From assembly GCF_014270065.1 (NCBI RefSeq), contig NZ_JACNME010000006.1:124001-188000 (forward strand): DNA of 64,000 bases. The letters are read 5' to 3'. Both the position numbers and the translations under genes were made by a program. This DNA comes from Quadrisphaera sp. RL12-1S. Lineage in GTDB: Bacteria; Actinomycetota; Actinomycetes; Actinomycetales; Quadrisphaeraceae. Every line of letters begins with the position of its first letter. The stretch's first letter is position 1. Of the stretch, positions 1 to 64,000 are shown in pieces. The notes below the pieces were generated by a model. The model did no database searches and was not told the DNA's origin. It saw nothing but the letters and a program-made list of their open reading frames with translations.

Positions 1-342
1 GGCGGCTGCGGCCTGCGCCTCGGAGGCGATCTTGGCCAGGCCCGAGACCTGCTGGAAGGCGGACACCACCCACAGGTCGTGGCCGGGCGAGACCGCGGGC
101 GAGCTGGTGGGCGGGGCGGTCGAGAGGCCCTGGTACCCGGCCGCGACGGCGTCGGTGACGGCTGCGGGCACCGCGGCGCTGCTGGCGCCGGACCCTCCGG
201 TCGCCGAGGTGGCCCCGGTGGCGGAGGAGCAGGCCGCCAGCACGAGGGCGGCGGCGGTGGCCGCGGCGGCCACCAGGAGCGCGCGGGCGGCGGCCGGCCG
301 GTGGGTCGCGGCCGGCCGGCGGGCGGGGTGGGGACTGGTCAT
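1..342 (-). CDS. ABC-type sugar-binding lipoprotein, N-terminal part
   Basis: Reads off the left edge, so only the first 114 residues are visible. The protein begins MTSPHPARRPAATHRPAAA, runs into an Ala/Leu/Val-rich hydrophobic stretch and ends the signal at a lipobox LAAC-SS near residue 40, so it should be a lipid-anchored exported protein. A Ser/Gly/Thr/Ala linker follows. The last visible part (HDLWVVSAFQQVSGLAKIA) resembles the first strand and helix of the periplasmic binding protein fold of sugar importers. The ATG at 342 is chosen because AAGGAG (354-349 on this strand) sits 7 bases before it; a GTG at 345 is in frame. The family call rests on the short end segment only and the sugar is unknown. 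Confidence 0.55.
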   Translation of the reverse strand, partial: MTSPHPARRPAATHRPAAARALLVAAAATAAALVLAACSSATGATSATGGSGASSAAVPAAVTDAVAAGYQGLSTAPPTSSPAVSPGHDLWVVSAFQQVSGLAKIASEAQAAAA

Positions 343-510
343 CACACGACTCCTTCGTCGACGAGGACCCGAAGATGTCTGCTCGCGCAGCGTCAGACTT
401 GACCAGGGCGGTCATCAACTTGGCTTGAACGGCCAGGCTGCCGGGTGAGCACTGGCGGTGGGGAGGGCCGAGCGGGTGGTCTCGGAGGCCGGCCCCACGA
501 AGGAGTGACC

Positions 511-936
511 GTGCACGACATCGCCCTGCGCCCCCGCTTCACCATCACCGCGGACATCGCCCCGCCGGAGCCGCTGGTCGACCGCGGCGACCGGCTCGAC
601 CTCATCGCCATCACCGGTGGCTCGGTGACGGGGGACCTCACCGGCGCGGTGGTCCCCGGAGGTGCCGACTGGTGCGTGACGCGCAGCGACGGGGTGGTGG
701 CCGTCGAGGCCCGCTACGTCGTGAGGACGTCGGCGGGCTCGCTCGTCGACGTCCACAACACCGGGGTCCTGCGCCCCACCGGACCGGACGAGCCGCCGTA
801 CTTCCTCACCACCCCGCGGTTCCGCACGGTCGACCCGGCGCTGCACTGGCTCACCGCGACGGTGTTCCTGGGCGAGGCGCACGTGGAGGGGGACCGCGTG
901 GTCATCGAGGTCGCCGAGGTGGTGGTCCGGGCCTGA
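511..936 (+). CDS. DUF3237 (UPF0311) family protein
   Basis: 141 residues, the usual length for the DUF3237 beta-barrel family. It starts MHDIALRPRFTITADIAPP, and the motifs GDRLDLIAITGG and the conserved Glu-Ala-Arg-Tyr followed by LVDVHNTGV are typical of the family. The biochemical role of this family is not established, but members often sit in aromatic or hydroxylated-compound catabolic clusters. The GTG at 511 is preferred over an in-frame start at 445 because GAAGGAG at 499-505 lies 5 bases upstream. Only 23 bases separate it from the MetE-core gene downstream, so the two are probably one transcript. It is divergent from the lipoprotein gene at 342, with the shared promoter in 343-510, where I see no clear operator. 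Confidence 0.8.
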   Translation: MHDIALRPRFTITADIAPPEPLVDRGDRLDLIAITGGSVTGDLTGAVVPGGADWCVTRSDGVVAVEARYVVRTSAGSLVDVHNTGVLRPTGPDEPPYFLTTPRFRTVDPALHWLTATVFLGEAHVEGDRVVIEVAEVVVRA

Positions 937-959
937 CGGCTCGTGGGCAGACTGGGGCG

Positions 960-2108
960 ATGACGTCGAGCACCGACACCGAGGTCCGCCACGAGGTCGT
1001 CCCCTTCCACGCCGACCACGTCGGCAGCCTGCTGCGCCCGCCCGCGCTCCGGGGCGCCCGCGCGCAGCGCGCCGCCGGTGAGATCACCGCCGAGCAGCTG
1101 ACCGAGGTTGAGGACGCCGCAGTCCGCGACGTCGTGCGCCGCCAGGCCGACCTGGGGCTGCGCGTGGTCACCGACGGCGAGCTGCGCCGCCACTACTGGC
1201 ACGAGGACTTCATCCTCTCCCTCGGCGGGATCGAGGTGAAGGAGGCGTTCACCCGGCAGTTCCACACCCTGGACGGCGAGCCCGTCGACGTCCCGCTGAC
1301 CCGCGTGAAGGCCACCGCTCCTGTGCACCTGGAGCACACGGTCTTCGCCGACCACCTGGCGTTCCTGCAGCGGGCCGCGCAGGAGCAGGGGGCCGGCCAG
1401 GTGCCCAAGCTGACGATGCCCTCGCCCAACCAGGTGCACAACACCTTCATCCCCCTCGACGGCACGCCGGCCTACGGCGAGGGCGGCCCGGGCACGGAGG
1501 CCGACGAGCGGCTGCGCGCCGACATCGCCGCCGCGTACGCCGAGCAGCTGCGGCGCCTGCACACCCAGGGCCTGAGGTACGCCCAGCTCGACGACGTGTC
1601 GCTGACCTTCTTCGGAGACCCCAAGGGCGCCGGGCTCGCCCAGAGCCGCCTGCCGGCGTTCATCGACCTGTTCAACGCGGCCATCGCGGACCGCCCGGCC
1701 GACCTCAAGGTCGCCACACACCTGTGCCGCGGCAACTACCGCTCCTCGTGGGCGCAGACCGGCGGGTACGAGCAGATCGCCGAGAGGCTCTTCAACGACC
1801 TCGGCGTGGACGGCTACTTCCTCGAGTTCGACGACGAGCGGTCGGGCTCCCTCGACGTCCTGCGCTTCCTGCCGCCGGGCAAGCGCGTGGTGCTGGGCCT
1901 GGTCACCACCAAGGTGCCGGCCCTGGAGGACGAGGACGCCCTCGTGCGGCGCATCGAGGAGGCCGCGACCTTCGCGCCGCTGGAGCAGCTGGCGCTGAGC
2001 GGGCAGTGCGGGTTCAGCTCGACGGAGGAGGGCAACGACCTCACCGAGGACGAGCAGTGGCGCAAGCTCGAGCTCGTCGTCCGCGTGGCCGAGCGCGTCT
2101 GGGGCTGA
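960..2108 (+). CDS. MetE-core cobalamin-independent methyltransferase
   Basis: 382 residues, matching only the C-terminal catalytic half of methionine synthase MetE (full MetE is about 750). The zinc ligands of that domain are present: HLC (His and Cys) in the segment ATHLCRGNYR, Glu in YFLEFDDE, and Cys in LSGQCGF. The N-terminal HVGSLLRPP motif is also typical. The family transfers a methyl group from a folate or other donor to a thiol. Stand-alone core proteins in bacteria are often annotated methionine synthase II, but the acceptor is generally unproven. Its place next to vanAB, which releases one-carbon units from vanillate, makes a methyl-handling role tempting but unproven. It follows the DUF3237 gene by 23 bases. 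Confidence 0.8.
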   Translation: MTSSTDTEVRHEVVPFHADHVGSLLRPPALRGARAQRAAGEITAEQLTEVEDAAVRDVVRRQADLGLRVVTDGELRRHYWHEDFILSLGGIEVKEAFTRQFHTLDGEPVDVPLTRVKATAPVHLEHTVFADHLAFLQRAAQEQGAGQVPKLTMPSPNQVHNTFIPLDGTPAYGEGGPGTEADERLRADIAAAYAEQLRRLHTQGLRYAQLDDVSLTFFGDPKGAGLAQSRLPAFIDLFNAAIADRPADLKVATHLCRGNYRSSWAQTGGYEQIAERLFNDLGVDGYFLEFDDERSGSLDVLRFLPPGKRVVLGLVTTKVPALEDEDALVRRIEEAATFAPLEQLALSGQCGFSSTEEGNDLTEDEQWRKLELVVRVAERVWG

Positions 2109-2224
2109 CCCCACCCCTCCTCGCTCACCCTCGATGGCTCAGGGTGGCCCCGGTCCACTCCCACGGGACCGGGGCCACCCCGAGCCCACGCGGGAAGAGA
2201 CCAGGTCCACCCGGGGGTGGCGGA

Positions 2225-2268
2225 CGCCCATGATCACAGGGGCTCCTGTTCACAGCGCCCATGATCAC
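2225..2268. repeat. Direct repeat of CGCCCATGATCAC
   Basis: Two identical 13-base copies (2225-2237 and 2256-2268) 31 bases apart in the gap between the MetE-core gene and the 3' end of vanB. On the minus strand each reads GTGATCATGGGCG, the core also found at the ends of pobA and pcaL. It probably acts as a transcription-end or REP-like element; no perfect hairpin is visible here. Confidence 0.5.
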
Positions 2269-2279
2269 GGAAGGACGGC

Positions 2280-3299
2280 TCAGGGAAGGCGGAGCACCAG
2301 CTCCGCCGGCTCCCCGTCGGTGGTGGCGACGCGGGAGACGCACACGCACAGCGACGTGCCCGCTTCCTGCTGGCGACGGCTGAGGAAGACGTCGCGGTGG
2401 TCGATCGCGCCACGCACCGAGGCGACGTCGATGCGGCACAGCCCGCACTCGCCCTTGCGGCAGTCGTACATGAGGTCGGCCCCGGCGCGCTGCAGCGCCT
2501 CCAGCAGGGTGGTGTCCGGGCCGACGGTCGTGCGCAGCCCGATCTCGGGGATGCAGGCGGTGAACGGCTGCGGGTCGTACCAGCCCGAGCTGCCGAAGGT
2601 CTCGAACCGCAGGGTGCTGGCCGGCAGGCCGCGGGCCTCCCAGCCGCGGCGCACCGCGTCCATGAGGCGGATCGGGCCGCACACGTACGCCTCCGCCCCT
2701 CCGGCCACGGCGCTGTCAGCTGCGGCGACCTCGTCGAGCAGCGCGCCGACGTCGAAGGCACCGTGCTCGTCGTCGACGTGGAGGCGGTAGCGGTCTCCCA
2801 GCAGCGCGGCGAGGTCGTCGGCGTACGCGGCCCGCGAGCGCGTCCGCACCACGTGGTCGAGGACCACGTCGGCGCCGCGCGCGGCCAGGCGCCGCGCCAT
2901 CGCCACCAGCGCCGTGATGCCGATGCCGCCGGCCACCAGGTGGTAGCGCCCGGCGCCCAGGCGCAGCGGGAACCCCTGGAGGGGGGCGCTGCACTCGACG
3001 CCGTCTCCGACGGCGAGGGAGTGCACGTAGTGACCGCCGCCGCGGGAGGTGGGGGTGAGCAGCACCGAGATCGCCGAGCGCGTTCCGTCGGCGCTGGCGT
3101 CGACCACGGAGTACGAGCGCACCTCCCTGCGCCGACCACCAGGCCCCTCGACGTGGACGACGAGCTGCAGGTGGGCGCCGGGCTCGGCGGGACGCCCGGG
3201 GGCGTGCTCGAGGACCACGCGCCGCACCCCGTCGGCGACGTCGCGCGCCTCGACGACGCGCGCCGGGCGCACCTCCGCGTTCACGGAGGAGGCGCTCAC
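2280..3299 (-). CDS. vanB: Vanillate O-demethylase reductase subunit
   Basis: 339 residues. Domain order is that of the phthalate dioxygenase reductase/VanB family: an N-terminal flavin-binding barrel with RSYSVV near residues 70-75, an NAD-binding domain with GGIGITALV and YVCGP, and a C-terminal plant-type ferredoxin with CRKGECGLC followed by a fourth Cys (LCVC). It passes electrons from NADH through flavin and a [2Fe-2S] cluster to the VanA oxygenase. The GTG at 3299 overlaps the vanA stop by four bases (GTGA), indicating translational coupling. Order and content make the VanB call strong, although reductases of this family also serve other Rieske oxygenases. Confidence 0.88.
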   Translation of the reverse strand: MSASSVNAEVRPARVVEARDVADGVRRVVLEHAPGRPAEPGAHLQLVVHVEGPGGRRREVRSYSVVDASADGTRSAISVLLTPTSRGGGHYVHSLAVGDGVECSAPLQGFPLRLGAGRYHLVAGGIGITALVAMARRLAARGADVVLDHVVRTRSRAAYADDLAALLGDRYRLHVDDEHGAFDVGALLDEVAAADSAVAGGAEAYVCGPIRLMDAVRRGWEARGLPASTLRFETFGSSGWYDPQPFTACIPEIGLRTTVGPDTTLLEALQRAGADLMYDCRKGECGLCRIDVASVRGAIDHRDVFLSRRQQEAGTSLCVCVSRVATTDGEPAELVLRLP

Positions 3300-4399
3300 A
3301 CCCGCCCCTCGGCGCGCAGCATCTCGTCGAGGATGCGCCGCACCCACATGCCGCCGGCGTCGATGTTCAAGGAGTAGAACTCCTTGCCCGGGTTGGCGTC
3401 GATGGCCCGCTGCTGGGCGGCGAGCATCGCCTCGTCCTCCCCGAACACCCCGTGCACGCCCTCGCGCAGCTGCGTGGTGATGAGCTGGCTGTCGAGGCGG
3501 TAGTTGCGCATGAACGCCCAGAAGTAGTGCGAGGTCCGCTCGGTCTCGGGCGAGATGGTGTTCATGACGTAGCCGTTGACGCCCTGGCTGCGGTCGCCCT
3601 CGGGCGCGCCGGTGCCGGTGGGGGCGACGCCCACGTCGATGCAGATGGTGGACGGGGCGTAGTAGTGGATGATCTGCCAGCGGTCCACGCGGCCCTCGAA
3701 GCCGGGGAACCTGTCGCGGATGTTCTTCAGCCAGAACGGCGGGGGCGTCACGTCGCGCATCCAGCGCGTCACCGTCACCGAGCCGTCGGCCTCGCGGCGG
3801 GTGGTGAACTCGGACTCGCTGAGCTCGTCCTGGCCGATGCTCGAGTGGTGCACGAACTCCTCGTGCGTGAGGTCCATGAGGTTGTCGAGGACGAGCTGGT
3901 AGTTGCACGGGGCCTCGATGGTGAGGCCGTCGCCGGCCCACTCCGGGGAGTCCATCTGGTGCATGTCGGGAATGGACGCCGGGTCCGCGAGCAGCGGGTC
4001 ACCGGGCCACACCCACACGTAGCGGTAGCGCTGCTCCACCGGGTAGGAGGTCACCAGCGCGCTGGGGTTCACCGTCTCCTGCGCGGGCATCCTGGTGCAG
4101 CGACCCGCGGAGTTGTACTGCAGCCCGTGGTAGGGGCACTGGATCCCGTCCCGCCCGACCAGCGTGCCCATCGACAGCGGCGCCAGGCGGTGCCAGCAGG
4201 CGTCGGCGAGGGCCACCGGGCGGCCGTCGGCCGTGCGGTACAGCGCCATGGGCTGGCCCGCGACCGTCCGCGCGAGCGGCTTCCTGGACGTCACCTCGTG
4301 GTCCCACGCGGCGGCGTACCAGGCGTTGAGGGGGAACGGGAAGATCTTGGCGTTGACCTGCCCGGGTGCGGCCAGCGGCTCTGCCTGCACGTCGGTCAT
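3296..4399 (-). CDS. vanA: Vanillate O-demethylase oxygenase subunit
   Basis: 367 residues. The N-terminal Rieske domain shows C68-W-H70 and C88-P-Y-H91. The catalytic domain carries the mononuclear iron motif D172-x3-D176-x2-H179-x4-H184. Length and the closing vanB gene fit VanA, which oxidises the methoxyl group of vanillate to give protocatechuate and formaldehyde. The ATG at 4399 has AGGAG a few bases upstream. The gene is preceded by an IclR gene in the same direction, and a 17-base palindrome lies 80 bases before the start. Related O-demethylases for methoxybenzoates such as isovanillate cannot be excluded by sequence alone. Confidence 0.88.
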   Translation of the reverse strand: MTDVQAEPLAAPGQVNAKIFPFPLNAWYAAAWDHEVTSRKPLARTVAGQPMALYRTADGRPVALADACWHRLAPLSMGTLVGRDGIQCPYHGLQYNSAGRCTRMPAQETVNPSALVTSYPVEQRYRYVWVWPGDPLLADPASIPDMHQMDSPEWAGDGLTIEAPCNYQLVLDNLMDLTHEEFVHHSSIGQDELSESEFTTRREADGSVTVTRWMRDVTPPPFWLKNIRDRFPGFEGRVDRWQIIHYYAPSTICIDVGVAPTGTGAPEGDRSQGVNGYVMNTISPETERTSHYFWAFMRNYRLDSQLITTQLREGVHGVFGEDEAMLAAQQRAIDANPGKEFYSLNIDAGGMWVRRILDEMLRAEGRV

Positions 4400-4478
4400 G
4401 GGGTGCTCCTCACCGTGGTGCGTCACGTCGTCGTGGTCCGGTGAGGATCGACGACGACGACAACGCGCCGCACCCGCA

Positions 4479-4495
4479 CTTCCGACAGACGGAAG
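4479..4495. promoter_or_regulatory. Putative IclR operator before vanA
   Basis: Perfect palindrome CTTCCG-ACAGA-CGGAAG, 80 bases upstream of the vanA start and just past the stop of the iclR gene. The same 17-base pattern occurs before pobA and pcaH, so it is read as a regulator-binding site rather than a terminator. Confidence 0.65.
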
Positions 4496-4503
4496 AGCGC
4501 TGG

Positions 4504-5259
4504 TCAGCGCGGCAGGAACTGCGCGTCGGCGCGCGCAGCCAGGGCTCGCGAGATGCCCAGCGCCGCGGCCCGCACCGCCGGGACCAGGGGCGCGGCGGTG
4601 GTGCGGGCGGTGCTGTAGACCACCGACACGGCAGCCACCACCTCTGCGCGCCCGCGGCGCACCGGCGCCGCCACCGACGCGGCCCCGTCGGTGACCTGCT
4701 GGTCGCTGAACGCGACCCCGGCCCGGCGCACCTCGGCGAGCAGCGCCCGCAGGCGCTCCGGGTCGGTCACGGTGCGCTCGGTCCACCGCCGCACGGGCAC
4801 CGCGAGGGCGGCCTCCTGCACCGCGGCGGGGGCGTGCGCGAGCAGCACGCGCCCCACTCCCGTGGAGGGCAGCGGGAAGCGCGCACCCGCGCGGGTCATC
4901 ACGCCCACGGAGTCCGGTCCGGTGAGCCGCTCGACGAACACGCTCTCGAGGTCCTCGCGGACCGCCAGCTGCACGTTCTCACGGGTGGCGGCGTAGAGGT
5001 CCTCGAGGAAGGGCAGCGCGACGTCGCGCAGCTCGGGTCCGCGCGGCGCGAGGGAGGCGAGCTCCCACAGGCGGAGCCCCACCGACAGGGTGCCGTCCGG
5101 GGCGCGTTCGAGCGCCCCCCACGCGACGAGGTCGCCGACGATGCGGTGGGTGGTGGTGAGCGGCAGGCCGGCGGCGGAAGCGACCTCGGCCAGCCGCAGC
5201 CGCGGGTGGCGCGCGGTGAAGGCCCCGAGCACCTGCAGCGTCCGCGTGGTCAGCGTCAT
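4504..5259 (-). CDS. IclR-family regulator of the vanillate genes
   Basis: 251 residues. It has an N-terminal winged helix-turn-helix (RTLQVLGAF, then LAEVASAAGLPLTTTHRIVGDL) and a C-terminal IclR effector domain (LPSTGVGRVLLAHAP; SVAAPVRRG). It lies upstream of vanAB in the same direction (104-base gap) and divergent from the aldehyde dehydrogenase gene, so it probably controls both in response to vanillate or protocatechuate. The ATG at 5259 gives the normal N-terminus for the family, but no Shine-Dalgarno sequence precedes it, so the message may be leaderless or start elsewhere. The effector is inferred from context. Confidence 0.85.
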   Translation of the reverse strand: MTLTTRTLQVLGAFTARHPRLRLAEVASAAGLPLTTTHRIVGDLVAWGALERAPDGTLSVGLRLWELASLAPRGPELRDVALPFLEDLYAATRENVQLAVREDLESVFVERLTGPDSVGVMTRAGARFPLPSTGVGRVLLAHAPAAVQEAALAVPVRRWTERTVTDPERLRALLAEVRRAGVAFSDQQVTDGAASVAAPVRRGRAEVVAAVSVVYSTARTTAAPLVPAVRAAALGISRALAARADAQFLPR

Positions 5260-5271
5260 GAGGCGGAGAGG

Positions 5272-5288
5272 ATCCCACCTGGCGGAAC
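5272..5288. promoter_or_regulatory. Degenerate IclR-type half palindrome
   Basis: ATCCCACCTGGCGGAAC matches the vanA/pobA/pcaH palindrome in its right half (CGGAA) but only partly in its left half, about 12 of 17 positions. It lies in the 103-base gap between the divergent iclR and aldehyde dehydrogenase genes, where autoregulation would be expected. Confidence 0.3.
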
Positions 5289-5362
5289 GCGCCGGGCGTG
5301 CGGTCCAGGCGGTCACGTAGCGTCCGAGCTGTCCTGACACGCACCGAGCAGGAGGTTCGACG

Positions 5363-6871
5363 ATGACCGCCACTGCCGAGTCCCGCAGCACCACCACGCC
5401 CGCCCCGACAGGGAGCCTCATCGACGAGGCCGCCGTCAGCGGGAAGATCTTCATCGACGGCCAGTGGGTGCCCGGCAGCTCGCAGGCCCCCTCGGTGGCC
5501 CCCGCCACCGGCGAGACCATCGCCACCGTGGGCCTGGCCGGCCCCGACGACGTGGCTCGCGCCGCCGAGGGAGCCGCACGCGCCCAGAAGGCGTGGGCCG
5601 CCACCCCGCACCCGCAGCGCGCCGCCGTCCTGCGCCGCGCCGGGCAGCTGTGGGAGCAGCACGCCGAGGAGGTCATGGGCTGGAACGTCCGCGAGGTCGG
5701 CGCCATCCCCCCGCTGGCCGGGTTCGCGCTCCACGTCACCGCCGCCGAGTGCTACGAGGCCGCGTCGCTGCCCTCGGCGCCGCGCGGCACGGTGCTGTCC
5801 AGCGAGGAGCCGCGCCTGTCGCTGGCCGAGCAGGTGCCGGTGGGCGTGGTCGGCGTCATCTCCCCGTTCAACGTGCCGCTCATCCTCGGCATCCGCGCGG
5901 TGGCCCCGGCGCTGGCGCTCGGCAACGCCGTGCTGCTCAAGCCGGACCCCCGCACGGTCATGACCGGTGGTGTGGCGTTCGTGCGGATCTTCGAGGAGGC
6001 GGGCCTGCCCGCAGGCCTGCTGCAGCTGGTGCCCGGTGGCGCCGACGTCGGCGAGGCGCTGGTCACCGACCCGCGCGTGCGCGTCATCGCCTTCACCGGC
6101 TCCACCCGCGCGGGCCGGGCCGTGGGCGAGTTGGCGGGGCGCCACCTCAAGCGCGCGCACCTGGAGCTGGGCGGCAACAGCGCGTTCCTCGTGCGGGAGG
6201 ACGCCGACGTCGACAAGGCCGTCAACCTCGCCACGTGGGGCTCGTTCCTCCACCAGGGCCAGATCTGCATGACGGTCGGCCGCCACATCGTCCACGAGTC
6301 GGTCTTCGACGAGTACGTCGAGAAGCTGGCCGCCAAGGCGGACTCGATGCACGTCGGCGACCCGGCCGCCGGGCAGGTGCACCTCGGCCCGCTCATCGAC
6401 GAGGTCCAGCGCGACCGCGTGCACTCCCTCGTGCAGGACGCCGTGGCCCAGGGCGCCCAGCTGCGTGCCGGCGGCACCTACGAGGACCTCTTCTACCGCC
6501 CCACCGTGCTGGCGCACACCCCGAAGGACGCGCAGGCGTACTGCGAGGAGGTGTTCGGCCCCGTGGCGTCGGTGGTCTCGTACGCGACCGACGACGAGGC
6601 GGTGGAGCTGGCCTCCGCCACCGAGTACGGGCTGTCCCTGGGGATCGTCAGCAAGGACGCGCTCGGGGCGCTGGAGCTGGCGCGGCGCATCCCCACCGGC
6701 ATCGTGCACATCAACGACCAGACGGTGAACGACGAGGCCAACACCCCGTTCGGCGGCGTGGGCGCCTCTGGCACGGGCTCGCGCCACGGCGGTGCCCAGG
6801 CCAACGTCGAGGCGTTCACGGAGACCCGCTGGATCACCCTGCGCCGCGAGCCCGGCCAGTACCCCCTCTGA
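5363..6871 (+). CDS. Aromatic aldehyde dehydrogenase (vanillin/benzaldehyde type)
   Basis: 502 residues of the NAD(P)-dependent aldehyde dehydrogenase superfamily. The catalytic Glu268 is in LELGGNS and the nucleophile Cys302 in GQICMT; the cofactor motif FTGSTRAGR is present. The N-terminal region and the GEIHI-type end resemble benzaldehyde and vanillin dehydrogenases (Vdh). It would oxidise vanillin or 4-hydroxybenzaldehyde to the acids used by VanAB and PobA. The ATG at 5363 has a clear AGGAGG 7 bases upstream. It is divergent from the iclR gene and ends in a strong hairpin. Substrate is inferred from context. Confidence 0.8.
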   Translation: MTATAESRSTTTPAPTGSLIDEAAVSGKIFIDGQWVPGSSQAPSVAPATGETIATVGLAGPDDVARAAEGAARAQKAWAATPHPQRAAVLRRAGQLWEQHAEEVMGWNVREVGAIPPLAGFALHVTAAECYEAASLPSAPRGTVLSSEEPRLSLAEQVPVGVVGVISPFNVPLILGIRAVAPALALGNAVLLKPDPRTVMTGGVAFVRIFEEAGLPAGLLQLVPGGADVGEALVTDPRVRVIAFTGSTRAGRAVGELAGRHLKRAHLELGGNSAFLVREDADVDKAVNLATWGSFLHQGQICMTVGRHIVHESVFDEYVEKLAAKADSMHVGDPAAGQVHLGPLIDEVQRDRVHSLVQDAVAQGAQLRAGGTYEDLFYRPTVLAHTPKDAQAYCEEVFGPVASVVSYATDDEAVELASATEYGLSLGIVSKDALGALELARRIPTGIVHINDQTVNDEANTPFGGVGASGTGSRHGGAQANVEAFTETRWITLRREPGQYPL

Positions 6872-6877
6872 CCTGCT

Positions 6878-6933
6878 CAGCGCGGTCGTGGGTGTCGTGC
6901 ACGGGGGCGTGCACGATGCCCACGACCGCGCTG
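6878..6933. terminator. 25-bp hairpin after the aldehyde dehydrogenase gene
   Basis: Arms 6878-6902 and 6909-6933 pair over 25 positions with a 6-base loop (GGGGGC). The only two non-Watson-Crick positions become G-U pairs in RNA. It begins 7 bases after the stop codon. There is no U tract, as is usual for terminators in GC-rich actinobacteria. Confidence 0.75.
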
Positions 6934-6978
6934 CGGCATCCTCGGGTGAGTGACCACCCGCGCGTCGAGGAGCCGTCC

Positions 6979-8436
6979 GTGACCGCCGCCGACCCGCCAC
7001 CCCGCCCGCGCGCCCCGCGCGGCGGGCTGCGCCTCAAGCCCGTCGAGCTGCTGCTCGCCCAGCAGTCCGACGAGCGCACCGGCGGCCTGCGCCGCTCGAT
7101 GGGCGTCTGGCAGCTCACGGCGCTGAGCATCGGCGCCACCCTGGGCACCGGCATCTTCGTGATCCTCGGCGAGGCCGTGCCGCTGGCCGGCCCGGCGGTG
7201 GTCGTCTCGTTCGTGCTGGCGGGAGTGACGGCGCTGTTCTCGGCGTTGTCCTACGCCGAGCTCGCCGGGACCATCCCGGTCTCCGGCTCCTCCTACTCCT
7301 ACGTCTACGCGACGATGGGCGAGGTCGCGGCGTGGGTGTGCGGCTGGTGCCTGATGCTCGAGTACGGGGTCTCGGTCTCCGCGGTGGCGGTGGGCTGGGG
7401 CGCGTACCTCGACGAGCTCGCCCGCGCGGTCTTCGGCTCCTCCCTGCCGGAGGCCCTGGCCGCCCCGCCGGGTGACGGCGGCGTGGTCAACGTGCCCGCC
7501 GTGGTGGTGGTGCTCCTGGCGATGGCGCTGCTGCTGCGCGGCACGCAGGAGAGCGCGCGCGTCAACACCGCCGTCGTCGTCCTCAAGGTGGCGGTGCTGG
7601 TGTTCTTCTGCGCCGTCGCCTTCACGGCCTTCCGCGCGGGTGACCTGGCGCCGTTCGCGCCGCTGGGGGTGGCGGGCATCACCGCGGCCGCCTCGCAGGT
7701 GTTCTTCTCCTACATCGGCTTCGACGCCGCGTCCACGGCCGGTGAGGAGGCCCGCGACCCGCGCCGGGACCTGCCGCGCGCCATCCTGCTCTCGCTGCTG
7801 GTGGTCACCGCCCTGTACTGCCTCGTGGCGCTCGCCGCCCTGGGCGCGGTGCCGTGGAGGCAGCTGGACGGCTCCGAGGCGGCGCTCGCCGACGTGCTGC
7901 GCAGCGCCGTCGGCAGCTCCTGGCCCACGGTGGTGCTGTCCGTCGGGGCGGTCGTGGCCATCGCCAGCGTGGTCTTCACCGTCTTCTACGGGCAGACCCG
8001 CATCCTCTTCGCCATGTCGCGCGACGGGCTCGTGCCGCAGGTCTTCTCCCGGGTCAGCGGCCGCCAGCGGGTGCCGGTGGCCAACGTCCTCATCACCGGC
8101 GCCGTCATCGCCGTGCTCGCGGCCGTGGTGCCGCTGGGAGAGCTGGCCAACGCCACGAGCATCGGCACGCTGTTCGCGTTCGCGCTGGTCAACGTGGGTG
8201 TGCTGCTGCTGCGCCGGAGCCGCCCCGACCTGCCGCGCACCTTCCGCACGCCGCTGTTCCCGCTCACGCCGCTGCTGGGCGTCGCGCTGTGCGTGCTGCT
8301 CATGATCGGGCTGCACGGAGCGACGTGGGCGGTGTTCGGCGCCTGGCTGCTCCTCGGCCTGGCGCTGTACGCCCTCTACGGGCGCAGGCGCTCGGCCCTC
8401 GCGAGGGCGGCGGCCGGCTCGCCGCCCTCCCCCTGA
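6979..8436 (+). CDS. APC-family amino acid/aromatic permease
   Basis: 485 residues with a hydrophilic N-terminus and about 12 membrane segments. The first helix carries the APC signature GATLGTGIFVILGE, and the segment FFSYIGFDAASTAGEEARDPRRD is typical of cationic amino acid transporter-like permeases. It should be a proton- or sodium-coupled importer in the cytoplasmic membrane. The substrate is unknown; position inside an aromatic island suggests an aromatic amino acid or acid, but no residue proves it. The GTG at 6979 is chosen for a GAGGAG about 6 bases upstream. It ends 7 bases from the convergent thiolase gene at 8444. Confidence 0.78.
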   Translation: MTAADPPPRPRAPRGGLRLKPVELLLAQQSDERTGGLRRSMGVWQLTALSIGATLGTGIFVILGEAVPLAGPAVVVSFVLAGVTALFSALSYAELAGTIPVSGSSYSYVYATMGEVAAWVCGWCLMLEYGVSVSAVAVGWGAYLDELARAVFGSSLPEALAAPPGDGGVVNVPAVVVVLLAMALLLRGTQESARVNTAVVVLKVAVLVFFCAVAFTAFRAGDLAPFAPLGVAGITAAASQVFFSYIGFDAASTAGEEARDPRRDLPRAILLSLLVVTALYCLVALAALGAVPWRQLDGSEAALADVLRSAVGSSWPTVVLSVGAVVAIASVVFTVFYGQTRILFAMSRDGLVPQVFSRVSGRQRVPVANVLITGAVIAVLAAVVPLGELANATSIGTLFAFALVNVGVLLLRRSRPDLPRTFRTPLFPLTPLLGVALCVLLMIGLHGATWAVFGAWLLLGLALYALYGRRRSALARAAAGSPPSP

Positions 8437-8443
8437 GCGGGCG

Positions 8444-9619
8444 TCAGGTCCGCAGGAGCACCGCCATCCCCTGACCGCCGCCGCCGCACAGGGCCGCGGC
8501 GCCCAGGCTCCCCGGGCCAGCGTCGACCAGCGTGCGGGCCAGCGTCCCGACGATCCGCGCCCCGGAGGCCCCCAGCGGGTGCCCCAGTGCGATGGCCCCG
8601 CCGTGGGGGTTGACGCGCTCGGGGTCCACCCCGAGCAGGCGCGTGGAGTGCACGGCCACCGCCGCGAACGCCTCGTTGACCTCCAGGCCCGCCAGCTCCC
8701 CCGCTGACGCGCCGACCTCGGCCAGCACCCGCTCCACCGCGGTGGCGGGCTGGGCGTGCAGCGAGACGTCGGGCCCGGCCACGAAGGACGTCGCCAGCAC
8801 CTCCGCCAGCGGCGCCAGCCCGCGGTCCGCGGCCCAGCGGGCGCTGGTCAGCACGAGCGCCGCGGCGCCGTCGGTGACCTGCGAGGCGTTGCCCGCCGTG
8901 ATCGACCCGTCCGCCGCGAACGCCGCCCGCAGCCGCCCCAGGCCCTCGGCGGTCGTGTCCGGGCGGACGCCGTCGTCGGAGGTCACCACCTCGCTGCCCC
9001 GGCGGACCTGCCGCGAGAACGGCTCCACCTCCCCCGCCAGCCACTGCTCGGACGCCGCGGCGCGCTGGTGGCTGGCCGCGGCCCACGCGTCCTGCTCGGC
9101 GCGCCCCAGCCCGAGCCCGGCGTTGCGGGCCTCGGTGGACGCGCCCATCGAGCGGCGCTCGGTGGCGTCGGTGAGGCCGTCGTGCTCGAGGGTGTCCACC
9201 AGCTCCAGCGCCCCGTACCGCTGCCCGGAGCGCAGCGGCGCGACGTGCGGCGCCAGGCTCATCGACTCCATCCCGAACGCGACGACGACGTCGGCGCGAC
9301 CGGCCTCGACGAGCGCGGCGCCGTCGGCGACGGCCTGCATCCCGGACAGGCAGACGGCGTTGAGCGTGCTCGCGGGGGTGCTCAGCGGGATGCCCGCGGC
9401 CACGGCGGCCTGGCGGGCGGGGTTCTGCCCGGCGCCGCCCTGCAGCACGTGCCCGCCGAGCACCCGCTGCACGTCGGCCGCCTCGACGCCGGCGCGCGCG
9501 AGGGCCGCGCGGACCGCGTGCGCCCCCAGCTCGACGGCGGGCACGGCGGCGAAGCGGCCGCAGTACCTCACGAACGGCGTGCGGGCGTACCCGACGACGA
9601 CCGCCCTCTGCTCGCTCAT
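8444..9619 (-). CDS. Acetyl-CoA C-acetyltransferase (thiolase)
   Basis: 391 residues, the standard thiolase length. The catalytic residues are visible: nucleophile Cys90 in NAVCLSG, His347 in GHPLG and Cys378 in ALCGGGG. It cleaves or forms a 3-ketoacyl-CoA. The start ATG overlaps the stop of the CoA-transferase B gene by one base (TGATG), so the three genes 11060-8444 form one operon. The B and A subunits upstream look SCOT-like, so acetoacetyl-CoA cleavage is more likely than 3-oxoadipyl-CoA cleavage. The other thiolase at 24172 has the better PcaF features. Confidence 0.85.
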   Translation of the reverse strand: MSEQRAVVVGYARTPFVRYCGRFAAVPAVELGAHAVRAALARAGVEAADVQRVLGGHVLQGGAGQNPARQAAVAAGIPLSTPASTLNAVCLSGMQAVADGAALVEAGRADVVVAFGMESMSLAPHVAPLRSGQRYGALELVDTLEHDGLTDATERRSMGASTEARNAGLGLGRAEQDAWAAASHQRAAASEQWLAGEVEPFSRQVRRGSEVVTSDDGVRPDTTAEGLGRLRAAFAADGSITAGNASQVTDGAAALVLTSARWAADRGLAPLAEVLATSFVAGPDVSLHAQPATAVERVLAEVGASAGELAGLEVNEAFAAVAVHSTRLLGVDPERVNPHGGAIALGHPLGASGARIVGTLARTLVDAGPGSLGAAALCGGGGQGMAVLLRT

Positions 9620-10317
9620 CAGGCCGCTCCGCTCGTCGTCGTGCTGTCCGGCACCGAGGTCTCGAGCGCCGTGGTGAAGGAGGCGCCGGTGAGGGCGCGC
9701 AGGTCGGCTTCGTCCTGCCCGGGCGCGAGGCGGCGCAGCACGAGGTGCGCGCCGCCGCCGTCGTCGTCCCCGGTGTCGACGACGTCGAACACGGCGCGGT
9801 CGGTGATGATCCGGTCCACCACGCCCACCCCGGTCAGCGGCAGCGTGCAGCGGTCGACCACCTTGGGCGAGCCGTCCTTGGCGACGTGCTCGGTGAGGAC
9901 GACCACGCGCGGGGTGCCCGCCACGAGGTCCATCGCCCCGCCCATGCCCTTGACCACCTTGCCCGGCACCTGCCAGTTGGCGAGGTCGCCGGAGCCGGAG
10001 ACCTGCAGCGCCCCGAGGACGGCGACGCCGATGTGGCCGCCGCGGATCATCCCGAACGACGTCGCGGAGTCGAAGACGGCGGCGCCGGGCAGCAGCGTGA
10101 CGGTCTGCTTGCCGGCGTTGATGAGGTCGGCGTCCTCCTCCCCCTCGACCGGGAACGGGCCCATGCCGAGCAGGCCGTTCTCGCTCTGCAGCGTCACGTG
10201 CACGCCCGGCGGGAGGTGGTTGGCCACGAGCGTGGGGATGCCGATGCCGAGGTTGGCGTACGCGCCGTCCTCGAGCTCCTCGGCGGCGATGGCGGCCATC
10301 TCGTCACGGGTCCACAT
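9619..10317 (-). CDS. 3-oxoacid CoA-transferase subunit B
   Basis: 232 residues of CoA-transferase family I, subunit B. The active-site glutamate lies in the motif [10 protein letters not shown], and the glycine-rich [15 protein letters not shown] is typical. Together with subunit A (10317-11060) it moves CoA from succinyl-CoA to a 3-oxo acid, probably acetoacetate. The C-terminal tail is longer than in the pcaJ paralogue at 26078. It is coupled on both sides by one-base overlaps, with subunit A upstream and the thiolase downstream. Confidence 0.85.
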
Positions 10318-11060
10318 CAGGCGGCTCCTCCTGCTCCGGCGGCGGCGTCGGCGTCGGCGCTGGCACGGGGGCGGACCGTGCGCTGCTCGACGTCCTTGGT
10401 GGTGTCCTCCACCGGTACGAGGCGCTGCACGAAGACGCCGGGCGTGACGACGTCGTCGGGGTCGAGGAAGGTCTCGAGCACGTGCTCGGCCTCCACCACG
10501 GTCACGCGGCCGGCGGTAGCCACCAGCGGGTTGAGGTTCCGGGCGGCCAGGCGGTAGCGCAGGTTGCCGGCCGGGTCGGCGGTGTGCGCGCGGACGAGGG
10601 CGAGGTCGGTGACGATGCCGCGCTCGAGCACGGCGTGCACGCCGTCGAACTCCGCTGTGGGCTTGCCCTCGGCGATCTCGGTGCCGTACCCGGTGGGCGT
10701 GTAGAAGGCGGGGATGCCGGCGCCCCCGGCGCGCAGCCGCTCGGCGAGCGTGCCCTGCGGGACGAACTCCACCTCCAGCTCACCGGACAGGTACGCCCTC
10801 GCGAAGAGCTTGTTCTCCCCCACGTAGCTGGACAGCACCTTGCGCACCTGCCCGGCCTCCAGCAGCAGGCCCAGGCCCTTGCCGTCCACACCCATGTTGT
10901 TGGAGACCACGGTGAGGTCGCGCACGCCGGTGTCGCGCAGCGCGCGGATGAGGTTGGTGGGGATGCCGGACAGGCCGAAACCCCCGACCGCCACGGTCAT
11001 CCCGTCGTGCACCAGCCCTTCGAGGGCCTCGCGCGCGCTGGCGCACCGCCTCGGTGCCAT
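10317..11060 (-). CDS. 3-oxoacid CoA-transferase subunit A
   Basis: 247 residues of CoA-transferase family I, subunit A, with the glycine motif [10 protein letters not shown] and [23 protein letters not shown]. The segment [10 protein letters not shown] is the form seen in SCOT/ScoA proteins, whereas the paralogue at 25368 has CSFPRQ, as in PcaI; this is the main reason for assigning acetoacetate rather than 3-oxoadipate as substrate. The last 25 residues are a low-complexity Ala/Asp/Gly tail. First gene of a three-gene operon, divergent from the IclR gene at 11238. Confidence 0.83.
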
Positions 11061-11184
11061 GAGCCACCCCTTCGTGCTCGTCCTCGCGTGACCCGGCCCG
11101 CCGTCTGACCACCAGGTGGACGACGACGACCCGTCCCGCCGACGCTACGGACGCCCCGCGCCGTTCGGCAAGGCGGCCGGGTGA

Positions 11185-11202
11185 GACCGGCCGCGATCGG
11201 TC
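11185..11202. promoter_or_regulatory. Possible operator in the scoA-iclR gap
   Basis: Interrupted palindrome GACCG-N8-CGGTC within the 177-base gap between the divergent CoA-transferase operon and the IclR gene, 36 bases before the IclR start. It does not match the TTCCG-CGGAA palindrome of the other IclR-linked promoters, which suggests a different specificity for this regulator. Confidence 0.25.
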
Positions 11203-11237
11203 AGCACGTGCACGCGGCGCTGGGTAGCGTCCACGAT

Positions 11238-12011
11238 GTGAACACACCCTCTGCGAGCGGCGACCAGGCGGTGAGCCGCGCGAGCGCGGTGCTGCGCGCC
11301 GTCGGGCGCGGGCCCGCCGAGGGCCTCAGCACCACCGAGCTGGCGGCGGGCACGGGCCTGAACCGCTCCACCGCCCACCGCATCGCCACCGCGCTGGCGC
11401 GCGACGGGCTGCTGGACCGGCCCACCTCGACGGGCCGGTGGCTGCTGGGCCCGGAGACCTACCTGCTCGGAGCGGTGGCCGCGCGCCGCTACGACGTCAC
11501 CGCGCTCGCCCGCGACGTGGTGAGGTCGCTGGCGGGGGCCACCGGAGAGAGCGCGTTCTTCTCGGTGCGCCGCGGTGACGAGACGGTCTGCCTCCTGCGC
11601 GAGGAGGGCAGCTTCCCGCTGCGGTCCTTCGTGCTGCACGAGGGCGTGCGCTTCCCCCTGGGGGTGGCCTCCGCCGGGTTGGCGATCCTCGCCCACCTGC
11701 CGAGCGCCGAGGCCGAGCGGTACCTGGCCGCCCAGGACCTGACCACGGCCTGGGGCGAGGCGCACGGCGAGGCGGCCCTGCGCGAGCGGCTGCGCCAGAC
11801 CCGCACCGACGGGTACGCCACCAACCCCGCCCTGCTCGTGGAGGGCAGCTGGGGCATGGGCGCGGCGGTGTTCGACCACACCGGCGAGCCGAGCGGGGCG
11901 CTCAGCCTGACCGGCGTGGAGACGCGCTTCGGCGCCGAGCGCCGCCCGCTGCTGGGGCGGCTGCTGCTGGAGCACGCCCACCGGCTCAGCCAACGGCTGG
12001 CCCGCCCCTGA
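11238..12011 (+). CDS. IclR-family transcriptional regulator
   Basis: 257 residues. N-terminal winged helix with LSTTELAAGTGLNRSTAHRIATAL, then an IclR effector domain (FPLGVASAGLAILAHLP). The GTG at 11238 gives MNTPSASGDQAVSRASAVL, the normal family N-terminus; an earlier ATG at 11181 would add 19 residues without homology. It faces away from the CoA-transferase/thiolase operon and most likely regulates it. It is convergent with pobA, and its 3' side contains a CATGATCAC element. Confidence 0.82.
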   Translation: MNTPSASGDQAVSRASAVLRAVGRGPAEGLSTTELAAGTGLNRSTAHRIATALARDGLLDRPTSTGRWLLGPETYLLGAVAARRYDVTALARDVVRSLAGATGESAFFSVRRGDETVCLLREEGSFPLRSFVLHEGVRFPLGVASAGLAILAHLPSAEAERYLAAQDLTTAWGEAHGEAALRERLRQTRTDGYATNPALLVEGSWGMGAAVFDHTGEPSGALSLTGVETRFGAERRPLLGRLLLEHAHRLSQRLARP

Positions 12012-12043
12012 GCCTCACCGACCCCCACCCCATCGCCGGGAAA

Positions 12044-12067
12044 GTGCTCCGGAAGTCCATGATCACG
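12044..12067. repeat. CGTGATCATGG element containing the pobA stop
   Basis: The 24 bases here match 22 of 24 positions of the right arm of the hairpin after pcaL (18183-18206). The pobA stop codon (12065-12063, minus strand) lies inside it as CG-TGA-TCATGG, exactly where the pcaL stop lies in its own copy. Only a half element is present here; the opposite arm is degenerate. Confidence 0.6.
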
Positions 12068-13289
12068 GGCGGGAGGGGGACTCCGGCCAGCCGGTGTAGC
12101 CCTCCGCGAGGAACGTCCGGCCGGCGCGGCTGGAGACCAGCGAGCCCAGCTCGGCCTCCTGGCGGCGCACGTCGAAGGGCGTCGCCCCCGGCAGCGCGTG
12201 GAGCATCGTGGTCATCCAGTAGCTGAAGTGCTGCGCCTTCCACACCCGCGCCAGCGCGCGGCCCGTGTACTCCCCGAGCGCGTCGTCGTCGCCCTTCTTC
12301 ACGGCCCGCTCGAGCAGCTCGGCGAGCAGCCGCACGTCGGCCAAGGCGAGGTTGAGGCCCTTCGCACCGGTCGGGGGCACCGTGTGCGCGGCGTCACCGG
12401 CGAGCAGCATCCGGCCGTGGCGCATCGGCTCGTGCACGAAGCTGCGGAACCGCAGGACGGCCTTGGACGTGATGGGCCCCTGGACGACCTCGACGCCGTT
12501 GGGCGCCAGCCGTGCGGCCATCTCCGACCAGATCCTGTCGTCGCTGTAGGTGGAGGCGTCCTCGTCGGGGTCGCACTGGAAGTACATCCGCTGCACGGAC
12601 TCGGTGCGCTGGCTCACCAGCGCGAAGCCGAGCGGCGAGTGGCTGTAGACCAGCTCGGGGGCGCTGGGCGGGGCGTCGCAGAGGATGCCGAACCAGGCGA
12701 AGGGGTACTCCTTGCCGGTCTGCACCCGCGCGTCCTCCGGGACCGAGCGCCGGCACTGGCTGCGGGAGCCGTCAGCGCCCACGAGGTGGTCGCACACCAC
12801 CTCCTGCGCGCTGCCGTCCGCGGCGGTGAACCGGATCCGCGGCGCCTCGGAGGTGACCTCGAGCACCTCGGTGTCGCGCACGCCCCAGCGGACGTCGCCG
12901 CCGGCGCGCTCGCGCGCGTCGGCGAGGTCGGCGAAGACCTCGGTCTGCGGGTACAGCCACGCCGAGGCGCCCACCAGGTCGGCGAAGTCGATGCGGTGGC
13001 GACCCCCGCCGAAGGCCAGCTCGATGCCCTCGTGCTCGTACCCCTCGGTGAGCACCCTCTTGCTGGCGCCGGAGTCGACGAGCAGGCGCACCGTGTCGTG
13101 CTCGAGGATGCCCGCGCGCACCGTCGTGTAGATCTCCTGGCGCGTGCGGTCGTCGACGACCACCGAGGAGATGCCGGCGAGGTCCAGCAGGTGCGAGAGC
13201 ATCAGCCCCGCCGGGCCGCCGCCCACGACGCCCACCTGGGTGCGGGTCACGGTCCGGGTGCCGCCGCTCTGCGTCACGCGCTCAGTCAT
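12063..13289 (-). CDS. pobA: 4-hydroxybenzoate 3-monooxygenase
   Basis: 408 residues, close to the usual 390-395. The FAD fingerprint GGGPAGL is near residues 23-29, the DG motif is in GADGSRSQCR, and the GD motif is in LLAGDAAHTVPPTGAKGLN. The segment RTRQEIYTTVRAGILEH is characteristic of PobA. It hydroxylates 4-hydroxybenzoate to protocatechuate with NAD(P)H and oxygen in the cytoplasm. It stands alone on the minus strand, with the next gene upstream an IclR regulator. A palindrome 43 bases before its start matches those of vanA and pcaH. Among the most secure calls here. Confidence 0.95.
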   Translation of the reverse strand: MTERVTQSGGTRTVTRTQVGVVGGGPAGLMLSHLLDLAGISSVVVDDRTRQEIYTTVRAGILEHDTVRLLVDSGASKRVLTEGYEHEGIELAFGGGRHRIDFADLVGASAWLYPQTEVFADLADARERAGGDVRWGVRDTEVLEVTSEAPRIRFTAADGSAQEVVCDHLVGADGSRSQCRRSVPEDARVQTGKEYPFAWFGILCDAPPSAPELVYSHSPLGFALVSQRTESVQRMYFQCDPDEDASTYSDDRIWSEMAARLAPNGVEVVQGPITSKAVLRFRSFVHEPMRHGRMLLAGDAAHTVPPTGAKGLNLALADVRLLAELLERAVKKGDDDALGEYTGRALARVWKAQHFSYWMTTMLHALPGATPFDVRRQEAELGSLVSSRAGRTFLAEGYTGWPESPSRP

Positions 13290-13331
13290 GGGGTCATCGA
13301 ACGCCGAACGGCGACGATCGCCAACACGGGG

Positions 13332-13348
13332 TTTCCGCTGGACGGAAG
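13332..13348. promoter_or_regulatory. Putative IclR operator before pobA
   Basis: TTTCCGCTGGACGGAAG, a palindrome with arms TTCCG and CGGAA, 43 bases upstream of pobA and 9 bases past the stop of the IclR gene at 13357. Same 17-base register as the vanA and pcaH sites. Confidence 0.65.
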
Positions 13349-13356
13349 CCCAGCGC

Positions 13357-14163
13357 TCACAGCGCCCTCCCGGCGGCCGCGGCGGCCCCGTCGCCCTCCC
13401 CGCCCGCGGCCGGCGCCCGCTCCAGCGAGCGGGAGATCCCCTGGGCCGCCACCTGCAGAGCGGCCACCAGCCGCGGCCTGTCCCTGGTGAGGGAGGGGAC
13501 GACGACGCCGAGCGCCGCCACCACCCGCCCGCGCTGCGACACGGGCACGGCCGCGGAGCAGGCGCCGAGCCCCATCTCCTCGGCGGTGGTGGCGTACCCG
13601 TCGCGCAGCACGAGCGTCAGCTGGCGCCGCAGGCTGCCGGGCGCGGTGATGGTGAAGGGCGTCAGGCGCGGCAGCTCGCGGAAGACCTCCTCCTGCACGG
13701 GATCCGGCGCGTGCGCCAGCAGCACCTTGCCCACGCCCGTGGCGTGCAGCGGCAGCCGCGAGCCGACCGTCGCCACCACCGGCAGCGAGGCGTTCCCGCG
13801 CAGCCGGTCCACGTAGAGGGCCCGCGCGCCGTCGCGCACGGCGAGGTGGACGGTGGCGCGGGTGGCGCCGAAGAGGTCCTGCAGGTGCGGCGAGGCGACC
13901 TCGCGCAGCCCCGACTGCACGGGCGCGAGCAGGCCGATGTCCCACAGGCGCCGCCCCACCACGTAGTCGCCCGCGGGTGTGCGGGCCAGCGCGCCGAAGT
14001 CCACGAGGTCGGCCACCAACCGGTGCGCCGTCGGCAGCGGCATGCCCGCGCGCTCCGCGAGGGCGGTGAGCCCGAGGCGGCGGTGCTCGTCGTCGAAGGC
14101 GGCGAGCAGGCTGAGGGCGCGCGAGGTCACGCTCGCCCCCGCCGTCCTGCCGCCTCCCGCCAC
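13357..14163 (-). CDS. IclR-family regulator of pca/pob genes
   Basis: 268 residues with a winged helix (TSRALSLLAAF; LTALAERAGMPLPTAHRLV) and IclR effector domain (LPLHATGVGKVLLAHAP; CSAAVPVSQRG). It is divergent from pcaH and lies upstream of pobA in the same direction, like PcaR/PobR-type regulators. The start is uncertain: GTG 14163 is used, but GTG 14130 (MTSRALSLL) gives an equally good family N-terminus. The C-terminal 20 residues are Ala/Gly-rich. The matching palindromes before pcaH and pobA make it the best candidate for the protein that binds them. Confidence 0.82.
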   Translation of the reverse strand: MAGGGRTAGASVTSRALSLLAAFDDEHRRLGLTALAERAGMPLPTAHRLVADLVDFGALARTPAGDYVVGRRLWDIGLLAPVQSGLREVASPHLQDLFGATRATVHLAVRDGARALYVDRLRGNASLPVVATVGSRLPLHATGVGKVLLAHAPDPVQEEVFRELPRLTPFTITAPGSLRRQLTLVLRDGYATTAEEMGLGACSAAVPVSQRGRVVAALGVVVPSLTRDRPRLVAALQVAAQGISRSLERAPAAGGEGDGAAAAAGRAL

Positions 14164-14228
14164 GGGGCGAGTCTGGCGGTCCCTGCACTGGCGCGGGAGA
14201 CCGGAGCGGGTTCGGCCACCCGAAGGGA

Positions 14229-14245
14229 CTTCCGCTGGGCGGAAG
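14229..14245. promoter_or_regulatory. Putative IclR operator before pcaH
   Basis: Perfect palindrome CTTCCGC-TGG-GCGGAAG, 43 bases before the pcaH start and between the divergent iclR and pcaHGBL units. It is the most symmetric of the three copies. Confidence 0.7.
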
Positions 14246-14288
14246 CAAAGGCGCGTGCCCCGTGCCGTGCGGGCCTACCGTCGCGGGT

Positions 14289-15125
14289 ATGAGCAGCTCG
14301 CGGGTGAGCCAGGGCGCAGCGACGCGCCACCCCGGCACGGGGCTCGTGCACCAGCACGTCGTCGACGAGGAGATCGCCGGGATCCGCCGCGCCTACGAGG
14401 CCGCGGGCGCGCAGGAGCTGCAGCCGCGCCGGGACTACGCGCCCTACCGCTCGAGCGTGCTGCGCCACCCCACCAAGGACCTGCACCACGCGGACCCGGA
14501 GGGCGTGGAGCTGTGGGCGCCGTGCTTCGGTGAGCGCGACGTCGACCCGCTGGAGTCCGACCTCACCATCCAGGGGGGAGGGGAGCCGATCGGCGAGCGC
14601 ATGGTGGTCACCGGCCGCGTGCTCGACGGCGACGGGCGCCCGGTGCGCCACCAGCTGGTGGAGGTCTGGCAGGCCAACGCGGGGGGCCGCTACGTGCACA
14701 AGCGCGACCAGCACCCCGCTCCGCTGGACCCCAACTTCACCGGCGTGGGCCGCTGCCTCACCGACGACCAGGGCCGCTACCGCTTCACCACCATCAAGCC
14801 CGGCCCCTACCCCTGGCGCAACCACCACAACGCGTGGCGCCCGGCGCACATCCACTTCTCGCTGTTCGGCACCGACTTCACGCAGCGCCTGGTGACGCAG
14901 ATGTACTTCCCGGGGGACCCGCTGTTCGCGCTCGACCCGATCTACCAGTCGATCGTGGACCCGGCGGCGCGCGAGCGGCTGGTGGCCACCTACGACCACG
15001 ACCTCACCCAGCACGAGTGGGCCACCGGCTACCGGTGGGACGTCGTGCTCACCGGGAGCCACCGCACGCCCCTGGAGGGCGACCTCGACGTCGAGCGCAC
15101 CGAGGACGAGGAGCCCGGCCGATGA
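14289..15125 (+). CDS. pcaH: Protocatechuate 3,4-dioxygenase beta subunit
   Basis: 278 residues. The four ligands of the non-haem Fe(III) are visible with the spacing of the known enzyme: Tyr135 (GGRYVHK), Tyr174 (PGPYPW), His187 and His189 (AHIH). With PcaG it opens the ring of protocatechuate between the hydroxyls to give 3-carboxy-cis,cis-muconate. First gene of pcaHGBL; its stop overlaps the pcaG start (ATGA). The ATG at 14289 is preferred; an in-frame ATG at 14262 would add 9 residues. Confidence 0.95.
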   Translation: MSSSRVSQGAATRHPGTGLVHQHVVDEEIAGIRRAYEAAGAQELQPRRDYAPYRSSVLRHPTKDLHHADPEGVELWAPCFGERDVDPLESDLTIQGGGEPIGERMVVTGRVLDGDGRPVRHQLVEVWQANAGGRYVHKRDQHPAPLDPNFTGVGRCLTDDQGRYRFTTIKPGPYPWRNHHNAWRPAHIHFSLFGTDFTQRLVTQMYFPGDPLFALDPIYQSIVDPAARERLVATYDHDLTQHEWATGYRWDVVLTGSHRTPLEGDLDVERTEDEEPGR

Positions 15126-15727
15126 CCCTCACGACGACGACGAGCGCCGCCGAGCGCCGCGGACCGCTGCCGCCGGTGCCCGCGCTGCCGCCGACGCCGG
15201 GCCAGACCGTCGGCCCGTTCTTCCACTACGCCCTCCCCTACGACGGCGACCGGCAGCTCGTGGCCCCCGGCATCCCCGGGGCGCTGCTCCTGCACGGCAC
15301 CGTGACCGACGGCTCGGGGCTGCCCGTGCGCGACGCGCTGGTCGAGATCTGGCAAGCCGACCCGTCCGGGCACGTCGTGCAGCGGCAGGGCTCGCTGCGC
15401 CGCGACGGCCACGCCTTCACGGGCTTCGGCCGCTGCACCACCGACCGCACCGGGCGCTACGCGTTCACCACCCTGCGCCCGGGCCCGGTCGAGGGCGGGC
15501 TGCCGTTCTTCGCCGTGACCGTCTTCGCCCGCGGCCTGCTGCACCGCCTCTTCACGCGCGCGTACCTGCCGCTGGACGGCGCCGAGCCCGACGCGCTGCT
15601 GCGGGCCGCCGGCGACCGCGCCGGGACCCTGCTGTGCGTGGACGACGAGGACGGGCTCCGCTTCGACGTCGCGCTGCAGGGCGAGCGCGAGACGGTGTTC
15701 CTGCACTGGCCGCGCGAGGGCCGGTGA
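15122..15727 (+). CDS. pcaG: Protocatechuate 3,4-dioxygenase alpha subunit
   Basis: 201 residues, typical for PcaG. It carries TPGQTVGPFFHYAL near the N-terminus and the shared dioxygenase fold motif LVEIWQADPSG, but lacks the iron ligands, as expected for the structural alpha subunit. The ATG at 15122 overlaps the pcaH stop by four bases. It works only as the alpha-beta protomer with PcaH. Confidence 0.93.
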   Translation: MTLTTTTSAAERRGPLPPVPALPPTPGQTVGPFFHYALPYDGDRQLVAPGIPGALLLHGTVTDGSGLPVRDALVEIWQADPSGHVVQRQGSLRRDGHAFTGFGRCTTDRTGRYAFTTLRPGPVEGGLPFFAVTVFARGLLHRLFTRAYLPLDGAEPDALLRAAGDRAGTLLCVDDEDGLRFDVALQGERETVFLHWPREGR

Positions 15728-15750
15728 CCCCACCCGGCAGGATCGGCGCT

Positions 15751-16992
15751 GTGACCGCCCCCCTCGCCGACGGGCTGTGGTGGCCCGGTGACCACCGCGC
15801 CGGCCGCCTCATGGCACCGTCCGCGCTCCTGGACGCCGCTGTGCGCGTGGAGCAGGCCTGGCTGGACGCGCTGGTCGGCGCGGGGGTCGCCCCGGCCGAC
15901 GCCGCCGCCGACCTGCGCGCCCTCGTCGACGGCCTCGACGCCGCCGCGCTGGCGGAGGGGTCCGAGAGCGGCGGCAACCCCGTCATGCCGCTGGTCGCGG
16001 CACTGCGCTCGGCCCTGCGCGACGGCGGCCACGAGGCTGCGGCGACGTGGCTGCACCGCGGGCTGACGAGCCAGGACGTGCTTGACACCGCCGTCCTGCT
16101 CTGCGCCCGCGACGCCGTCACGGCGGTCCGGCGCGAGCTGCGCGGGCAGGTGGAGCGCCTCGTCGTCGTCGTCGAGGAGCACCGGGGGACGGTGCTCGTG
16201 GCGCGCACCCTCACGCAGCCGGCCGTGCCCACCACCTTCGGCGCCAAGGCGGCGGGCTGGCTGCACGGGCTGCTGGACGCCGACCAGGCCCTGTCGGCCC
16301 TGCGCTGGCCGGTGCAGCTGGGCGGAGCCGCGGGCACGCTGTCCGCGGTGGTCGAGCTGGCCGGCGTGGACGGCGCCCGGTCGCTGCGCCGCTCGGTGCC
16401 GCTCGCGCTGGGGCTGGAGCCGTCACCGCCGTGGCACACCCGCCGCACCGCGGTGACGCGCCTGGGCGACGCCGCCACCACCGCCACCGACGCGTGGGGC
16501 CGGGTCGCCAACGACGTGCTGGCCCTCGGGCGGTCCGAGGTCGCCGAGCTGCGCGACGCCTCCGCCGGCGGCTCCTCGACCATGCCGCACAAGGCCAACC
16601 CCACCCTCGCCGTCCTCGTCCGGCGCGCGGCGCTGGCTGCGCCGCAGCTCGCGGCGAGCCTGCACCTCGCGGCCGCCGAGCAGGTCGACGAGCGCGCCGA
16701 CGGCGGCTGGCACGTGGAGTGGCACACCCTCGCGCTGCTGCTGCGGCGCACCGCGGTGGCCGCGAGACAGGCGAGCGACCTGCTGCGGGGGCTGCAGGTG
16801 GACGCCGAGCGCATGGCGGCGCACCTGCGCGACCAGGCCGGCGCCGTCCTCGCCGAGCAGGAGGCGGTGGCCGGCCTGACCGGCAGGCCGGCCGCTGCGA
16901 CCTACCTGGGCCTGGTGGACGACCTCGTGGACGAGGCGCTCGCCCGGGCCCGCACGCACGAGCACGCCCCGACCGCGCAGGAGGACCTGTGA
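15751..16992 (+). CDS. pcaB: 3-carboxy-cis,cis-muconate cycloisomerase
   Basis: 413 residues of the fumarase/aspartase superfamily. The signature GGSSTMPHKANP is at about residues 271-282, and HRGLTSQDVLDTA and the N-terminal WWPGDHRAG are typical of bacterial PcaB. It closes 3-carboxymuconate to 4-carboxymuconolactone. The GTG at 15751 gives the usual N-terminus; another in-frame GTG at 15724 overlaps the pcaG stop as GTGA and would fit the coupling seen elsewhere in this operon, adding 9 residues. Its own stop overlaps pcaL. Confidence 0.92.
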   Translation: MTAPLADGLWWPGDHRAGRLMAPSALLDAAVRVEQAWLDALVGAGVAPADAAADLRALVDGLDAAALAEGSESGGNPVMPLVAALRSALRDGGHEAAATWLHRGLTSQDVLDTAVLLCARDAVTAVRRELRGQVERLVVVVEEHRGTVLVARTLTQPAVPTTFGAKAAGWLHGLLDADQALSALRWPVQLGGAAGTLSAVVELAGVDGARSLRRSVPLALGLEPSPPWHTRRTAVTRLGDAATTATDAWGRVANDVLALGRSEVAELRDASAGGSSTMPHKANPTLAVLVRRAALAAPQLAASLHLAAAEQVDERADGGWHVEWHTLALLLRRTAVAARQASDLLRGLQVDAERMAAHLRDQAGAVLAEQEAVAGLTGRPAAATYLGLVDDLVDEALARARTHEHAPTAQEDL

Positions 16993-18161
16993 GCACCACC
17001 CTCGTCCGGCTCGCCGGGCACGACGGCCTACCGCTGCTCGTGGTCGGCCCGTCGCTGGGCACCAGCGTCGAGGCGCTGTGGTCGGCGACGGCCGAGCACC
17101 TCGGAGACGCCTTCCACGTGGTGGGCTGGGACCTGCCCGGCCACGGTCGCGACCGCTGGGTGCCGTCAGCCGGGGGGCTGTCGATGGCCGACCTCGCCGC
17201 CGGTGTGCTGACCGCCGTCGACGCCCTCGCCGGACCGGACGCGGCCTTCCACGTGGCCGGGGACTCCGTGGGCGGAGCGGTGTCCCTGCAGCTGGCCCTG
17301 GACGCGCCGGGGCGCGTGCGCTCGGCGGTGCTGCTGTGCACCGGGGCGGTCATCGGCACCCCGGCGTCCTGGGCGGAGCGCGCGGCGGCGGTGCGGGCCT
17401 CCGGCACGCCGTCCCTGGTGTCCTCCTCGGCGCAGCGCTGGTTCGGCCCCGGCTTCGTGGAGCGCGAGCCGGCGCGCAGCTCGGCACTGCTGCACGCGCT
17501 GTCGCAGGCCGACGACGCCGGGTACGCCGCGGTCTGCGGCGCGCTGGCCCGCTTCGACGTGCGGACGCGGCTGGGCGAGGTGGCTGCGCCGGTGCTGGCG
17601 GTGGCCGGCGCCCACGACGTCGCCACCCCGCCGGCGAGCCTGCGCGAGGTGGCCGAGGGCGTGCGGAGCGGGCGCCTCGTCGTCCTCGACGACGTGGCCC
17701 ACCTCGCCCCGGTGGAGGCGCCGGAGCGGGTGGCCGCCCTGGTGCGCGAGCACGCCGCGGGAGCCGAGCGCGGCGCGATGACGGTGGCGCAGGTGCGCGA
17801 CGTGGGGATGGCCGTGCGGCGCGAGGTGCTCGGCGACGCGCACGTCGACAGGGCCACCGCGGCCGCCACGGACCTCACCCGCGAGTTCCAGCAGTTCATC
17901 ACGGAGTACGCCTGGGGCGGCGTCTGGACCCGGCCCGGCCTGGACCGGCGGATGCGCTCGGTGGGCGTGCTCACCGCGCTCATCGCCCGCGGCCACCACG
18001 AGGAGCTGGCGATGCACGTGCGCGCCGCGCGCCGCAACGGTCTGACCGTGGAGGAGATCAAGGAGGTCATCCTCCAGGCGGCGATCTACTGCGGCGTCCC
18101 CGACGCGAACACCGCCTTCCGGATCGCCCAGCAGGTGCTCGCCGACCCCACCCCCTCGTGA
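16989..18161 (+). CDS. pcaL: Fused 3-oxoadipate enol-lactonase/4-carboxymuconolactone decarboxylase
   Basis: 390 residues in two domains. Residues 1 to about 255 are an alpha/beta hydrolase (PcaD) with nucleophile in AGDSVGGA, acid in AGAHDVATPP and His in DVAHLAPVE. Residues from about 264 to 390 are carboxymuconolactone decarboxylase (PcaC), with RGHHEELAMHVRAARRNG. The fusion, called PcaL, is known from Streptomyces and Rhodococcus. It decarboxylates 4-carboxymuconolactone and then hydrolyses the enol-lactone to 3-oxoadipate. The GTG at 16989 overlaps the pcaB stop. The stop codon lies inside a large palindrome that should end the operon. Confidence 0.95.
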   Translation: MSTTLVRLAGHDGLPLLVVGPSLGTSVEALWSATAEHLGDAFHVVGWDLPGHGRDRWVPSAGGLSMADLAAGVLTAVDALAGPDAAFHVAGDSVGGAVSLQLALDAPGRVRSAVLLCTGAVIGTPASWAERAAAVRASGTPSLVSSSAQRWFGPGFVEREPARSSALLHALSQADDAGYAAVCGALARFDVRTRLGEVAAPVLAVAGAHDVATPPASLREVAEGVRSGRLVVLDDVAHLAPVEAPERVAALVREHAAGAERGAMTVAQVRDVGMAVRREVLGDAHVDRATAAATDLTREFQQFITEYAWGGVWTRPGLDRRMRSVGVLTALIARGHHEELAMHVRAARRNGLTVEEIKEVILQAAIYCGVPDANTAFRIAQQVLADPTPS

Positions 18162-18206
18162 TCATGGGCTTCCCGAGCACCGGTGTTCGGGAAGTCCATG
18201 ATCACG
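18157..18206. terminator. Large palindrome ending pcaHGBL
   Basis: Arms 18157-18176 and 18187-18206 pair over 20 bases with a single G-T wobble. The 10-base middle is itself self-complementary (CACCGGTG), so nearly all 50 bases form one dyad. It contains the pcaL stop codon. A near-identical half copy sits at the end of pobA. Confidence 0.75.
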
Positions 18207-18363
18207 GGCGAGGGTCCGTGCGGCCCTGGCCTCGGACGGACACCGCGTGGCCGGTTCCCGCCGTCGTCGGCCCCTCCTGCTGCCAGGTGCGGCCAGCACG
18301 GGCGATGCTCGGGGCGTCCGACGGCGGTGAGGCGCGCGAGGGTGCGCGCGGTGGAGGCGTCCA

Positions 18364-20160
18364 GTGGCTGTGTTCAACGACGGGATCGCCGCCACGGCGC
18401 TCCCGACCGGGTCCCGGGTGGAGACCGACGTGCTGGTGGTGGGCTCCGGCCCGGCGGGGGCCTCGACGGCGCTCGCGCTGGCCACCTACGGGATCCCGAC
18501 GACGCTCATCACCAAGTACCGGTGGACGGCCAACACCCCCCGCGCGCACATCACCAACCAGCGCGCCATGGAGTTCTTCCGCGACATGGGCCTGGAGGAG
18601 CAGGTCAAGGCGGTCTCCACGCCGCACCACCTCATCGGCGACACGGTGTTCTGCTCCTCGATCGCCGGGGAGGAGTTCGGGCGCATCCTCGCCTGGGGCA
18701 CCAGCCCCGAGCGCGAAGGCGACTACGTCAGGGCCTCCCCCACCATGAACTGCGACGTGCCGCAGAACTACCTCGAGCCAGTCCTCGTCAGCGGCGCGGC
18801 CCAGCGCGGTGCGCAGGTCCGTTTCTCCACCGAGTACCTCTCCCACGTCCAGGACGCCGACGACGTGACCACCACGGTCCGCGACCGGGTCACCGGGGCC
18901 GTGCACGAGGTCCGCTCCCGCTACCTGGTCGGTGCGGACGGCGCCCGCTCGAAGGTCGCCGAGGACCTGCAGCTGCCGATGGAGGGCCGGATGGACATCG
19001 CCGGCTCCATGAACATCACCTTCACCGCCGACCTCGCGCGCCTGGTCGGCCACCGCCCGTCGGTCCTGTACTGGGTGGTGCAGCCGGGCGCGAACGTCGG
19101 CGGCATCGGCGCCGGGCTCGTCCGCATGGTCAGGCCCTGGAACGAGTGGCTGGTGGTGTGGGGCTACGACATCTCCCAGCCGCCACCCCAGGTCGACGAG
19201 GCCGCCGCGCTGGAGATCGTCCAGTCGCTGCTGGGCACCACCGACATCGACATCACGATCACCGGCACGTCCCTGTGGGGCAACAACGAGCGGTACGCCA
19301 CCCAGCTGCAGCGCGGCCGGGTGTTCTGCGCCGGCGACGCCGTGCACCGCCACCCGCCGTCCAACGGGCTGGGCTCCAACACCTCGGTGCAGGACGCCTA
19401 CAACCTCGCCTGGAAGCTCGCCGCGGTGCTGCGCGGCCAGGCCGGCGAGTCACTGCTGGACTCCTACACCGCCGAGCGCGCCCCGGTGGCGAGGCAGGTC
19501 GTGCTCCGCGCCAACCAGTCGAGCCGCGAGTTCGGCGGGTTCTTCGACGCCCTCGGCGTGACCAGCGCCGCCGACGAGGCGGGCATGGTGGCCGCCATCG
19601 AGGAGCGCAAGGCCGCCACTCCCGAGGGGCGCGCCAAGCGCGAGGCGCTGAAGAAGGCCATGGAGCTCAAGCACTACGAGTTCAACGCGCACGGGGTGGA
19701 GCTGGGGCAGCACTACTCGTCCGGGGCCGTCGTCAGCGACGGGACGGCGCTGCCCGCGCCCACCCGCGACCCCGAGCTGTACTTCACCCCCTCGACCGTC
19801 CCCGGCTCCCCGCTCCCCCACGCCTGGGTCGGGGACAGCGCCACCAAGGTCTCCACGCTCGACCTCGCGCCGAGCACCGGCTTCACGGTGTTCACCGGCA
19901 TCGCCGGCCAGGCGTGGGCCGACGCGGCGGTGCAGGTCGGGGCGGTTCTCGGCGTCCCGCTGCGCGCCGTGGTCGTCGGGCCGGGGCAGGCGGTCACCGA
20001 CCTCTACGACGACTGGGCCCGGCTGCGGGAGGTCGACGAGGACGGCGTCCTGCTCGTCCGGCCCGACAAGGTCATCGCCTGGCGGTCGCACCGGCTCGTC
20101 GCGGACCCGGCCTCTGCACTGGAGGGCGTGCTGCGCCAGGTGCTGGGGCGCGACGCGTGA
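18364..20160 (+). CDS. rolH: FAD-dependent phenol/resorcinol hydroxylase
   Basis: 598 residues, as in TfdB/PheA-type flavin hydroxylases. It shows VGSGPAGAS near residues 26-34, GADGARS, and the second FAD motif CAGDAVHRHPPSNGLGSN; the C-terminal 150 residues fit the thioredoxin-like dimer domain. The gene order, hydroxylase - maleylacetate reductase - hydroxyquinol dioxygenase, is that of the Corynebacterium glutamicum rolHMD resorcinol operon, so resorcinol to hydroxyquinol is the likely reaction. The GTG at 18364 has GGAGG 6 bases upstream. Other phenols are possible substrates. Confidence 0.8.
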   Translation: MAVFNDGIAATALPTGSRVETDVLVVGSGPAGASTALALATYGIPTTLITKYRWTANTPRAHITNQRAMEFFRDMGLEEQVKAVSTPHHLIGDTVFCSSIAGEEFGRILAWGTSPEREGDYVRASPTMNCDVPQNYLEPVLVSGAAQRGAQVRFSTEYLSHVQDADDVTTTVRDRVTGAVHEVRSRYLVGADGARSKVAEDLQLPMEGRMDIAGSMNITFTADLARLVGHRPSVLYWVVQPGANVGGIGAGLVRMVRPWNEWLVVWGYDISQPPPQVDEAAALEIVQSLLGTTDIDITITGTSLWGNNERYATQLQRGRVFCAGDAVHRHPPSNGLGSNTSVQDAYNLAWKLAAVLRGQAGESLLDSYTAERAPVARQVVLRANQSSREFGGFFDALGVTSAADEAGMVAAIEERKAATPEGRAKREALKKAMELKHYEFNAHGVELGQHYSSGAVVSDGTALPAPTRDPELYFTPSTVPGSPLPHAWVGDSATKVSTLDLAPSTGFTVFTGIAGQAWADAAVQVGAVLGVPLRAVVVGPGQAVTDLYDDWARLREVDEDGVLLVRPDKVIAWRSHRLVADPASALEGVLRQVLGRDA

Positions 20161-21278
20161 GCGGGTCCGAGCAGCGCCTCACGTCCTTCGACCACACCTC
20201 CCTGGGGCAGCGGGTGCTCTTCGGCTCCCACGCCGCTGTCGCGAACACCGCCCGGGCCGTGGCGGACCTGGGCGCCGAGCGCGTGCTGCTCGTCGCGGGG
20301 CGGTCGTCGGCGCAGGCCGCGCGCGACGTGGCTGGGGCGCTGCCCGTGGTCGCGACCATCGACGAGGTGGCCCAGCACGTGCCCGCTGAGCGCGCCGAGG
20401 CCGCCGTCGCGATGGCGCAGAGCAGCGGCGCCGACCTCGTGCTGACCATCGGCGGTGGCTCCGCGACCGGTCTGGGCAAGGCGGTCGCCCTGCGGACCGC
20501 GCTGCCCCTGGTGGCGGTGCCCACCACGTTCGCCGGGTCGGAGGCCACCGACGTGTGGGGCCTCACCACGGACGGGGTCAAGCAGACCGGCTCGGACCCG
20601 CGCGTGCTGCCCCGAGCGGTGGTGTACGACGCGGCGCTGACCCTCGGGCTGGCCCCCCGCTCCGTGGCGGCGTCCACCCTCAACGCGGTGGCCCACGCCG
20701 TCGACGGGCTGTGGGCGCCCCGGGCAGACCCCGTCAACCGCGCGCTCGGCACCGAGGGCCTGAGGGCCCTCGTCCCGGCGCTGCAGCGCCTCGCGCGAGG
20801 ACAGGACGACCTGGCCCTGCGCGAGCAGCTGCTCTACGGCGCCCACCTGACGGCGGTGGCGTTCGCCTCGGCCGGCTCCGGGCTGCACCACAAGATCTGC
20901 CACGTGCTGGGTGGCGCCTTCGGGCTGCCGCACGCGGAGATGCACGCGATCGTGCTGCCGCACGTCACCGCCTTCAACGCCCCCGCCGCCCCCGACGCCG
21001 CGGCCCGTCTCGCGGAGCTCTTCGACGGCGTCCCCGCGGCGGTGGGCCTGCGGCAGCTGCTCGCCGACCTGGGCCTCCCGCAGGCGCTGCGGGAGGTCGG
21101 CCTGGCCGAGGGCGACCTGCGCCGCGCCGCGGAGCTGGTGCTCCCGAGCGTGCCCCCGAGCAACCCCCGCCCCGTCGACGCCGCCGCGCTGGAGTCCCTG
21201 CTGCACGCCGCATGGGCGGGCGACACCGTCACCGCCGTCGTCACCGCCGTCGCCATCGAGGAAGGAACCGCGCCATGA
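20157..21278 (+). CDS. rolM: Maleylacetate reductase
   Basis: 373 residues of the iron-containing alcohol dehydrogenase superfamily, with the nucleotide motif [30 protein letters not shown], and the metal-site region [12 protein letters not shown] with downstream [13 protein letters not shown]. These are hallmarks of maleylacetate reductases, which reduce maleylacetate to 3-oxoadipate with NAD(P)H. It is coupled by a GTGA overlap to the hydroxylase and by an ATGA overlap to the dioxygenase. The product feeds PcaIJ/PcaF encoded at 24.2-26.7 kb. Confidence 0.92.
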
Positions 21279-22162
21279 GCCCGTCAGAGGTGTCGGCCGA
21301 GCAGCGGGCGCGCGAGGAGGAGCTGGTCGAGCTCGTCGTCGCCTCCTTCGACGGCGCCCCCGACGAGCGCCTGCGCCACCTGCTCCAGGCGCTGGTGCGC
21401 CACCTGCACGCCTACGTGCGCGAGGTGCGGCTCACCGAGGCGGAGTGGGGCGCTGCGATCGCCTTCCTCACGCGGGTGGGCCACACGACCAGCGAGAACC
21501 GCCAGGAGTTCGTGCTGCTCAGCGACGTGCTGGGCCTGTCGATGCAGACGGTGGCCGTCAACAACGAGGCCTACCGCAACGCCACCGAGGCGACGGTCTT
21601 CGGGCCCTTCTTCGTCGACGAGGCCCCGCAGGTGGAGGCCGGCGGCGACATCGCCGCCGGGGCTCCCGGGGAGCCCGCCTGGGTGGAGGGCACCGTGCGC
21701 GACGTCGACGGCAACCCGCTGCCCGGTGCGCGCATCGAGGTGTGGGAGGCCGACGAGGAGGGCCTCTACGACGTCCAGCACGACGACGGCCGCACCTACG
21801 GCCGCGGGCGGCTGGTGGCCGACGACGACGGCGGGTACCGCTTCTGGGGCCTGTTCCCGACGCCGTACCCGATCCCTGACGACGGGCCGGTGGGCGACCT
21901 GCTGGCTCGGACGGGCCGCTCGCCGCTGCGGGCGTCGCACCTGCACTTCATGGTGTCCGCGCCGGGCTGCCGCACCCTGGTGACGCACATCTTCGTGCGC
22001 GGTGACGAGCTGCTCGATCGCGACTCGGTGTTCGGGGTCAAGGAGTCGCTGGTCCACGACTGGGAGCACCACCCCGCCGGCACCCCCACCCCCGACGGAC
22101 GCGACCTCGGCGGCCGGGGCTGGGCGAGCACGCGGTTCGACGTCGTCCTCGCCCCCGCCTGA
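21275..22162 (+). CDS. rolD: Hydroxyquinol 1,2-dioxygenase
   Basis: 295 residues of the intradiol dioxygenase family. The N-terminal helical dimer domain (residues 1 to about 105) is followed by the catalytic barrel. Fe(III) ligands are Tyr165 (GLYDVQH), Tyr198 ([10 protein letters not shown]), His222 and His224 (SHLHF), at spacings identical to the characterised hydroxyquinol enzymes. It opens hydroxyquinol (1,2,4-trihydroxybenzene) to maleylacetate. Last enzyme gene of the rol operon; an AraC regulator gene follows after 76 bases. Confidence 0.93.
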
Positions 22163-22238
22163 CCGGCGGGGTACGGTTCCGCCCTCCGGCGACGGCGGTG
22201 CCGTCGCCCCGGGCGACGCGACGAGGCGGTGCTGGCGG

Positions 22239-23174
22239 GTGCTGGTCGAGGGCTACCGGACCTTCTCCACCGTCGGGCTGCCCCAGGAGCAGCGGGTCGC
22301 CCGGTGGGAGGAGCACAACGCCAGCGCCCTGATCGACCTGCGGGCCAGGACGCTGGACGGCACGGCGCTGGAGGGGCGCGAGGTGGTGCTCGACCTGGGC
22401 GGCGTCCACCTCGCCGACGTCGCCGCCAGCGCGCACGTGGTGGAGCGCTCCGCGCAGCAGATCGCCTCCAGCGGCGTGGACGGCGTCGCCCTCTACTTCG
22501 CGCTGCGCGGGGAGTCGTTCTTCTACCACTCCGGCGGGGTGCAGCTGCAGCGTCCGGGGACCCTGCTCGTCTGCGACGTCAGCCGGCCGTTCATGCGGGG
22601 CTTCGCCCGCGGCCTGGAGGAGCTCGTGGTGCGCGTGCCGCGCACCACCTACGAGCAGGTGGTGGGCCGGCCGCTGCCGACCGAGCCCCTGGTGCTCGGC
22701 TTCGACGACGTCCCCGGGAGCGCGCACGCCGCGGCGCTGGCGCGGCTGGTGCGCGCCACCCTCGCGCACCCCGGCCCGGACGAGCGCGCCGCGGCGCAGC
22801 AGCAGCTCGGCCAGCTGGTGCGCGCGGTCCTGCACGGGTCCACCACGAGCGAGGACCACCGCCGGGCGGCGCTGGCCCACATCGACCGCCACCTCACCGA
22901 CCACGACCTGTCCGTCGGGGCCGTCGCCCGCGCCGTCGGCCTCAGCGAGCGCCACCTGACCCGCGTCTTCCGCGAGACGGGTGCGGGTGTCGCCCGGACC
23001 GTGCTCGACCGACGCCTCGAGCTGGCCCACCGGCTCCTGTCGGCCCCCGCCCACCCCGCCGTGGCCGCCGTCGCCGCGCGCTGCGGGTTCGTCTCGGCGT
23101 CCCACTTCGCCCGGGTCTTCCGCGAGCGCTACGGGTGCACGCCGGCCGAGGTGCGCGCGAGCAGCGGCTCCTGA
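22239..23174 (+). CDS. AraC-family regulator, probably of rolHMD
   Basis: 311 residues. The N-terminal 180 residues are an AraC-binding-like sensor domain (VALYFALRGESFFYHSG), and the C-terminal 100 hold two helix-turn-helix units (LSVGAVARAVGLSERHLTRVF and VAAVAARCGFVSASHFARVFRERYG, here quoted in part). GTG 22239 is the first start that gives a normal family N-terminus; the ribosome site is weak. It may be cotranscribed with rolHMD. In Corynebacterium the equivalent operon is controlled by a TetR protein (RolR), so a different regulator class is used here. Target is inferred from position. Confidence 0.8.
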   Translation: MLVEGYRTFSTVGLPQEQRVARWEEHNASALIDLRARTLDGTALEGREVVLDLGGVHLADVAASAHVVERSAQQIASSGVDGVALYFALRGESFFYHSGGVQLQRPGTLLVCDVSRPFMRGFARGLEELVVRVPRTTYEQVVGRPLPTEPLVLGFDDVPGSAHAAALARLVRATLAHPGPDERAAAQQQLGQLVRAVLHGSTTSEDHRRAALAHIDRHLTDHDLSVGAVARAVGLSERHLTRVFRETGAGVARTVLDRRLELAHRLLSAPAHPAVAAVAARCGFVSASHFARVFRERYGCTPAEVRASSGS

Positions 23175-23205
23175 GCACACCCGTCCGGTCGGCAGGCGGT
23201 GGCGG

Positions 23206-24102
23206 TCAGGGGGCGGTGGCGGCGCTGATCACGGCGGCGACGCGCCGCACCGCGGGAGCCGGGTCGAGCCGGTGGGCCAGGGCGAGCGGCACCTGCACCG
23301 GGTCGCCGCCGAGCGGGCGGTAGACCACGCCGTCCAGGCGGAGCGCGCGCACGGCGTCCGGCACCAGCCCGAAGCCGAGCCCGGCGGCCACCAGCGCCAC
23401 GAGCGTGCCGGTCTCCCCGACCTCGATGACCTCGGGCTCGACGCCGGCCGCCCGGCAGGCGTCGAGCACCAGCGGTTGCAGCATGGACCGGCGGCCCGAG
23501 GGGTGCGCCACGAGCACCTCCCCAGCGAGGTCGGCCAGCGCCACGGCGTCCCGCCCGGCCAGCCGGTGTCCCGTGGGCAGGGCCACGACGAGCGGTTCGC
23601 GGCGCAGCTCCTCCACCACGAGCCCTGCGGGCGGCGGCCCGGAGGGCCTCAGGACGGCGAGGTCGAGGTCGTCCGCAGCGACGGCGTCGAGCAGCGCCGG
23701 GGCGAGGAGCTCCCCGCGCAGCTCCAGCTCCACGCCGGGCAGCTCCTCGCGCACCCGGCGGGCGACGCTGGGCAGCAGGGCGTAGGTGGCCGTCCCGACG
23801 AAGCCGATCCGCACGCGTCCCGCGCGGCCGGCGGCCACGAGCGCGAGGTCGGCGGTGGTCCTGTCGAGGTCGGCCAGCAGCTGCAGCGCCCGCTCGCGCA
23901 GCAGCCGCCCCGCGTCGGTGAGCTCCACCCGCCGCGTGGACCGATCGAGCAGCCGTGCGCCGACCTGCTGCTCCAGCGACTTCAGCTGCTGCGACAGCGC
24001 CGGCTGCGCGACGTGCAGCCGCGCGGCGGCGCGGCCGAAGTGCTGCTCCTCGGCGAGGACGACGAACGAGCGCAGCAGCCGGGTCTCCACCACCCCATTC
24101 AT
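23206..24102 (-). CDS. LysR-family regulator of pcaFIJ
   Basis: 298 residues. N-terminal LysR helix-turn-helix (LRSFVVLAEEQHFGRAAARL, then VAQPALSQQLKSLEQQVG) and a two-lobed effector-binding domain. It is divergent from pcaF with a 69-base gap, the classic LysR arrangement, and an ATGC-N7-GCAT dyad overlaps its own start. It probably activates pcaFIJ in response to 3-oxoadipate or another pathway intermediate and represses itself. The effector is not readable from sequence. Confidence 0.86.
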   Translation of the reverse strand: MNGVVETRLLRSFVVLAEEQHFGRAAARLHVAQPALSQQLKSLEQQVGARLLDRSTRRVELTDAGRLLRERALQLLADLDRTTADLALVAAGRAGRVRIGFVGTATYALLPSVARRVREELPGVELELRGELLAPALLDAVAADDLDLAVLRPSGPPPAGLVVEELRREPLVVALPTGHRLAGRDAVALADLAGEVLVAHPSGRRSMLQPLVLDACRAAGVEPEVIEVGETGTLVALVAAGLGFGLVPDAVRALRLDGVVYRPLGGDPVQVPLALAHRLDPAPAVRRVAAVISAATAP

Positions 24103-24115
24103 GCACAGCACGCAT
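24101..24115. promoter_or_regulatory. LysR-type T-N11-A site
   Basis: ATGC-ACAGCAC-GCAT, a dyad of the T-N11-A form bound by LysR regulators, at the start codon of the lysR gene and 57 bases before pcaF. The position fits autorepression plus activation of the divergent operon. Confidence 0.45.
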
Positions 24116-24171
24116 AGGTGGGCCGAGAAACCGTCTTGGACGTCGATCGATCGGCGGCCTAGCGTCGGCCC

Positions 24172-25371
24172 ATGCCCTCGGCCCACCTCTACGCCAGCGC
24201 ACGCACGCCGTTCGGCCGCTTCGGCGGCGCGCTGGCCGGCGCCCGCCCCGACGACCTCGCCGCGACCGCCCTCACCGCGGTGCTCGACAGGGCCCCGGAC
24301 CTCGACCCCGCCCGCATCGACGACGTCGTCTGGGGCTGCGCGAACCAGGCCGGTGAGGACAACCGCAACGTCGGGCGCATGGCCGTGCTGCTCGCCGGGC
24401 TGCCCACCTCGGTCCCCGCGACCACGGTCAACCGGCTGTGCGGCTCCTCCCTCGACGCCGCCGCGCTGGCCTCGCGCAGCATCGAGACGGGCGACGCCGA
24501 CGTCGTCGTCGCCGGTGGGGTCGAGTCGATGTCGCGCGCGCCGTGGGTGCTGCCCAAGCCGGAGCGGGCCTACCCCGCCGGTGACGTGACGGCGGCGTCC
24601 ACGACGCTCGGCTGGCGGCTGGTCAACCCCGCGATGCCGGGTGAGTGGACCGCCTCGCTCGGGGAGTGCAACGAGCAGCTCGCGCAGCGGCTGCAGATCT
24701 CCCGCGAGCGGCAGGACGAGTTCGCCGCACGGTCCCACCAGCTCGCCGCGAAGGCCTGGGCCGACGGGTTCTACGGCGACCTGGTCGTCGACGTCGACGG
24801 CGTGCAGCTGGCCCGCGACGAGTGCGTCCGCGACGGCTCGACCCCGCAGACCCTGGCCAGGCTCAAGCCGTCCTTCCGCAGTCCCGCCGACGGCGGCACC
24901 ATCACGGCGGGCAACGCCAGCCCGCTGACCGACGGGGCGGCCGCGCTGCTCATCGGTTCCGAGGCCGCCGCAGACGTGCTCGGCACCGCGCCCCTGGCCC
25001 GCATCGCCGGCCGCGGCGCACACGCCCTCGACCCGCAGGACTTCGGGCTCGCCCCGATCGAGGCCGCGAACCGGGCCCTCGCCCGCGCGGGCATCGGCTG
25101 GTCCGACGTCGGCGCCGTGGAGCTCAACGAGGCCTTCGCCGTGCAGTCGCTCGCCTGCCTGGACGCGTGGGGCGTCGACCCCGACCTCGTCAACACCCGC
25201 GGCGGCGCCATCGCGCTGGGCCACCCGCTCGGCGCCTCCGGGGCGCGGCTGCTGGGCACGCTCGCGGCGGTGCTGCGCGAGCGCGACGCCCGCTGGGGCG
25301 TGGCCGCGCTGTGCATCGGCGTGGGCCAGGGCCTGGCCGTGGTGCTGGAGAACCAGGAGGCCAGCCGGTGA
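24172..25371 (+). CDS. pcaF: 3-oxoadipyl-CoA thiolase
   Basis: 399 residues. Nucleophile Cys90 is in NRLCGSS, His351 in GHPLG and Cys381 in ALCIGVGQG. The segment GEDNRNVGRMAVLLAGLP is characteristic of 3-oxoadipyl-CoA thiolases, and distinguishes it from the thiolase at 8444. It splits 3-oxoadipyl-CoA into succinyl-CoA and acetyl-CoA. Its stop overlaps the pcaI start as GTGA. Here the order is F-I-J, with a LysR gene divergent. Confidence 0.93.
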   Translation: MPSAHLYASARTPFGRFGGALAGARPDDLAATALTAVLDRAPDLDPARIDDVVWGCANQAGEDNRNVGRMAVLLAGLPTSVPATTVNRLCGSSLDAAALASRSIETGDADVVVAGGVESMSRAPWVLPKPERAYPAGDVTAASTTLGWRLVNPAMPGEWTASLGECNEQLAQRLQISRERQDEFAARSHQLAAKAWADGFYGDLVVDVDGVQLARDECVRDGSTPQTLARLKPSFRSPADGGTITAGNASPLTDGAAALLIGSEAAADVLGTAPLARIAGRGAHALDPQDFGLAPIEAANRALARAGIGWSDVGAVELNEAFAVQSLACLDAWGVDPDLVNTRGGAIALGHPLGASGARLLGTLAAVLRERDARWGVAALCIGVGQGLAVVLENQEASR

Positions 25372-26081
25372 GCCGCACGCAGTTCCACGAGGCCGCCGAC
25401 GCCGCCCTGGCCGCCTCGGGCATCTCCTCCGGCATGACGGTGCTGGTCGGCGGGTTCGGGATGGCGGGCATGCCGGTGGCCCTCGTCGACGCGCTCATCC
25501 GCCACGGCGCCGACGACCTCACCGTGGTGAGCAACAACGCCGGCAACGGTGACACCGGCCTGGCCGCGCTGCTGGCCGCCGGCCGGGTGCGCAAGGTCGT
25601 CTGCTCCTTCCCCCGCCAGCACGACTCCTGGGTCTTCGACGGCCTCTACCGCGCCGGGCGCATCGAGCTGGAGGTGGTGCCGCAGGGGACCCTCGCCGAG
25701 CGGATGCGCGCCGCGGGCGCGGGCATCGGTGCCTTCTTCTGCCCCACCGGCGTGGGCACGCTGCTCGCCGAGGGCAAGGAGACCCGGGTCATCGACGGGC
25801 GCGAGCACGTCCTGGAGACGGCGCTGCGCGGCGACGTCGCGCTCGTCGGCGCGCACCGCTCCGACGGCGTCGGCAACCTCGTCTACCGCAAGACCGCCCG
25901 CAACTTCGGCCCCGTCATGGCGACGGCGGCGGCGGTCACCGTCGTCCAGGTCGACGAGGTGGTGCCCACCGGTGCGCTGGACCCCGAGGCGGTGGTGACT
26001 CCACGGATCTACGTCGACCACGTGGTCGACCTCTCGTCGGGGGCACCAGCGACGACCAACGCGCAGGAGCAGGGACGATGA
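25368..26081 (+). CDS. pcaI: 3-oxoadipate CoA-transferase subunit A
   Basis: 237 residues of CoA-transferase family I subunit A, with VGGFGMAGMP, CSFPRQHDSWVF and [16 protein letters not shown]. The SFPRQ segment is the form found in PcaI rather than SCOT. With PcaJ it charges 3-oxoadipate with CoA from succinyl-CoA. The GTG at 25368 overlaps pcaF and the stop overlaps pcaJ (ATGA). Confidence 0.92.
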   Translation: MSRTQFHEAADAALAASGISSGMTVLVGGFGMAGMPVALVDALIRHGADDLTVVSNNAGNGDTGLAALLAAGRVRKVVCSFPRQHDSWVFDGLYRAGRIELEVVPQGTLAERMRAAGAGIGAFFCPTGVGTLLAEGKETRVIDGREHVLETALRGDVALVGAHRSDGVGNLVYRKTARNFGPVMATAAAVTVVQVDEVVPTGALDPEAVVTPRIYVDHVVDLSSGAPATTNAQEQGR

Positions 26082-26746
26082 CGACGACGAGCACGCTCGA
26101 GCACCTCGACCGGGGGCCGCTCTCGCGCGAGGAGATGGCCGCCGTCGTGGCCCGCGACATCCCCGACGGCGCCTTCGTCAACCTCGGCATCGGCCAGCCC
26201 ACCAGCGTCGCGGCGCACCTGCGCCCGGAGGCCGGGGTGGTGCTGCACACCGAGAACGGCATGCTCGGCATGGGGCCGGAGGCCCACGGCGACGAGGTCG
26301 ACCCCGACCTCACCAACGCCGGCAAGGTCCCCGTCACCGAGCCCCCGGGGGCGGCGTACTTCCACCACGCCGACTCCTTCGCCATGATGCGCGGCGGCCA
26401 CCTCGACGTCTGCGTGCTCGGCGCGTTCCAGGTCTCGGCGAGCGGTGACCTCGCCAACTGGCACACCGGCGCCCCGGACGCGATCCCCGCCGTCGGCGGC
26501 GCCATGGACCTGGCGAACGGGGCCAAGGACGTGCTGGTGATGATGACGCTGTTCGCCAAGGACGGCTCGGCCAAGCTGGTGCCCGCGTGCACCTACCCGC
26601 TGACGGGCGTCGGGTGCGTCAGCCGCGTCTACACCGAGGTCGCGCTCTTCGACGTCAGCGGGCCCGCGGTCGTCGTCCTGGAGACCTGGGGCACGAGCGT
26701 GGACGAGCTGGCCGCCCGCCTGGAGGTGCCCCTCCACCGGGCCTGA
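26078..26746 (+). CDS. pcaJ: 3-oxoadipate CoA-transferase subunit B
   Basis: 222 residues of CoA-transferase family I subunit B. The catalytic Glu is in HTENGMLGMGPE, and NLGIGQPTSVAAHL and MRGGHLDVCVLGAFQ are typical. Last gene of pcaFIJ. A nested inverted repeat 25 bases after its stop ends the aromatic island. Confidence 0.92.
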   Translation: MTTTSTLEHLDRGPLSREEMAAVVARDIPDGAFVNLGIGQPTSVAAHLRPEAGVVLHTENGMLGMGPEAHGDEVDPDLTNAGKVPVTEPPGAAYFHHADSFAMMRGGHLDVCVLGAFQVSASGDLANWHTGAPDAIPAVGGAMDLANGAKDVLVMMTLFAKDGSAKLVPACTYPLTGVGCVSRVYTEVALFDVSGPAVVVLETWGTSVDELAARLEVPLHRA

Positions 26747-26771
26747 CCACCCTCCTGCCTCCCCCTTCCGC

Positions 26772-26823
26772 GACGATCAAGGACGTCGCACCCGCCCGGG
26801 TGTCCACGACGTCCTTGATCGTC
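26772..26823. terminator. Nested palindrome after pcaJ
   Basis: Outer arms 26772-26788 and 26807-26823 (GACGATCAAGGACGTCG and its complement) are perfect over 17 bases. Between them lies a second dyad CACCCG-CC-CGGGTG (26789-26802). No U tract. Likely terminator of pcaFIJ. Confidence 0.75.
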
Positions 26824-27009
26824 ACGTGAAGGGTGCGCCGGGGCGCACCGGCGGCCGCGGGGGCGCCTACGATGGGTGGCGAACGCCTCCTGACCTGAAG
26901 ACCCGGGCACGACGCCCGCTGGTCCCGCGGCCGGCTCCTCAACGAGCGCCGCCGAGTCAGCGGGCGACGACGTGGCGCCACGGCGCCTCGACGCCTCCAG
27001 GAGGTGGCA

Positions 27010-29496
27010 TTGGCCCAGGGCCAGCGCGGTGACGACGGTCGCCGCAGCAACGGCGGTCCCACCCGCCGGGACAGCCGCGGTGGGAACGGCGGTGGGAGCG
27101 GCGGCCGCCGCGGTGCCCCAGCCCGTCAGCGCAAGGACGTGGTGGCCGTCCTGACCGACGGCGTCCGCGAGGTGCAGCAGGCGGTGAAGGCGGGACGCCT
27201 GACCCCCGCCGTCCGCTCGCGGTTCCAGGCCGTGGCGCTGCTGCTGCGCGAGGAGCGCGCACGCGTCCAGGCCGGCGCCATGCCGGAGGCCCGCCGCAGC
27301 GAGCGCCTCAAGCGGCTCGACCAGGTGGCGGCCCAGCTCGCCGTGGCTGCCGTCCGCGACGCCGGCCTGCTCCACCTGCTCACCGACGACGCGGTCATCG
27401 CGCCGTCCTCCCGCGCGCTGCTGCGCGAGATGCAGCGCGAGGCCGGCATCACCCCGCCCGCCGCACCGGAGGCGGCCGCGCAGCAGGTGGCCGCTCCCGC
27501 CGCGTCGCCGTTCGCGCCGGCCGGGGACGGCGCCGCGGGCGGGGAGGGTGCGGGGGCCTCGACCCGCGCCGTCGTCCCGACGTCGGTGGCGTCCCGGCAG
27601 CTGGCCAACCCGTTCCTCGCCCCGGTCTTCACGCCGCAGCCCGACCTCGCCTTCCTCCCCCGCCGCCTGGGCGGCTGGGACCTCGTCGCGGCGCTGCTGA
27701 GCTCCTTCGAGCGGGCCGGCGGCGGTGACGCGGCCTGCATGGAGCTGCCGGCGCCCACCCAGCAGTTCACGCCCGCCGGCAAGGAGCTCATGCAGCACCA
27801 GGGCGCGCTGGTGGCCGCCGCCGCGCAGGGGCACCGGACGTTCCTGCTCGCCGACGAGCCGGGCCTGGGCAAGACCGCGCAGGCGCTGCTCGCCGCCGAG
27901 GCCGCGATGGCGTACCCGCTGCTCGTCGTCGTCCCGAGCGTGGTGAAGACCAACTGGGCCCGCGAGGCGGGCCTGTGGGTGCCGCACCGCTCCACCACCG
28001 TGGTGCAGGGCAGCGGCGAGAGCGTCAACGGCTTCGCCGACGTCGTGGTGGTCAACTACGAGGTGCTCGACCGGCACCTGGGGTGGCTGGGCGACTTCGG
28101 CTTCCGCGGGATGGTGGTCGACGAGGCGCACTTCATCAAGAACAAGACCTCGCAGCGGTCCCAGAACGTGCTGACCATCGCCGACCGCGTCCGCGCCCGC
28201 ACGCCGGACCCGCTGGTCATGGCGCTGACGGGGACGCCGCTCATCAACGACGTGGACGACTTCCGCGCCATCTGGCAGCTGCTCGGCTGGACCGACGGCA
28301 CCCGCCCGGTGCCGCAGCTGCTCGAGGCCCTCGAGGAGCTCGACAGGACCCCCGCGGACCCGGACTTCTACCCCGGCGCCCGCCGGGCCGTGGTGGACCT
28401 GGGCATCGTGCGCCGCCGCAAGGTGGACGTGGCCGCCGACATCCCCTCCCGCCGCGTGGCGGACCTCCCCGTGGACCTCGACGGGCCCGCTGGCCGCTCC
28501 GTGCGCGCCGCCGAGCGCGACCTGGCGCTGCGCATGGTGGAGCGGTACGAGCGGGCCCTCGCGCACCGGGCCGCCGCCGGCCTGGGCGGTGCGCTGGCGA
28601 TGGGCGCCGAGGACGACGACCGCGTGGACGTGGTCCTCGCCGACGCGCCGGAGCACGGCTCCGAGGAGACGGACGTCGAGGCCGGGTCCGAGCTCGCGCC
28701 TGCGGCGGAGACCGTCGCCGCGGCGGAGACCGAGGCCGAGGCCGAGGCCGCCGCGCAGGCGGCCGCCGAGGCCGCAGCGGTGGTCGAGGAGGCCTACGAG
28801 GCGCTCGGGGCCACCTTCGCCGCCCCGGAGCCCCCCGTCGTCGACGCCGCGCTCGTGCGGCGGGTGGCCAAGGCCGAGCTCAAGGACTCCGAGTCCGGGG
28901 ACGGCGAGAACGTCTTCAGCGTGGTGCGGCGCATCGGCCGCGCCAAGGCGGAGCTGGCCGCCGACTACACCGCACAGCTGGCGCGCAGCGCGGGGAAGGT
29001 CGTCTTCTTCGCCAAGCACGTCGAGGTCATGGACGCCGCCGAGGAGCTGTTCTCCCGGCAGGGCCTGCGCTTCTCCTCCGTGCGCGGCGGCCAGACCCCG
29101 GAGGTCCGCCAGCGCAACGTCGACGCGTTCGTGAACGACCCCGAGGTCGCCGTCGTCGTGTGCTCCCTGACGGCGGCCGGGGTGGGCCTGAACCTGCAGG
29201 TGGCCTCGGACGTGGTGCTCGCGGAGCTGTCCTGGACCGATGCGGAGCAGACCCAGGCCATCGACAGGGTGCACCGCATCGGGCAGACCGAGCCGGTGAC
29301 GGCGTGGCGCGTCATCGCCGCGCAGACCCTCGACGCGCGGATCGCCGCGATGATCGACTCCAAGGCGGGGCTGGCGGCGCGCGCGCTGGACGGCTCCGAC
29401 GAGGAGGTCGGCGACTCCGTCGACGTGCAGCTGGAGGCGCTGGTGGGCCTGCTCACCGACGCCCTGGAGGAGAAGCACGGCGTTCTGGCCCCCTGA
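27010..29496 (+). CDS. SNF2-type DEAH ATPase/helicase
   Basis: 828 residues. After a Gly/Arg-rich basic N-terminus (to about residue 40) and a helical region come the SNF2 lobes: Walker A DEPGLGKT (282-289), DEAH in VVDEAHFIKN (about 370), LTGTPLIND, and in lobe two GVGLNLQ and AIDRVHRIGQ (about 750). Between the lobes is an acidic Ala/Glu-rich insert near residues 530-600. Such proteins translocate on duplex DNA to remodel or repair; the client is unknown. The TTG at 27010 is chosen because AGGAGG (26999-27004) ends 5 bases before it; a GTG at 27004 overlaps that site. Confidence 0.82.
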   Translation: MAQGQRGDDGRRSNGGPTRRDSRGGNGGGSGGRRGAPARQRKDVVAVLTDGVREVQQAVKAGRLTPAVRSRFQAVALLLREERARVQAGAMPEARRSERLKRLDQVAAQLAVAAVRDAGLLHLLTDDAVIAPSSRALLREMQREAGITPPAAPEAAAQQVAAPAASPFAPAGDGAAGGEGAGASTRAVVPTSVASRQLANPFLAPVFTPQPDLAFLPRRLGGWDLVAALLSSFERAGGGDAACMELPAPTQQFTPAGKELMQHQGALVAAAAQGHRTFLLADEPGLGKTAQALLAAEAAMAYPLLVVVPSVVKTNWAREAGLWVPHRSTTVVQGSGESVNGFADVVVVNYEVLDRHLGWLGDFGFRGMVVDEAHFIKNKTSQRSQNVLTIADRVRARTPDPLVMALTGTPLINDVDDFRAIWQLLGWTDGTRPVPQLLEALEELDRTPADPDFYPGARRAVVDLGIVRRRKVDVAADIPSRRVADLPVDLDGPAGRSVRAAERDLALRMVERYERALAHRAAAGLGGALAMGAEDDDRVDVVLADAPEHGSEETDVEAGSELAPAAETVAAAETEAEAEAAAQAAAEAAAVVEEAYEALGATFAAPEPPVVDAALVRRVAKAELKDSESGDGENVFSVVRRIGRAKAELAADYTAQLARSAGKVVFFAKHVEVMDAAEELFSRQGLRFSSVRGGQTPEVRQRNVDAFVNDPEVAVVVCSLTAAGVGLNLQVASDVVLAELSWTDAEQTQAIDRVHRIGQTEPVTAWRVIAAQTLDARIAAMIDSKAGLAARALDGSDEEVGDSVDVQLEALVGLLTDALEEKHGVLAP

Positions 29497-29710
29497 CCGC
29501 GCACTGCCGGTCCGGCCCGACGTCGTGCTGCAGGGGCACCTCACCGCGGCCGAGGCGCCTCGGGGTGGCATCATGGAAGCACGTCCTGCACCTTTCGCCA
29601 GGTCGCAGGACCAGGTCCCCGTCGGCTTCCACCCGGCGGGGACCGTCTTCGTCCCGGCCCCGTCGCGGCGCGCACCGATGACTCCGCGCGCGGGACGCGG
29701 TCCACCGGGC

Positions 29711-30286
29711 ATGGCCCTGCTGCGCTACTGGATGAACACCTCCCTGGACGGCTTCGTCGCCGACGCTGACGGCCGCTTCGACTGGGGCGCCCCGGACGCC
29801 GAGCTCCACCGGTTCTTCAACGACCAGGAGCGCCAGGTCGGCACCCACCTGTACGGGCGGCGGCTCTTCGAGGTGATGCGGTACTGGGAGGACCAGCCCG
29901 CCGAGCCGGACCGGCCGGCCGTCGAGGTGGAGTACGGCGAGATCTGGCGGGCCACCCCCGCGGTGGTGTTCTCCCGCACGCTCACGGCGGTGGGCGGCCC
30001 GAACACCGAGCTGGTGCGGGAGTTCGACGCCGACGACGTCGCCGCCCGCAAGGCCGCGGCGGCCCGGGACCTCAGCATCGGTGGCCCGGAGCTCGCAGCC
30101 GCGGCCCTGCGCGCGGGTCTCGTCGACGAGGTCGGGCTGGTGGTGCACCCGGTGGTGGTCGGCGGCGGCACCCGGTTCCTGCCGCTGGACCTCCGCCTGG
30201 ACCTGTCGCTGCAGGAGGAGCGCCGCCTGCCCGGCGGCGTGGTGCACCTGCGCTACCGGGTGCGCTCGGTGGAGCCGCTCGCCTGA
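29711..30286 (+). CDS. Dihydrofolate reductase-like (RibD C-terminal) protein
   Basis: 191 residues matching the RibD C-terminal/DHFR-like reductase family: MNTSLDGFVADADGRFDW at the N-terminus, GTHLYGRRLFEVMRYWE, SIGGPELAAAALRAGLVDE and LVVHPVVVGGGTRFLP. These small proteins have the NADPH-binding DHFR fold; the substrate of this group is unknown. ATG 29711 fits the family start; longer upstream readings add a Pro/Arg-rich stretch with no homology. The 214 bases before it hold nothing I recognise. Convergent with the GT2-GtrA gene. Confidence 0.8.
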   Translation: MALLRYWMNTSLDGFVADADGRFDWGAPDAELHRFFNDQERQVGTHLYGRRLFEVMRYWEDQPAEPDRPAVEVEYGEIWRATPAVVFSRTLTAVGGPNTELVREFDADDVAARKAAAARDLSIGGPELAAAALRAGLVDEVGLVVHPVVVGGGTRFLPLDLRLDLSLQEERRLPGGVVHLRYRVRSVEPLA

Positions 30287-30326
30287 CGCTGACGCCCTCC
30301 CGGTCCGCTCCGGCGCGCAAGGGGCC

Positions 30327-31589
30327 TCACCCCCGCCTCCCGAAGACCCACCGGCGGAGCAGCAGGAAGCGCAGCGCGGTGGCGAGGACGTTGGCCACCA
30401 CCAGCACGGTGAGCTCCACGGCCCGGGACGGGTCGGCCAGCGCGTGGAGCGCCGCGAGCGCCCCGGAGGTGAGCCCGAGCGCCGCGGCGAAGACCACGAG
30501 CCCCTGCGCGTGCGCGCGCAGCAGCCCGCCGCTGCCGGTGACGCCGAACGTCAGGCGCCGGTTGGCGGCGGTGTTGGCGAGCGCGGTGAGCAGGAGGGCC
30601 ACGAGGTTGGCGGCCTGCGGGCCGACGGCGCCTCGCAGCAGCACGTAGAGCGCGAGGTAGGCCAGGGTGCTGAGCACGCCGATGGCGCCGAACCTCACCA
30701 CCTGGCCGAGCAGGCCGCGCGGCACGCCGGGCACCGCGGGCTCCACCTGGTCCAGCGGAGCGCGTCCGAGCTGGGCGCGCAGCGCGGCCAGCGGCAGCGA
30801 CCCGGTGGCGAAGGCCCGTGCGAGCCGCAGGATGCCGCGCACGTCCTCGGTCGCGGTGCGGACGATGTCGACGCTGCTGTCGGGGTCGTCCACCCAGTCG
30901 ACCGGCACCTCGGCGATCCGCGCGCCGGCGCGCTCGGCCAGCACCAGCAGCTCGGTGTCGAAGAACCAGCCGGTGTCCTCCACCAGCGGGAGCAGCTGGT
31001 CGGCGACGTCCTTGCGGATGGCCTTGAAGCCGCACTGGGCGTCGGAGAACCGCGCGCCGAGGCTGCGGCGCAGCAGCACGTTGTAGGAGCGGGAGATGAT
31101 CTCGCGCTTGGGCCCGCGCACCACGCGGCTGCCCCGCGCCAGGCGGGAGCCGATGGCCATGTCGGAGTGCCCGGAGACGAGCGGCGCCACCAGCGGCAGC
31201 AGGGCCGCGAGGTCGGTCGAGAGGTCCACGTCCGTGTACACGAGCACCGGGGCGTCCGAAGCAGACCACACCGCCTTCAGCGCCCGGCCGCGGCCCTTGG
31301 CCGGCAGGTGCACGGCCACCACCTCGGGCAGCGCGGCCTGCAGCGTGTCGGCGATCGCTGCCGTGGCGTCGGTGCTGGCGTTGTCGGCGATGGTGATGCG
31401 GAACGGGTACGGCAGCGCCCGGGTGAGGTGGGCGTGCAGGCGGCGCACGCAGGGCTCGAGGTCGTCCTCCTCGTTGAACACCGGGACGACGACGTCGAGC
31501 AGCGGTCGTCCCGGCTGCGCCACGAGGAGTCCGCGCGACGGGTGGAGCGAGGGGCTGGAGCCGGCACCGTCCAGCAGGAACGTCGTCAT
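30327..31589 (-). CDS. GT2 glycosyltransferase fused to GtrA membrane domain
   Basis: 420 residues. The N-terminal 260 residues are a family 2 glycosyltransferase of the dolichol/polyprenyl-phosphate type (DVVVPVFNEEDDLEPCV; metal motif YTDVDLST; CGFKAIRKD). The C-terminal 140 residues form a GtrA domain with four membrane segments (VVRFGAIGVLSTLAYLALYV). It should transfer a sugar to polyprenyl phosphate and present it to the outer face for GT-C enzymes such as the GT39 protein encoded upstream. It lies 451 bases downstream of that gene, on the same strand, and may be a separate transcript because of the palindrome between them. Confidence 0.85.
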   Translation of the reverse strand: MTTFLLDGAGSSPSLHPSRGLLVAQPGRPLLDVVVPVFNEEDDLEPCVRRLHAHLTRALPYPFRITIADNASTDATAAIADTLQAALPEVVAVHLPAKGRGRALKAVWSASDAPVLVYTDVDLSTDLAALLPLVAPLVSGHSDMAIGSRLARGSRVVRGPKREIISRSYNVLLRRSLGARFSDAQCGFKAIRKDVADQLLPLVEDTGWFFDTELLVLAERAGARIAEVPVDWVDDPDSSVDIVRTATEDVRGILRLARAFATGSLPLAALRAQLGRAPLDQVEPAVPGVPRGLLGQVVRFGAIGVLSTLAYLALYVLLRGAVGPQAANLVALLLTALANTAANRRLTFGVTGSGGLLRAHAQGLVVFAAALGLTSGALAALHALADPSRAVELTVLVVANVLATALRFLLLRRWVFGRRG

Positions 31590-31856
31590 GCCCTGAGGTT
31601 CGGCCGGCCACCTCTCGCGCCGCCGCGCCCGTGCTGTGCCCCGCCTATGACCGCCCCCACCGCCCGTGCGCCTCTGCACGACGCCCTCCTCTGCACGATC
31701 ATGCGAGTGCGCGTCACAGCACCCAGCACGGCGAGCTGCTCGTCGTGGCGCAGAGCCGCATGACTGCGCTCGTACCGTGACCGACCTGTGGCCGCTCCGG
31801 CCTGCTGCGGGGGCGTCCGGCTCTGATCACCCGCACCGCCCGGGGCCCGCGCGAGA

Positions 31857-31925
31857 TGTCGGAACCCTGCCTCGATGTGTCGGAACCCGAACCCGGTTCC
31901 GACATCTCGAGGCAGGGTTCCGACA
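31857..31925. repeat. Double inverted repeat built from TGTCGGAACCC
   Basis: In the 450-base gap 31590-32039, where I find no gene. Outer arms 31857-31875 and 31907-31925 (TGTCGGAACCCTGCCTCGA and its complement) are perfect over 19 bases. An inner pair 31878-31888 and 31894-31904 repeats TGTCGGAACC. The 11-mer thus occurs four times, two each way. It may be a REP-like element or a terminator/processing site between the GT39 and GT2 genes. Confidence 0.65.
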
Positions 31926-32018
31926 CGTCGTGGCACCTCTGCCGGGTGGCTGCGTCCGGGGGGTGACGCAGGAGTGCTGGCCGGCCCCTGGGGCGGGGAC
32001 GACCGGCGCTCGGGACGC

Positions 32019-32048
32019 GGTGGCTCAGGAGGCGGTGGCTCAGGAGGC
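32019..32048. repeat. 15-base tandem duplication at the GT39 stop
   Basis: GGTGGCTCAGGAGGC occurs twice in tandem (32019-32033, 32034-32048). On the minus strand each copy carries TGA in the GT39 frame, so the gene has two in-frame stops 15 bases apart. Probably a replication slippage product. Confidence 0.6.
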
Positions 32049-34106
32049 GGAGGTCAGGTCGTACACGGTGGTGGACCCCACGGTCTGGGCCGTGAACGTC
32101 TGCTCCACCCAGGCCGTGATCTGGGCGGCCGTCCCCTGGTCCTCGCCACCGGTGCTGCCGGGGACGAAGTAGTGGATCCTCCCCTGCGCGACCCACGCCT
32201 GGAACTGCGCCAGCGTCGGGGAGGCGTCCGTGCCGTTGAAGCCGCCGATCGGCATGACCGGCTGCTGGGTGGCCAGCTGGTAGCCCGCGGCGTTGTTCGA
32301 GCCGACGGTCGCGGCGACCCAGGTGTAGGAGCTGGCGTCAGCCTCCAGCAGCGCCACCAGCGAAGCGCTCGGGCTGCTGCCGTTGAGCAGACCGCCCATC
32401 CCGCCCCCGGGGCCGCCGGTGCGGCCGGCCACCGCCCCGCCGGCTGCGCCCGGCGTCGTCGTCGTCCCCGTCCCACCGGGCGCGGTGCCGGTCTGGCCGC
32501 CGGGGAAGCCGCCGACGCCGCCGCGCCCACCCCCGCCCCTGGGGCCGCCCATCGCTCCGGCGACCGTGGGGCCGGCCGAGACGATCGAGCCGGTGTGCGC
32601 GGTGCTCACCGTCTGGGCGGTGTACGCCAGCGGCCCGGCCAGCGAGGCAGCGAGGGCGACCCCCGCGACGACCCTCGTCAGCGAGGGACGCAGCGCCGTG
32701 GCGATCAGCCCGACCGCGGCGAGCACGCCCGCCACCAGCACCAGCCACGACAGCCAGGGCAGGAAGTCGCTGCTGCGCGAGAGCAGCACGAACGACCACA
32801 CCGCTGTGCCGGCCGTGGCCACCGCCAGGGTCCCCAGGGCCAGCGGACGGGCGCGCTCGCGCCACAGCAGTGACGCGCCCACCCCCACGAGCGCGGCGAC
32901 CGCCGGGGCCAGGGCGACCGTGTAGTACCCGTGGATGATCCCGCTCATGAAGCTGAAGGTCAGCGCGGTGACCACCAGCCACGTCAGCCACAGCACCACC
33001 TGGGCCCGCTGTCCGTCCGAGCGCGGGCGGCGGCGCAGGAGCACCAGCGCGACCACGCCCAGCACCAGCGCCGCCGGGAGGAGCCAGGCGACCTGCCCGC
33101 CGAACTCCGCGGTGAACAGGCGGGTGGTGCCGGTCTCCCCCCACGTCCCCGTGCCGCCACCGCCGCCTCCGCCGACAGACCCGGTCTCCTCACCGGTGAG
33201 ACGGCCCAGGCCGTTGTAGCCGAGGGTCAGGCCCAGGAAGCTGTTGTCGGTGGAGCCGCCGGTGTAGGGCCGTGACGATGCGGGCCACAGCTCGACCAGA
33301 GCCACCCACCACCCGGCGGAGACCAGCAGCGCAGCACCCGCCGCGAGCAGCTGCAGCACGCGCGTCCCCACCCGGCGGGGGCTGAAGAGCAGGTGGGTGA
33401 GCCCCAGCGCCGGCAGCACGAGGAACACCTGCAGCTGCTTGGTGAGGAACCCCAGCCCGACCAGGGCGCCGGCGGCCAGCAGCCAGCGGGTGCGGCCGTC
33501 CTCCAGGTCCCGCAGCACCGTGTGCGCGGCGAGCGTCATGAGGAGCACGAGCAGCGCGTCGGGGTTGTTGAACCGGAACATCAGGGCCGCCACCGGTGTG
33601 AGCAGCAGGACGACGCCGGACAGCAGCGCGGCGCCCGCGGAGCAGTGGCGGCGGACGGCGGCGCAGAGGACGCCGGTGGTCGCTACGCCCAGGAGCGCCT
33701 GCGGCACGAGGACCGACCACGACGAGAGCCCGAAGATGCGCACCGACAACGCCATCACCCACAGCGACGCCGGTGGCTTGTCGACGGTGATGGAGTTCCC
33801 GCCGTCGGAGCTGCCGAAGAGGAACGCCTTCCAGCTCACCGATCCCGCCTGCACGGCCGCGGAGTAGAAGGAGTTGGCCCACCCGGAGGAGCCCAGCCCC
33901 ACCAGGTAGGTCACGGCCGCCGCGGCCAGGAGCGCCAGCAGCGCCGGGCGCTCCCACGCGGGGGCCTCCTCGCGGCCTCGCAGGAGCCGCTGCCACGCGG
34001 CGGGCCGGTGGCGCTGCCGGTCAGCGGTGGCGGACCTCAGAGCTGGGTCGCCAGCGGAACCGGCAGCACCGGAGGCACCGCCGGCAGCGGTGTGGGTCAC
34101 GGTCAT
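32040..34106 (-). CDS. GT39 (ArnT/PMT-like) membrane glycosyltransferase
   Basis: 688 residues with about 11 membrane segments. It resembles ArnT/PMT-like family 39 enzymes: GWANSFYSAAVQAGS after the first helix, an acidic-lipid site region ITVDKPPASLW, and MFRFNNPDALLVLLM. Two Gly-rich inserts stand out: one between helices near residues 325-345 and a long Gly/Thr/Pro stretch near residues 545-610 before an extracytoplasmic C-terminal domain. It should move a sugar from polyprenyl phosphate onto an envelope acceptor. It lies 55 bases downstream of the histidine kinase gene on the same strand and is probably cotranscribed with the two-component genes. Confidence 0.83.
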   Translation of the reverse strand: MTVTHTAAGGASGAAGSAGDPALRSATADRQRHRPAAWQRLLRGREEAPAWERPALLALLAAAAVTYLVGLGSSGWANSFYSAAVQAGSVSWKAFLFGSSDGGNSITVDKPPASLWVMALSVRIFGLSSWSVLVPQALLGVATTGVLCAAVRRHCSAGAALLSGVVLLLTPVAALMFRFNNPDALLVLLMTLAAHTVLRDLEDGRTRWLLAAGALVGLGFLTKQLQVFLVLPALGLTHLLFSPRRVGTRVLQLLAAGAALLVSAGWWVALVELWPASSRPYTGGSTDNSFLGLTLGYNGLGRLTGEETGSVGGGGGGGTGTWGETGTTRLFTAEFGGQVAWLLPAALVLGVVALVLLRRRPRSDGQRAQVVLWLTWLVVTALTFSFMSGIIHGYYTVALAPAVAALVGVGASLLWRERARPLALGTLAVATAGTAVWSFVLLSRSSDFLPWLSWLVLVAGVLAAVGLIATALRPSLTRVVAGVALAASLAGPLAYTAQTVSTAHTGSIVSAGPTVAGAMGGPRGGGGRGGVGGFPGGQTGTAPGGTGTTTTPGAAGGAVAGRTGGPGGGMGGLLNGSSPSASLVALLEADASSYTWVAATVGSNNAAGYQLATQQPVMPIGGFNGTDASPTLAQFQAWVAQGRIHYFVPGSTGGEDQGTAAQITAWVEQTFTAQTVGSTTVYDLTSAS

Positions 34107-34161
34107 GCCAGGAACCTCGGACCGGGCGCTGGGGCGGCTCTCCGCCACCGCTGTGGCCGGG

Positions 34162-35814
34162 CTATGCGCCGCCTGCGGCCTGCGCACCCTCGACGTGGTC
34201 GACGTCGTCGACGTCGTCGTCGGTGTCCAGCGGGGCGACCGGCAGGCGGACCAGGAACGCCGTCTGCCCGGGGCGGGTGGTGACGTCCACGCTGCCACCC
34301 GTGGACGTCACGATCGCGGACACGATGGACAGGCCCAGGCCGCTGCTGCCCGCCGCGCGGGACCGGGAGCCGTCTCCTCGGGCGAACCTGTCGAAGATGT
34401 GCGGGAGGAGGTAGGCCGGGATGCCCGGGCCGTCGTCCAGCACCGACAGCACCACCTGGTCGGGACCCGAGGTCGCGAGCCCCGCGGTGACGGTGGTGCC
34501 CGGCGGGGTGTGGGTGCGCGCGTTGGTGAGGAGGTTGACCACCACCTGCTGCAGGCGGGCGGAGTCGCCCACCACCTCCACCGGCTCGGCGGGCAGGTCG
34601 AGGCGCCAGACGTGGTCCCGGCCGGCGGCGGAGGCGTCGCTGACGGCGTCCAGCAGCAGCCGGGACAGGTCCACCAGGTCGGTCTCCAGCGGGCGGCCGG
34701 CGTCGAGGCGGGCCAGCAGCAGCAGGTCCTCGACCAGGCCGGTCATGCGCTTCGCCTCGGACTCGACCCGGCCCAGGGCGTGCGCGGCCGTGGGCGGCAG
34801 CACGTCGGGGCCCCGCGCGACCAGCTCGGCGTAGCCGCGGATCGAGGCGAGCGGCGTGCGCAGCTCGTGGCTGGCGTCGGCCACGAACTGCCGCACGCGC
34901 AGCTCGCTCTCGTGCCGTGCCGCCAGCGCGGAGCCGACGTGGGTGAGCAGGGTGTCCAGCGCCGCGCCCACCTGGCCGACCTCGGTGCGCCGGTCGGTGT
35001 CGCGCTCCGGGACGCGCACGCCGAGGTCCACCTCGCCGCGGTCCAGCGGCATGGCGCTGACCTGCGCGGCCGTGGCCGCGACGCGCCGCAGGGGGCGCAG
35101 CGACCGGCGGACGACCGCGGCCGCCGCCAGCCCCGCCAGCAGCATGGCGAGCAGCGCGACGGCCACCTCCACCTGGACGAGCCGGCTCTGGGTGGCCTGG
35201 AGGCCGGCCAGCGGGACGCCGGTGACGAGCACGCCGGTGCCGGCGCTCGAGCTCGTGCCGCGGCCACCGCCGTCGTCGTCCCTCGCGGCCACCGCGACCA
35301 CGCGGTACGCGCCGAGCCCACCGACCTGGACGGTCTGGGGCTGCGCCCCGACGGCGACGCCCGCGAGCGCGGCGGCGTCGCCGCTGCTCACCGCCTGCGC
35401 GCAGTACCCCGCGAGGGAGGCCGCGGCGGTGACGCGGCCGTCCACCACGCGGGCCGCCAGCGTGCCGGGCACCTGCCCGGGCGCGAGGAGGAAGCCGAGC
35501 CCGTCGGCGGCGGCCTGCTCGTCGGCGGACGACGACGGGCAGCGGTCGCTGAACTGCGGCGGGAACGAGCGGAAGCGGTCGCCTCCACCGGGGGCGCGCT
35601 GGGCGGAGGCGACCAGCTGGGAGTCGAGCTGCTGCAGCTGCAGGTGGCGCAGCGCCACCACGGTCGCGGCGCCGACGAGGGCGCAGACCACGGCCACGAG
35701 CACGACCAGGGCGACCACCAGCTGGGTGCGCAGCGACCACTCCCCCACCGGGCGCAGCCACCCCCGGTGGGCCGGTGGGACCGGCGGGGTCGGGTGGGTC
35801 ACCGGTGCGGTCAC
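34162..35814 (-). CDS. Sensor histidine kinase, partner of the OmpR regulator
   Basis: 550 residues. A transmembrane helix near residues 30-55, an extracytoplasmic sensor domain of about 170 residues, a second helix near 230-250, HAMP, then the H box DASHELRTPLAS, N box LLTNARTHTPPGT, G1 box DDGPGIP and G2 box GLGLSIV. The C-terminus is an Asp/Val-rich tail (DTDDDVDDVDHVEG). The GTG at 35814 overlaps the stop of the response-regulator gene by four bases. Architecture resembles MprB/TcrY-type kinases of actinobacteria; the signal is unknown but envelope stress would suit the downstream glycosyltransferase. Confidence 0.88.
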   Translation of the reverse strand: MTAPVTHPTPPVPPAHRGWLRPVGEWSLRTQLVVALVVLVAVVCALVGAATVVALRHLQLQQLDSQLVASAQRAPGGGDRFRSFPPQFSDRCPSSSADEQAAADGLGFLLAPGQVPGTLAARVVDGRVTAAASLAGYCAQAVSSGDAAALAGVAVGAQPQTVQVGGLGAYRVVAVAARDDDGGGRGTSSSAGTGVLVTGVPLAGLQATQSRLVQVEVAVALLAMLLAGLAAAAVVRRSLRPLRRVAATAAQVSAMPLDRGEVDLGVRVPERDTDRRTEVGQVGAALDTLLTHVGSALAARHESELRVRQFVADASHELRTPLASIRGYAELVARGPDVLPPTAAHALGRVESEAKRMTGLVEDLLLLARLDAGRPLETDLVDLSRLLLDAVSDASAAGRDHVWRLDLPAEPVEVVGDSARLQQVVVNLLTNARTHTPPGTTVTAGLATSGPDQVVLSVLDDGPGIPAYLLPHIFDRFARGDGSRSRAAGSSGLGLSIVSAIVTSTGGSVDVTTRPGQTAFLVRLPVAPLDTDDDVDDVDHVEGAQAAGGA

Positions 35815-36578
35815 GGGGTGGGCTTGAGCACGTACCCGACGCCGCGCACGGTGTGGATCATGGGCTTGCGGCCGGCATCCACCTTCTTGCGCAGGTAGGA
35901 GATGTACAGCTCCACCACGTTGGCCTGGCCCCCGAAGTCGTAGTTCCACACGCGGTCCAGGATGTGCGCCTTGCTGAGCACGCGGCGGGGGTTCCGCATG
36001 AGCAGCCGCAGCAGCTCGAACTCGGTGGCGGTGAGCACCACCTCGTCCTCGCCGCGGTGGACCTCGTGGCCCTCCTCGTCCATGGTGAGGTCGCCGACTC
36101 GCAGGCGCGGGTCCTCGGGCCGGGCCAGCACGCCCGCCCGGCGGACCAGGCCCCGCAGCCGCGCGATGACCTCCTCGAGGCTGAACGGCTTGGTGACGTA
36201 GTCGTCCCCTCCGGCGCGGATCCCGGCGATGCGGTCCTCCACCGAGTCCTTCGCCGTGAGGAACAGCACCGGCACCTCCGGCACCTCCTCGCGCAGGCGG
36301 CGCAGCAGGGTGAGGCCGTCGACGTCGGGGAGCATGACGTCGAGGACGACGACGTCGGGGCGCAGCTCGTGCGCGGCCCGCAGGGCGGAGGCGCCGTCGC
36401 CGGCGGTGCGGACCTGCCACCCCTCGAAGCGCAGCGCCATCCCCACGAGGTCGGCGAGCTGCGGCTCGTCGTCCACCACGAGGACGCGCACCGGGCTGCC
36501 GTCGGCGCGCACCACCTCCGACCGCGAGGGGTCGGTGCCGCTCTGCCGCTCGGCCGGGTGCGCGCTCGTGCTGGTCAT
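35811..36578 (-). CDS. OmpR-family response regulator
   Basis: 255 residues. A receiver domain after a 30-residue N-terminal extension: acidic pair VVDDEPQ, phosphoacceptor Asp in VLDVMLPD, Thr in FLTAKD and Lys in VTKPFS. A winged-helix DNA-binding domain follows (LTATEFELLRLLMRNPRRVLSK; YISYLRKKVD; HTVRGVGYVLKP). First gene of the regulator-kinase-GT39 unit, divergent from the Gly-rich membrane protein gene at 36745. Confidence 0.9.
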   Translation of the reverse strand: MTSTSAHPAERQSGTDPSRSEVVRADGSPVRVLVVDDEPQLADLVGMALRFEGWQVRTAGDGASALRAAHELRPDVVVLDVMLPDVDGLTLLRRLREEVPEVPVLFLTAKDSVEDRIAGIRAGGDDYVTKPFSLEEVIARLRGLVRRAGVLARPEDPRLRVGDLTMDEEGHEVHRGEDEVVLTATEFELLRLLMRNPRRVLSKAHILDRVWNYDFGGQANVVELYISYLRKKVDAGRKPMIHTVRGVGYVLKPTP

Positions 36579-36744
36579 GCCACGAGTGTCGGAGTCCGAG
36601 GGCCGACCTGTCTGCACGTCTGCTGTGGCGTTCCTGTGACGCGGGCGCCGCCGCCGCAGCACCTGGCGGACCGCTCCCGGCGTCATAGCAGGGGCACAGG
36701 TCTCCTCCAGCAGCGCGGCAGCGGCCGCTCCGACCGTCAGTGGC

Positions 36745-37341
36745 ATGAGCACCCACGAGACCCACCGCTTCCCCTCCGCGGACACCGCCCCGACCGGGAC
36801 GACCACCGCCCAGGCGCCTCGCGTCGCCAGCAGCGGTGGCGGCGGTGGTGGCGAAGGTGGTGGCGCTACGAGCGCCGGGGCGGGCTGGCGCACGCCGCCG
36901 GTGGAGCCGTTCGCACCGCCGGCCTCTGCCTCGACCTCTGCCCCTGCCCCTGCCCCTGCCCCACCCGTCCGGCGCGGTCACCGGGTGACGGCGCTCATCG
37001 CCTCCGGGGCGCTGGCCGCGGGGCTGCTGGGCGGCGTGGGGATCGGGCGGCTGACCGCTCCGTCGTCCGCCTCGGCCGGTGCCGGGGGGTTCCAGCAGGG
37101 CGGACCGGGCGGCGCGGGCGGGATGCGCGGCCAGGGCGGCTTCGGGGGCCAGGGCGGTTTCGGGTCGCAGGGCGGCGGGACCGGCCAGCAGGGCCAGCTC
37201 GGCCAGCAGGGCAGCACCTCCCAGGGCGGGGCCGCCGACCCCGGCCAGGCGGGCGCTCTGCCCGACCAGGGGGGTGCGGCGGCCGACGGCACCGCCGCGG
37301 ACGGCGCGGCCGGGACGTCGTCGTCCTCCAGCACCACCTGA
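36745..37341 (+). CDS. Gly/Gln-rich single-pass membrane protein, unknown
   Basis: 198 residues of no family I know. A cytoplasmic N-terminal region rich in Gly, Ser and Ala-Pro repeats is followed by one membrane segment (residues about 82-102, VTALIASGALAAGLLGGVG), then an outer tail made of GGxGGQ-type repeats, Ala/Asp-rich and ending in a run of Ser and Thr. Coding is supported by a strong third-position GC bias, the hairpin placed exactly at its end and the divergent promoter, but composition alone makes it uncertain. The outer tail resembles the Gly-rich insert of the GT39 protein nearby. Confidence 0.55.
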   Translation: MSTHETHRFPSADTAPTGTTTAQAPRVASSGGGGGGEGGGATSAGAGWRTPPVEPFAPPASASTSAPAPAPAPPVRRGHRVTALIASGALAAGLLGGVGIGRLTAPSSASAGAGGFQQGGPGGAGGMRGQGGFGGQGGFGSQGGGTGQQGQLGQQGSTSQGGAADPGQAGALPDQGGAAADGTAADGAAGTSSSSSTT

Positions 37342-37367
37342 GCCGGTGGCCGGGCCGAGCCACCGGC
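37342..37367. terminator. Hairpin between convergent genes
   Basis: GCCGGTGGC (37342-37350) pairs with GCCACCGGC (37359-37367) around an 8-base loop, starting right at the stop of the Gly-rich protein gene and before the end of the MFS gene. It could serve both strands. Confidence 0.6.
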
Positions 37368-37412
37368 GCGGTCCTCGACCACCCCCTCATCGGGGCCGCC
37401 CAGGAGCGGCCC

Positions 37413-38999
37413 TCATCCCCGGGCGGCGGGCTGCCTCTCGGGCGCCGTCGCCGCGCGACCGCCGAGGGACCGGGTGGCCAGCAGGCCGACCAGCAGGAAG
37501 GCCGCGGCGGCGAACGCCGCCAGCCGGGTGCCGTCGGAGAAGGCGTCCTCGGCGGCGGCCCGCACCGCTCCGGTGAGGGAGGCGATGGCCCCGCCCGAGG
37601 AGCCGACGACGGCGCTGACCACCTGCCCGGTCGCTCCGGAGGACGTCAGCGAGCTCTGCGCGGTGGAGTAGAACAGCGTCCCGACCACGGCGATGCCCAG
37701 GGCGGACCCGAGCTGGCGCGAGGTCGACTGGGTGCCGGAGGCGCGGCCGCTGTCCCCCACCGGCACGTCCCGCAGGATCACCCCGGTGAGCTGCGCCGTC
37801 GCCAGGCCCACCCCGAACCCGTAGACGGCCAGGAACGGCACCACGGACAGCCAGGTGGTGTCGCGGGAGACCACCAGGCCGATGCCGGCGATGCCCACCA
37901 CCTCGCAGACCAGCCCCCAGCGCACCACGGCGAGCGGCTCGATCTTCCCGGCCTGCGCCCCGGCGAAGCCCGAGGCGACGAACGCCCCGCCGGCCAGCGC
38001 CAGGAGCACCAGCCCGGACTGCACGGCCGAGTAGCCGAGGACGTTCTGCAGCCAGATGGGCAGCACCAGCACGATGCCGAACTCCCCCAGCGCCACGACC
38101 AGCGCGACGAGGTTGCCGTTGCGGAAGGAGCTGATGGCCAGCAGGTCCAGGGCGAGCAGGGCGGGGGCTCCGGCGGCGATGCGGCGCCGCTCCACCGCTA
38201 CGAACACCGCGCCGGCCACCACGGCCACGGCCAGCGCCACCGGCACCGGGGAGACCGACCACGGCCACGTCCACGAGCCGACCTCGAGCGCCGTGCGCGT
38301 GCTCCACCAGCCCAGCTCGCGGCCCTCCACCAGCCCGAAGACGAGCGCACCGCACGCCACCGCTGACAGCACCGCGCCGCGCACGTCGAGGCGGGGCGGG
38401 CCGTCCTGGCGGGACTCGTCGACGAAGAGCAGGGTGCCGACCACGATCGCGGCCCCGAGGACGACGTTGATGCCGAAGGCCCACCGCCAGGAGAGGTCGG
38501 TGGTGAGCCAGCCACCGAGCAGGGGGCCGACGGCGGTCATGCCGCCGATGGTGGAGCCCCACACCGCGAAGGCGATGCCGCGCTCGCGACCGCTGAAGGT
38601 GGCGTTGACGATGGACAGCGTGGTCGGCAGCACCATCGCGCCGCCGACGCCCTGCACGAAGCGCGCGCCGATGAGCGCGGCGGCGCTGGGCGCCAGCGCC
38701 GCGAGCACCGAGGCGGCGGTGAAGACGACGACGCCGACGAGCAGCAGCCGGCGGCGGCCGTAGGCGTCGGCCAGCCCTCCGAAGGTCAGGAGCAGCGCCG
38801 CGAAGACGACGGTGTAGGACTCCTGGATCCACAGGACGTCGGTGGGGCCGGCGTCGAAGTCGGTGACGATCGACGGCACCGCGACGTTCACGATGGTGCT
38901 GTCGACGATGATCGTCGCCACGGCGAGGCTCACGGCCACGAGGCCGAGCCAGCGGCGGTTGCGCACGGTTCCTCCAGAGCTGTCGGCGGTGTCCTCCAC
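37413..38999 (-). CDS. DHA2-family MFS drug exporter
   Basis: 528 residues with about 14 membrane segments, the size of the EmrB/QacA (DHA2) group. Motif A is GGLADAYGRRRLL between helices 2 and 3; helix 1 carries VDSTIVNVAVPSI; helix 5 has GPLLGGWLTTDLSWRWAFGIN, the motif C region (quoted in part). It should export drugs or toxic metabolites using the proton gradient. Start GTG at 38999; the divergent marR gene begins at 39077 with a strong palindrome between them. The substrate is unknown. Confidence 0.87.
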   Translation of the reverse strand: MEDTADSSGGTVRNRRWLGLVAVSLAVATIIVDSTIVNVAVPSIVTDFDAGPTDVLWIQESYTVVFAALLLTFGGLADAYGRRRLLLVGVVVFTAASVLAALAPSAAALIGARFVQGVGGAMVLPTTLSIVNATFSGRERGIAFAVWGSTIGGMTAVGPLLGGWLTTDLSWRWAFGINVVLGAAIVVGTLLFVDESRQDGPPRLDVRGAVLSAVACGALVFGLVEGRELGWWSTRTALEVGSWTWPWSVSPVPVALAVAVVAGAVFVAVERRRIAAGAPALLALDLLAISSFRNGNLVALVVALGEFGIVLVLPIWLQNVLGYSAVQSGLVLLALAGGAFVASGFAGAQAGKIEPLAVVRWGLVCEVVGIAGIGLVVSRDTTWLSVVPFLAVYGFGVGLATAQLTGVILRDVPVGDSGRASGTQSTSRQLGSALGIAVVGTLFYSTAQSSLTSSGATGQVVSAVVGSSGGAIASLTGAVRAAAEDAFSDGTRLAAFAAAAFLLVGLLATRSLGGRAATAPERQPAARG

Positions 39000-39013
39000 C
39001 GGGTGTGCCAGGA

Positions 39014-39035
39014 AACAGTAAGCCTGCTGACTGTT
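39014..39035. promoter_or_regulatory. MarR operator between mfs and marR
   Basis: AACAGT-A-AGC-CT-GCT-G-ACTGTT, a 22-base dyad with only the seventh position of each arm and the central pair unmatched. It sits in the 77-base gap between the divergent transporter and MarR genes, where a MarR dimer would block both. Confidence 0.7.
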
Positions 39036-39076
39036 GTCCGCCCGCCGGTCCCGCCGCGCGACCTAGGGTGGGAGCC

Positions 39077-39505
39077 GTGGACCAGCCAGCCCGCCCGGCG
39101 GAACCGGGAGCGACCGACGAGTGGCCGACCGGGCGCCTGCTCTCGGCGGCGGCGCGCCGCGTCGAGCATTCGTGGCAGCTGGCACTGGCGGGCATCGGCA
39201 TCAGCCACGCCGGCCTCGTGGTGCTGCACCTGCTGCAGCAGGGCCCCGCGTCCCAGAAGGAGCTGGCCACCGGCGCCCGCGTCTCGGCGCAGACCATGTC
39301 GCGCACGCTGGAGCGCCTCGAGCGCGACGGGTTCGTGACCCGCGCGGCCGACGACGGTGACCGGCGCCGCTCCACCGTGGTCCGCACACCGGCGGGCGCT
39401 GCGGTCTTCGAGCGCGCCCGCTCCCTCGAGGACGACGTCTTCCCCGCCGTCGAGGACCCGGCCCGGCTGCGCAGCCTCCTGCTCCAGGTGCTGCACCACC
39501 CCTGA
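39077..39505 (+). CDS. MarR-family repressor of the adjacent exporter
   Basis: 142 residues, winged-helix MarR fold: LVVLHLLQQGPASQKELA, recognition helix VSAQTMSRTLERLERDGFV, and wing ADDGDRRRSTVVRTPAG. GTG 39077 gives the normal family N-terminus; a longer reading from 39005 would run through the operator. Likely a ligand-released repressor of itself and the divergent MFS exporter. Its stop falls in the first of three tandem 13-base repeats. Confidence 0.85.
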   Translation: MDQPARPAEPGATDEWPTGRLLSAAARRVEHSWQLALAGIGISHAGLVVLHLLQQGPASQKELATGARVSAQTMSRTLERLERDGFVTRAADDGDRRRSTVVRTPAGAAVFERARSLEDDVFPAVEDPARLRSLLLQVLHHP

Positions 39506-39570
39506 GCACCACCCCTGAGCACCACCCCCGAGCGCCGACTGGCCCGGCAGGTCTGCCGAAGGGGGGCCAG
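39493..39570. repeat. 13-base tandem repeat and hairpin after marR
   Basis: Three copies of GCACCACCCCTGA at 39493-39505, 39506-39518 and 39519-39531 (the last with one change); the first ends with the marR stop. A hairpin follows, CTGGCCC 39539-39545 with GGGCCAG 39564-39570, and an inner GGCAG-GT-CTGCC at 39546-39557. Probably the marR terminator. Confidence 0.5.
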
Positions 39571-39614
39571 GGGCCTGGTCGCGGTGGCACCGCGGGCGGG
39601 TCGCGTCCGACAGG

Positions 39615-39869
39615 ATGGACCTCGGCAGACGCTCCTCGCCCGAGGGGCAGCACCTGGGGGGCGCTGTGGGACCGACGGTTCGCTGCGGGGCGCGGCAGGG
39701 CCTGCGCCACCAGTGCGGGCTGGCCGCCCTGCACGAGGGCGACCACCGCAGCGGCGACCGCTCCTGGGCGCGCGGCCCCCGCGACCAGGCCGCCTACGAG
39801 CGCCAGCTCGAGGAGCTGAGGGTGCTGCGCGACCAGGCCATCGGCTGGACGCAGCGCGCCGAGGGCTGA
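39615..39869 (+). CDS. Small C2H2-motif protein, unknown family, copy 1
   Basis: 84 residues, not a family I recognise. The centre reads CGARQGLRHQCGLAALHEG followed by DH, giving C-x9-C-x5-H-x3-H, and then RSWARGPRDQ and a short helix with LEELRVLRDQ. The same motif and the RSW-RG-Q and LRD segments recur in the 95-residue protein at 44104, which supports coding and a real family. The four Cys/His residues could hold zinc. No clear ribosome site precedes the ATG at 39615. It lies downstream of marR and is convergent with a membrane protein gene. Confidence 0.55.
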   Translation: MDLGRRSSPEGQHLGGAVGPTVRCGARQGLRHQCGLAALHEGDHRSGDRSWARGPRDQAAYERQLEELRVLRDQAIGWTQRAEG

Positions 39870-39959
39870 TCCCGCAGCCCGCGACGGCGGCCCACCCCTG
39901 CCCGAGCACGCCCCCCACCCACCGGCGGCACCGCCCCCACCACCGGAGGGGGAGCGCGC

Positions 39960-40388
39960 TCAGGAGGTGACCTGCTGCACCAGCTGCACGATCCACGGCC
40001 AGATGTCCCGGGCGCGGTCCACGGCCTGGTTCGCCGTCGCGACGATCGGCCAGACCGACGCCACCAGCGAGACCAGCCAGGCGAGGACCGCGAGCGTCCA
40101 GGACAGCCAGTGCTGGCGCGAGAGCGCCGCACCCACGAGCAGGGCCAGCGACACCAGGAAGCCCAGGACCACGACCGCGGTGATGGCCCCCACCGGCACG
40201 GACAGCAGCGGGCCCGCGCTGGCGGCCGCCCCCACGAGCCCGAGGACCGGTCCGAGCACGAGCAGCGCGGTGAGCACCACGAGCACGGCCCCGACCAGGG
40301 CGGCGACGAAGCGCAGCGGGAGCGCCCTGCCCTGGCGGGCGCGCGTGCGGAAGGTGGTGCGGGACGAGTACGAGACGGAACGGGCCAC
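39960..40388 (-). CDS. Small integral membrane protein, unknown
   Basis: 142 residues: a basic N-terminus (ARSVSYSSRTTFRTRARQ), then three to four membrane segments from residue 25 to about 120, and an amphipathic end (WPWIVQLVQQVTS). No family recognised. The GTG at 40388 is chosen because GAGGAGG lies 6 bases upstream on this strand. It is divergent from the response regulator gene at 40575, and a short palindrome at 40466-40478 lies between them. Confidence 0.65.
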   Translation of the reverse strand: MARSVSYSSRTTFRTRARQGRALPLRFVAALVGAVLVVLTALLVLGPVLGLVGAAASAGPLLSVPVGAITAVVVLGFLVSLALLVGAALSRQHWLSWTLAVLAWLVSLVASVWPIVATANQAVDRARDIWPWIVQLVQQVTS

Positions 40389-40465
40389 GGCGGCCTCCTC
40401 GGTCTGGAGCCGGCGGCGCTGACCTGCCGCCGCTGCCACCGCGACGACGCGACGGCCGAGTCGTT

Positions 40466-40478
40466 CTTACACCGTAAG
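40466..40478. promoter_or_regulatory. Short palindrome CTTAC-ACC-GTAAG
   Basis: A 5-base-arm dyad, AT-richer than its surroundings, in the gap between the divergent membrane protein and response regulator genes. It could be an operator or part of a promoter. Confidence 0.3.
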
Positions 40479-40574
40479 GAGGCGTTGCGCCTGTCGGGGA
40501 GGACGGGCGGCGGAGGGGGTGACCTGCGCCGCAGGGAGCAGCGCGACGGGCGCCCGGTGCCGCATCATCGCCGG

Positions 40575-41381
40575 GTGGCCCCCACCGACGCCTCCAGCGC
40601 CATCCGCGCGGGCCTCGGCCTGGAGCAGGTGAGCGTGCTCCTGGTCGAGGACGACGCCCGGCTGCAGGCCGCGGTCGCCCGCGCCCTCGGCGAGGCCGGG
40701 GCGCGCGTCGAGGCCGTCGGCACCGGCCAGGCGGCGCTGGCCGCGGCCGGGCCCGGTCCCGCCTGCCCGTTCGCGGTGGTCGTGCTCGACATCGGCCTGC
40801 CCGACTCCGACGGGCGCGACGTCTGCCAGGCGCTGCGCAGCCGCGGCATCACCGCACCCGTGCTCTTCCTCACCGCGCGCGGTCAGGTGGAGGACGTCGT
40901 CTCCGGCTTCGGAGCCGGCGGCGACGACTACCTGTCCAAGCCGTTCCGCACCCCGGAGCTGCTGGTCCGCCTCGGGGCGCTCGCGCACCGCGCCGGTGCC
41001 CCGCTCGTCCCCGGAGCGGCGGGTCCCGCGGACGCCCCCGCCGCGGTGGCCCCCGGCAGGACCGGACCAGCGCAGGGCGCCCCGTCGCCCGCGGACGCTC
41101 CCCCGCCGCTGCGCCTGGACCCGGTCGGACACCGGCTGCTGGGCACCGTCGAGCAGCCGCTCACCCCCACCGAGTACCGCGTGCTCGCCGTGCTGGTCAA
41201 CGCGCCCGGCGAGGTGGTGCGCCGCAAGGCGCTGGCGGCGGCCGGCTGGTCGCACGGGGCGATCGTCTCGGACAACACCCTGGACCAGTACGTGGCGCGG
41301 CTGCGCCGCAAGGTGGCCGCGGCCAGCGGCGGCGCGCACCAGATCACCACCGTGCACGGCGTCGGGCACCGCTTCTCGTGA
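40575..41381 (+). CDS. OmpR-family response regulator (second pair)
   Basis: 268 residues. Receiver: LLVEDDARL, phosphoacceptor Asp in VLDIGLPDSD, FLTARGQ and LSKPFR. An Ala/Pro linker of about 40 residues separates it from the winged-helix domain (LTPTEYRVLAVLVNAPGEVV; YVARLRRKV; TTVHGVGHRFS). The start is unsure: GTG 40575 is used, but GTG 40629 or 40635 would begin directly at the receiver, the latter with GGAG at a fair distance. Its stop overlaps the kinase start as GTGA. Confidence 0.85.
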   Translation: MAPTDASSAIRAGLGLEQVSVLLVEDDARLQAAVARALGEAGARVEAVGTGQAALAAAGPGPACPFAVVVLDIGLPDSDGRDVCQALRSRGITAPVLFLTARGQVEDVVSGFGAGGDDYLSKPFRTPELLVRLGALAHRAGAPLVPGAAGPADAPAAVAPGRTGPAQGAPSPADAPPPLRLDPVGHRLLGTVEQPLTPTEYRVLAVLVNAPGEVVRRKALAAAGWSHGAIVSDNTLDQYVARLRRKVAAASGGAHQITTVHGVGHRFS

Positions 41382-42826
41382 GCGCTGTCGAGGTGCCCGC
41401 GGGCGTGGCGCCGCCCCGGCGGCGCTGGCGGCGGGGCCGCCGTGGACCGGGCAGCCTGCGCAACCGCGTGGCCTGGTCGGCCACCGCCGTCACCGCGGGC
41501 TGGGTGCTGGCCCTGGGCGTGGGCGGGAACCTGCTGGTGGCGGCCTCGCTGAGCCGCGCCGCGGACGACTCCCTCCTCGCCCGCGCGGAGGCGGCCTCCG
41601 CAGCGCTGGAGACCGGCCCCGACGGGGAGCTCAGCGTCTCCGGCCCCGCTGACGACCGCGCCCTGGTGACGGGCACGTGGCTGGTCGACTCCCAGGGCGT
41701 GGTGGTCAAGGCACCGTGGGACGCCGCCGACGAGGCCACCGCGGGCGCGGAGTCGCTCGCCCGCCAGGCGCTCGCGGGCGAGGGCACCGGCAGCGACGGG
41801 TCCGCGGCCGGCACGGTGGACCTCGACGACCCGGTGCGCCTGCTCGCGCTGCCCGTCGAGCGCGGCGACGACGTGCTCGGGGTGGTGGTCATGAGCGCCT
41901 CGCTGAACCCCTACTCGCGGCTGCGCGACGTGGCGGTGGTCTCGAGCGCGCTCGCCGGGCTGGGGCTGCTCGTGGTGGTGCACCTCGTGCTGCGGGCGGC
42001 CCTCGGTCGAGCACTGGCACCTGTCGCGCGCATGAGCGCCCAGGTGGACCGGTGGAGCACGGACGACCCGGAGCAGCGCCTCGGCCAGGACCACCGGCCC
42101 ACCGAGCTGGCGGAGCTGTCCAGCACCCTCGACGGCCTCCTGGCGCGCATCGCCGCCGTCCTGCGCCACGAGCGCCTGCTCACCGCCGAGCTCTCCCACG
42201 AGCTGCGCACGCCGTTGGCCCAGCTGCAGGCCGAGCTCGACTGGCTGCGCTCGGGGTCGCGGACCGCGCAGGAGCGGGAGGAGTCCCTGGCGGCCCTGGA
42301 CGCCTCGGCCGGGCGGATGCGCGCGGTGGTCGACGCGCTGCTGGCCTCGGCGCGGACCAGCTCGGCCGCGCCCGGCCGCTGCGACGTGGCGTCCGCGCTG
42401 GCCGCGGCCGTCCAGGAGGTCACCGGTCCCCCCGGCTCCCACGACGACGGCGGGCCGGCGGTCACCCTGGACCTGGCCGAGGGCCTCGCGGCCGGTGTCG
42501 AGGCGGCCCTGCTGGAGCGCGCGGTGGCACCGCTGCTGTCCAACGCCGTGCGGCACGCCCGCGGCCGGGTGGCGGTCAGCGCCCGCCGGGAGGGGCACGA
42601 CGTCGTGGTCAGCGTGCGCGACGACGGCGCGGGGATCCCCGCCGCGGTGGTCGGCCAGGTGCTCGAGCCGGGCTTCCGGGGTGCCCCGGACGACGGCCAC
42701 CCCGGCGCCGGGCTGGGCCTGGCCCTGGCGCAGCGGCTGGCCGCCAGCGCGGGCGGCGCCGTGGTGCCGCACCCCGCCGGGCCGGACGGCGGAGGCGCCG
42801 TGGACCTCGTGGTCCCCGGCGCCTGA
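41378..42826 (+). CDS. Sensor histidine kinase (second pair)
   Basis: 482 residues. N-terminal membrane helix near residues 30-55, a short extracytoplasmic region of about 120 residues, a second helix near 190-208, a HAMP-like linker, H box ELSHELRTPLAQ, N box LLSNAVRHARG, G1 VRDDGAGIP and G2 GAGLGLALAQ. Coupled to the preceding regulator by GTGA overlap. The signal and regulon are unknown. Confidence 0.87.
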   Translation: MSAVEVPAGVAPPRRRWRRGRRGPGSLRNRVAWSATAVTAGWVLALGVGGNLLVAASLSRAADDSLLARAEAASAALETGPDGELSVSGPADDRALVTGTWLVDSQGVVVKAPWDAADEATAGAESLARQALAGEGTGSDGSAAGTVDLDDPVRLLALPVERGDDVLGVVVMSASLNPYSRLRDVAVVSSALAGLGLLVVVHLVLRAALGRALAPVARMSAQVDRWSTDDPEQRLGQDHRPTELAELSSTLDGLLARIAAVLRHERLLTAELSHELRTPLAQLQAELDWLRSGSRTAQEREESLAALDASAGRMRAVVDALLASARTSSAAPGRCDVASALAAAVQEVTGPPGSHDDGGPAVTLDLAEGLAAGVEAALLERAVAPLLSNAVRHARGRVAVSARREGHDVVVSVRDDGAGIPAAVVGQVLEPGFRGAPDDGHPGAGLGLALAQRLAASAGGAVVPHPAGPDGGGAVDLVVPGA

Positions 42827-42851
42827 GCGGGCCGCGCTCCGAGGGGGACTG

Positions 42852-43832
42852 CTAGCGCGCGGCGCCGACCCGCGCGCCCAGCGCTGCTGCGCCGCCGCGG
42901 GGCCCGTCGTCGTCGAGGTCTGACGCCGCTGAGCGGGCGGCCCAGACGCGCACCTCCTCGACGGTGCGGGCCCAGTCCGTGCCCGGGGCCAGGCGCCCGG
43001 TCTCCATGTGGGTGGCGAGGTTGGGCGCCGCGGCCAGGAAGGTGCGGCGCCGACCGGGGCGGCGGTGGGAGCGCAGGGCGGTGGCCGCCAGGAAGGGCAG
43101 CAGCAGCGCGTGCCGCACGGCGCCGCGCAGGCCGCGCCCACCGCCCAGCACGGGCTGGACCACCGGCCGCAGCAGGTCCGCGGCCGTGTAGGGGGAGAAC
43201 CCCTGCAGGACCAGGCAGGTGTCGTGGTCGCGCAGCATGGTGCGGTGCCCCGCCATGCACAGGCGGAAGACGCCCAGGTCCTGGCGCAGCGCACCGACGC
43301 GGGCGCCGAAGGTGGAGGCGGTGCTGCGCAGCCGCGCCCACTCCTGCTCCCCCACGCGCAGCGGTGCCCCGGCGCTCCAGCCGCGGGGGTCGGGCAGCTC
43401 GTGCTCGTCGGAGCGGAGCACGGAGCGGCCGGGCGTGGAGCCGTAGAGGGCGAAGTAGTCGGCGGACGCCGTCTGGGGGGCCTGCGCCGCCGCGGCCAGG
43501 GAGCTCAGCGCGTCGGGCCGGTACAGGTAGTCGTCCTCGCTGAACCACACCACGTCGTCGTCGTGCCAGCCCGGGGTGCGGGTCGCCAGCTGCAGCGCGC
43601 CCCAGTACGAGGCGCGCATGCCCGACCCGTCCAGCTGCTGCACGCGCCCGGCGCGGCGCATGAGCACGAGCAGCTCCTCGGGCACCGGTCCGTCGTTGAG
43701 GAAGACCACGTCAGCGTCCACCCCGTCGAGGGCGCGCACGAACGACTGCAGGCACAGCAGCTTGCTGTACCCCTGCGGGCGGCCCTTGCGGTTGTCTCCC
43801 CCGTAGGAGCGGTACACGACGCGGAGGGTCAT
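42852..43832 (-). CDS. Glycosyltransferase-like protein, unknown
   Basis: 326 residues. It begins MTLRVVYRSYGGDNRKGRP and shows a GT-A-like layout: VFLNDGPVP after a first Rossmann-like half, then FSEDDYLYRPDAL, where the Asp pair could bind a metal and nucleotide sugar, and HDTCLVLQGFSPY. The C-terminal 60 residues are Ala/Arg-rich. I know no named family for it; a role in sugar transfer to a surface polymer is only inferred. ATG 43832 or GTG 43835. Convergent with the kinase gene (25-base gap) and divergent from the small C2H2-motif gene. Confidence 0.6.
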   Translation of the reverse strand: MTLRVVYRSYGGDNRKGRPQGYSKLLCLQSFVRALDGVDADVVFLNDGPVPEELLVLMRRAGRVQQLDGSGMRASYWGALQLATRTPGWHDDDVVWFSEDDYLYRPDALSSLAAAAQAPQTASADYFALYGSTPGRSVLRSDEHELPDPRGWSAGAPLRVGEQEWARLRSTASTFGARVGALRQDLGVFRLCMAGHRTMLRDHDTCLVLQGFSPYTAADLLRPVVQPVLGGGRGLRGAVRHALLLPFLAATALRSHRRPGRRRTFLAAAPNLATHMETGRLAPGTDWARTVEEVRVWAARSAASDLDDDGPRGGAAALGARVGAAR

Positions 43833-43931
43833 CACTCGCCCCTGAGCTCTGCGGTCATGAGCAGACGCTAAGCACGTCGACGCGGCGGTGCACGGGCCGC
43901 AGGGCCCGTCCGGGGCCCTGGCGGGGCCTGT

Positions 43932-43949
43932 GTTCAGGTCGCGTTCAGG
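43932..43949. promoter_or_regulatory. Direct-repeat box GTTCAGG-N4-GTTCAGG
   Basis: Two identical heptamers at 43932-43938 and 43943-43949, 11 bases apart, the arrangement bound by OmpR/PhoB-family regulators; actinobacterial PHO boxes have the similar GTTCACC. It lies in the gap between the divergent genes at 43832 and 44104, near two regulator genes of that class. Confidence 0.4.
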
Positions 43950-43978
43950 ACTCGGCGCCCGGAACGGCCCGCCACAGC

Positions 43979-44011
43979 CCCGGTGCGGTCCCGGTGCGGT
44001 CCCGGTGCGGC
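43979..44011. repeat. 11-base tandem repeat CCCGGTGCGGT
   Basis: Three consecutive copies (43979-43989, 43990-44000, 44001-44011, the last with one change), about 93 bases before the gene at 44104. The 11-base period equals one helical turn, so a phased protein-binding array is possible; slippage is the simpler explanation. Confidence 0.5.
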
Positions 44012-44103
44012 TCCCGAAGGGCAGACGGCGGCACGACGACGACGTCCGCGGTCCGTCGGGCACGACGCGTGATGCTCGAGGCTCGCTCCGAGGGGGAACC
44101 ACC

Positions 44104-44391
44104 GTGATCTTCGCACCCACCGACAGCGGGGAGACCCCCGACACGCCCTCCGGCCACCACGAGGCCGGAGGCGGTGACGAGGCGCCGCTGAGCGCACCCG
44201 CCGCGTGCGGGGCGCGGCGGCGGGGCGCCCGCTGCGGCCTGGCCGTCCTCCACGACGGGGACCACGCCGGCGACCACGCCGGCAGCGAGCGGAGCTGGCC
44301 GCGAGGTCGGCGCGCCCAGCGCCGGCGCGACGCCCTCGTCGCGGCCGTCGAGCGGCTGCGCGACGAGGTCGCGCAGCCGCTCGAGGTGTGA
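44104..44391 (+). CDS. Small C2H2-motif protein, unknown family, copy 2
   Basis: 95 residues, paralogue of the protein at 39615. The core CGARRRGARCGLAVLHDG then DH gives C-x8-C-x5-H-x3-H, followed by ERSWPRGRRAQ and a helix ending VERLRDEVAQPLEV. Relative to copy 1 there are four extra residues after the motif (a second D-H pair) and a longer Asp/Glu/Pro-rich N-terminus. GTG 44104 has a GA-rich GAGGGGGA upstream. It lies between the glycosyltransferase-like gene and the chemotaxis receptor. Function unknown; metal or nucleic-acid binding is a guess from the motif. Confidence 0.6.
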   Translation: MIFAPTDSGETPDTPSGHHEAGGGDEAPLSAPAACGARRRGARCGLAVLHDGDHAGDHAGSERSWPRGRRAQRRRDALVAAVERLRDEVAQPLEV

Positions 44392-44412
44392 CCGCCCGGC
44401 GGCCCGCGGCGC

Positions 44413-45999
44413 TCAGACCCGGAAGGCCGACACCGCCTGGCGCAGCTCGCGGGCGGTGCGCTGCAGGTCGTCGGCAGCGGACGTCGTGGAGGACGCGCTG
44501 GTGGTGGTCTGGCGCGACGCCGCGGCCACGCCGTTGATGTTGAGGCTGATCTCCTGGGTGCCCGAGGAGACCTCGTGCACCGAGCGGACCATCTCTGCCG
44601 TCGTCGCCGACTGCTCCTCCACCGCCGAGGCCACGGTGGCCTGCAGCGCGTCGATGCGGCCGATGACCTCGCTGATCTGCTCGATCGCCGCGGTCGCGTC
44701 GGCCGCGTCGGCCTGAGCGGTCTGCACCCTGGCCACGATCTGCTCGGTGGCCTTCGCCGTCTGCTGGGCCAGGTCCTTGACCTCACCGGCCACCACCGCG
44801 AAGCCCTTGCCGGCCTCGCCGGCGCGGGCGGCCTCGATGGTCGCGTTGAGGGCCAGCAGGTTGGTCTGCTCGGCGATCGTGGTGATGAGCTTGACGACGT
44901 CGCCGATCTCGCGGCTGGACTCGCCGAGCCGGTCGAGGATGCGCCCGGCGGACTGCGCGGTGGTGACCGCGCCGGCGGCGGTCTGGGCCGCGGTGGCCGT
45001 GGAGGAGGCGATCTCCCCGATCGCCGAGGTCATCTCCTCACCGGCCGCGGCGATGGTGGACATCGACGCCGAGATCTCCTCGGAGGCCGCGGCCACCAGC
45101 TGCGCCTGGGCGGAGGACTCCTCAGCGCCCGACGACAGCTGGGCGGACACGGCGGTCAGCCCCTCGGAGGTGCGGGCCAGGTCGTCGGCGCGGCTCGAGA
45201 TGCTGCGCACCACCCCGGCGAGGTTCTCGAGCGAGGCGTCGGTGGCGGCGGCCAGCTGGCCGACCTCGTCGCGGCTGCTCACGCCGGTGCGCTGGTCCAG
45301 CCGCCCCTGGGACAGGCCCTCGACCACGGTGAGCACGCGGGTGAGCGGGCGGGAGATGGAGCGCGCCAGGACCACCGCCACGGTCACAGCGACCAGCAGC
45401 GCGGCCAGGGCCGTCGCGGCCATGAGGACCATCGCCGTGCGGAACGCCCGGTGCCCGGCCGCCGCCGCCGCGGCACCGCTGTCCAGCTCCGCGGTGTAGA
45501 GGCCGTCCATCTGCTCGGACACGGTCTTGGTCAGCGGCGTGACGACCTCGTCGCGCTGCTTGACGTAGCCGGCGTTGTCCTTGGCCTGGGTGTAGGTGAA
45601 CAGGGCCTTGCGAGCCTCGCGCCACCTCCCGACCGCGTCCCACGCCGTCGCCCGCTGGGCGGCGCTGGCGCCGGTGCGCCCGCCGTCGTAGCGCTGCCAG
45701 TCCGCCAGGAGGGCCGCCTCGTGCTCGGCGTTGCCGTCCAGGGCCAGCTTCATCGTCTGGGGGTCGTTCATGCCGGCCTGCGCGCGGGAGGTGTCCTGGC
45801 GCAGCAGCTGGATGTCCAGGCGGGTCGCGGCGAGCGCCTCGAGGGAGACGAGGTTGCCGGAGTACATGGCGTCGAGCCGCTCCTGGGCCTGCGACAGGCG
45901 CAGGGCCCCGATGCTCAGCACCACCAGCAGGAGCACGCAGACGACGCCGAACGCGGCGAAGAGCTTGGTAGCGACCTTGAGATCGCGCAGACGTGCCAT
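44413..45999 (-). CDS. Methyl-accepting chemotaxis protein
   Basis: 528 residues. Membrane helix near residues 11-33, an extracytoplasmic four-helix-bundle sensor (about 34-185), a second helix near 190-212, HAMP, and a long coiled-coil signalling domain whose tip reads [19 protein letters not shown]. It should signal to CheA/CheW, none of which is in the window. The ligand is unknown; 4-helix-bundle sensors often bind small organic acids or amino acids. Divergent from the oxidase gene at 46129. Confidence 0.92.
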
Positions 46000-46103
46000 G
46001 GCGGTGTCCCCCGGGGCTGGTCGAGCGGCTTCCACCTCAGGTGTCGGCAGCCCCCGAGGCGGACTGGACCGCACCGCCATGATCGACATCACCGCTGGTC
46101 ACA

Positions 46104-46123
46104 GGGCACAGTGGGGCACAGTG
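46104..46123. repeat. 10-base tandem repeat before the oxidase gene
   Basis: GGGCACAGTG twice in tandem (46104-46113, 46114-46123), ending 5 bases before the start codon at 46129. It may affect translation or bind a regulator; slippage is equally likely. Confidence 0.4.
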
Positions 46124-46128
46124 GAGCG

Positions 46129-47265
46129 GTGAGCGACACCCACCACCTCGTCGTCGGGGCAGGGCTGGCGGGGGCCAGCACCGCCTGGCGGCTGGCGCAG
46201 CGCGGGCACGAGGTCACCCTCGTCGACCGCACCCGTCCGGCCGCCGCGGACGGCAGCTCCCACGGCTCGGCGCGCATCCTCCGCTTCGCCTACCCCGAGG
46301 CGCTCTACGCCCGCCTCGTGGTGCGCGCCCTCGACGGGTGGCGCGAGCTCGAGGCGGCAGCGGGGACGTCGCTGCTCACGCCGGCGCCCGCGCTCGACCA
46401 CGGGCCCGGCCGGGACCCCCGGGCGCTGGCGCGGGTGCTGGCCGAGGTCGGGGTCGAGCACGAGGTGCTGACCGCCGCGCGGGCGCGGGCGAGGTGGCCG
46501 CAGGTCGCCGCGGACGGTGAGGTGCTCCACCAGCCGGGCGGGGCGGTGGTGGACGCCGAGGCGACGGTGCGCGCCGCGGTCGCCCAGGCCGAGGCGCACG
46601 GTGCGCGCGTGCTCACCTCCTGGCCGCTGTCCTCGCTCGAGCGCACCGGGAGCGGACCGCGCACCCGCTTCACCGCGCGGTCCGGTGACGGGCGGGCGCT
46701 GGAGGCGGCGCACGTAATCGTCGCCGCGGGGGGCTGGCTGCCCGACCTGCTGCCCGCCCTCGGGCTGCCGGCGCGGTTCCTGGCCGCGCTGCCGCCGCTG
46801 GTGGTGACGCAGGAGAGCGCCCTCCACCTGCCCTACCGGGACGCCCGCGCGCACGACGCGTGGCCGACCGTCATCCACCAGGGCACCACCGGGCCGGCGG
46901 TCTACGCGCTGCCGGGCGGGCGCGACGCGGGGTTCCGCGGCCTCAAGGTCGCCGAGCACGCCACGGGCCCGCGGATCCCCTCGGCCGCTCACCGGTCCGG
47001 CGTCGTCGACCCCGCGGGCCGCGAGCGGCTGCTCGCGCACGCGGCGCGGCACCTGCCGGGCGCGGTGCTCGAGCCGTACGCGGAGACCACGTGCCTGTAC
47101 ACGAGCACGCCGGCGGAGGACTTCGTCATCGACGGGGCGGACGGCGTCACCGTGGTCTCCGCGTGCTCCGGGCACGGGGCCAAGTTCGCACCGCTGCTGG
47201 GAGAGCTGGCCGCTGACGCAGCGACGGGCGCCGGCGTCGTGCCGGACAGGTTCCGGGTCAGCTGA
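46129..47265 (+). CDS. Monomeric sarcosine oxidase-type FAD oxidase
   Basis: 378 residues, DAO superfamily. FAD motif VVGAGLAGASTAW at residues 8-20, then the family-specific GSSHGSARILRFAYPE. Cys322 in TTCLYTSTP corresponds to the Cys that binds FAD covalently in monomeric sarcosine oxidase and N-methyltryptophan oxidase. It would oxidise an N-methyl or secondary amine, giving formaldehyde or another aldehyde plus hydrogen peroxide. The exact substrate cannot be read. Its last 15 bases overlap the converging epimerase gene by 8, within a perfect palindrome. Confidence 0.8.
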   Translation: MSDTHHLVVGAGLAGASTAWRLAQRGHEVTLVDRTRPAAADGSSHGSARILRFAYPEALYARLVVRALDGWRELEAAAGTSLLTPAPALDHGPGRDPRALARVLAEVGVEHEVLTAARARARWPQVAADGEVLHQPGGAVVDAEATVRAAVAQAEAHGARVLTSWPLSSLERTGSGPRTRFTARSGDGRALEAAHVIVAAGGWLPDLLPALGLPARFLAALPPLVVTQESALHLPYRDARAHDAWPTVIHQGTTGPAVYALPGGRDAGFRGLKVAEHATGPRIPSAAHRSGVVDPAGRERLLAHAARHLPGAVLEPYAETTCLYTSTPAEDFVIDGADGVTVVSACSGHGAKFAPLLGELAADAATGAGVVPDRFRVS

Positions 47266-47272
47266 CCCGGAA
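47251..47272. terminator. Perfect 22-base palindrome shared by two stop codons
   Basis: TTCCGGGTCAG-CTGACCCGGAA is fully self-complementary. It holds the stop codon of the oxidase gene (TGA 47263-47265) and of the epimerase gene (TGA, 47260-47258 on the minus strand). By symmetry both proteins end in FRVS (RFRVS including the next residue). With no loop it would need some unpaired central bases as an RNA hairpin; it probably ends transcription both ways. Confidence 0.65.
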
Positions 47273-48256
47273 GCGCTCCACCAGGCCGTCGACCACGCCG
47301 TTCCACCGCTGGTCCACCGCGCGGCGGGCGGGGTCGGCGTCGTGCCAGGCGACGATCTCCTCGGCCCCGCGCTCGAAGGGCACCACCGCGCGCCAGCCGG
47401 GGGCGAGGGCCTTCACCTTGCTGTTGTCGAAGACCATCGAGTGGGCCTTGTCGCCCAGCAGCCCGGCGCCCCACTCGGGGTCCACGGCGTTGATGGCGTC
47501 CGAGGGCACGTGGACCAGCTCGGGGTCGGCCACCCCGGCGGCGCGGGCCAGGGCCCGGGCGATCTGGTCCCAGGTCCAGGCGTCGTCGCCGGTGATGTGG
47601 AAGGCCTCCCCCAGCGCCCTCGGCTGGGCGAGCAGCGGCAGGAGCGCCCCCGCGAAGTCCGTGTGGTGGGTGAGGGTCCACAGCGACGTGCCGTCACCGG
47701 GGACGACGACGGGCTGGCCGCGCCGCATCCGCTCCACGAACGACCAGCCGCCGTCGAAGGGCACGAGCGTGCGGTCGTAGGTGTGGGACGGGCGCACCAC
47801 GGTCACGGGGAAGCCCTCCTCCCGGTAGAGGGAGGTGAGGAGGTCCTCGCAGGCGATCTTGTCGCGGGAGTACTGCCAGAACGGGTTGCGCAGCGGCGTG
47901 GACTCGGTGACGGGAAGCCGCTCCGGCGGCGTCTGGTACGCCGAGGCCGAGGAGATGAACACGTACTGCCCCGTGCGGCCGCGCACGAGGTCGGTGGCGG
48001 TGCGCACGTGGTCGGGGGTGAAGGAGAGCCAGTCGACGACGGCGTCGAACTCGAGGTCCCCCAGGGCCTCGCGCGCGGCGGCGGGGTCGCGGACGTCGGC
48101 GGTGTGCCGCACGGCCCCCTCCGGCAGCGGGCGCAGGGACGTGGTGCCGCGGTTGAGCACGTGCAGCTCGTGCCCGCGCTCCACGGCGAGCGCGGACGCG
48201 GCGGAGCTGATGATGCCGGTGCCGCCGATGAAGAGGATCCGCAGGGGCGTGGCCAT
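47258..48256 (-). CDS. NAD-dependent epimerase/dehydratase (extended SDR)
   Basis: 332 residues. Nucleotide motif FIGGTGIISSAAS at residues 9-21, catalytic YSRDK (YxxxK), HITGDDAWTWDQIARAL and PSHTYDRTLVPF. Resembles atypical SDR5/UDP-glucose epimerase-like reductases often found with sugar catabolism genes in actinobacteria. It lies downstream of the LacI gene on the same strand with an 80-base gap, and next to an arabinan-type utilisation cluster, so a role on a sugar or sugar nucleotide is likely, though the substrate is unproven. Confidence 0.75.
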   Translation of the reverse strand: MATPLRILFIGGTGIISSAASALAVERGHELHVLNRGTTSLRPLPEGAVRHTADVRDPAAAREALGDLEFDAVVDWLSFTPDHVRTATDLVRGRTGQYVFISSASAYQTPPERLPVTESTPLRNPFWQYSRDKIACEDLLTSLYREEGFPVTVVRPSHTYDRTLVPFDGGWSFVERMRRGQPVVVPGDGTSLWTLTHHTDFAGALLPLLAQPRALGEAFHITGDDAWTWDQIARALARAAGVADPELVHVPSDAINAVDPEWGAGLLGDKAHSMVFDNSKVKALAPGWRAVVPFERGAEEIVAWHDADPARRAVDQRWNGVVDGLVERFRVS

Positions 48257-48336
48257 GCCCCTCACCCTGCCCCCGGTGGCCAGCACCCGCAGGTGGATCT
48301 CGGGAGGCCCCTGTCCGCGTCCGGGTGGCCCGCAGC

Positions 48337-49434
48337 TCAGTCGACCACGGCGCTGGAGTGCCGCTGCACCAACCGGCACGGCAGCTGCTCGACCCCCGTC
48401 GCCTGCCTCCGACCGTCGATGGCGGCGGACAGGCGCTCAGCCGCTCGCCGTCCGAGCGCCTCCAGCTGCATGTCGACGGTGGTCAGCGCGGGGCGCGACT
48501 CAGCGGCCAGCGCCTCCCAGTTGTCGAAGCCGACCACGGCGACGTCGCGAGGGATGCGCCGACCGGCCTCGTGGAGCGCATCCAGCACCCCGCGGGCGAT
48601 CTGGTCGGATCCGGCGAAGACGGCGTCGACGTCATGGGCGCGCTGCAGGAGCAGGCGGGTGGCCCCTCTCCCCCAGCTCTCGGTCCAGTCCCCGAAGAGC
48701 ACCTCGTCTCCGGCGAGCCCCAGACCGGCGTCCTCGAGCCTGGCGAGCGCACCGCGGGCGCGGTCGTGGGCGGCCCCGTACCCGGGGTCGCCCGTGATGT
48801 GCGCGACGCGCGAGCGCCCCAGCGACAGGAGGTGGTCGACAGCCTGCGCCCCACCAGCGGTGTTGTCGCAGACGAGGGAGAGGTCCCGGGGGTCTTCCGA
48901 GGGGGAGTACGCGTAGACCACCGGCACGGGCAGGTCTCGTCCGATCGACGGGCGGGAGTCGGGTCTCGCGCCCACCACGATGAGCCCGTCCACCTGGCGC
49001 GAGAGGAGGGCGCGCAGGTGGTGCTGCTCCCTGATGGCGTCACCGCGCGCGTCGCACAGGAAGACCGACGTCGAGCTCGCTCCGAGCGCGTCCTCGGCGC
49101 CCATGAGGATCGGCAGGGAGAACCGGCCCTCCAGGTCCGAGGTCAGCAGGCCGACCGTTCCGGTCCGGCCCTCCGACAGGCTGCGGGCCACCGCGTTGGG
49201 CGAGAAGGACAGCCGCTCGGCGGCGGCGAGCACCCGCGCGCGCGTGGCGGGGCTCACGTCAGGGCGGTCGTTCAGCGCCTTGGAGGCGGTGGCGGTGGAG
49301 ACCTCGGCCAGTCGCGCCACGTCCCGCAGCGTCGCCGGACGGGGAACGGCCCGGCCTGGAGAGCCCTCGTCAGCCGCCGCCTGCTGCTCCTGCCCCACCT
49401 GAGCCCCCACCTGTTCGCGCGAAGTCCTTGACAC
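48337..49434 (-). CDS. LacI-family regulator of the arabinoside cluster
   Basis: 365 residues. A Gln/Ala-rich N-terminal extension precedes the LacI helix-turn-helix (TLRDVARLAEVSTATASKAL) and hinge helix (SPNAVARSL), then the periplasmic-binding-like effector domain (DGLIVVGARPDS; VAVVGFDNWE). It is divergent from the sugar-binding protein gene, with a GGAAACGTTCC site between, and so probably represses the importer and GH127 genes until an arabinoside binds. GTG 49434 is used; a start nearer the helix-turn-helix is possible. Confidence 0.87.
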   Translation of the reverse strand: MSRTSREQVGAQVGQEQQAAADEGSPGRAVPRPATLRDVARLAEVSTATASKALNDRPDVSPATRARVLAAAERLSFSPNAVARSLSEGRTGTVGLLTSDLEGRFSLPILMGAEDALGASSTSVFLCDARGDAIREQHHLRALLSRQVDGLIVVGARPDSRPSIGRDLPVPVVYAYSPSEDPRDLSLVCDNTAGGAQAVDHLLSLGRSRVAHITGDPGYGAAHDRARGALARLEDAGLGLAGDEVLFGDWTESWGRGATRLLLQRAHDVDAVFAGSDQIARGVLDALHEAGRRIPRDVAVVGFDNWEALAAESRPALTTVDMQLEALGRRAAERLSAAIDGRRQATGVEQLPCRLVQRHSSAVVD

Positions 49435-49544
49435 GCCGCGGGCTCACCAGCATGCTCTCCGAAAGCGGTTAAGTATGGTTTCGAAGAGATCGCGGCCCAA
49501 CAGCGGAACGCCTGCTGAGCAGCGTACTCGGAGAACGACCGTGA

Positions 49545-49557
49545 CGGAAACGTTCCG
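49545..49557. promoter_or_regulatory. LacI-type operator CGGAAACGTTCCG
   Basis: Arms CGGAA and TTCCG around a central ACG, close to the GAAACGTTTC-type sites of LacI regulators. It lies 58 bases before the sugar-binding protein gene and 111 before the lacI gene. Confidence 0.5.
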
Positions 49558-49614
49558 AAACACCTTTCGCATCGGCCGACCGCGCCGGCGTGCGACCTGC
49601 TCGAGGAGGAGCAC

Positions 49615-50931
49615 ATGAGGAACCACACGGGCCGACTGCGCGGCGCCATCGCCGCCGTGGCGGTCGCCGGCCTGGCCATCGGCCTGGCGGCCTGCGGCGG
49701 AGGGAGCGCGTCGAGCCCCGGCGCCTCCGCCAGCGTCACCAGCCCCGAGGGCACCGACGACGGCACCAAGCTCACGCTGTGGACCCGCGCCCCGCTGGAG
49801 CTCCAGGCCAAGGCCCTGGTGCAGGCCTACAACAGCACCCACAAGAACCAGGTCGACCTGACGGTCGTGCCCAACGACGACTACGTCACCAAGGTCGGTG
49901 CTGCCGCCGGCAGCGGTGGGCTGCCGGACCTGTTCGCCGCGGACATCGTGTACGTGCCCAACTGGACCTCCCAGGGCCTGTTCAAGGACATCACGGCCAA
50001 CATCGACGCGCTGCCCGAGAAGGACAGCATCAACAAGGGCCACCTGAGCGCTGGCACGTACGAGGACAAGGAGTACGTGCTCCCGTTCGTGCTCGACCTG
50101 TCCGTGATGATGTGGAACAAGACCCTCTACAAGGAGGCCGGGCTCGACCCCGACAAGGGTCCGACCACCCTCGCGGAGTTCACGTCGCAGGCCGAGGCCG
50201 TGCAGAAGCTCGGCAAGGCCGACACCTACGGCACCTACTTCGGCGGCAACTGCGGTGGCTGCAACGTCTTCACCTGGTTCCCCATGGTGTGGGCCAGCGG
50301 CCAGGACGTCATGAACCCCGAGGGCACCCAGTCGAAGCTCGACGGCGAGGCCGCCCAGCAGGTCTACTCCACCTGGCACGACCTCAACGCCGCCGGCGCC
50401 ATCGCCCCCGGGGCCAAGGACGAGACCGGCGCCACCTGGACGGCCGCCTTCCAGAAGGGCCAGGTCGGCGTGATGCCCTACCCGGCCACCCTGCTGTCCA
50501 CCGTGGCCAAGACCGTCGACGTGGGTGTCGCCCCCATCCCCGGTGTGAACGGCGGCGGGTCGACGTTCATCGGTGGTGACGGGATCGGCATCTCCAAGGA
50601 CTCCAAGGCCTCCGACCAGGCCTGGAACTTCCTGTCGTGGCTGATGTCCGAGAAGGCCCAGGTGGACGTCCTGGCCAAGAACGGCACCACGCCGTCGCGC
50701 TCGGACCTCGCGGACAACCAGTACAGCCAGGCCGACCCGCGCCTGGCGGTCATCAACAAGGTCGCCTCCGCCGCGGACAGCAAGACGCCCTACGCGCCGA
50801 ACTTCCAGACCGCCTTCAACGCAGCGGGAAGCCCCTGGCTGACCCTGCTGCGCGACCAGGTCTACGGCACCCCTGACGCGTCCCGGCTGAAGAGCGAGAA
50901 CGACGCCATCACCGCGGCCCTGGCCGGCTGA
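49615..50931 (+). CDS. ABC sugar importer, solute-binding lipoprotein
   Basis: 438 residues of the extracellular solute-binding family 1. The lipoprotein signal ends at LAAC-GGG near residue 26. Further motifs are LTLWTRAP, LYKEAGLDPDKGPTTL and WNFLSWLMSEKAQVDVLAKNG. It captures a sugar, probably an arabino-oligosaccharide from context, for the two permeases downstream. The ATG at 49615 has GAGGAGG 5 bases upstream. A strong hairpin follows the stop. No ATPase gene is present, so a shared MsiK/UgpC-type ATPase elsewhere is likely. Confidence 0.88.
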   Translation: MRNHTGRLRGAIAAVAVAGLAIGLAACGGGSASSPGASASVTSPEGTDDGTKLTLWTRAPLELQAKALVQAYNSTHKNQVDLTVVPNDDYVTKVGAAAGSGGLPDLFAADIVYVPNWTSQGLFKDITANIDALPEKDSINKGHLSAGTYEDKEYVLPFVLDLSVMMWNKTLYKEAGLDPDKGPTTLAEFTSQAEAVQKLGKADTYGTYFGGNCGGCNVFTWFPMVWASGQDVMNPEGTQSKLDGEAAQQVYSTWHDLNAAGAIAPGAKDETGATWTAAFQKGQVGVMPYPATLLSTVAKTVDVGVAPIPGVNGGGSTFIGGDGIGISKDSKASDQAWNFLSWLMSEKAQVDVLAKNGTTPSRSDLADNQYSQADPRLAVINKVASAADSKTPYAPNFQTAFNAAGSPWLTLLRDQVYGTPDASRLKSENDAITAALAG

Positions 50932-50935
50932 GCCC

Positions 50936-50976
50936 TCCCGGCGGTGGCTGCGCCCCCCACGCAGCCACCGCCGGGA
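50936..50976. terminator. 17-bp hairpin between binding protein and permeases
   Basis: Arms 50936-50952 and 50960-50976 are perfectly complementary over 17 bases with a 7-base loop. Within an operon such a stem usually attenuates transcription or shields the upstream message from decay, giving more binding protein than permease. Confidence 0.7.
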
Positions 50977-51077
50977 GTCCCTGGCGCCCGGGCGGGTGCG
51001 CGCCTCCAGCCGCGCACCTGCCCCGGGCCTCCACCGCACCAGCACCTCCAGCCGAGACCACCGAGAGCGAGACCACC

Positions 51078-52022
51078 GTGGCAGTCAGCACCCCCGCGCC
51101 CCCGGAGGCGACGCCCCCAGCAGCGGCACGGCGGCTCCGCCGGCGCCGCCCCGCCCGAGGGCAGCTGCTCGGCTGGGCCTACGCCGCCCCCACCGCGCTG
51201 TTCGTGCTCGTCCTGTTCGTCCTGCCGACCCTGCTGGTGCTCCGGATGTCGGTCTCGGACTGGAGCCTGTTCGCCGGGGACCGCGGCGTGAACTTCCCCG
51301 GGAACTTCACCGACGCCGTCGGCGACCGCCTCTTCTGGCCGGCCGTCCGGTTCACCCTGACCTACACCGCCGTCACCACGGTGATCCTCATCGCCCTCGC
51401 CCTCGGACTGGCGGTGCTGGTGCAGGAGTCCAGCCGCTGGACCTCGGTGCTGCGCACCTCCTTCCTCCTGCCCAGCGCGCTCGGCCTGGCGTCCGCCTCG
51501 CTGCTCTTCTACGCGCTCTACTCCCCGCAGGCCTCGCCCGTCCCCGGCCTGCTGCGCCTGCTCGGCTTCGACGTCGGCACGATCTCGTTCCTGGGCACCC
51601 CCACCTCAGCGCTGGTCTCGACGGTCGTCCTCATCGTCTGGCGCTTCGCGGGCTTCTACATGCTGCTGCTGCTCGTGGGCCTGCAGGGAATCCCGAACGA
51701 GGTCTACGAGGCGGCGCGCATGGACGGTGCCCGCAGGTGGCAGATCTTCTGGCAGATCACCGTGCCGCTGCTGCGGTCGTCCCTGGCGCTGTGCACGATC
51801 CTGTGCGTCACCGGCTCGCTGCTGGCCTTCGACCAGTTCTACATCCTGACCAAGGGCGGTCCCGACAACAGCACGATCACCCTCGTGCAGCTGGTCTACA
51901 ACACCGCCTTCGGCGGGAAGAACGACCTCGGCCGCGCCGCCGCCCTCTCGATCATCGTGCTCGCGGCACTCCTGGTCATCAACGTCGTGCAGTTCCGCGG
52001 GCTCCGCGGCAAGGAGGACTGA
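51078..52022 (+). CDS. ABC sugar importer permease 1
   Basis: 314 residues with six membrane segments after a Pro/Ala/Arg-rich N-terminus. The EAA loop reads YEAARMDGARRWQIFWQIT, the site that contacts the ATPase. MalF/UgpA-like. The start is GTG 51078, 101 bases past the hairpin. Two bases separate its stop from the next permease start. Confidence 0.9.
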   Translation: MAVSTPAPPEATPPAAARRLRRRRPARGQLLGWAYAAPTALFVLVLFVLPTLLVLRMSVSDWSLFAGDRGVNFPGNFTDAVGDRLFWPAVRFTLTYTAVTTVILIALALGLAVLVQESSRWTSVLRTSFLLPSALGLASASLLFYALYSPQASPVPGLLRLLGFDVGTISFLGTPTSALVSTVVLIVWRFAGFYMLLLLVGLQGIPNEVYEAARMDGARRWQIFWQITVPLLRSSLALCTILCVTGSLLAFDQFYILTKGGPDNSTITLVQLVYNTAFGGKNDLGRAAALSIIVLAALLVINVVQFRGLRGKED

Positions 52023-52024
52023 CC

Positions 52025-52954
52025 ATGACCACCACCACGCCCCCGAGCACCTCCAGCACTCCGGAGCCGACGCCGGCGCTCGTCCCCCCGGCCCTCGACA
52101 CCCACGGCGGTCGCAGCGGTCGCGGCGGTCACGGCGGTCGCAGCGCGGTGACGGCCATGCCCCGGTACGTGCTGACCGGGGCGCTGGCGCTGCTCTTCCT
52201 GGCTCCCCTGCTCTGGGCGGGGGTGGCCTCGGTGAGCCCGCAGGGCGGGACCGCCCAGGCCGTGGGCTGGGGGTTCGGCAACTACGAGACCCTCGCCGGC
52301 TACCAGGCCGGGATCGTCGCCTTCCTCTGGAACTCCGCGGTCGTCTCGGCCCTGACAGTGGTCTTCACCCTCGTGGTCTCCACCCTCGGCGGCTACGCCT
52401 TCGCGTGGTTCAGCTTCCCCGGCAAGAACGCGCTCTTCCTGACCGTGCTGGCCATCCTCATGGTCCCCTACGCCACGCTCCTGCTGCCGCTGTACGTGCT
52501 GCTCAACGGGCTGGGACTGTCCAACAGCCTGCTCGGCGTGGCGCTGGTGATGACCATGTTCCAGCTGCCGTTCGCGACCTTCATGATGCGCATCTCCTTC
52601 GAGGCGGTGCCGCGCGAGCTGGTCGAGTCGGCCATGGTGGACGGCTGCACGAGCTTCGGCGCCCTGCGGCGGGTGCTCCTGCCAGCGGTCAAGCCCGGCC
52701 TGATCACCGTGGGCATGTTCGCCTTCCTCGCCGCCTGGAACGACTTCATCACCCCGCTGGTCCTCATCAGCGACACCAGCAAGCAGACCCTCCCGCTGGC
52801 GGTGGCCAGCCTGCGCAGCCAGGTCATGGGCGTCGTGGACTACGGCGCCACCGAGGCCGGGGTCGTCGTCCTCGCCCTGCCCTGCGTGCTGGTCTTCCTG
52901 GTGCTGCAGCGCCACTACGTCGCCGGCTTCCTGTCCGGCGCCCTCAAGGGCTGA
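52025..52954 (+). CDS. ABC sugar importer permease 2
   Basis: 309 residues. The Thr/Ser/Pro and Gly/Arg-rich N-terminal 50 residues are cytoplasmic, then six membrane segments; EAA loop LVESAMVDGCTSFGALRRV. MalG/UgpE-like. Forms the channel with permease 1. The 49 bases to the GH127 gene include GCCCCT and AGGGGC stretches that could pair across that gene's ribosome site. Confidence 0.9.
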   Translation: MTTTTPPSTSSTPEPTPALVPPALDTHGGRSGRGGHGGRSAVTAMPRYVLTGALALLFLAPLLWAGVASVSPQGGTAQAVGWGFGNYETLAGYQAGIVAFLWNSAVVSALTVVFTLVVSTLGGYAFAWFSFPGKNALFLTVLAILMVPYATLLLPLYVLLNGLGLSNSLLGVALVMTMFQLPFATFMMRISFEAVPRELVESAMVDGCTSFGALRRVLLPAVKPGLITVGMFAFLAAWNDFITPLVLISDTSKQTLPLAVASLRSQVMGVVDYGATEAGVVVLALPCVLVFLVLQRHYVAGFLSGALKG

Positions 52955-53003
52955 GCGCCCCTCCCCCACCAGCACCTCGAACCCACCCTCGAAGGGGCGA
53001 CCC

Positions 53004-54977
53004 ATGACCTCCACGCTGCCGCCGCGCACCGACGCGCCCGAGACGGCCCACCCGCTCACCACCGCCGCCGCTGCCTCGACAGCGGTCTCCACGCCGCTGC
53101 CGCTGCGCGACGTCGTCGTCGACGACGCCTTCTGGAGCCCCAGGATCGACCAGGTGCGCCTGCGCACCATCCCGGTCCAGCGCGCCCAGCTCGAGCGCGT
53201 CGGGCACCTGCGCGCCCTGGCGGGTGCCCCCGCCCCTGAGGACGGGGTGCCCCACGTCTTCTGGGACAGCGACGTCGCCAAGTGGATCGAGGCGGCCAGC
53301 AACAGCCTGGCCACCCACCCGGACCCCGCCCTGGACGCGGACGTCGACGCCGTCATCGAGCTGCTCGCCGCGGCCCAGCAGCCCGACGGCTACCTCAACA
53401 CCCACTTCACCACCGTCGCCCCCGAGCAGCGCTACACCGACCTGCGCGACGCCCACGAGCTGTACTGCGCCGGCCACCTCATCGAGGCGGGCGTGGCCCA
53501 CCACGCCGCCACCGGCAAGACCTCGCTGCTCGACGTCGTCGTCCGCCTGGCCGACCACATCGGCACGGTCTTCGGGCGGGGTCCGGGCCAGCTGCGCGGT
53601 TACGACGGTCACGAGGAGGTCGAGCTCGCCCTGGTGAAGCTCGCGAGGGCGACCGGTGAGCGGCGCCACCTCGAGCTGGCCAGCTACTTCGTGGAGGAGC
53701 GCGGCCAGGAGCCGTACTTCTTCGACGCCGAGGCCGAGCGGCGGGGCACCCCCGGGTGGTTCGGGGAGCACTTCGCCGGGCTCGACCACCCGGGCCGCAC
53801 CCGCGAGTACCTGCAGGCGCACGCCCCCGTGCGCGAGCAGCACGAGGCCGTCGGCCACTCGGTGAGGGCCATGTACCTCTACTCCGCGATGGCCGACCTC
53901 GCGCTGGAGGACGCGGACGACTCCCTCCTGCAGGCGTGCCAGCGGCTCTGGTGCCACCTGCTGTCCACCCGCACCTACGTCACCGGCGGCATCGGCAGCA
54001 CCGTGGTCAACGAGGGCTTCACCCGTGACTACGACCTGCCCACCGAGACCGCGTACGCCGAGACGTGCGCGGCCATCGGGCTGGTGATGTGGGCCCAGCG
54101 GATGCTCCGCATCGACAGGGACCGCCGCTACGGCGACGTCATGGAGCTGGCCCTCCACAACGCCGTGCTGGCGGGGATCTCCGAGGACGGCGAGCGCTTC
54201 TTCTACGACAACGTCCTGGCCAGCCGTGGCGGCGTCGAGCGCCACGAGTGGTTCGAGGTGGCGTGCTGCCCGCCGAACATCGCCCGGCTGCTGACCTCGC
54301 TGGGCACCTACGCCTTCGCCCAGGCGCCCGACGAGCTGCTCGTCCACCTGCACCTGGGTGGGTCGGTGGTGTTCGAGACGTCGGCCGGCCAGGCGGCCGT
54401 GGACGTCACGACCACTGCGCCGTGGGGCGGCCGCACCACGCTGGTCGTCACGCAGGCCACCGGCGCCCCGTTCACCCTCTCGGTGAGGGTGCCCGCCTGG
54501 GCCTCCTCCACCGCGGTGACCGTGGACGGTGCACCCCTGGAGGCCGCGGAGCACGTGGGAGAGGACGGCTACCTCAGCGTCACCCGCACCTGGCGCGTCG
54601 GTGACGAGCTCGACCTCCAGCTGGGCGTGCAGACGCGCCGGCTCTGGGCCGACCCCCGCGTCACCTCCGAGGCCGGGCACGTGGTCCTCACCCGCGGGCC
54701 GTTCGTGTACGCCGCCGAGGAGGCCGACAACCGCGCCCCGCTCGTCGACCTGCGCGTGGGCCGGCGCGCCGAGCCGCGGCCGGTGGAGGTGCCGGGCCTG
54801 CCCGGCGTGGTGGGCCTGCAGATGCGCGGGGAGCGCGTGGTGCGCGAGGGCTCGGGCCTGTACCAGGACGAGCCGCCGCACCGGGTCCCCACCGACCTCA
54901 CGCTCGTCCCCTACTACGCCTGGGCCAACCGCGGCCCGGGGGAGATGCGCGTCTGGCTGGGAGACGCCGAGCGCTGA
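53004..54977 (+). CDS. GH127 beta-L-arabinofuranosidase
   Basis: 657 residues, the length of the characterised bifidobacterial enzyme HypBA1. The active-site pattern is intact: acid/base Glu337 (VNEGFT), zinc-site Glu353 and Cys355 (YAETCA), and the Cys421-Cys422 pair (VACCPPN), where Cys421 is the expected nucleophile; Glu337 to Glu353 has the same 16-residue spacing as in HypBA1. No signal peptide, so it works in the cytoplasm on imported arabinosides, releasing L-arabinose. Fourth gene after the lacI promoter. Related GH146 and other DUF1680 enzymes share these residues, so linkage specificity is likely but not certain. Confidence 0.88.
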   Translation: MTSTLPPRTDAPETAHPLTTAAAASTAVSTPLPLRDVVVDDAFWSPRIDQVRLRTIPVQRAQLERVGHLRALAGAPAPEDGVPHVFWDSDVAKWIEAASNSLATHPDPALDADVDAVIELLAAAQQPDGYLNTHFTTVAPEQRYTDLRDAHELYCAGHLIEAGVAHHAATGKTSLLDVVVRLADHIGTVFGRGPGQLRGYDGHEEVELALVKLARATGERRHLELASYFVEERGQEPYFFDAEAERRGTPGWFGEHFAGLDHPGRTREYLQAHAPVREQHEAVGHSVRAMYLYSAMADLALEDADDSLLQACQRLWCHLLSTRTYVTGGIGSTVVNEGFTRDYDLPTETAYAETCAAIGLVMWAQRMLRIDRDRRYGDVMELALHNAVLAGISEDGERFFYDNVLASRGGVERHEWFEVACCPPNIARLLTSLGTYAFAQAPDELLVHLHLGGSVVFETSAGQAAVDVTTTAPWGGRTTLVVTQATGAPFTLSVRVPAWASSTAVTVDGAPLEAAEHVGEDGYLSVTRTWRVGDELDLQLGVQTRRLWADPRVTSEAGHVVLTRGPFVYAAEEADNRAPLVDLRVGRRAEPRPVEVPGLPGVVGLQMRGERVVREGSGLYQDEPPHRVPTDLTLVPYYAWANRGPGEMRVWLGDAER

Positions 54978-55063
54978 CCCGGCCCCTCGAGCCAGACTCC
55001 CCGAGCCCCTGCACCTCCGCTTCCCCTTCCCTGCCGTTCGATGACGAACACGGAGCGACGTCG

Positions 55064-55442
55064 ATGACGCACGACAACCCCGCCTTCCAGCTCAGTCGCC
55101 GTCAGCTGCTGGGAGCCGCCGCCACCGGCGTCCTGGCCGGCGCCGTGGGCCAGGTCTGCGTCCCCGCCGCCCGGGCCGCAGGCGGAGTCGAAGGTGCGCA
55201 CCACGTACGCCTTCCCCCTCAAGACCCGGGTGAGCGTGCAGCTGTCCCTGTCACCCAACGCCGACGGCACCACCACGGCCGTCCTGGAGGCCGACGGCGA
55301 GGAGGTCGGTCGCGACTCGTCCGTGCGCACAGCCCCGTCAGACCTGGGCCGCACGACGTCGAACTACCGGGGACGGTCGCAGTTCCCCGACCCCGGGCTG
55401 GTCGGTTCCCGGGACTCCTTCGAGATCCGCGGCACAGCCTGA
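55064..55442 (+). pseudogene. Broken Tat-secreted protein with LamG-like end
   Basis: From ATG 55064 (GGAG upstream) the frame encodes a twin-arginine signal: SRRQLLGAAATGVLAGAVG, ending near AARA. After about residue 40 this frame becomes Arg/His/Pro-rich nonsense. The +1 frame from about 55180 to the stop at 55442 reads a plausible domain: YAFPLKTRVSVQLSLSPN, DGTTTAVLEADGEEV, NYRGRSQFPDPGLVGSRDSFEI, a pattern like the last strands of a LamG/concanavalin-type domain of secreted glycosidases. So the gene is frameshifted, and since only signal and end remain, most of the middle is also missing. A single base error would give a 125-residue secreted protein instead. Confidence 0.6.
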
Positions 55443-55453
55443 CCCCGACCGCT

Positions 55454-55487
55454 CCGGCTCCTGCTGCCACCTGCCGACGGGAGCCGG
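55454..55487. terminator. Hairpin after the arabinoside operon
   Basis: CCGGCTCC (55454-55461) pairs with GGAGCCGG (55480-55487), between the broken gene and the convergent tetR gene. Confidence 0.55.
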
Positions 55488-55518
55488 AAGCAGGGCCTGG
55501 GGCGGTGAGCGGTTCCCG

Positions 55519-56199
55519 TTAGTCGCCGCGCGCCCCTGCGGCCGCAGGCCGCGAGGCTCCTCGGGCGGCCGTGCGCACCGCCTCCTCGTACGGGTAGCCC
55601 CGGACCAGCAGCACGCTCTCCGTGGTGGCTCGCTGGGTCTCCTCCAGGGGTTCCCCGTCCAGGACCATCTGCATCCCGCAGACCATGAGGGCCAGCGACA
55701 TCCTGGCCGTCTGGTGGGGGCCGAACGGCAGGGTGCGGCCCTGGGCGGCAGCCCGCTCGCACCACTCGACCATCCTGGCCAGGGCGAAGTCGTGCATCAT
55801 CCCTCCGGGCTGCATCGCGCGGAGGCACAGCGCCCCCAGGACCGGGTCGCGCGCGACGAGCTGCAGGGCCGCGGGCACCCCCGACGCCGTGCTCGTCTCG
55901 ATGTCGGTGGGGCGCCAGTCCTCGAACGACGGGGCCCTCAGCGCCTCGGTGATGAGCAGGTGGTGGACGGCGGCCACCACGTCCGCCTTGTTGCTGAAGT
56001 AGGTGTAGAAGGTGCCGTTCGAGACGTCGGCCGCCTTGGTGATGTCGACGATCGACGTGGCGTCGACCCCCTTGTCCGCGAAGAGCTGAGCAGCAGCGAG
56101 CAGCAGGACCCGGCGCGTCCGCTCCCCCTTGGTCTCCCGCCCCGGCGCTGCGCTTCCGCCCGGTGGCTGCGACGGACGGAGCTCGGTGGACTGCACCAC
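55519..56199 (-). CDS. TetR-family regulator
   Basis: 226 residues. N-terminal helix-turn-helix: TRRVLLLAAAQLFADKG, then DITKAADVSNGTFYTYFSNK. The ligand domain has MHDFALARMVEWCERAA and a C-terminal Ala/Arg tail. The closest TetR groups are those controlling lipid or xenobiotic genes, but the target here is unclear. Start GTG 56199 or 56196. A CTAG-centred palindrome lies 120 bases upstream in the gap to the small ORF at 56538. Confidence 0.85.
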   Translation of the reverse strand: MVQSTELRPSQPPGGSAAPGRETKGERTRRVLLLAAAQLFADKGVDATSIVDITKAADVSNGTFYTYFSNKADVVAAVHHLLITEALRAPSFEDWRPTDIETSTASGVPAALQLVARDPVLGALCLRAMQPGGMMHDFALARMVEWCERAAAQGRTLPFGPHQTARMSLALMVCGMQMVLDGEPLEETQRATTESVLLVRGYPYEEAVRTAARGASRPAAAGARGD

Positions 56200-56318
56200 C
56201 GGACGCTAGCAAGCGGAGCCCCGCACCAGCGCCGCTCGTTCCCGCTCGGCGGCGCGACGACGGGCGCCGGACCTCCTGGCCGCGTCACGCGGGTGTCTGC
56301 TGGATCTCGACCCAAAAC

Positions 56319-56332
56319 TGAGGCTAGTCTCA
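56319..56332. promoter_or_regulatory. Probable TetR operator TGAG-GCTAGT-CTCA
   Basis: A 14-base dyad centred on CTAG with one mismatched pair, AT-richer than its surroundings, in the otherwise gene-free stretch 56200-56537 between the tetR gene and the divergent small ORF. In the rest of that stretch I see nothing further. Confidence 0.5.
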
Positions 56333-56537
56333 ACTCGCACCGAGCGCGGCGGGAGCACCTGCCAGGTCCCCCCACTGGCACCCGCCCTCCTCGCCGTCAG
56401 CTGCCGGATCGTCGCGGCGGTCGACGGCTTTGCGGACCGCCGCCGGGCGGAGGGGTTCCCCCAGCCTCCTCGCCCGGCGGCTCCCCCTGGTACCCAGCCC
56501 ACAGCGTGCGCCGTCCACGTGAAGAGGAGACCTCAGC

Positions 56538-56672
56538 GTGCAGACCTCCCAGGTGCTGCCTCGTCCGCTGCCCCGCACCGAGCCGGCCCGTCCGGGTGAG
56601 GAAGCACGGGCACCGTCCGGCGGCGCGCCGGAGAGGGGCGCCCCCGCGGCGACCAGGAGCTGGCGTGGCTGA
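56538..56672 (+). CDS. Small 44-residue ORF coupled to the next gene
   Basis: GTG 56538 is preceded by GAAGAGGAG with AGGAG 8 bases away, one of the better ribosome sites in the window. The ORF encodes MQTSQVLPRPLPRTEPARPG and then a Gly/Ala/Pro/Arg-rich end, stopping at 56672, eight bases inside the next gene. No family, no signal or membrane segment. It could be a translated leader that couples ribosomes to the downstream gene, or a small disordered protein. Its short length means coding is not proven. Confidence 0.4.
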   Translation: MQTSQVLPRPLPRTEPARPGEEARAPSGGAPERGAPAATRSWRG

Positions 56673-57378
56673 GCCCCAGCCCCTGCGGCTGGGCGTCCCA
56701 CGGCCGGCAGGCCCGCACCCCCCGCACCAGAGCACCTCGGCGGGGCCGGCCCCCAGCCGGCCCGGAACGGTCCAGGTCGAGCTGGCTGAGGAGTCGACGC
56801 ACCCCCACGCCTTCGCCTGGTCCTGGGTGGCCGCGATGGCGTGCGACGACCACGACCTCACCGAGCTGGTGGACCGGCTCCCCACCGGCCTCGACCTGCT
56901 CCCCGGTGCTGTGATCGCGCTGGCGGACGAGCTCGCGGGCCCCTCGGCCGCCACCCGTGGCCCCGCGCACGCCGCACTCCTGGCGAAGCTGGACCCGCAG
57001 CGCCAGGGCTGCCAGGACCTGGCGACGCTCATCGCCACGGCCCCCGACGCGGACCCCGTCGTGCTGCGAGCTGCGCTCGCCCTCCTCGCCGGGGCCGGTC
57101 ACCCCACCCGCGCCGTGCTGTTCAAGGCCGCGCGAGACGCCCTGCGGCGAGACCCCCGCCACACCGCGTACGCCCTGGCGGTGGTGGGCAGCCTGCGCCC
57201 GGTGCTCACGCACGAGGAGGCTGCGCTGGTGGAGCCGTCCGCCACCCCGGAGCAGCCCGCTGAGCCCGCGGCCCGTGGCACCCGCGGCCGCGCGTCAGAG
57301 GGGAGCCCGGGCGGACCTCCTCGGCGCAGCCGCATCGCCGATCTCTGGCGCTCCGCGCGCGGGGTCCCCCACCGCTGA
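56665..57378 (+). CDS. Hypothetical helical protein, 237 residues
   Basis: No family recognised. Residues 1-40 are Pro/Gly-rich. Residues about 50-185 look all-helical with a repeated Leu/Ala/Asp texture (VAAMACDDHDLTELVDRLP; LDLLPGAVIALADELAG; LRAALALLAGAGHPTRAVL; ARDALRRDPRHTAYALAVV), which could be a HEAT- or TPR-like solenoid. The C-terminal 50 residues are disordered and basic. GTG 56665 has AGGAG 5 bases upstream, and the start overlaps the small ORF before it. Convergent with the isomerase gene, with a hairpin between. Confidence 0.6.
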   Translation: MAEPQPLRLGVPRPAGPHPPHQSTSAGPAPSRPGTVQVELAEESTHPHAFAWSWVAAMACDDHDLTELVDRLPTGLDLLPGAVIALADELAGPSAATRGPAHAALLAKLDPQRQGCQDLATLIATAPDADPVVLRAALALLAGAGHPTRAVLFKAARDALRRDPRHTAYALAVVGSLRPVLTHEEAALVEPSATPEQPAEPAARGTRGRASEGSPGGPPRRSRIADLWRSARGVPHR

Positions 57379-57398
57379 GCCACCGCCCTGACGGGACG

Positions 57399-57431
57399 GC
57401 GCTCCCCGGCCACGGGGTGACCGGGGAGCGC
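57399..57431. terminator. Hairpin between convergent genes
   Basis: GCGCTCCCCGG (57399-57409) pairs perfectly with CCGGGGAGCGC (57421-57431) around an 11-base loop, serving the unknown gene ending at 57378 and the isomerase gene ending at 57482. Confidence 0.7.
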
Positions 57432-57481
57432 GTGGGCAGACCGCGCGCCGCTCGAGACGTCGCGGTCGGTCGTGGGCCCGG

Positions 57482-58345
57482 TCAGAGGGCGTCCGGCGAC
57501 GCTCCCCCACCCGGCCGGCTCTCCCGCCCGGGCGCCCGTCGACCCGCGGCGAGGTCGAGGAGCGCCGTGAAGCCCTCCGCCCGCCAGGCGGTGCGCCCCA
57601 CGAACAGCCCGTCCACCCCGGGCACCTCCAGCACACCCGGTGCGCCCTCCACGGTCACCGACCCCCCGTAGAGCACGGGGTTGCGCGCGGGGCCTCCCCC
57701 GGTGTCGCGCACGAGGCCGGCCAGCGCCTCCACCACGGGTGCGACCTCCTCCGGGTGCGCCTCGCGGCCTCGCTCGCCGATGGCCCACACCGGCTCGTAG
57801 GCGAGCACGCACCGCTGGTCCCCCGCGGGGCCGAGCGCCGCCCTGGCCTGGGCGAGGACGACGTCGACCGAGCGGCCGGCGTCGCGCTGCTGCGCGGTCT
57901 CGCCCACGCACACCAGCGGCAGCAGGCCGTGCCGCAGCACCGCGGCCACCTTCAGCGCCACCCGCTCGTCCGTCTCGGCGAAGTGCTCGCGCCGCTCGGA
58001 GTGCCCCAGCTCCACCAGCTGCGCGCCGGCGTCGGCCAGCTGCGGCACCGACAGCTCACCGGTCCACGCGCCGGAGTCCTCCCAGTGCGCGTCCTGCGCG
58101 CCCACCAGCACCCGGCGCGCCCCGGGATCGTCCAGTGCCTCGACCACCTGGCTGATCGCGGTGGCCGGGGGCACCACGAAGGGCTGCACGCCGGCCCAGG
58201 CCGCGTCCCCGCCCCGTGCGGCGGCGGCGTCCACGAGCGCGCGGGCCCAGGCCACCCCCTCGGCGCGGGTCTTGGTCATCTTCCAGCTGGTACCCACCCA
58301 GCGCTGCGCAGCGTCCACGGTGCCGATCCTGTCGGCACCGGCCAC
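57482..58345 (-). CDS. Divergent triosephosphate isomerase paralogue
   Basis: 287 residues, TIM barrel. The catalytic Lys (SWKM), His (LGHSERREH) and Glu (YEPVWAIG) are present. The usual N-W-K reads S-W-K here, and the last phosphate loop is FVGRTAWRAEGF instead of the VGGAS form of TpiA. Both changes recall the L-erythrulose-1-phosphate isomerases (EryH/LerI), so a tetrulose or other sugar phosphate, rather than glycolytic triose, is likely; the assignment is inference. No glycolytic genes adjoin it. The last 35 residues are an Arg/Gly/Pro tail. Start GTG 58345. Confidence 0.72.
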   Translation of the reverse strand: MAGADRIGTVDAAQRWVGTSWKMTKTRAEGVAWARALVDAAAARGGDAAWAGVQPFVVPPATAISQVVEALDDPGARRVLVGAQDAHWEDSGAWTGELSVPQLADAGAQLVELGHSERREHFAETDERVALKVAAVLRHGLLPLVCVGETAQQRDAGRSVDVVLAQARAALGPAGDQRCVLAYEPVWAIGERGREAHPEEVAPVVEALAGLVRDTGGGPARNPVLYGGSVTVEGAPGVLEVPGVDGLFVGRTAWRAEGFTALLDLAAGRRAPGRESRPGGGASPDAL

Positions 58346-58483
58346 CGGGCACGCCGCCAGGTCCTCCCGCGCCCTCCTCCACCGCCGCCGGGGCGGTGGC
58401 CGCGCAACCCCGCCCTCGGACGACCACGCGCCTGCGCGCCACGACCCGCGCTGCGGCGGACGCGGCGCGCAGGCGCGGTGCCG

Positions 58484-60076
58484 TCAGGGGGTGCGGACCC
58501 GGACGACCGCGCCGACCAGGGCGTCCACCACCAGGAACGCCAGCAGGCTCACCCCCAGCACCGGCATCGCCCACCCGACCGCCGCGGTGAGGAGGACCAC
58601 GACGACGAGCGCCGGCAGCGGCAGCCACCGGTGCGCTCCGCGCTGCGCCGGTCGGCCGACGCCCCAGCGGGTGGACCTGTCGGGCCGGCGCTGCCACCAC
58701 ATGCGGTAACCCCAGACGGTGCTGGCCACGATGCCGGCGGCGAGGGCCAGCAGCACCAGCTGGTTGGCGAGGCCGAAGAGGCTCCCGGAGTGCGCGTCGA
58801 TGCCCCAGCGGGCCATCTTGGCCATGAACGGGTAGTCGGAGAACCTCACCACGTCCACCACCTGGGCGCTGGGCGCGCCGCCGACCACCAGGGGCTCCCC
58901 GACGCTGACCGCGGCGCTGTCGACCTGCTCGGGCCAGCTGCGGTCCACCTCGTCGACCCTCCAGGTCGAGCTCGCGTCAGCGGGCAGGCGCACCTCGACC
59001 TTCCCCGCCTGCAGCCCGGCCGCGCGGGCGGCGCCCAGGACGGCGCTGACGTCCGCGGGCAGGTCGGCGGTCTGCGCGGCCGGTGCACCGGTCGCCGTCC
59101 CCGTCGTCGTCCCCGTCCCCGTCCCCGTCGATGTCGACCCATGACCCTCGTGCCCGGCGGCGGCAGTCCCCGCGGTCCCGGGCAGGGCGGTGTCCACGGA
59201 GGGGGTCTCCCACGCCAGGGCCGAGCGCAGCGCGGTCACCCGCTCACCGGTGTGCGCCGACCAGGTGAGGCCGGTGGCGGACAGGCCCAGCAGCCCGAGG
59301 AGCATCCACGTGCCGGTGACGCCGTGCAGCGCCCGGGTGCGGGCCCGTCCGGTGGCGGCCCCCTCCAGCAGCAGGGTGCGGCGCAGGCGGTGGGCCTTGA
59401 CGCGCCGGGTGGTCCACAGCGCCAGGCCGGTGACGGCCAGCACCGCCAGCCAGGAGGCGGCCAGCTCGCTGTAGAGGCGCCCCGGCTCACCGAGGTGGAG
59501 GTTGCGGTGCAGACCGCTGACCCAGGCGCGCAGCGGCAGGGAGCCGCTGGTGCCGTAGACGGGCAGCTGCCCGAGCACCTGCCCGGTGCCCGGGTCCACG
59601 AAGACGGCCAGCCGGGTGGACTCCCCCAGCGAGGGGTCGTCGAAGAGCACGCGGGTGGTGTCCGACGGCGTCGGCGCTGGGCGCACGGCGAGCAGGGCCG
59701 CCTCGGCCCCTGCCCCGCGCGCCGCGAGCGCGGCGCTGACCTGCGCGTCGAGCGAGACGGCCGTGGCGGCGGGCCGCACGTGCAGCACGCGGTCGTACAC
59801 GACCTGCTCCACCTGCGGGGCCACCGCGTACAGGCCTCCCGTGGTGGCGGCCACGAGGATGAACGGAGCCACGAGCACACCGGCGAAGAAGTGCAGCCGC
59901 AGCACGAGCGGCCGCAGCCTCGACCACGGCGAGGGCGACGACGACGTCGACGACGCGAGCGGCGGCCGGGTCTCGGGACCGGCAGCGGCGGCGCGGGGCG
60001 TCGGCAGGCGCGGCGCGCCGGCGCGCGGGACGAGGTCGGCGGGGTCGGGGGGCGGGGTCAGGTCAGGAGCGGTCAC
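58484..60076 (-). CDS. PepSY-associated membrane protein
   Basis: 530 residues of the PepSY_TM family. After a Pro/Ala-rich N-terminus come a first helix with LRLHFFAGVLVAPFILVAATTG, a large outer domain with LHRNLHLGEPGRLYSE, a second pair of helices, a His/Gly/Thr-rich loop (HEGHGSTSTGTGTGTT), a second outer domain (AKMARWGIDAHSGSLFGLAN) and final helices with MWWQRRP. Members are linked to iron or copper uptake and ferric reduction, but the mechanism is unsettled. GTG 60076 has GGAGG upstream. It follows the His-containing membrane protein gene at 60217 on the same strand. Confidence 0.85.
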   Translation of the reverse strand: MTAPDLTPPPDPADLVPRAGAPRLPTPRAAAAGPETRPPLASSTSSSPSPWSRLRPLVLRLHFFAGVLVAPFILVAATTGGLYAVAPQVEQVVYDRVLHVRPAATAVSLDAQVSAALAARGAGAEAALLAVRPAPTPSDTTRVLFDDPSLGESTRLAVFVDPGTGQVLGQLPVYGTSGSLPLRAWVSGLHRNLHLGEPGRLYSELAASWLAVLAVTGLALWTTRRVKAHRLRRTLLLEGAATGRARTRALHGVTGTWMLLGLLGLSATGLTWSAHTGERVTALRSALAWETPSVDTALPGTAGTAAAGHEGHGSTSTGTGTGTTTGTATGAPAAQTADLPADVSAVLGAARAAGLQAGKVEVRLPADASSTWRVDEVDRSWPEQVDSAAVSVGEPLVVGGAPSAQVVDVVRFSDYPFMAKMARWGIDAHSGSLFGLANQLVLLALAAGIVASTVWGYRMWWQRRPDRSTRWGVGRPAQRGAHRWLPLPALVVVVLLTAAVGWAMPVLGVSLLAFLVVDALVGAVVRVRTP

Positions 60077-60216
60077 GGGGTCCTCCGGGCGTGCGGCGAC
60101 CAGCGGCGGCGCGCAGCGGCCAGCGCGTGGCGGCGGGCGTCGTCGTCGTGGTGAGCGGGGTCTGCAGGGGGCGGAGCACGCCGACGGGGACCGCGGTCCC
60201 CGGGAGGGGGTCTCGG

Positions 60217-60930
60217 TCAGGCCGGCGCGAGCAGGCGCCGGGGCGGCCCGCGGCGGGTGAGGCCGCGGCTCAGCGCCGGCTGGTGGGACGCCGTGCCGGG
60301 GGCCACGGGGACGGGGGCGCCGGGCCGGGAGGGCACCAGGGGGACCCGCGCGACCAGGAGCAGCACGAGCGGCGCGAGCCACGCGCCCAGCAGCCACAGG
60401 GACCTGTCGGCACTGGCGAGGACGACGGCGGTGAGCGCCGTCGCCACCACGTGCGCCACCAGCATGGGCGCTGCGTCGAGCGCGGAGCCCGTCGAGGGCC
60501 CCATCGACGCCATCGACGCCATCGACCACGCCGTCTCCGCCCCCGCGGCCGGGACCCGCAGGGACAGGTCGGCGGCCAGCTCGGGGGTTGCCGCGGGTGC
60601 CGCGGCGCGGACGCCGCCGTGGACGTGCGCGGCCGCCGAGGCCAGCGACCCCCCGGGCGCTGCGGCGGCCCCCGGGGCCAGCAGCCCGAAGGCCGTGTGG
60701 AGCGCCAGCTGGGCCGCGCCCAGCAGCCCCAGGGCGCCCAGCCGGGTGAGCCGCAGCGCCGTCGCGGCGTGCGCGGCGAACACCGCGGCCACCACCACGC
60801 CGGCCAGGAGCAGCGGGGGCGGCAGCTGTCCGCCCCCGAGCAGGTGGGCCCCCGCGGCGATGCCGACGGCGGTCACGGCCAGCGCGAGGGCGCGGGCGGC
60901 GCGCAGCGCGCCTGCTCGCGGGTCCAGCAC
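60217..60930 (-). CDS. Membrane protein, unknown, linked to PepSY gene
   Basis: 237 residues with about five membrane segments. Between the third and fourth is an outer loop with AAAHVHGGV and a Met/Ser stretch WSMASMASMGPS, residues that could bind copper. The C-terminus is Arg/Pro-rich. No named family recognised. GTG 60930. The 140 bases to the PepSY gene hold nothing I recognise, and the shared strand suggests one transcript. A metal-handling role is inferred from the partner only. Confidence 0.6.
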   Translation of the reverse strand: MLDPRAGALRAARALALAVTAVGIAAGAHLLGGGQLPPPLLLAGVVVAAVFAAHAATALRLTRLGALGLLGAAQLALHTAFGLLAPGAAAAPGGSLASAAAHVHGGVRAAAPAATPELAADLSLRVPAAGAETAWSMASMASMGPSTGSALDAAPMLVAHVVATALTAVVLASADRSLWLLGAWLAPLVLLLVARVPLVPSRPGAPVPVAPGTASHQPALSRGLTRRGPPRRLLAPA

Positions 60931-61002
60931 ACCGGCACGCTAGCCGAGCGGCCCGCGGCAGTGGTCGGACTCGGCGCGGCCGGTCACCCCGCGCTCGGGC
61001 GA

Positions 61003-61062
61003 CCTCCGTCCGGAGGACGCGCGCGGCCTCCGTCCGGGGCCCCAGGGTGTGAACGCTCCCAC
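61003..61062. promoter_or_regulatory. Direct repeat and LacI-like site before the kinase
   Basis: CCTCCGTCCGG occurs at 61003-61013 and 61027-61037 (24-base period). Next, at 61049-61062, GTGAACGCTCCCAC has a central CG and a right half GCTCCCA identical to the half site of CelR-type LacI regulators. All lie within 75 bases of the FGGY kinase start, so this is probably its control region. Confidence 0.4.
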
Positions 61063-61076
61063 GGATCGGGCAGGCT

Positions 61077-62681
61077 GTGCCCGTGGCGACGCGGTCATCG
61101 ACGGAGATCACTGAGGGACGGGCGGTGCTCGGCATCGAGCTCGGCTCGACGCGCATCAAGGCGGTCCTCATCGGACCCGACCACCGGGTGCTGGCCACCG
61201 GCGGCCACACCTGGGAGAACCAGCTGGTGGACCGGCTGTGGACGTACTCCCTGGAGGACGTGCGCGCCGGCCTGCAGGACGCCTTCGGCCAGGTCGCCGC
61301 CGCGGTGCGCGAGGAGCACGGCGTGGTGCTGGAGCGCCTGGCCGGGCTCGGGGTCTCCGCGATGATGCACGGCTACCTCGCACTGGACGCCGACGACGAG
61401 CTGCTGGTGCCGTTCCGCACCTGGCGCAACACCAACACCGGCGAGGCCGTGGAGCAGCTGTCCGCAGCGCTCGACTTCAACGTGCCGCACCGGTGGTCCA
61501 TCGCCCACCTGCACCAGGCCGTGCTGGACGGCGAGGAGCACCTGCCGCGCCTGGCGACGGCCACCACGCTGGCCGGGTACGTGCACCACGCGCTCACCGG
61601 CGAGCACGTCCTCGGCGTCGGTGACGCCAGCGGCGTCTTCCCCATCGACAGCGCCACGGGCACCTACGACGCCGACCGCCTGGCCACCGCCCAGCGGGTC
61701 CTCGCGGAGGCCGGGTTCGCCGGTCAGCTGGCCGACGTGCTGCCGCGCGTGGCCAGCGCCGGTGAGGTGGCCGGCCACCTCACCGAGGCCGGGGCGCGCC
61801 TGCTGGACCCCAGCGGTGCCCTGCAGCCCGGCGCACCGCTGTGCCCGCCGGAGGGTGACGCCGGCACCGGCATGGTGGCCACCGGCTCGGTGGCCCCGCG
61901 CACCGGCAACGTCAGCGCCGGCACGTCGATCTTCGCGATGGTGGTGCTGGAGGGCCCGCTGTCGCAGGTCCACCGCGAGCTGGACCTGGTCACCACGCCG
62001 GCGGGCGACCCGGTGGCGATGGTGCACTGCAACAACGGCGCGTCCGAGCTCAACGCCTGGGCGGGCCTGTTCAAGCAGTTCGCGGCAGCCGCCGGCACCC
62101 CGCTGGACGACACGACGGTCTTCCGCACCCTCTTCGAGGCCTCGCTGGAGGGCGCCGCGGACGGCGGCGGGATGCTCGCCTACAACTACCTCTCCGGTGA
62201 GCCGATCACCGAGCTCGAGGAGGGCCGGCCGCTCTTCCTGCGCACCCCGGGCAGCCCCTTCGACCTGTCCACCTTCATGCGCACGCAGATCTACGCGGCC
62301 TTCGCCACGCTGCGGATCGGCATGGACGTGCTGACCGCCGAGGGCGTCCGGCTGGACCGGATGTTCGCCCACGGCGGCGTCTTCGGGACCAAGGGCGTCG
62401 CGCAGCGCCACCTCGCCGCAGCCATCGACACCCCGGTGTCGGTGGGGGACGTCGCCGCCGAGGGCGGGGCCTGGGGCATCGCCGTGCTCGCCGCCTACAC
62501 GGCCGCGGCCGACGCCGGTGACCGGCGGTCGCTGGCCGGCTACCTCGACGAGGCCGTCTTCGCCGACGCCGCGCTCGAGACCCTCGACCCCGACGACGGC
62601 GACGTCGCCGGCTTCGACGCGTACCTGCGGCGCTACGTGGCGGCCCTGCCGGTGGAGCGGGCGGCGGTCGAGCACTCCTGA
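61077..62681 (+). CDS. FGGY-family sugar kinase (ribulokinase/xylulokinase-like)
   Basis: 534 residues. N-terminal ATPase motif LGIELGSTRIKAVLIG, substrate region MMHGYLALDADDEL, second domain GNVSAGTSIFAMVV, and C-terminal GGVFGTKGVAQRHLAAAIDTPV. It phosphorylates a ketopentose or related sugar; the arabinosidase cluster 6 kb away makes L-ribulose or D-xylulose plausible. The start may be GTG 61077 or GTG 61083. It ends at a perfect 12-base hairpin. Substrate not readable from the sequence. Confidence 0.82.
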   Translation: MPVATRSSTEITEGRAVLGIELGSTRIKAVLIGPDHRVLATGGHTWENQLVDRLWTYSLEDVRAGLQDAFGQVAAAVREEHGVVLERLAGLGVSAMMHGYLALDADDELLVPFRTWRNTNTGEAVEQLSAALDFNVPHRWSIAHLHQAVLDGEEHLPRLATATTLAGYVHHALTGEHVLGVGDASGVFPIDSATGTYDADRLATAQRVLAEAGFAGQLADVLPRVASAGEVAGHLTEAGARLLDPSGALQPGAPLCPPEGDAGTGMVATGSVAPRTGNVSAGTSIFAMVVLEGPLSQVHRELDLVTTPAGDPVAMVHCNNGASELNAWAGLFKQFAAAAGTPLDDTTVFRTLFEASLEGAADGGGMLAYNYLSGEPITELEEGRPLFLRTPGSPFDLSTFMRTQIYAAFATLRIGMDVLTAEGVRLDRMFAHGGVFGTKGVAQRHLAAAIDTPVSVGDVAAEGGAWGIAVLAAYTAAADAGDRRSLAGYLDEAVFADAALETLDPDDGDVAGFDAYLRRYVAALPVERAAVEHS

Positions 62682-62690
62682 GGCCGGCGG

Positions 62691-62720
62691 GTCCCCGTCC
62701 GGTGTCTGCCGGACGGGGAC
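62691..62720. terminator. 12-bp hairpin after the sugar kinase gene
   Basis: GTCCCCGTCCGG (62691-62702) pairs perfectly with CCGGACGGGGAC (62709-62720) around the loop TGTCTG, 10 bases after the stop. Confidence 0.8.
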
Positions 62721-62756
62721 CTGCGCCCCGGCCCCGCGCGTGCCGATGACACGGGA

Positions 62757-63914
62757 GTGGTGGGGGTCACGACGCTGGTGCGCCGCTGGAGCGCCGGGTT
62801 CGACTGGCGCACGGGCCTGCTCGCGGTGCTCTTCGGCGCCGGGGTGGTCGAGGTGCTCATCGGCGCGCAGCTGAGCCGGGCCGGCGTGCTGGACGTGGCC
62901 ACGTCCACGATGCTCGCCGTCGCGGCCGTCTGGGCCGCTCTGCTCAGCTGGTGCCTGCTGCGCCGCCACCTCGCCGAGGGCGAGGCCCTGGTGCAGCTGT
63001 GCGCGGTGGCCGCGCTGCTGGTGCTGGAGTCGGTGCTCGTGCCGGACACCACCTGGCAGTGGGTGTGCGCCACCGTGCTCTTCGTGGTGCCGGTGGCGGG
63101 GGTCATGTTCCTGCGGCGGTCGCTGCTCGCCCTCCTCACCGCCGGCGTGGTGGCGGGCCAGGTGGTCGTGGTGGTCGCCCGCCACCAGGACCCGCGGCTG
63201 GCCGCCTACGCCCTCTCCGCGGTGCTGCTGTGCTCGCTGGTCCCCGTCGTCGTCGTGTTCGTGCTCGCCACGGCCGTGCGCGGAGCGCAGGCGCGGGCGG
63301 AGCACCTGGCGCGGACCGATGCCCTCACCGGGCTGCTCAACCGCCACGGACTGGGCGAGGCCGCGGCCGCGACCGTCTCCGAGGCCGTGGCGGCGGCCGC
63401 GGAGGGGCGGGGCGGCGCCGTCCTCGGGGTCCTGGTGGCCGACGTGGACAGGTTCAAGGCCGTCAACGACACCTGGGGCCACGGCGTGGGCGACCGGGTG
63501 CTCGCGCGCACGGCGCTCGCCCTGCGCGCCGGTGTGCGCGAGCGCGACCTCGTGGTGCGCCTCGGCGGGGAGGAGTTCGCCGTGGTCGGCACCTGGCCCG
63601 ATGACGCCGCGGTCGCCGCCGCCGCCGAGCGCCTGCGAGCGGCGGTCGAGCGGGTGGACGAGCCCGGCGTGCCGCGGGTGACCGTCAGCGTGGGCACGGC
63701 GGACCGACCCGCCGGCGGGTTGGCGGGCACCGCGGCCCAGACGGCCTCAGAGGTGCTGGGGTGCCTCGTCGACGAGGCCGACCAGGGTCTCTACGACGCC
63801 AAGCACGCGGGCCGCAACTGCGTGCGGCGCAGCACCCGGCCCCGGTCCCCCGAGCAGACCGCCGAGCAGACCGCCGAGCAGACCGCAGCGGCAGGGACCA
63901 GGATCGGTGCATGA
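62757..63914 (+). CDS. Membrane-bound diguanylate cyclase
   Basis: 385 residues. Five to six membrane segments fill residues 15-180; a GGDEF domain follows: TDALTGLLNRHGL, DVDRFKAVNDTWGHGVGD, and an intact active site GGEEF. The inhibitory site RERD lies five residues before it, so the enzyme should make cyclic di-GMP with product inhibition. The C-terminus carries three EQTA repeats from a 12-base DNA repeat. Start GTG 62757 or 62760; GGGAG lies too close to be convincing. Its stop overlaps the fgd start as ATGA. Confidence 0.85.
   Translation: MVGVTTLVRRWSAGFDWRTGLLAVLFGAGVVEVLIGAQLSRAGVLDVATSTMLAVAAVWAALLSWCLLRRHLAEGEALVQLCAVAALLVLESVLVPDTTWQWVCATVLFVVPVAGVMFLRRSLLALLTAGVVAGQVVVVVARHQDPRLAAYALSAVLLCSLVPVVVVFVLATAVRGAQARAEHLARTDALTGLLNRHGLGEAAAATVSEAVAAAAEGRGGAVLGVLVADVDRFKAVNDTWGHGVGDRVLARTALALRAGVRERDLVVRLGGEEFAVVGTWPDDAAVAAAAERLRAAVERVDEPGVPRVTVSVGTADRPAGGLAGTAAQTASEVLGCLVDEADQGLYDAKHAGRNCVRRSTRPRSPEQTAEQTAEQTAAAGTRIGA
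63852..63887 (+). repeat. 12-base in-frame tandem repeat
   Basis: GAGCAGACCGCC three times (last copy ends CA), encoding three EQTA units in the C-terminal tail of the diguanylate cyclase. The unit length keeps the frame, so copy number could vary without breaking the gene. Confidence 0.75.
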
Positions 63915-64000
63915 GTGATGCGCGTCGTGAGCTGAAGCTCGGCTACAAGGCCTCCGCCGAGCAGTTCGACCCCGCCCAGCTGGCCGACTACGCCGTCCAG
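63911..64000 (+). CDS. fgd: F420-dependent glucose-6-phosphate dehydrogenase, start only
   Basis: Thirty residues are visible before the window ends. They include LKLGYKASAEQFDPAQLADY, which matches the conserved N-terminus of actinobacterial Fgd closely. The enzyme oxidises glucose-6-phosphate to 6-phosphogluconolactone while reducing the deazaflavin F420. The ATG at 63911 overlaps the diguanylate cyclase stop by four bases. Only the beginning can be checked. Confidence 0.8.
   Translation, partial: MSDARRELKLGYKASAEQFDPAQLADYAVQ

Follow-up and report, generated by a model that had tools for sequence, protein, structure and literature searches.

The window, a stretch of 64,000 nucleotides from Quadrisphaera sp. 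RL12-1S, contains two short open reading frames, A and B, whose predicted products carry two cysteines and two histidines in close succession, and the question is what these proteins are, where else they occur and what they may do. The initial annotation considered them two paralogues of a lineage-specific family of small metal- or nucleic-acid-binding proteins. Both frames indeed exist with the positions and lengths it gave (Table 1), and BLASTP aligns their products with 29 of 77 columns identical (E 5e-7, a single comparison); a six-frame search of the own genome with protein B returned A at E 3.9e-6. The relationship thus stands, however not the number, as a third copy exists outside the window. 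In A the four residues are arranged as C-x9-C-x5-H-x3-H. The arrangement in B is C-x8-C-x5-H-x3-H(-x3-H), the extra GDHA, and with it one His more, arising from a 12-bp tandem duplication that is missing from the G002 orthologue.

Table 1. Features of the A and B loci and of a paralogue elsewhere in the genome.
Feature	Position	Strand	Remarks
Protein A, ORF as first read	39615-39869	+	84 aa from ATG 39615
Protein A, most likely frame	39666..39869	+	GTG start, 67 aa; orthologues in G002 and G001 also 67 aa
Residues of protein A (67-aa numbering)			Cys7, Cys17, His23, His27, Trp34; predicted helix 38-66
First 17 codons of A as first read	39615..39665	+	more likely a 5' leader
CCTCGCCCGAGGGG	39634-39647	+	inside 39615..39665, upstream of GTG 39666
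CCGAANNNNAGACGGCG	44014..44030	+	upstream of B
Protein B	44104..44391	+	GTG start, 95 aa; G002 orthologue at E 4.4e-16
12-bp tandem duplication within B	44260..44283	+	GACCACGCCGGC twice
FAD-dependent oxidoreductase gene	46129-47265		two genes past B
Third paralogue, outside the window	G000:C5:357880-358089		

The start of A was originally placed at the upstream ATG, yet its sequence and that of its orthologues suggest that translation probably begins at the GTG instead. A G-rich stretch lies directly upstream of this codon, and G-rich, ribosome-binding-like stretches precede the GTG starts. Moreover, alignment of the three orthologues opens a 1-nt gap in that of G001, between ATG and GTG. The putative leaders of G000 and G002 differ by only eight changes, of which 3, 4 and 1 fall on codon positions 1, 2 and 3, so that 7/8 are at the first two positions.

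Members of the family were recovered in five of the six genomes of the genus, ten in total, and are referred to as A to D by site. Cys24, Cys34, His40, His44 and Trp51 (numbering of the 84-aa ORF of A) are invariant in 10/10 members. The lengths of orthologues are fixed for A (67/67/67), C (65/65/65) and D (61/61), and differ for B (95 vs 88 aa). Nei-Gojobori dN/dS is below 1 in 8/8 orthologue pairs (0.27 to 0.76); A, B and C, at 0.56 to 0.76, are under weak constraint by this measure. The third-position excess is mild in these three and clear only in D. Homologues outside the window and a third-position signal are thus both present, where the initial annotation had regarded the lack of both as contrary to its proposal. 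The tails of D are unlike those of A to C, so by sequence the C-terminal helix is not family-wide. By calculated pI, A, C and D are basic (8.9 to 11.6), being rich in Arg and devoid of Lys, and B is acidic in both species (6.2 and 5.2).

No match was found in the seven other genomes of Quadrisphaeraceae, no member was found in G003, and B is absent from G001. Among 297 genomes of the order and 396 of the phylum, no returned locus outside the genus has the motif; up to 17 and 14 candidates per genome, respectively, were scored, and a single strict motif expression was applied to the 15 plus 9 outside loci, so the evidence for absence beyond the family is weak. By sequence, the full-length proteins are a genus-restricted family, represented here by three paralogues including A and B, congruent with the lineage-specific family proposed at the outset. 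Several further matches were rejected as members: G001:C2:203541 is antisense to a called gene and lacks the first Cys, phage match H10 and plasmid match H43 are likewise antisense to annotated genes, and two matches in G003 were treated as chance, one (E 0.0186) with a single Cys and without the second Cys and first His in frame, the other (E 0.048) without Cys across the matched stretch. In G003, G004 and G005, a scan for relics of A or C at the corresponding sites, located through three neighbour genes, revealed no full motif in the 7/9 loci covered.

The initial annotation recognized no family with this pattern. For curated libraries this holds: none of the six members scanned, out of ten, matched Pfam, NCBIfam or PHROGs at the curated cut-off or at E 0.001 (best E 0.2, 0.067 and 0.19, respectively), and 0/6 matched a Pfam zinc finger. 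Classical C2H2 zinc fingers, including the bacterial Ros type, follow C-x2-4-C-x12-H-x3-5-H. The family shares with them two Cys followed by two His in a short segment, and the H-x3-H, but its Cys-Cys spacing is 8-9 rather than 2-4 and its Cys-His spacing 5 rather than about 12. Its second half is reminiscent of the CCHC zinc knuckle, C-x2-C-x4-H-x4-C, with a Cys, a short loop, a His, three residues and a ligand; the first Cys is however located 8-9 residues upstream, and the last ligand is His. An AlphaFold2 model of A displays a helix at 38-66, with a block of pLDDT 87-96 from residue 41 on, and the Cys/His part reaches only 61-74 (14-row alignment). Foldseek returned no PDB match at E up to 10, and the two matches of a PDB sequence search (E 0.24 and 0.36) were taken as chance. 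In the portion of the open-access literature available to us, nothing was found on the C-C-H-H-W signature.

The core itself, however, recurs elsewhere, and in this respect the first impression of an isolated pattern has to be revised. At the sequence level, the C-C-H-H-W core is similar to a signature, C-x(8-14)-C-x-L-x3-H-x-G-x-H...W, that occurs both on viral contigs and in phages of Gordonia and Streptomyces; the viral form reads C-x(8-14)-C-x-L-P-x-G-H-x-G-x-H...W. Profile-profile comparison of the family with ten chosen viral-contig segments yielded E 2.7e-6 and a probability of 88.5, the match beginning at the second Cys and extending to the Trp. A search by DNA pattern located the signature in 42 stretches of viral contigs, and 29 phage records under 18 phage names match at E 3 to 10, four of which were read. 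Among 37 distinct viral ORFs, 22 have the first Cys at the required distance, and 22 have a Trp within 15 residues after the last His against a background of 0.196; as this viral set was collected using the LPxGH form as pattern, that form is partly imposed. Ligand order and spacing, the Gly between the two His and the downstream Trp are common to both groups: all ten family members have C-x8-C or C-x9-C, fitting the first Cys 8-14 residues ahead, and all ten have the Trp shortly past the last His. Conversely, the viral form has G-H where the Quadrisphaera family has L-H or S-H (Gly before His in 0/10), the Pro after Leu of the LPxGH form occurs in only 3/10 members (D twice, and B of G002), and the family has its own tail. 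Twenty signature proteins gave no Pfam match, a 61-aa viral-contig protein gave no match among phages by tblastn, and PHROGs 33110, 13875, 20343 and 21374, families of unknown function, match weakly over the motif.

The two-component pair and the glycosyltransferase-like gene flanked by A and B were initially listed as context, and we considered them as operon members or partners. In G002, the pair is not located between the A and B orthologues and the glycosyltransferase-like gene is a short remnant, 27% identical; as B is in addition absent in G001, this hypothesis was rejected. A is close to a conserved gene for a 159-aa hydrophobic protein, B adjoins an MCP gene, C a PLD-domain gene and D an FkbM-domain gene. 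Such differing neighbourhoods fit action in trans rather than a single operon.

With these features at hand, we favor, at a probability of roughly 45% and on sequence grounds, that the proteins are zinc-stabilised mini-modules whose C-terminal helix makes contact with a partner protein. The genes would be expressed, and the two Cys and two His, for which the invariance in all ten members makes metal binding plausible, would hold one Zn(II) that keeps the tiny module together, with the Trp packing onto it. The predicted helix may then dock onto the partner, which would make the protein a small adaptor or modulator that acts in trans. Weighing against this reading are the low pLDDT of the Cys/His part, the lack of a Foldseek match, the weak constraint on A, B and C, the unequal lengths of B and the deviating tails of D. 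With B acidic and A, C and D basic, contact with proteins is easier to reconcile than a nucleic-acid contact shared by all.

The latter is nevertheless the main rival, and Cys/His modules of such size often touch nucleic acid. Small zinc-dependent regulators, in which the module and an Arg-rich helix contact DNA or RNA, would suit the Arg-rich, Lys-free A, C and D, but the acidity of B in both species speaks somewhat against them, as do the spacing unlike that of the classical finger and the lack of any library match below E 0.05 for the six scanned members, and we regard this reading as rather unlikely. Less probable still is a domesticated remnant of actinophage genes, that is, decaying or repurposed copies of a phage-borne motif kept by the genus. 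The viral and actinophage signature and the patchy presence, with B missing from G001 and none found in G003, are in line with such an origin; however, A and C keep both site and length in three species, and no phage-type family was detected among ten neighbours scanned with Pfam. Furthermore, none of the 18 stretches matched in a family-specific scan of viral contigs is a relative, and tblastn of A in phage records gave none at E below 0.2 (seven records at E 0.2 or worse).

Alternatively, the Cys/His cluster rather than the helix could be the active part, as a zinc reserve or thiol switch, in agreement with four invariant ligands in a very small protein and with the oxidoreductase gene near B. 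Considering that a single site, an invariant Trp and the conserved tail of A to C would be needless for buffering, that the ten neighbours include no metal-transport family, and that tblastn with a shortened-frame query found no oxidoreductase match in the regions around the orthologues, we find this improbable. Finally, the frames could be spurious, without protein product, since all frames tend to be open in GC-rich DNA (the 12-kb stretch examined here is overlapped by 61 ORFs of 60 aa or more) and the third-position excess of A, B and C is mild. On the other hand, frame +0 had the top BLOSUM62 score of six in 6/6 paralogue comparisons, which were drawn from sites A, C and D; together with the motif shared with viral-contig proteins and the G-rich stretches before the GTG starts, this renders spurious frames very improbable.

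Returning to the favored zinc-stabilised adaptor, a bolder and rather doubtful extension would view C-C-H-H-W as a minimal zinc-stabilised interaction module in unannotated proteins across actinobacteria and their phages, from which the genus built a three-member regulatory family, with the tail setting the partner of each paralogue. As the recurring four-ligand signature has no curated family, proteins carrying it stay 'hypothetical'; a signature profile and a zinc-binding test would allow joint grouping and testing of them, and the paralogues confined to this genus, whose sites and lengths are conserved, represent convenient test cases outside phages. Should they prove to be no more than ordinary small proteins of one lineage, they would be of modest interest.

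As to the upstream regions, an RNA element in the leader was sought with Rfam (37000-48000; no hit up to E 1), and sigma-70-type promoter and terminator scans gave 0 hits in 39300-44600. D of G005 lacks CCGAANNNNAGACGGCG upstream. In the four genomes searched, exact matches to this pattern, which was taken from the same upstream regions and is therefore partly circular, are confined to the regions ahead of B in G000 and G002 and ahead of D in G004.

The two small open reading frames of the window, A and B, belong to a small-protein family that is real and genus-restricted, with a core similar to a recurrent four-ligand motif that is uncurated. Both frames were confirmed at the positions of the initial annotation (see table), and the paralogy claimed there was borne out by a single BLASTP comparison (E 5e-7, identity at 29 of 77 columns); B as query moreover recovered A from the whole of the home genome, G000, at E 3.9e-6. 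Neither protein has a Pfam match above the cut-offs. Searching G000 with A yielded seven matches at E up to 1, three of which are members, namely A, B and a third paralogue, C, located outside the window. Profile searches recovered ten members in total, including a divergent form, D, and distributed over five of the six genomes of the genus (G000 to G005). G003 returned just two weak matches, which we took as chance.

Members of the family and associated features (window positions unless a genome or locus is named)
Feature	Location	Basis or remark
A, as first read (84 aa)	39615-39869	
B (95 aa)	44104-44391	
C, third copy	G000:C5:357871-358074	E 8.4e-14, search of G000 with A
Members A, B and C	G000 and G002	Profile searches
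Members A and C	G001	Profile searches
Member D, divergent	One each in G004 and G005	Profile searches
CCGAANNNNAGACGGCG, window copy	44014-44030	
11-bp repeat unit	43979-44016	3.4 copies
13-bp repeat unit	39493-39533	3.2 copies
Dyad CCTCGCCCGAGGGG	39634-39647	
Minus-strand stretch in G002	L130 15514-15810	109 columns, 27% identical
Relative of the window's MCP gene	L189, G003:C7:157250-158824	

Beyond the genus, none of seven genomes of the same taxonomic family had a profile match at E up to 0.1. At the level of the order, 20 of 297 genomes matched at E up to 0.01, five of these being the genus members, and the strict motif expression was found in none of the 15 non-genus loci (with up to 17 candidates scored per genome). 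Similarly, ten of 396 genomes of the phylum gave a match, G000 being one, and the motif was present in none of the nine other loci (up to 14 candidates per genome). B matched in 55 of 59 relatives at E up to 1, mostly at chance level, and a family-specific scan of viral contigs recovered no relative.

All ten members share the core residues C, C, L, H, G, H and W without exception. A DNA pattern for C-x-L-P-x-G-H-x-G-x-H, which imposes the LPxGH form and leaves the upstream Cys and the Trp free, hit 42 stretches on viral contigs, corresponding to 37 distinct frames after de-duplication. In 22 of these the nearest upstream Cys lies 8-14 residues away, against 0.128 for a random nine-residue window, and in 22 a Trp follows within 15 residues, against a background of 0.196, both backgrounds being taken from long open frames, some possibly non-coding, in the viral loci themselves; an upstream Cys within 17 residues occurs in 29. 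The family profile matched ten viral segments with E 2.7e-6 and a probability of 88.5, the aligned columns running from the second Cys through to the Trp; the score is somewhat flattered, since these segments, ten of the 11 listed with both features, had been picked for having Cys and Trp.

At E 3 to 10, a made-up 20-residue peptide matched 29 phage records, which carry 18 different phage names (28 records of Gordonia phages, one of a Streptomyces phage). Among four records read, the second Cys is preceded by another at 11, 12 or 14 residues in three and at four residues in one, and a Trp follows within 25 residues in two; gp66 of Gordonia phage Pons carries the full signature at its end. Among 198 phylum genomes, seven gave a match at E up to 0.01, and one chromosomal frame outside the genus was found (L165 of G337). 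Pfam matches none of ten small signature proteins, nine from viral contigs and that of Pons, at E up to 0.1, nor any of ten longer ones at E up to 0.001; PHROG gives weak matches over the motif, to families of unknown function. In none of the libraries searched does the motif have a name or a function, which makes the family moderately interesting. The loci L174, L175 and L177 encode actinophage hypothetical proteins with the signature, L175 having a second Cys/His cluster ahead of it.

We then assessed the frame and its constraint. In all six paralogue comparisons, covering A-C in three genomes, A-D twice and C-D once with B left out, the proposed frame outscored the other five by BLOSUM62 (81 to 131, against 53 to 95 for the runner-up). 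Orthologue lengths are identical for A (67 aa, three species), C (65 aa, three) and D (61 aa, two), and unequal for B (95 vs 88 aa). By the Nei-Gojobori method D has the lowest dN/dS (0.27), followed by A (0.56 to 0.63), C (0.69 to 0.73) and B (0.76), rough values because GC-rich third positions restrict synonymous change; constraint on A, B and C looks weak, D excepted. Instead of the 84 residues from 39615 originally assigned to it, A probably has 67 residues, from a GTG at 39666. A one-nucleotide gap downstream of the ATG, ahead of the core, puts that codon out of frame in the G001 orthologue, all three orthologues share the GTG with a G-rich stretch immediately 5' of it, and leader changes between G000 and G002 fall 3/4/1 over codon positions 1/2/3. 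For C, the ATG is missing in G001 and a shared GTG lies downstream; D shows a one-nucleotide difference followed by a shared GTG, while B starts at GTG 44104, aligned with an ATG in G002.

An AlphaFold2 model of A (14-row alignment; mean pLDDT 77.2, pTM 0.55) places a helix at residues 38-66, preceded by short strand or bridge residues (block pLDDT 61-74). Foldseek against the PDB gave no match, and a profile search of PDB sequences nothing beyond chance. We put little weight on the model, considering that in a 2025 study of another small zinc finger (PMC12383448) a predictor reportedly gave confident results even for random sequences of similar size, or the like.

Support for a function of the family is modest. 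We propose that A, B, C and D are expressed, and that in A one Zn(II) would be held by Cys7, Cys17, His23 and His27, with Trp34 in a packing role and the helical tail as a putative contact surface, the proteins presumably acting in trans. The main rival to a protein partner is a nucleic acid; A, C and D are indeed basic (calculated pI 8.9 to 11.6), whereas B is acidic (6.2 and 5.2). This divergence, together with a core that stays the same across paralogues whose tails vary, leads us to prefer a protein as the partner.

Upstream DNA of B and D has CCGAANNNNAGACGGCG in common. The exact sequence occurs once each in G000, G002 and G004 among four genomes searched, always upstream of B or D, and was not found in G001, which is devoid of both; D of G005 has not kept it. 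As the pattern was derived from these very sites, the sole new information is that there are no other exact sites. Allowing one mismatch adds 33 sites across the four genomes, the reversed control pattern having 15 matches in all. The sequence may be a promoter that B and D share, or a sign of their common descent. An 11-bp repeat also lies upstream of B. In the leader of A, the dyad CCTCGCCCGAGGGG, nearly unchanged in G002 and G001, matches once in the window, and at least once also in 37 of 100 shuffles.

The neighbourhoods differ between A, B, C and D, arguing that the family is not bound to one operon. G000, G001 and G002 all have, on the strand opposite to A and downstream of it, a gene encoding a hydrophobic protein of 159 aa (top Pfam match DUF6594, under its cut-off), directly adjoining in G000 and with one gene call intervening in the other two. 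In G000 and G002, B has a chemotaxis-receptor (MCP) gene as its neighbour; G001 has the MCP gene without B, along with the genes for a response regulator, a histidine kinase and a glycosyltransferase-like protein that lie between A and B in the window. In G002, neither the response regulator nor the kinase was found between the A and B orthologues, and the minus-strand stretch upstream of B, partly over its start, is probably what is left of the glycosyltransferase-like gene, at the place where the window has it whole; for the 327-aa product of the whole gene, Pfam returned nothing at E 0.001. In three species C has a PLD-domain gene (by Pfam) and a transporter-like one as neighbours, which would commonly go under the names cardiolipin synthase and potassium transporter; in two species D has an FkbM-domain gene next to it. 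The MCP relative in G003 was reported with two internal TAG codons, and sits about 110 bases from a relative of the 159-aa gene, leaving no room for B, the kinase or the glycosyltransferase-like gene. Finally, a 13-bp repeat ahead of A spans the stop codon of a MarR-type gene.
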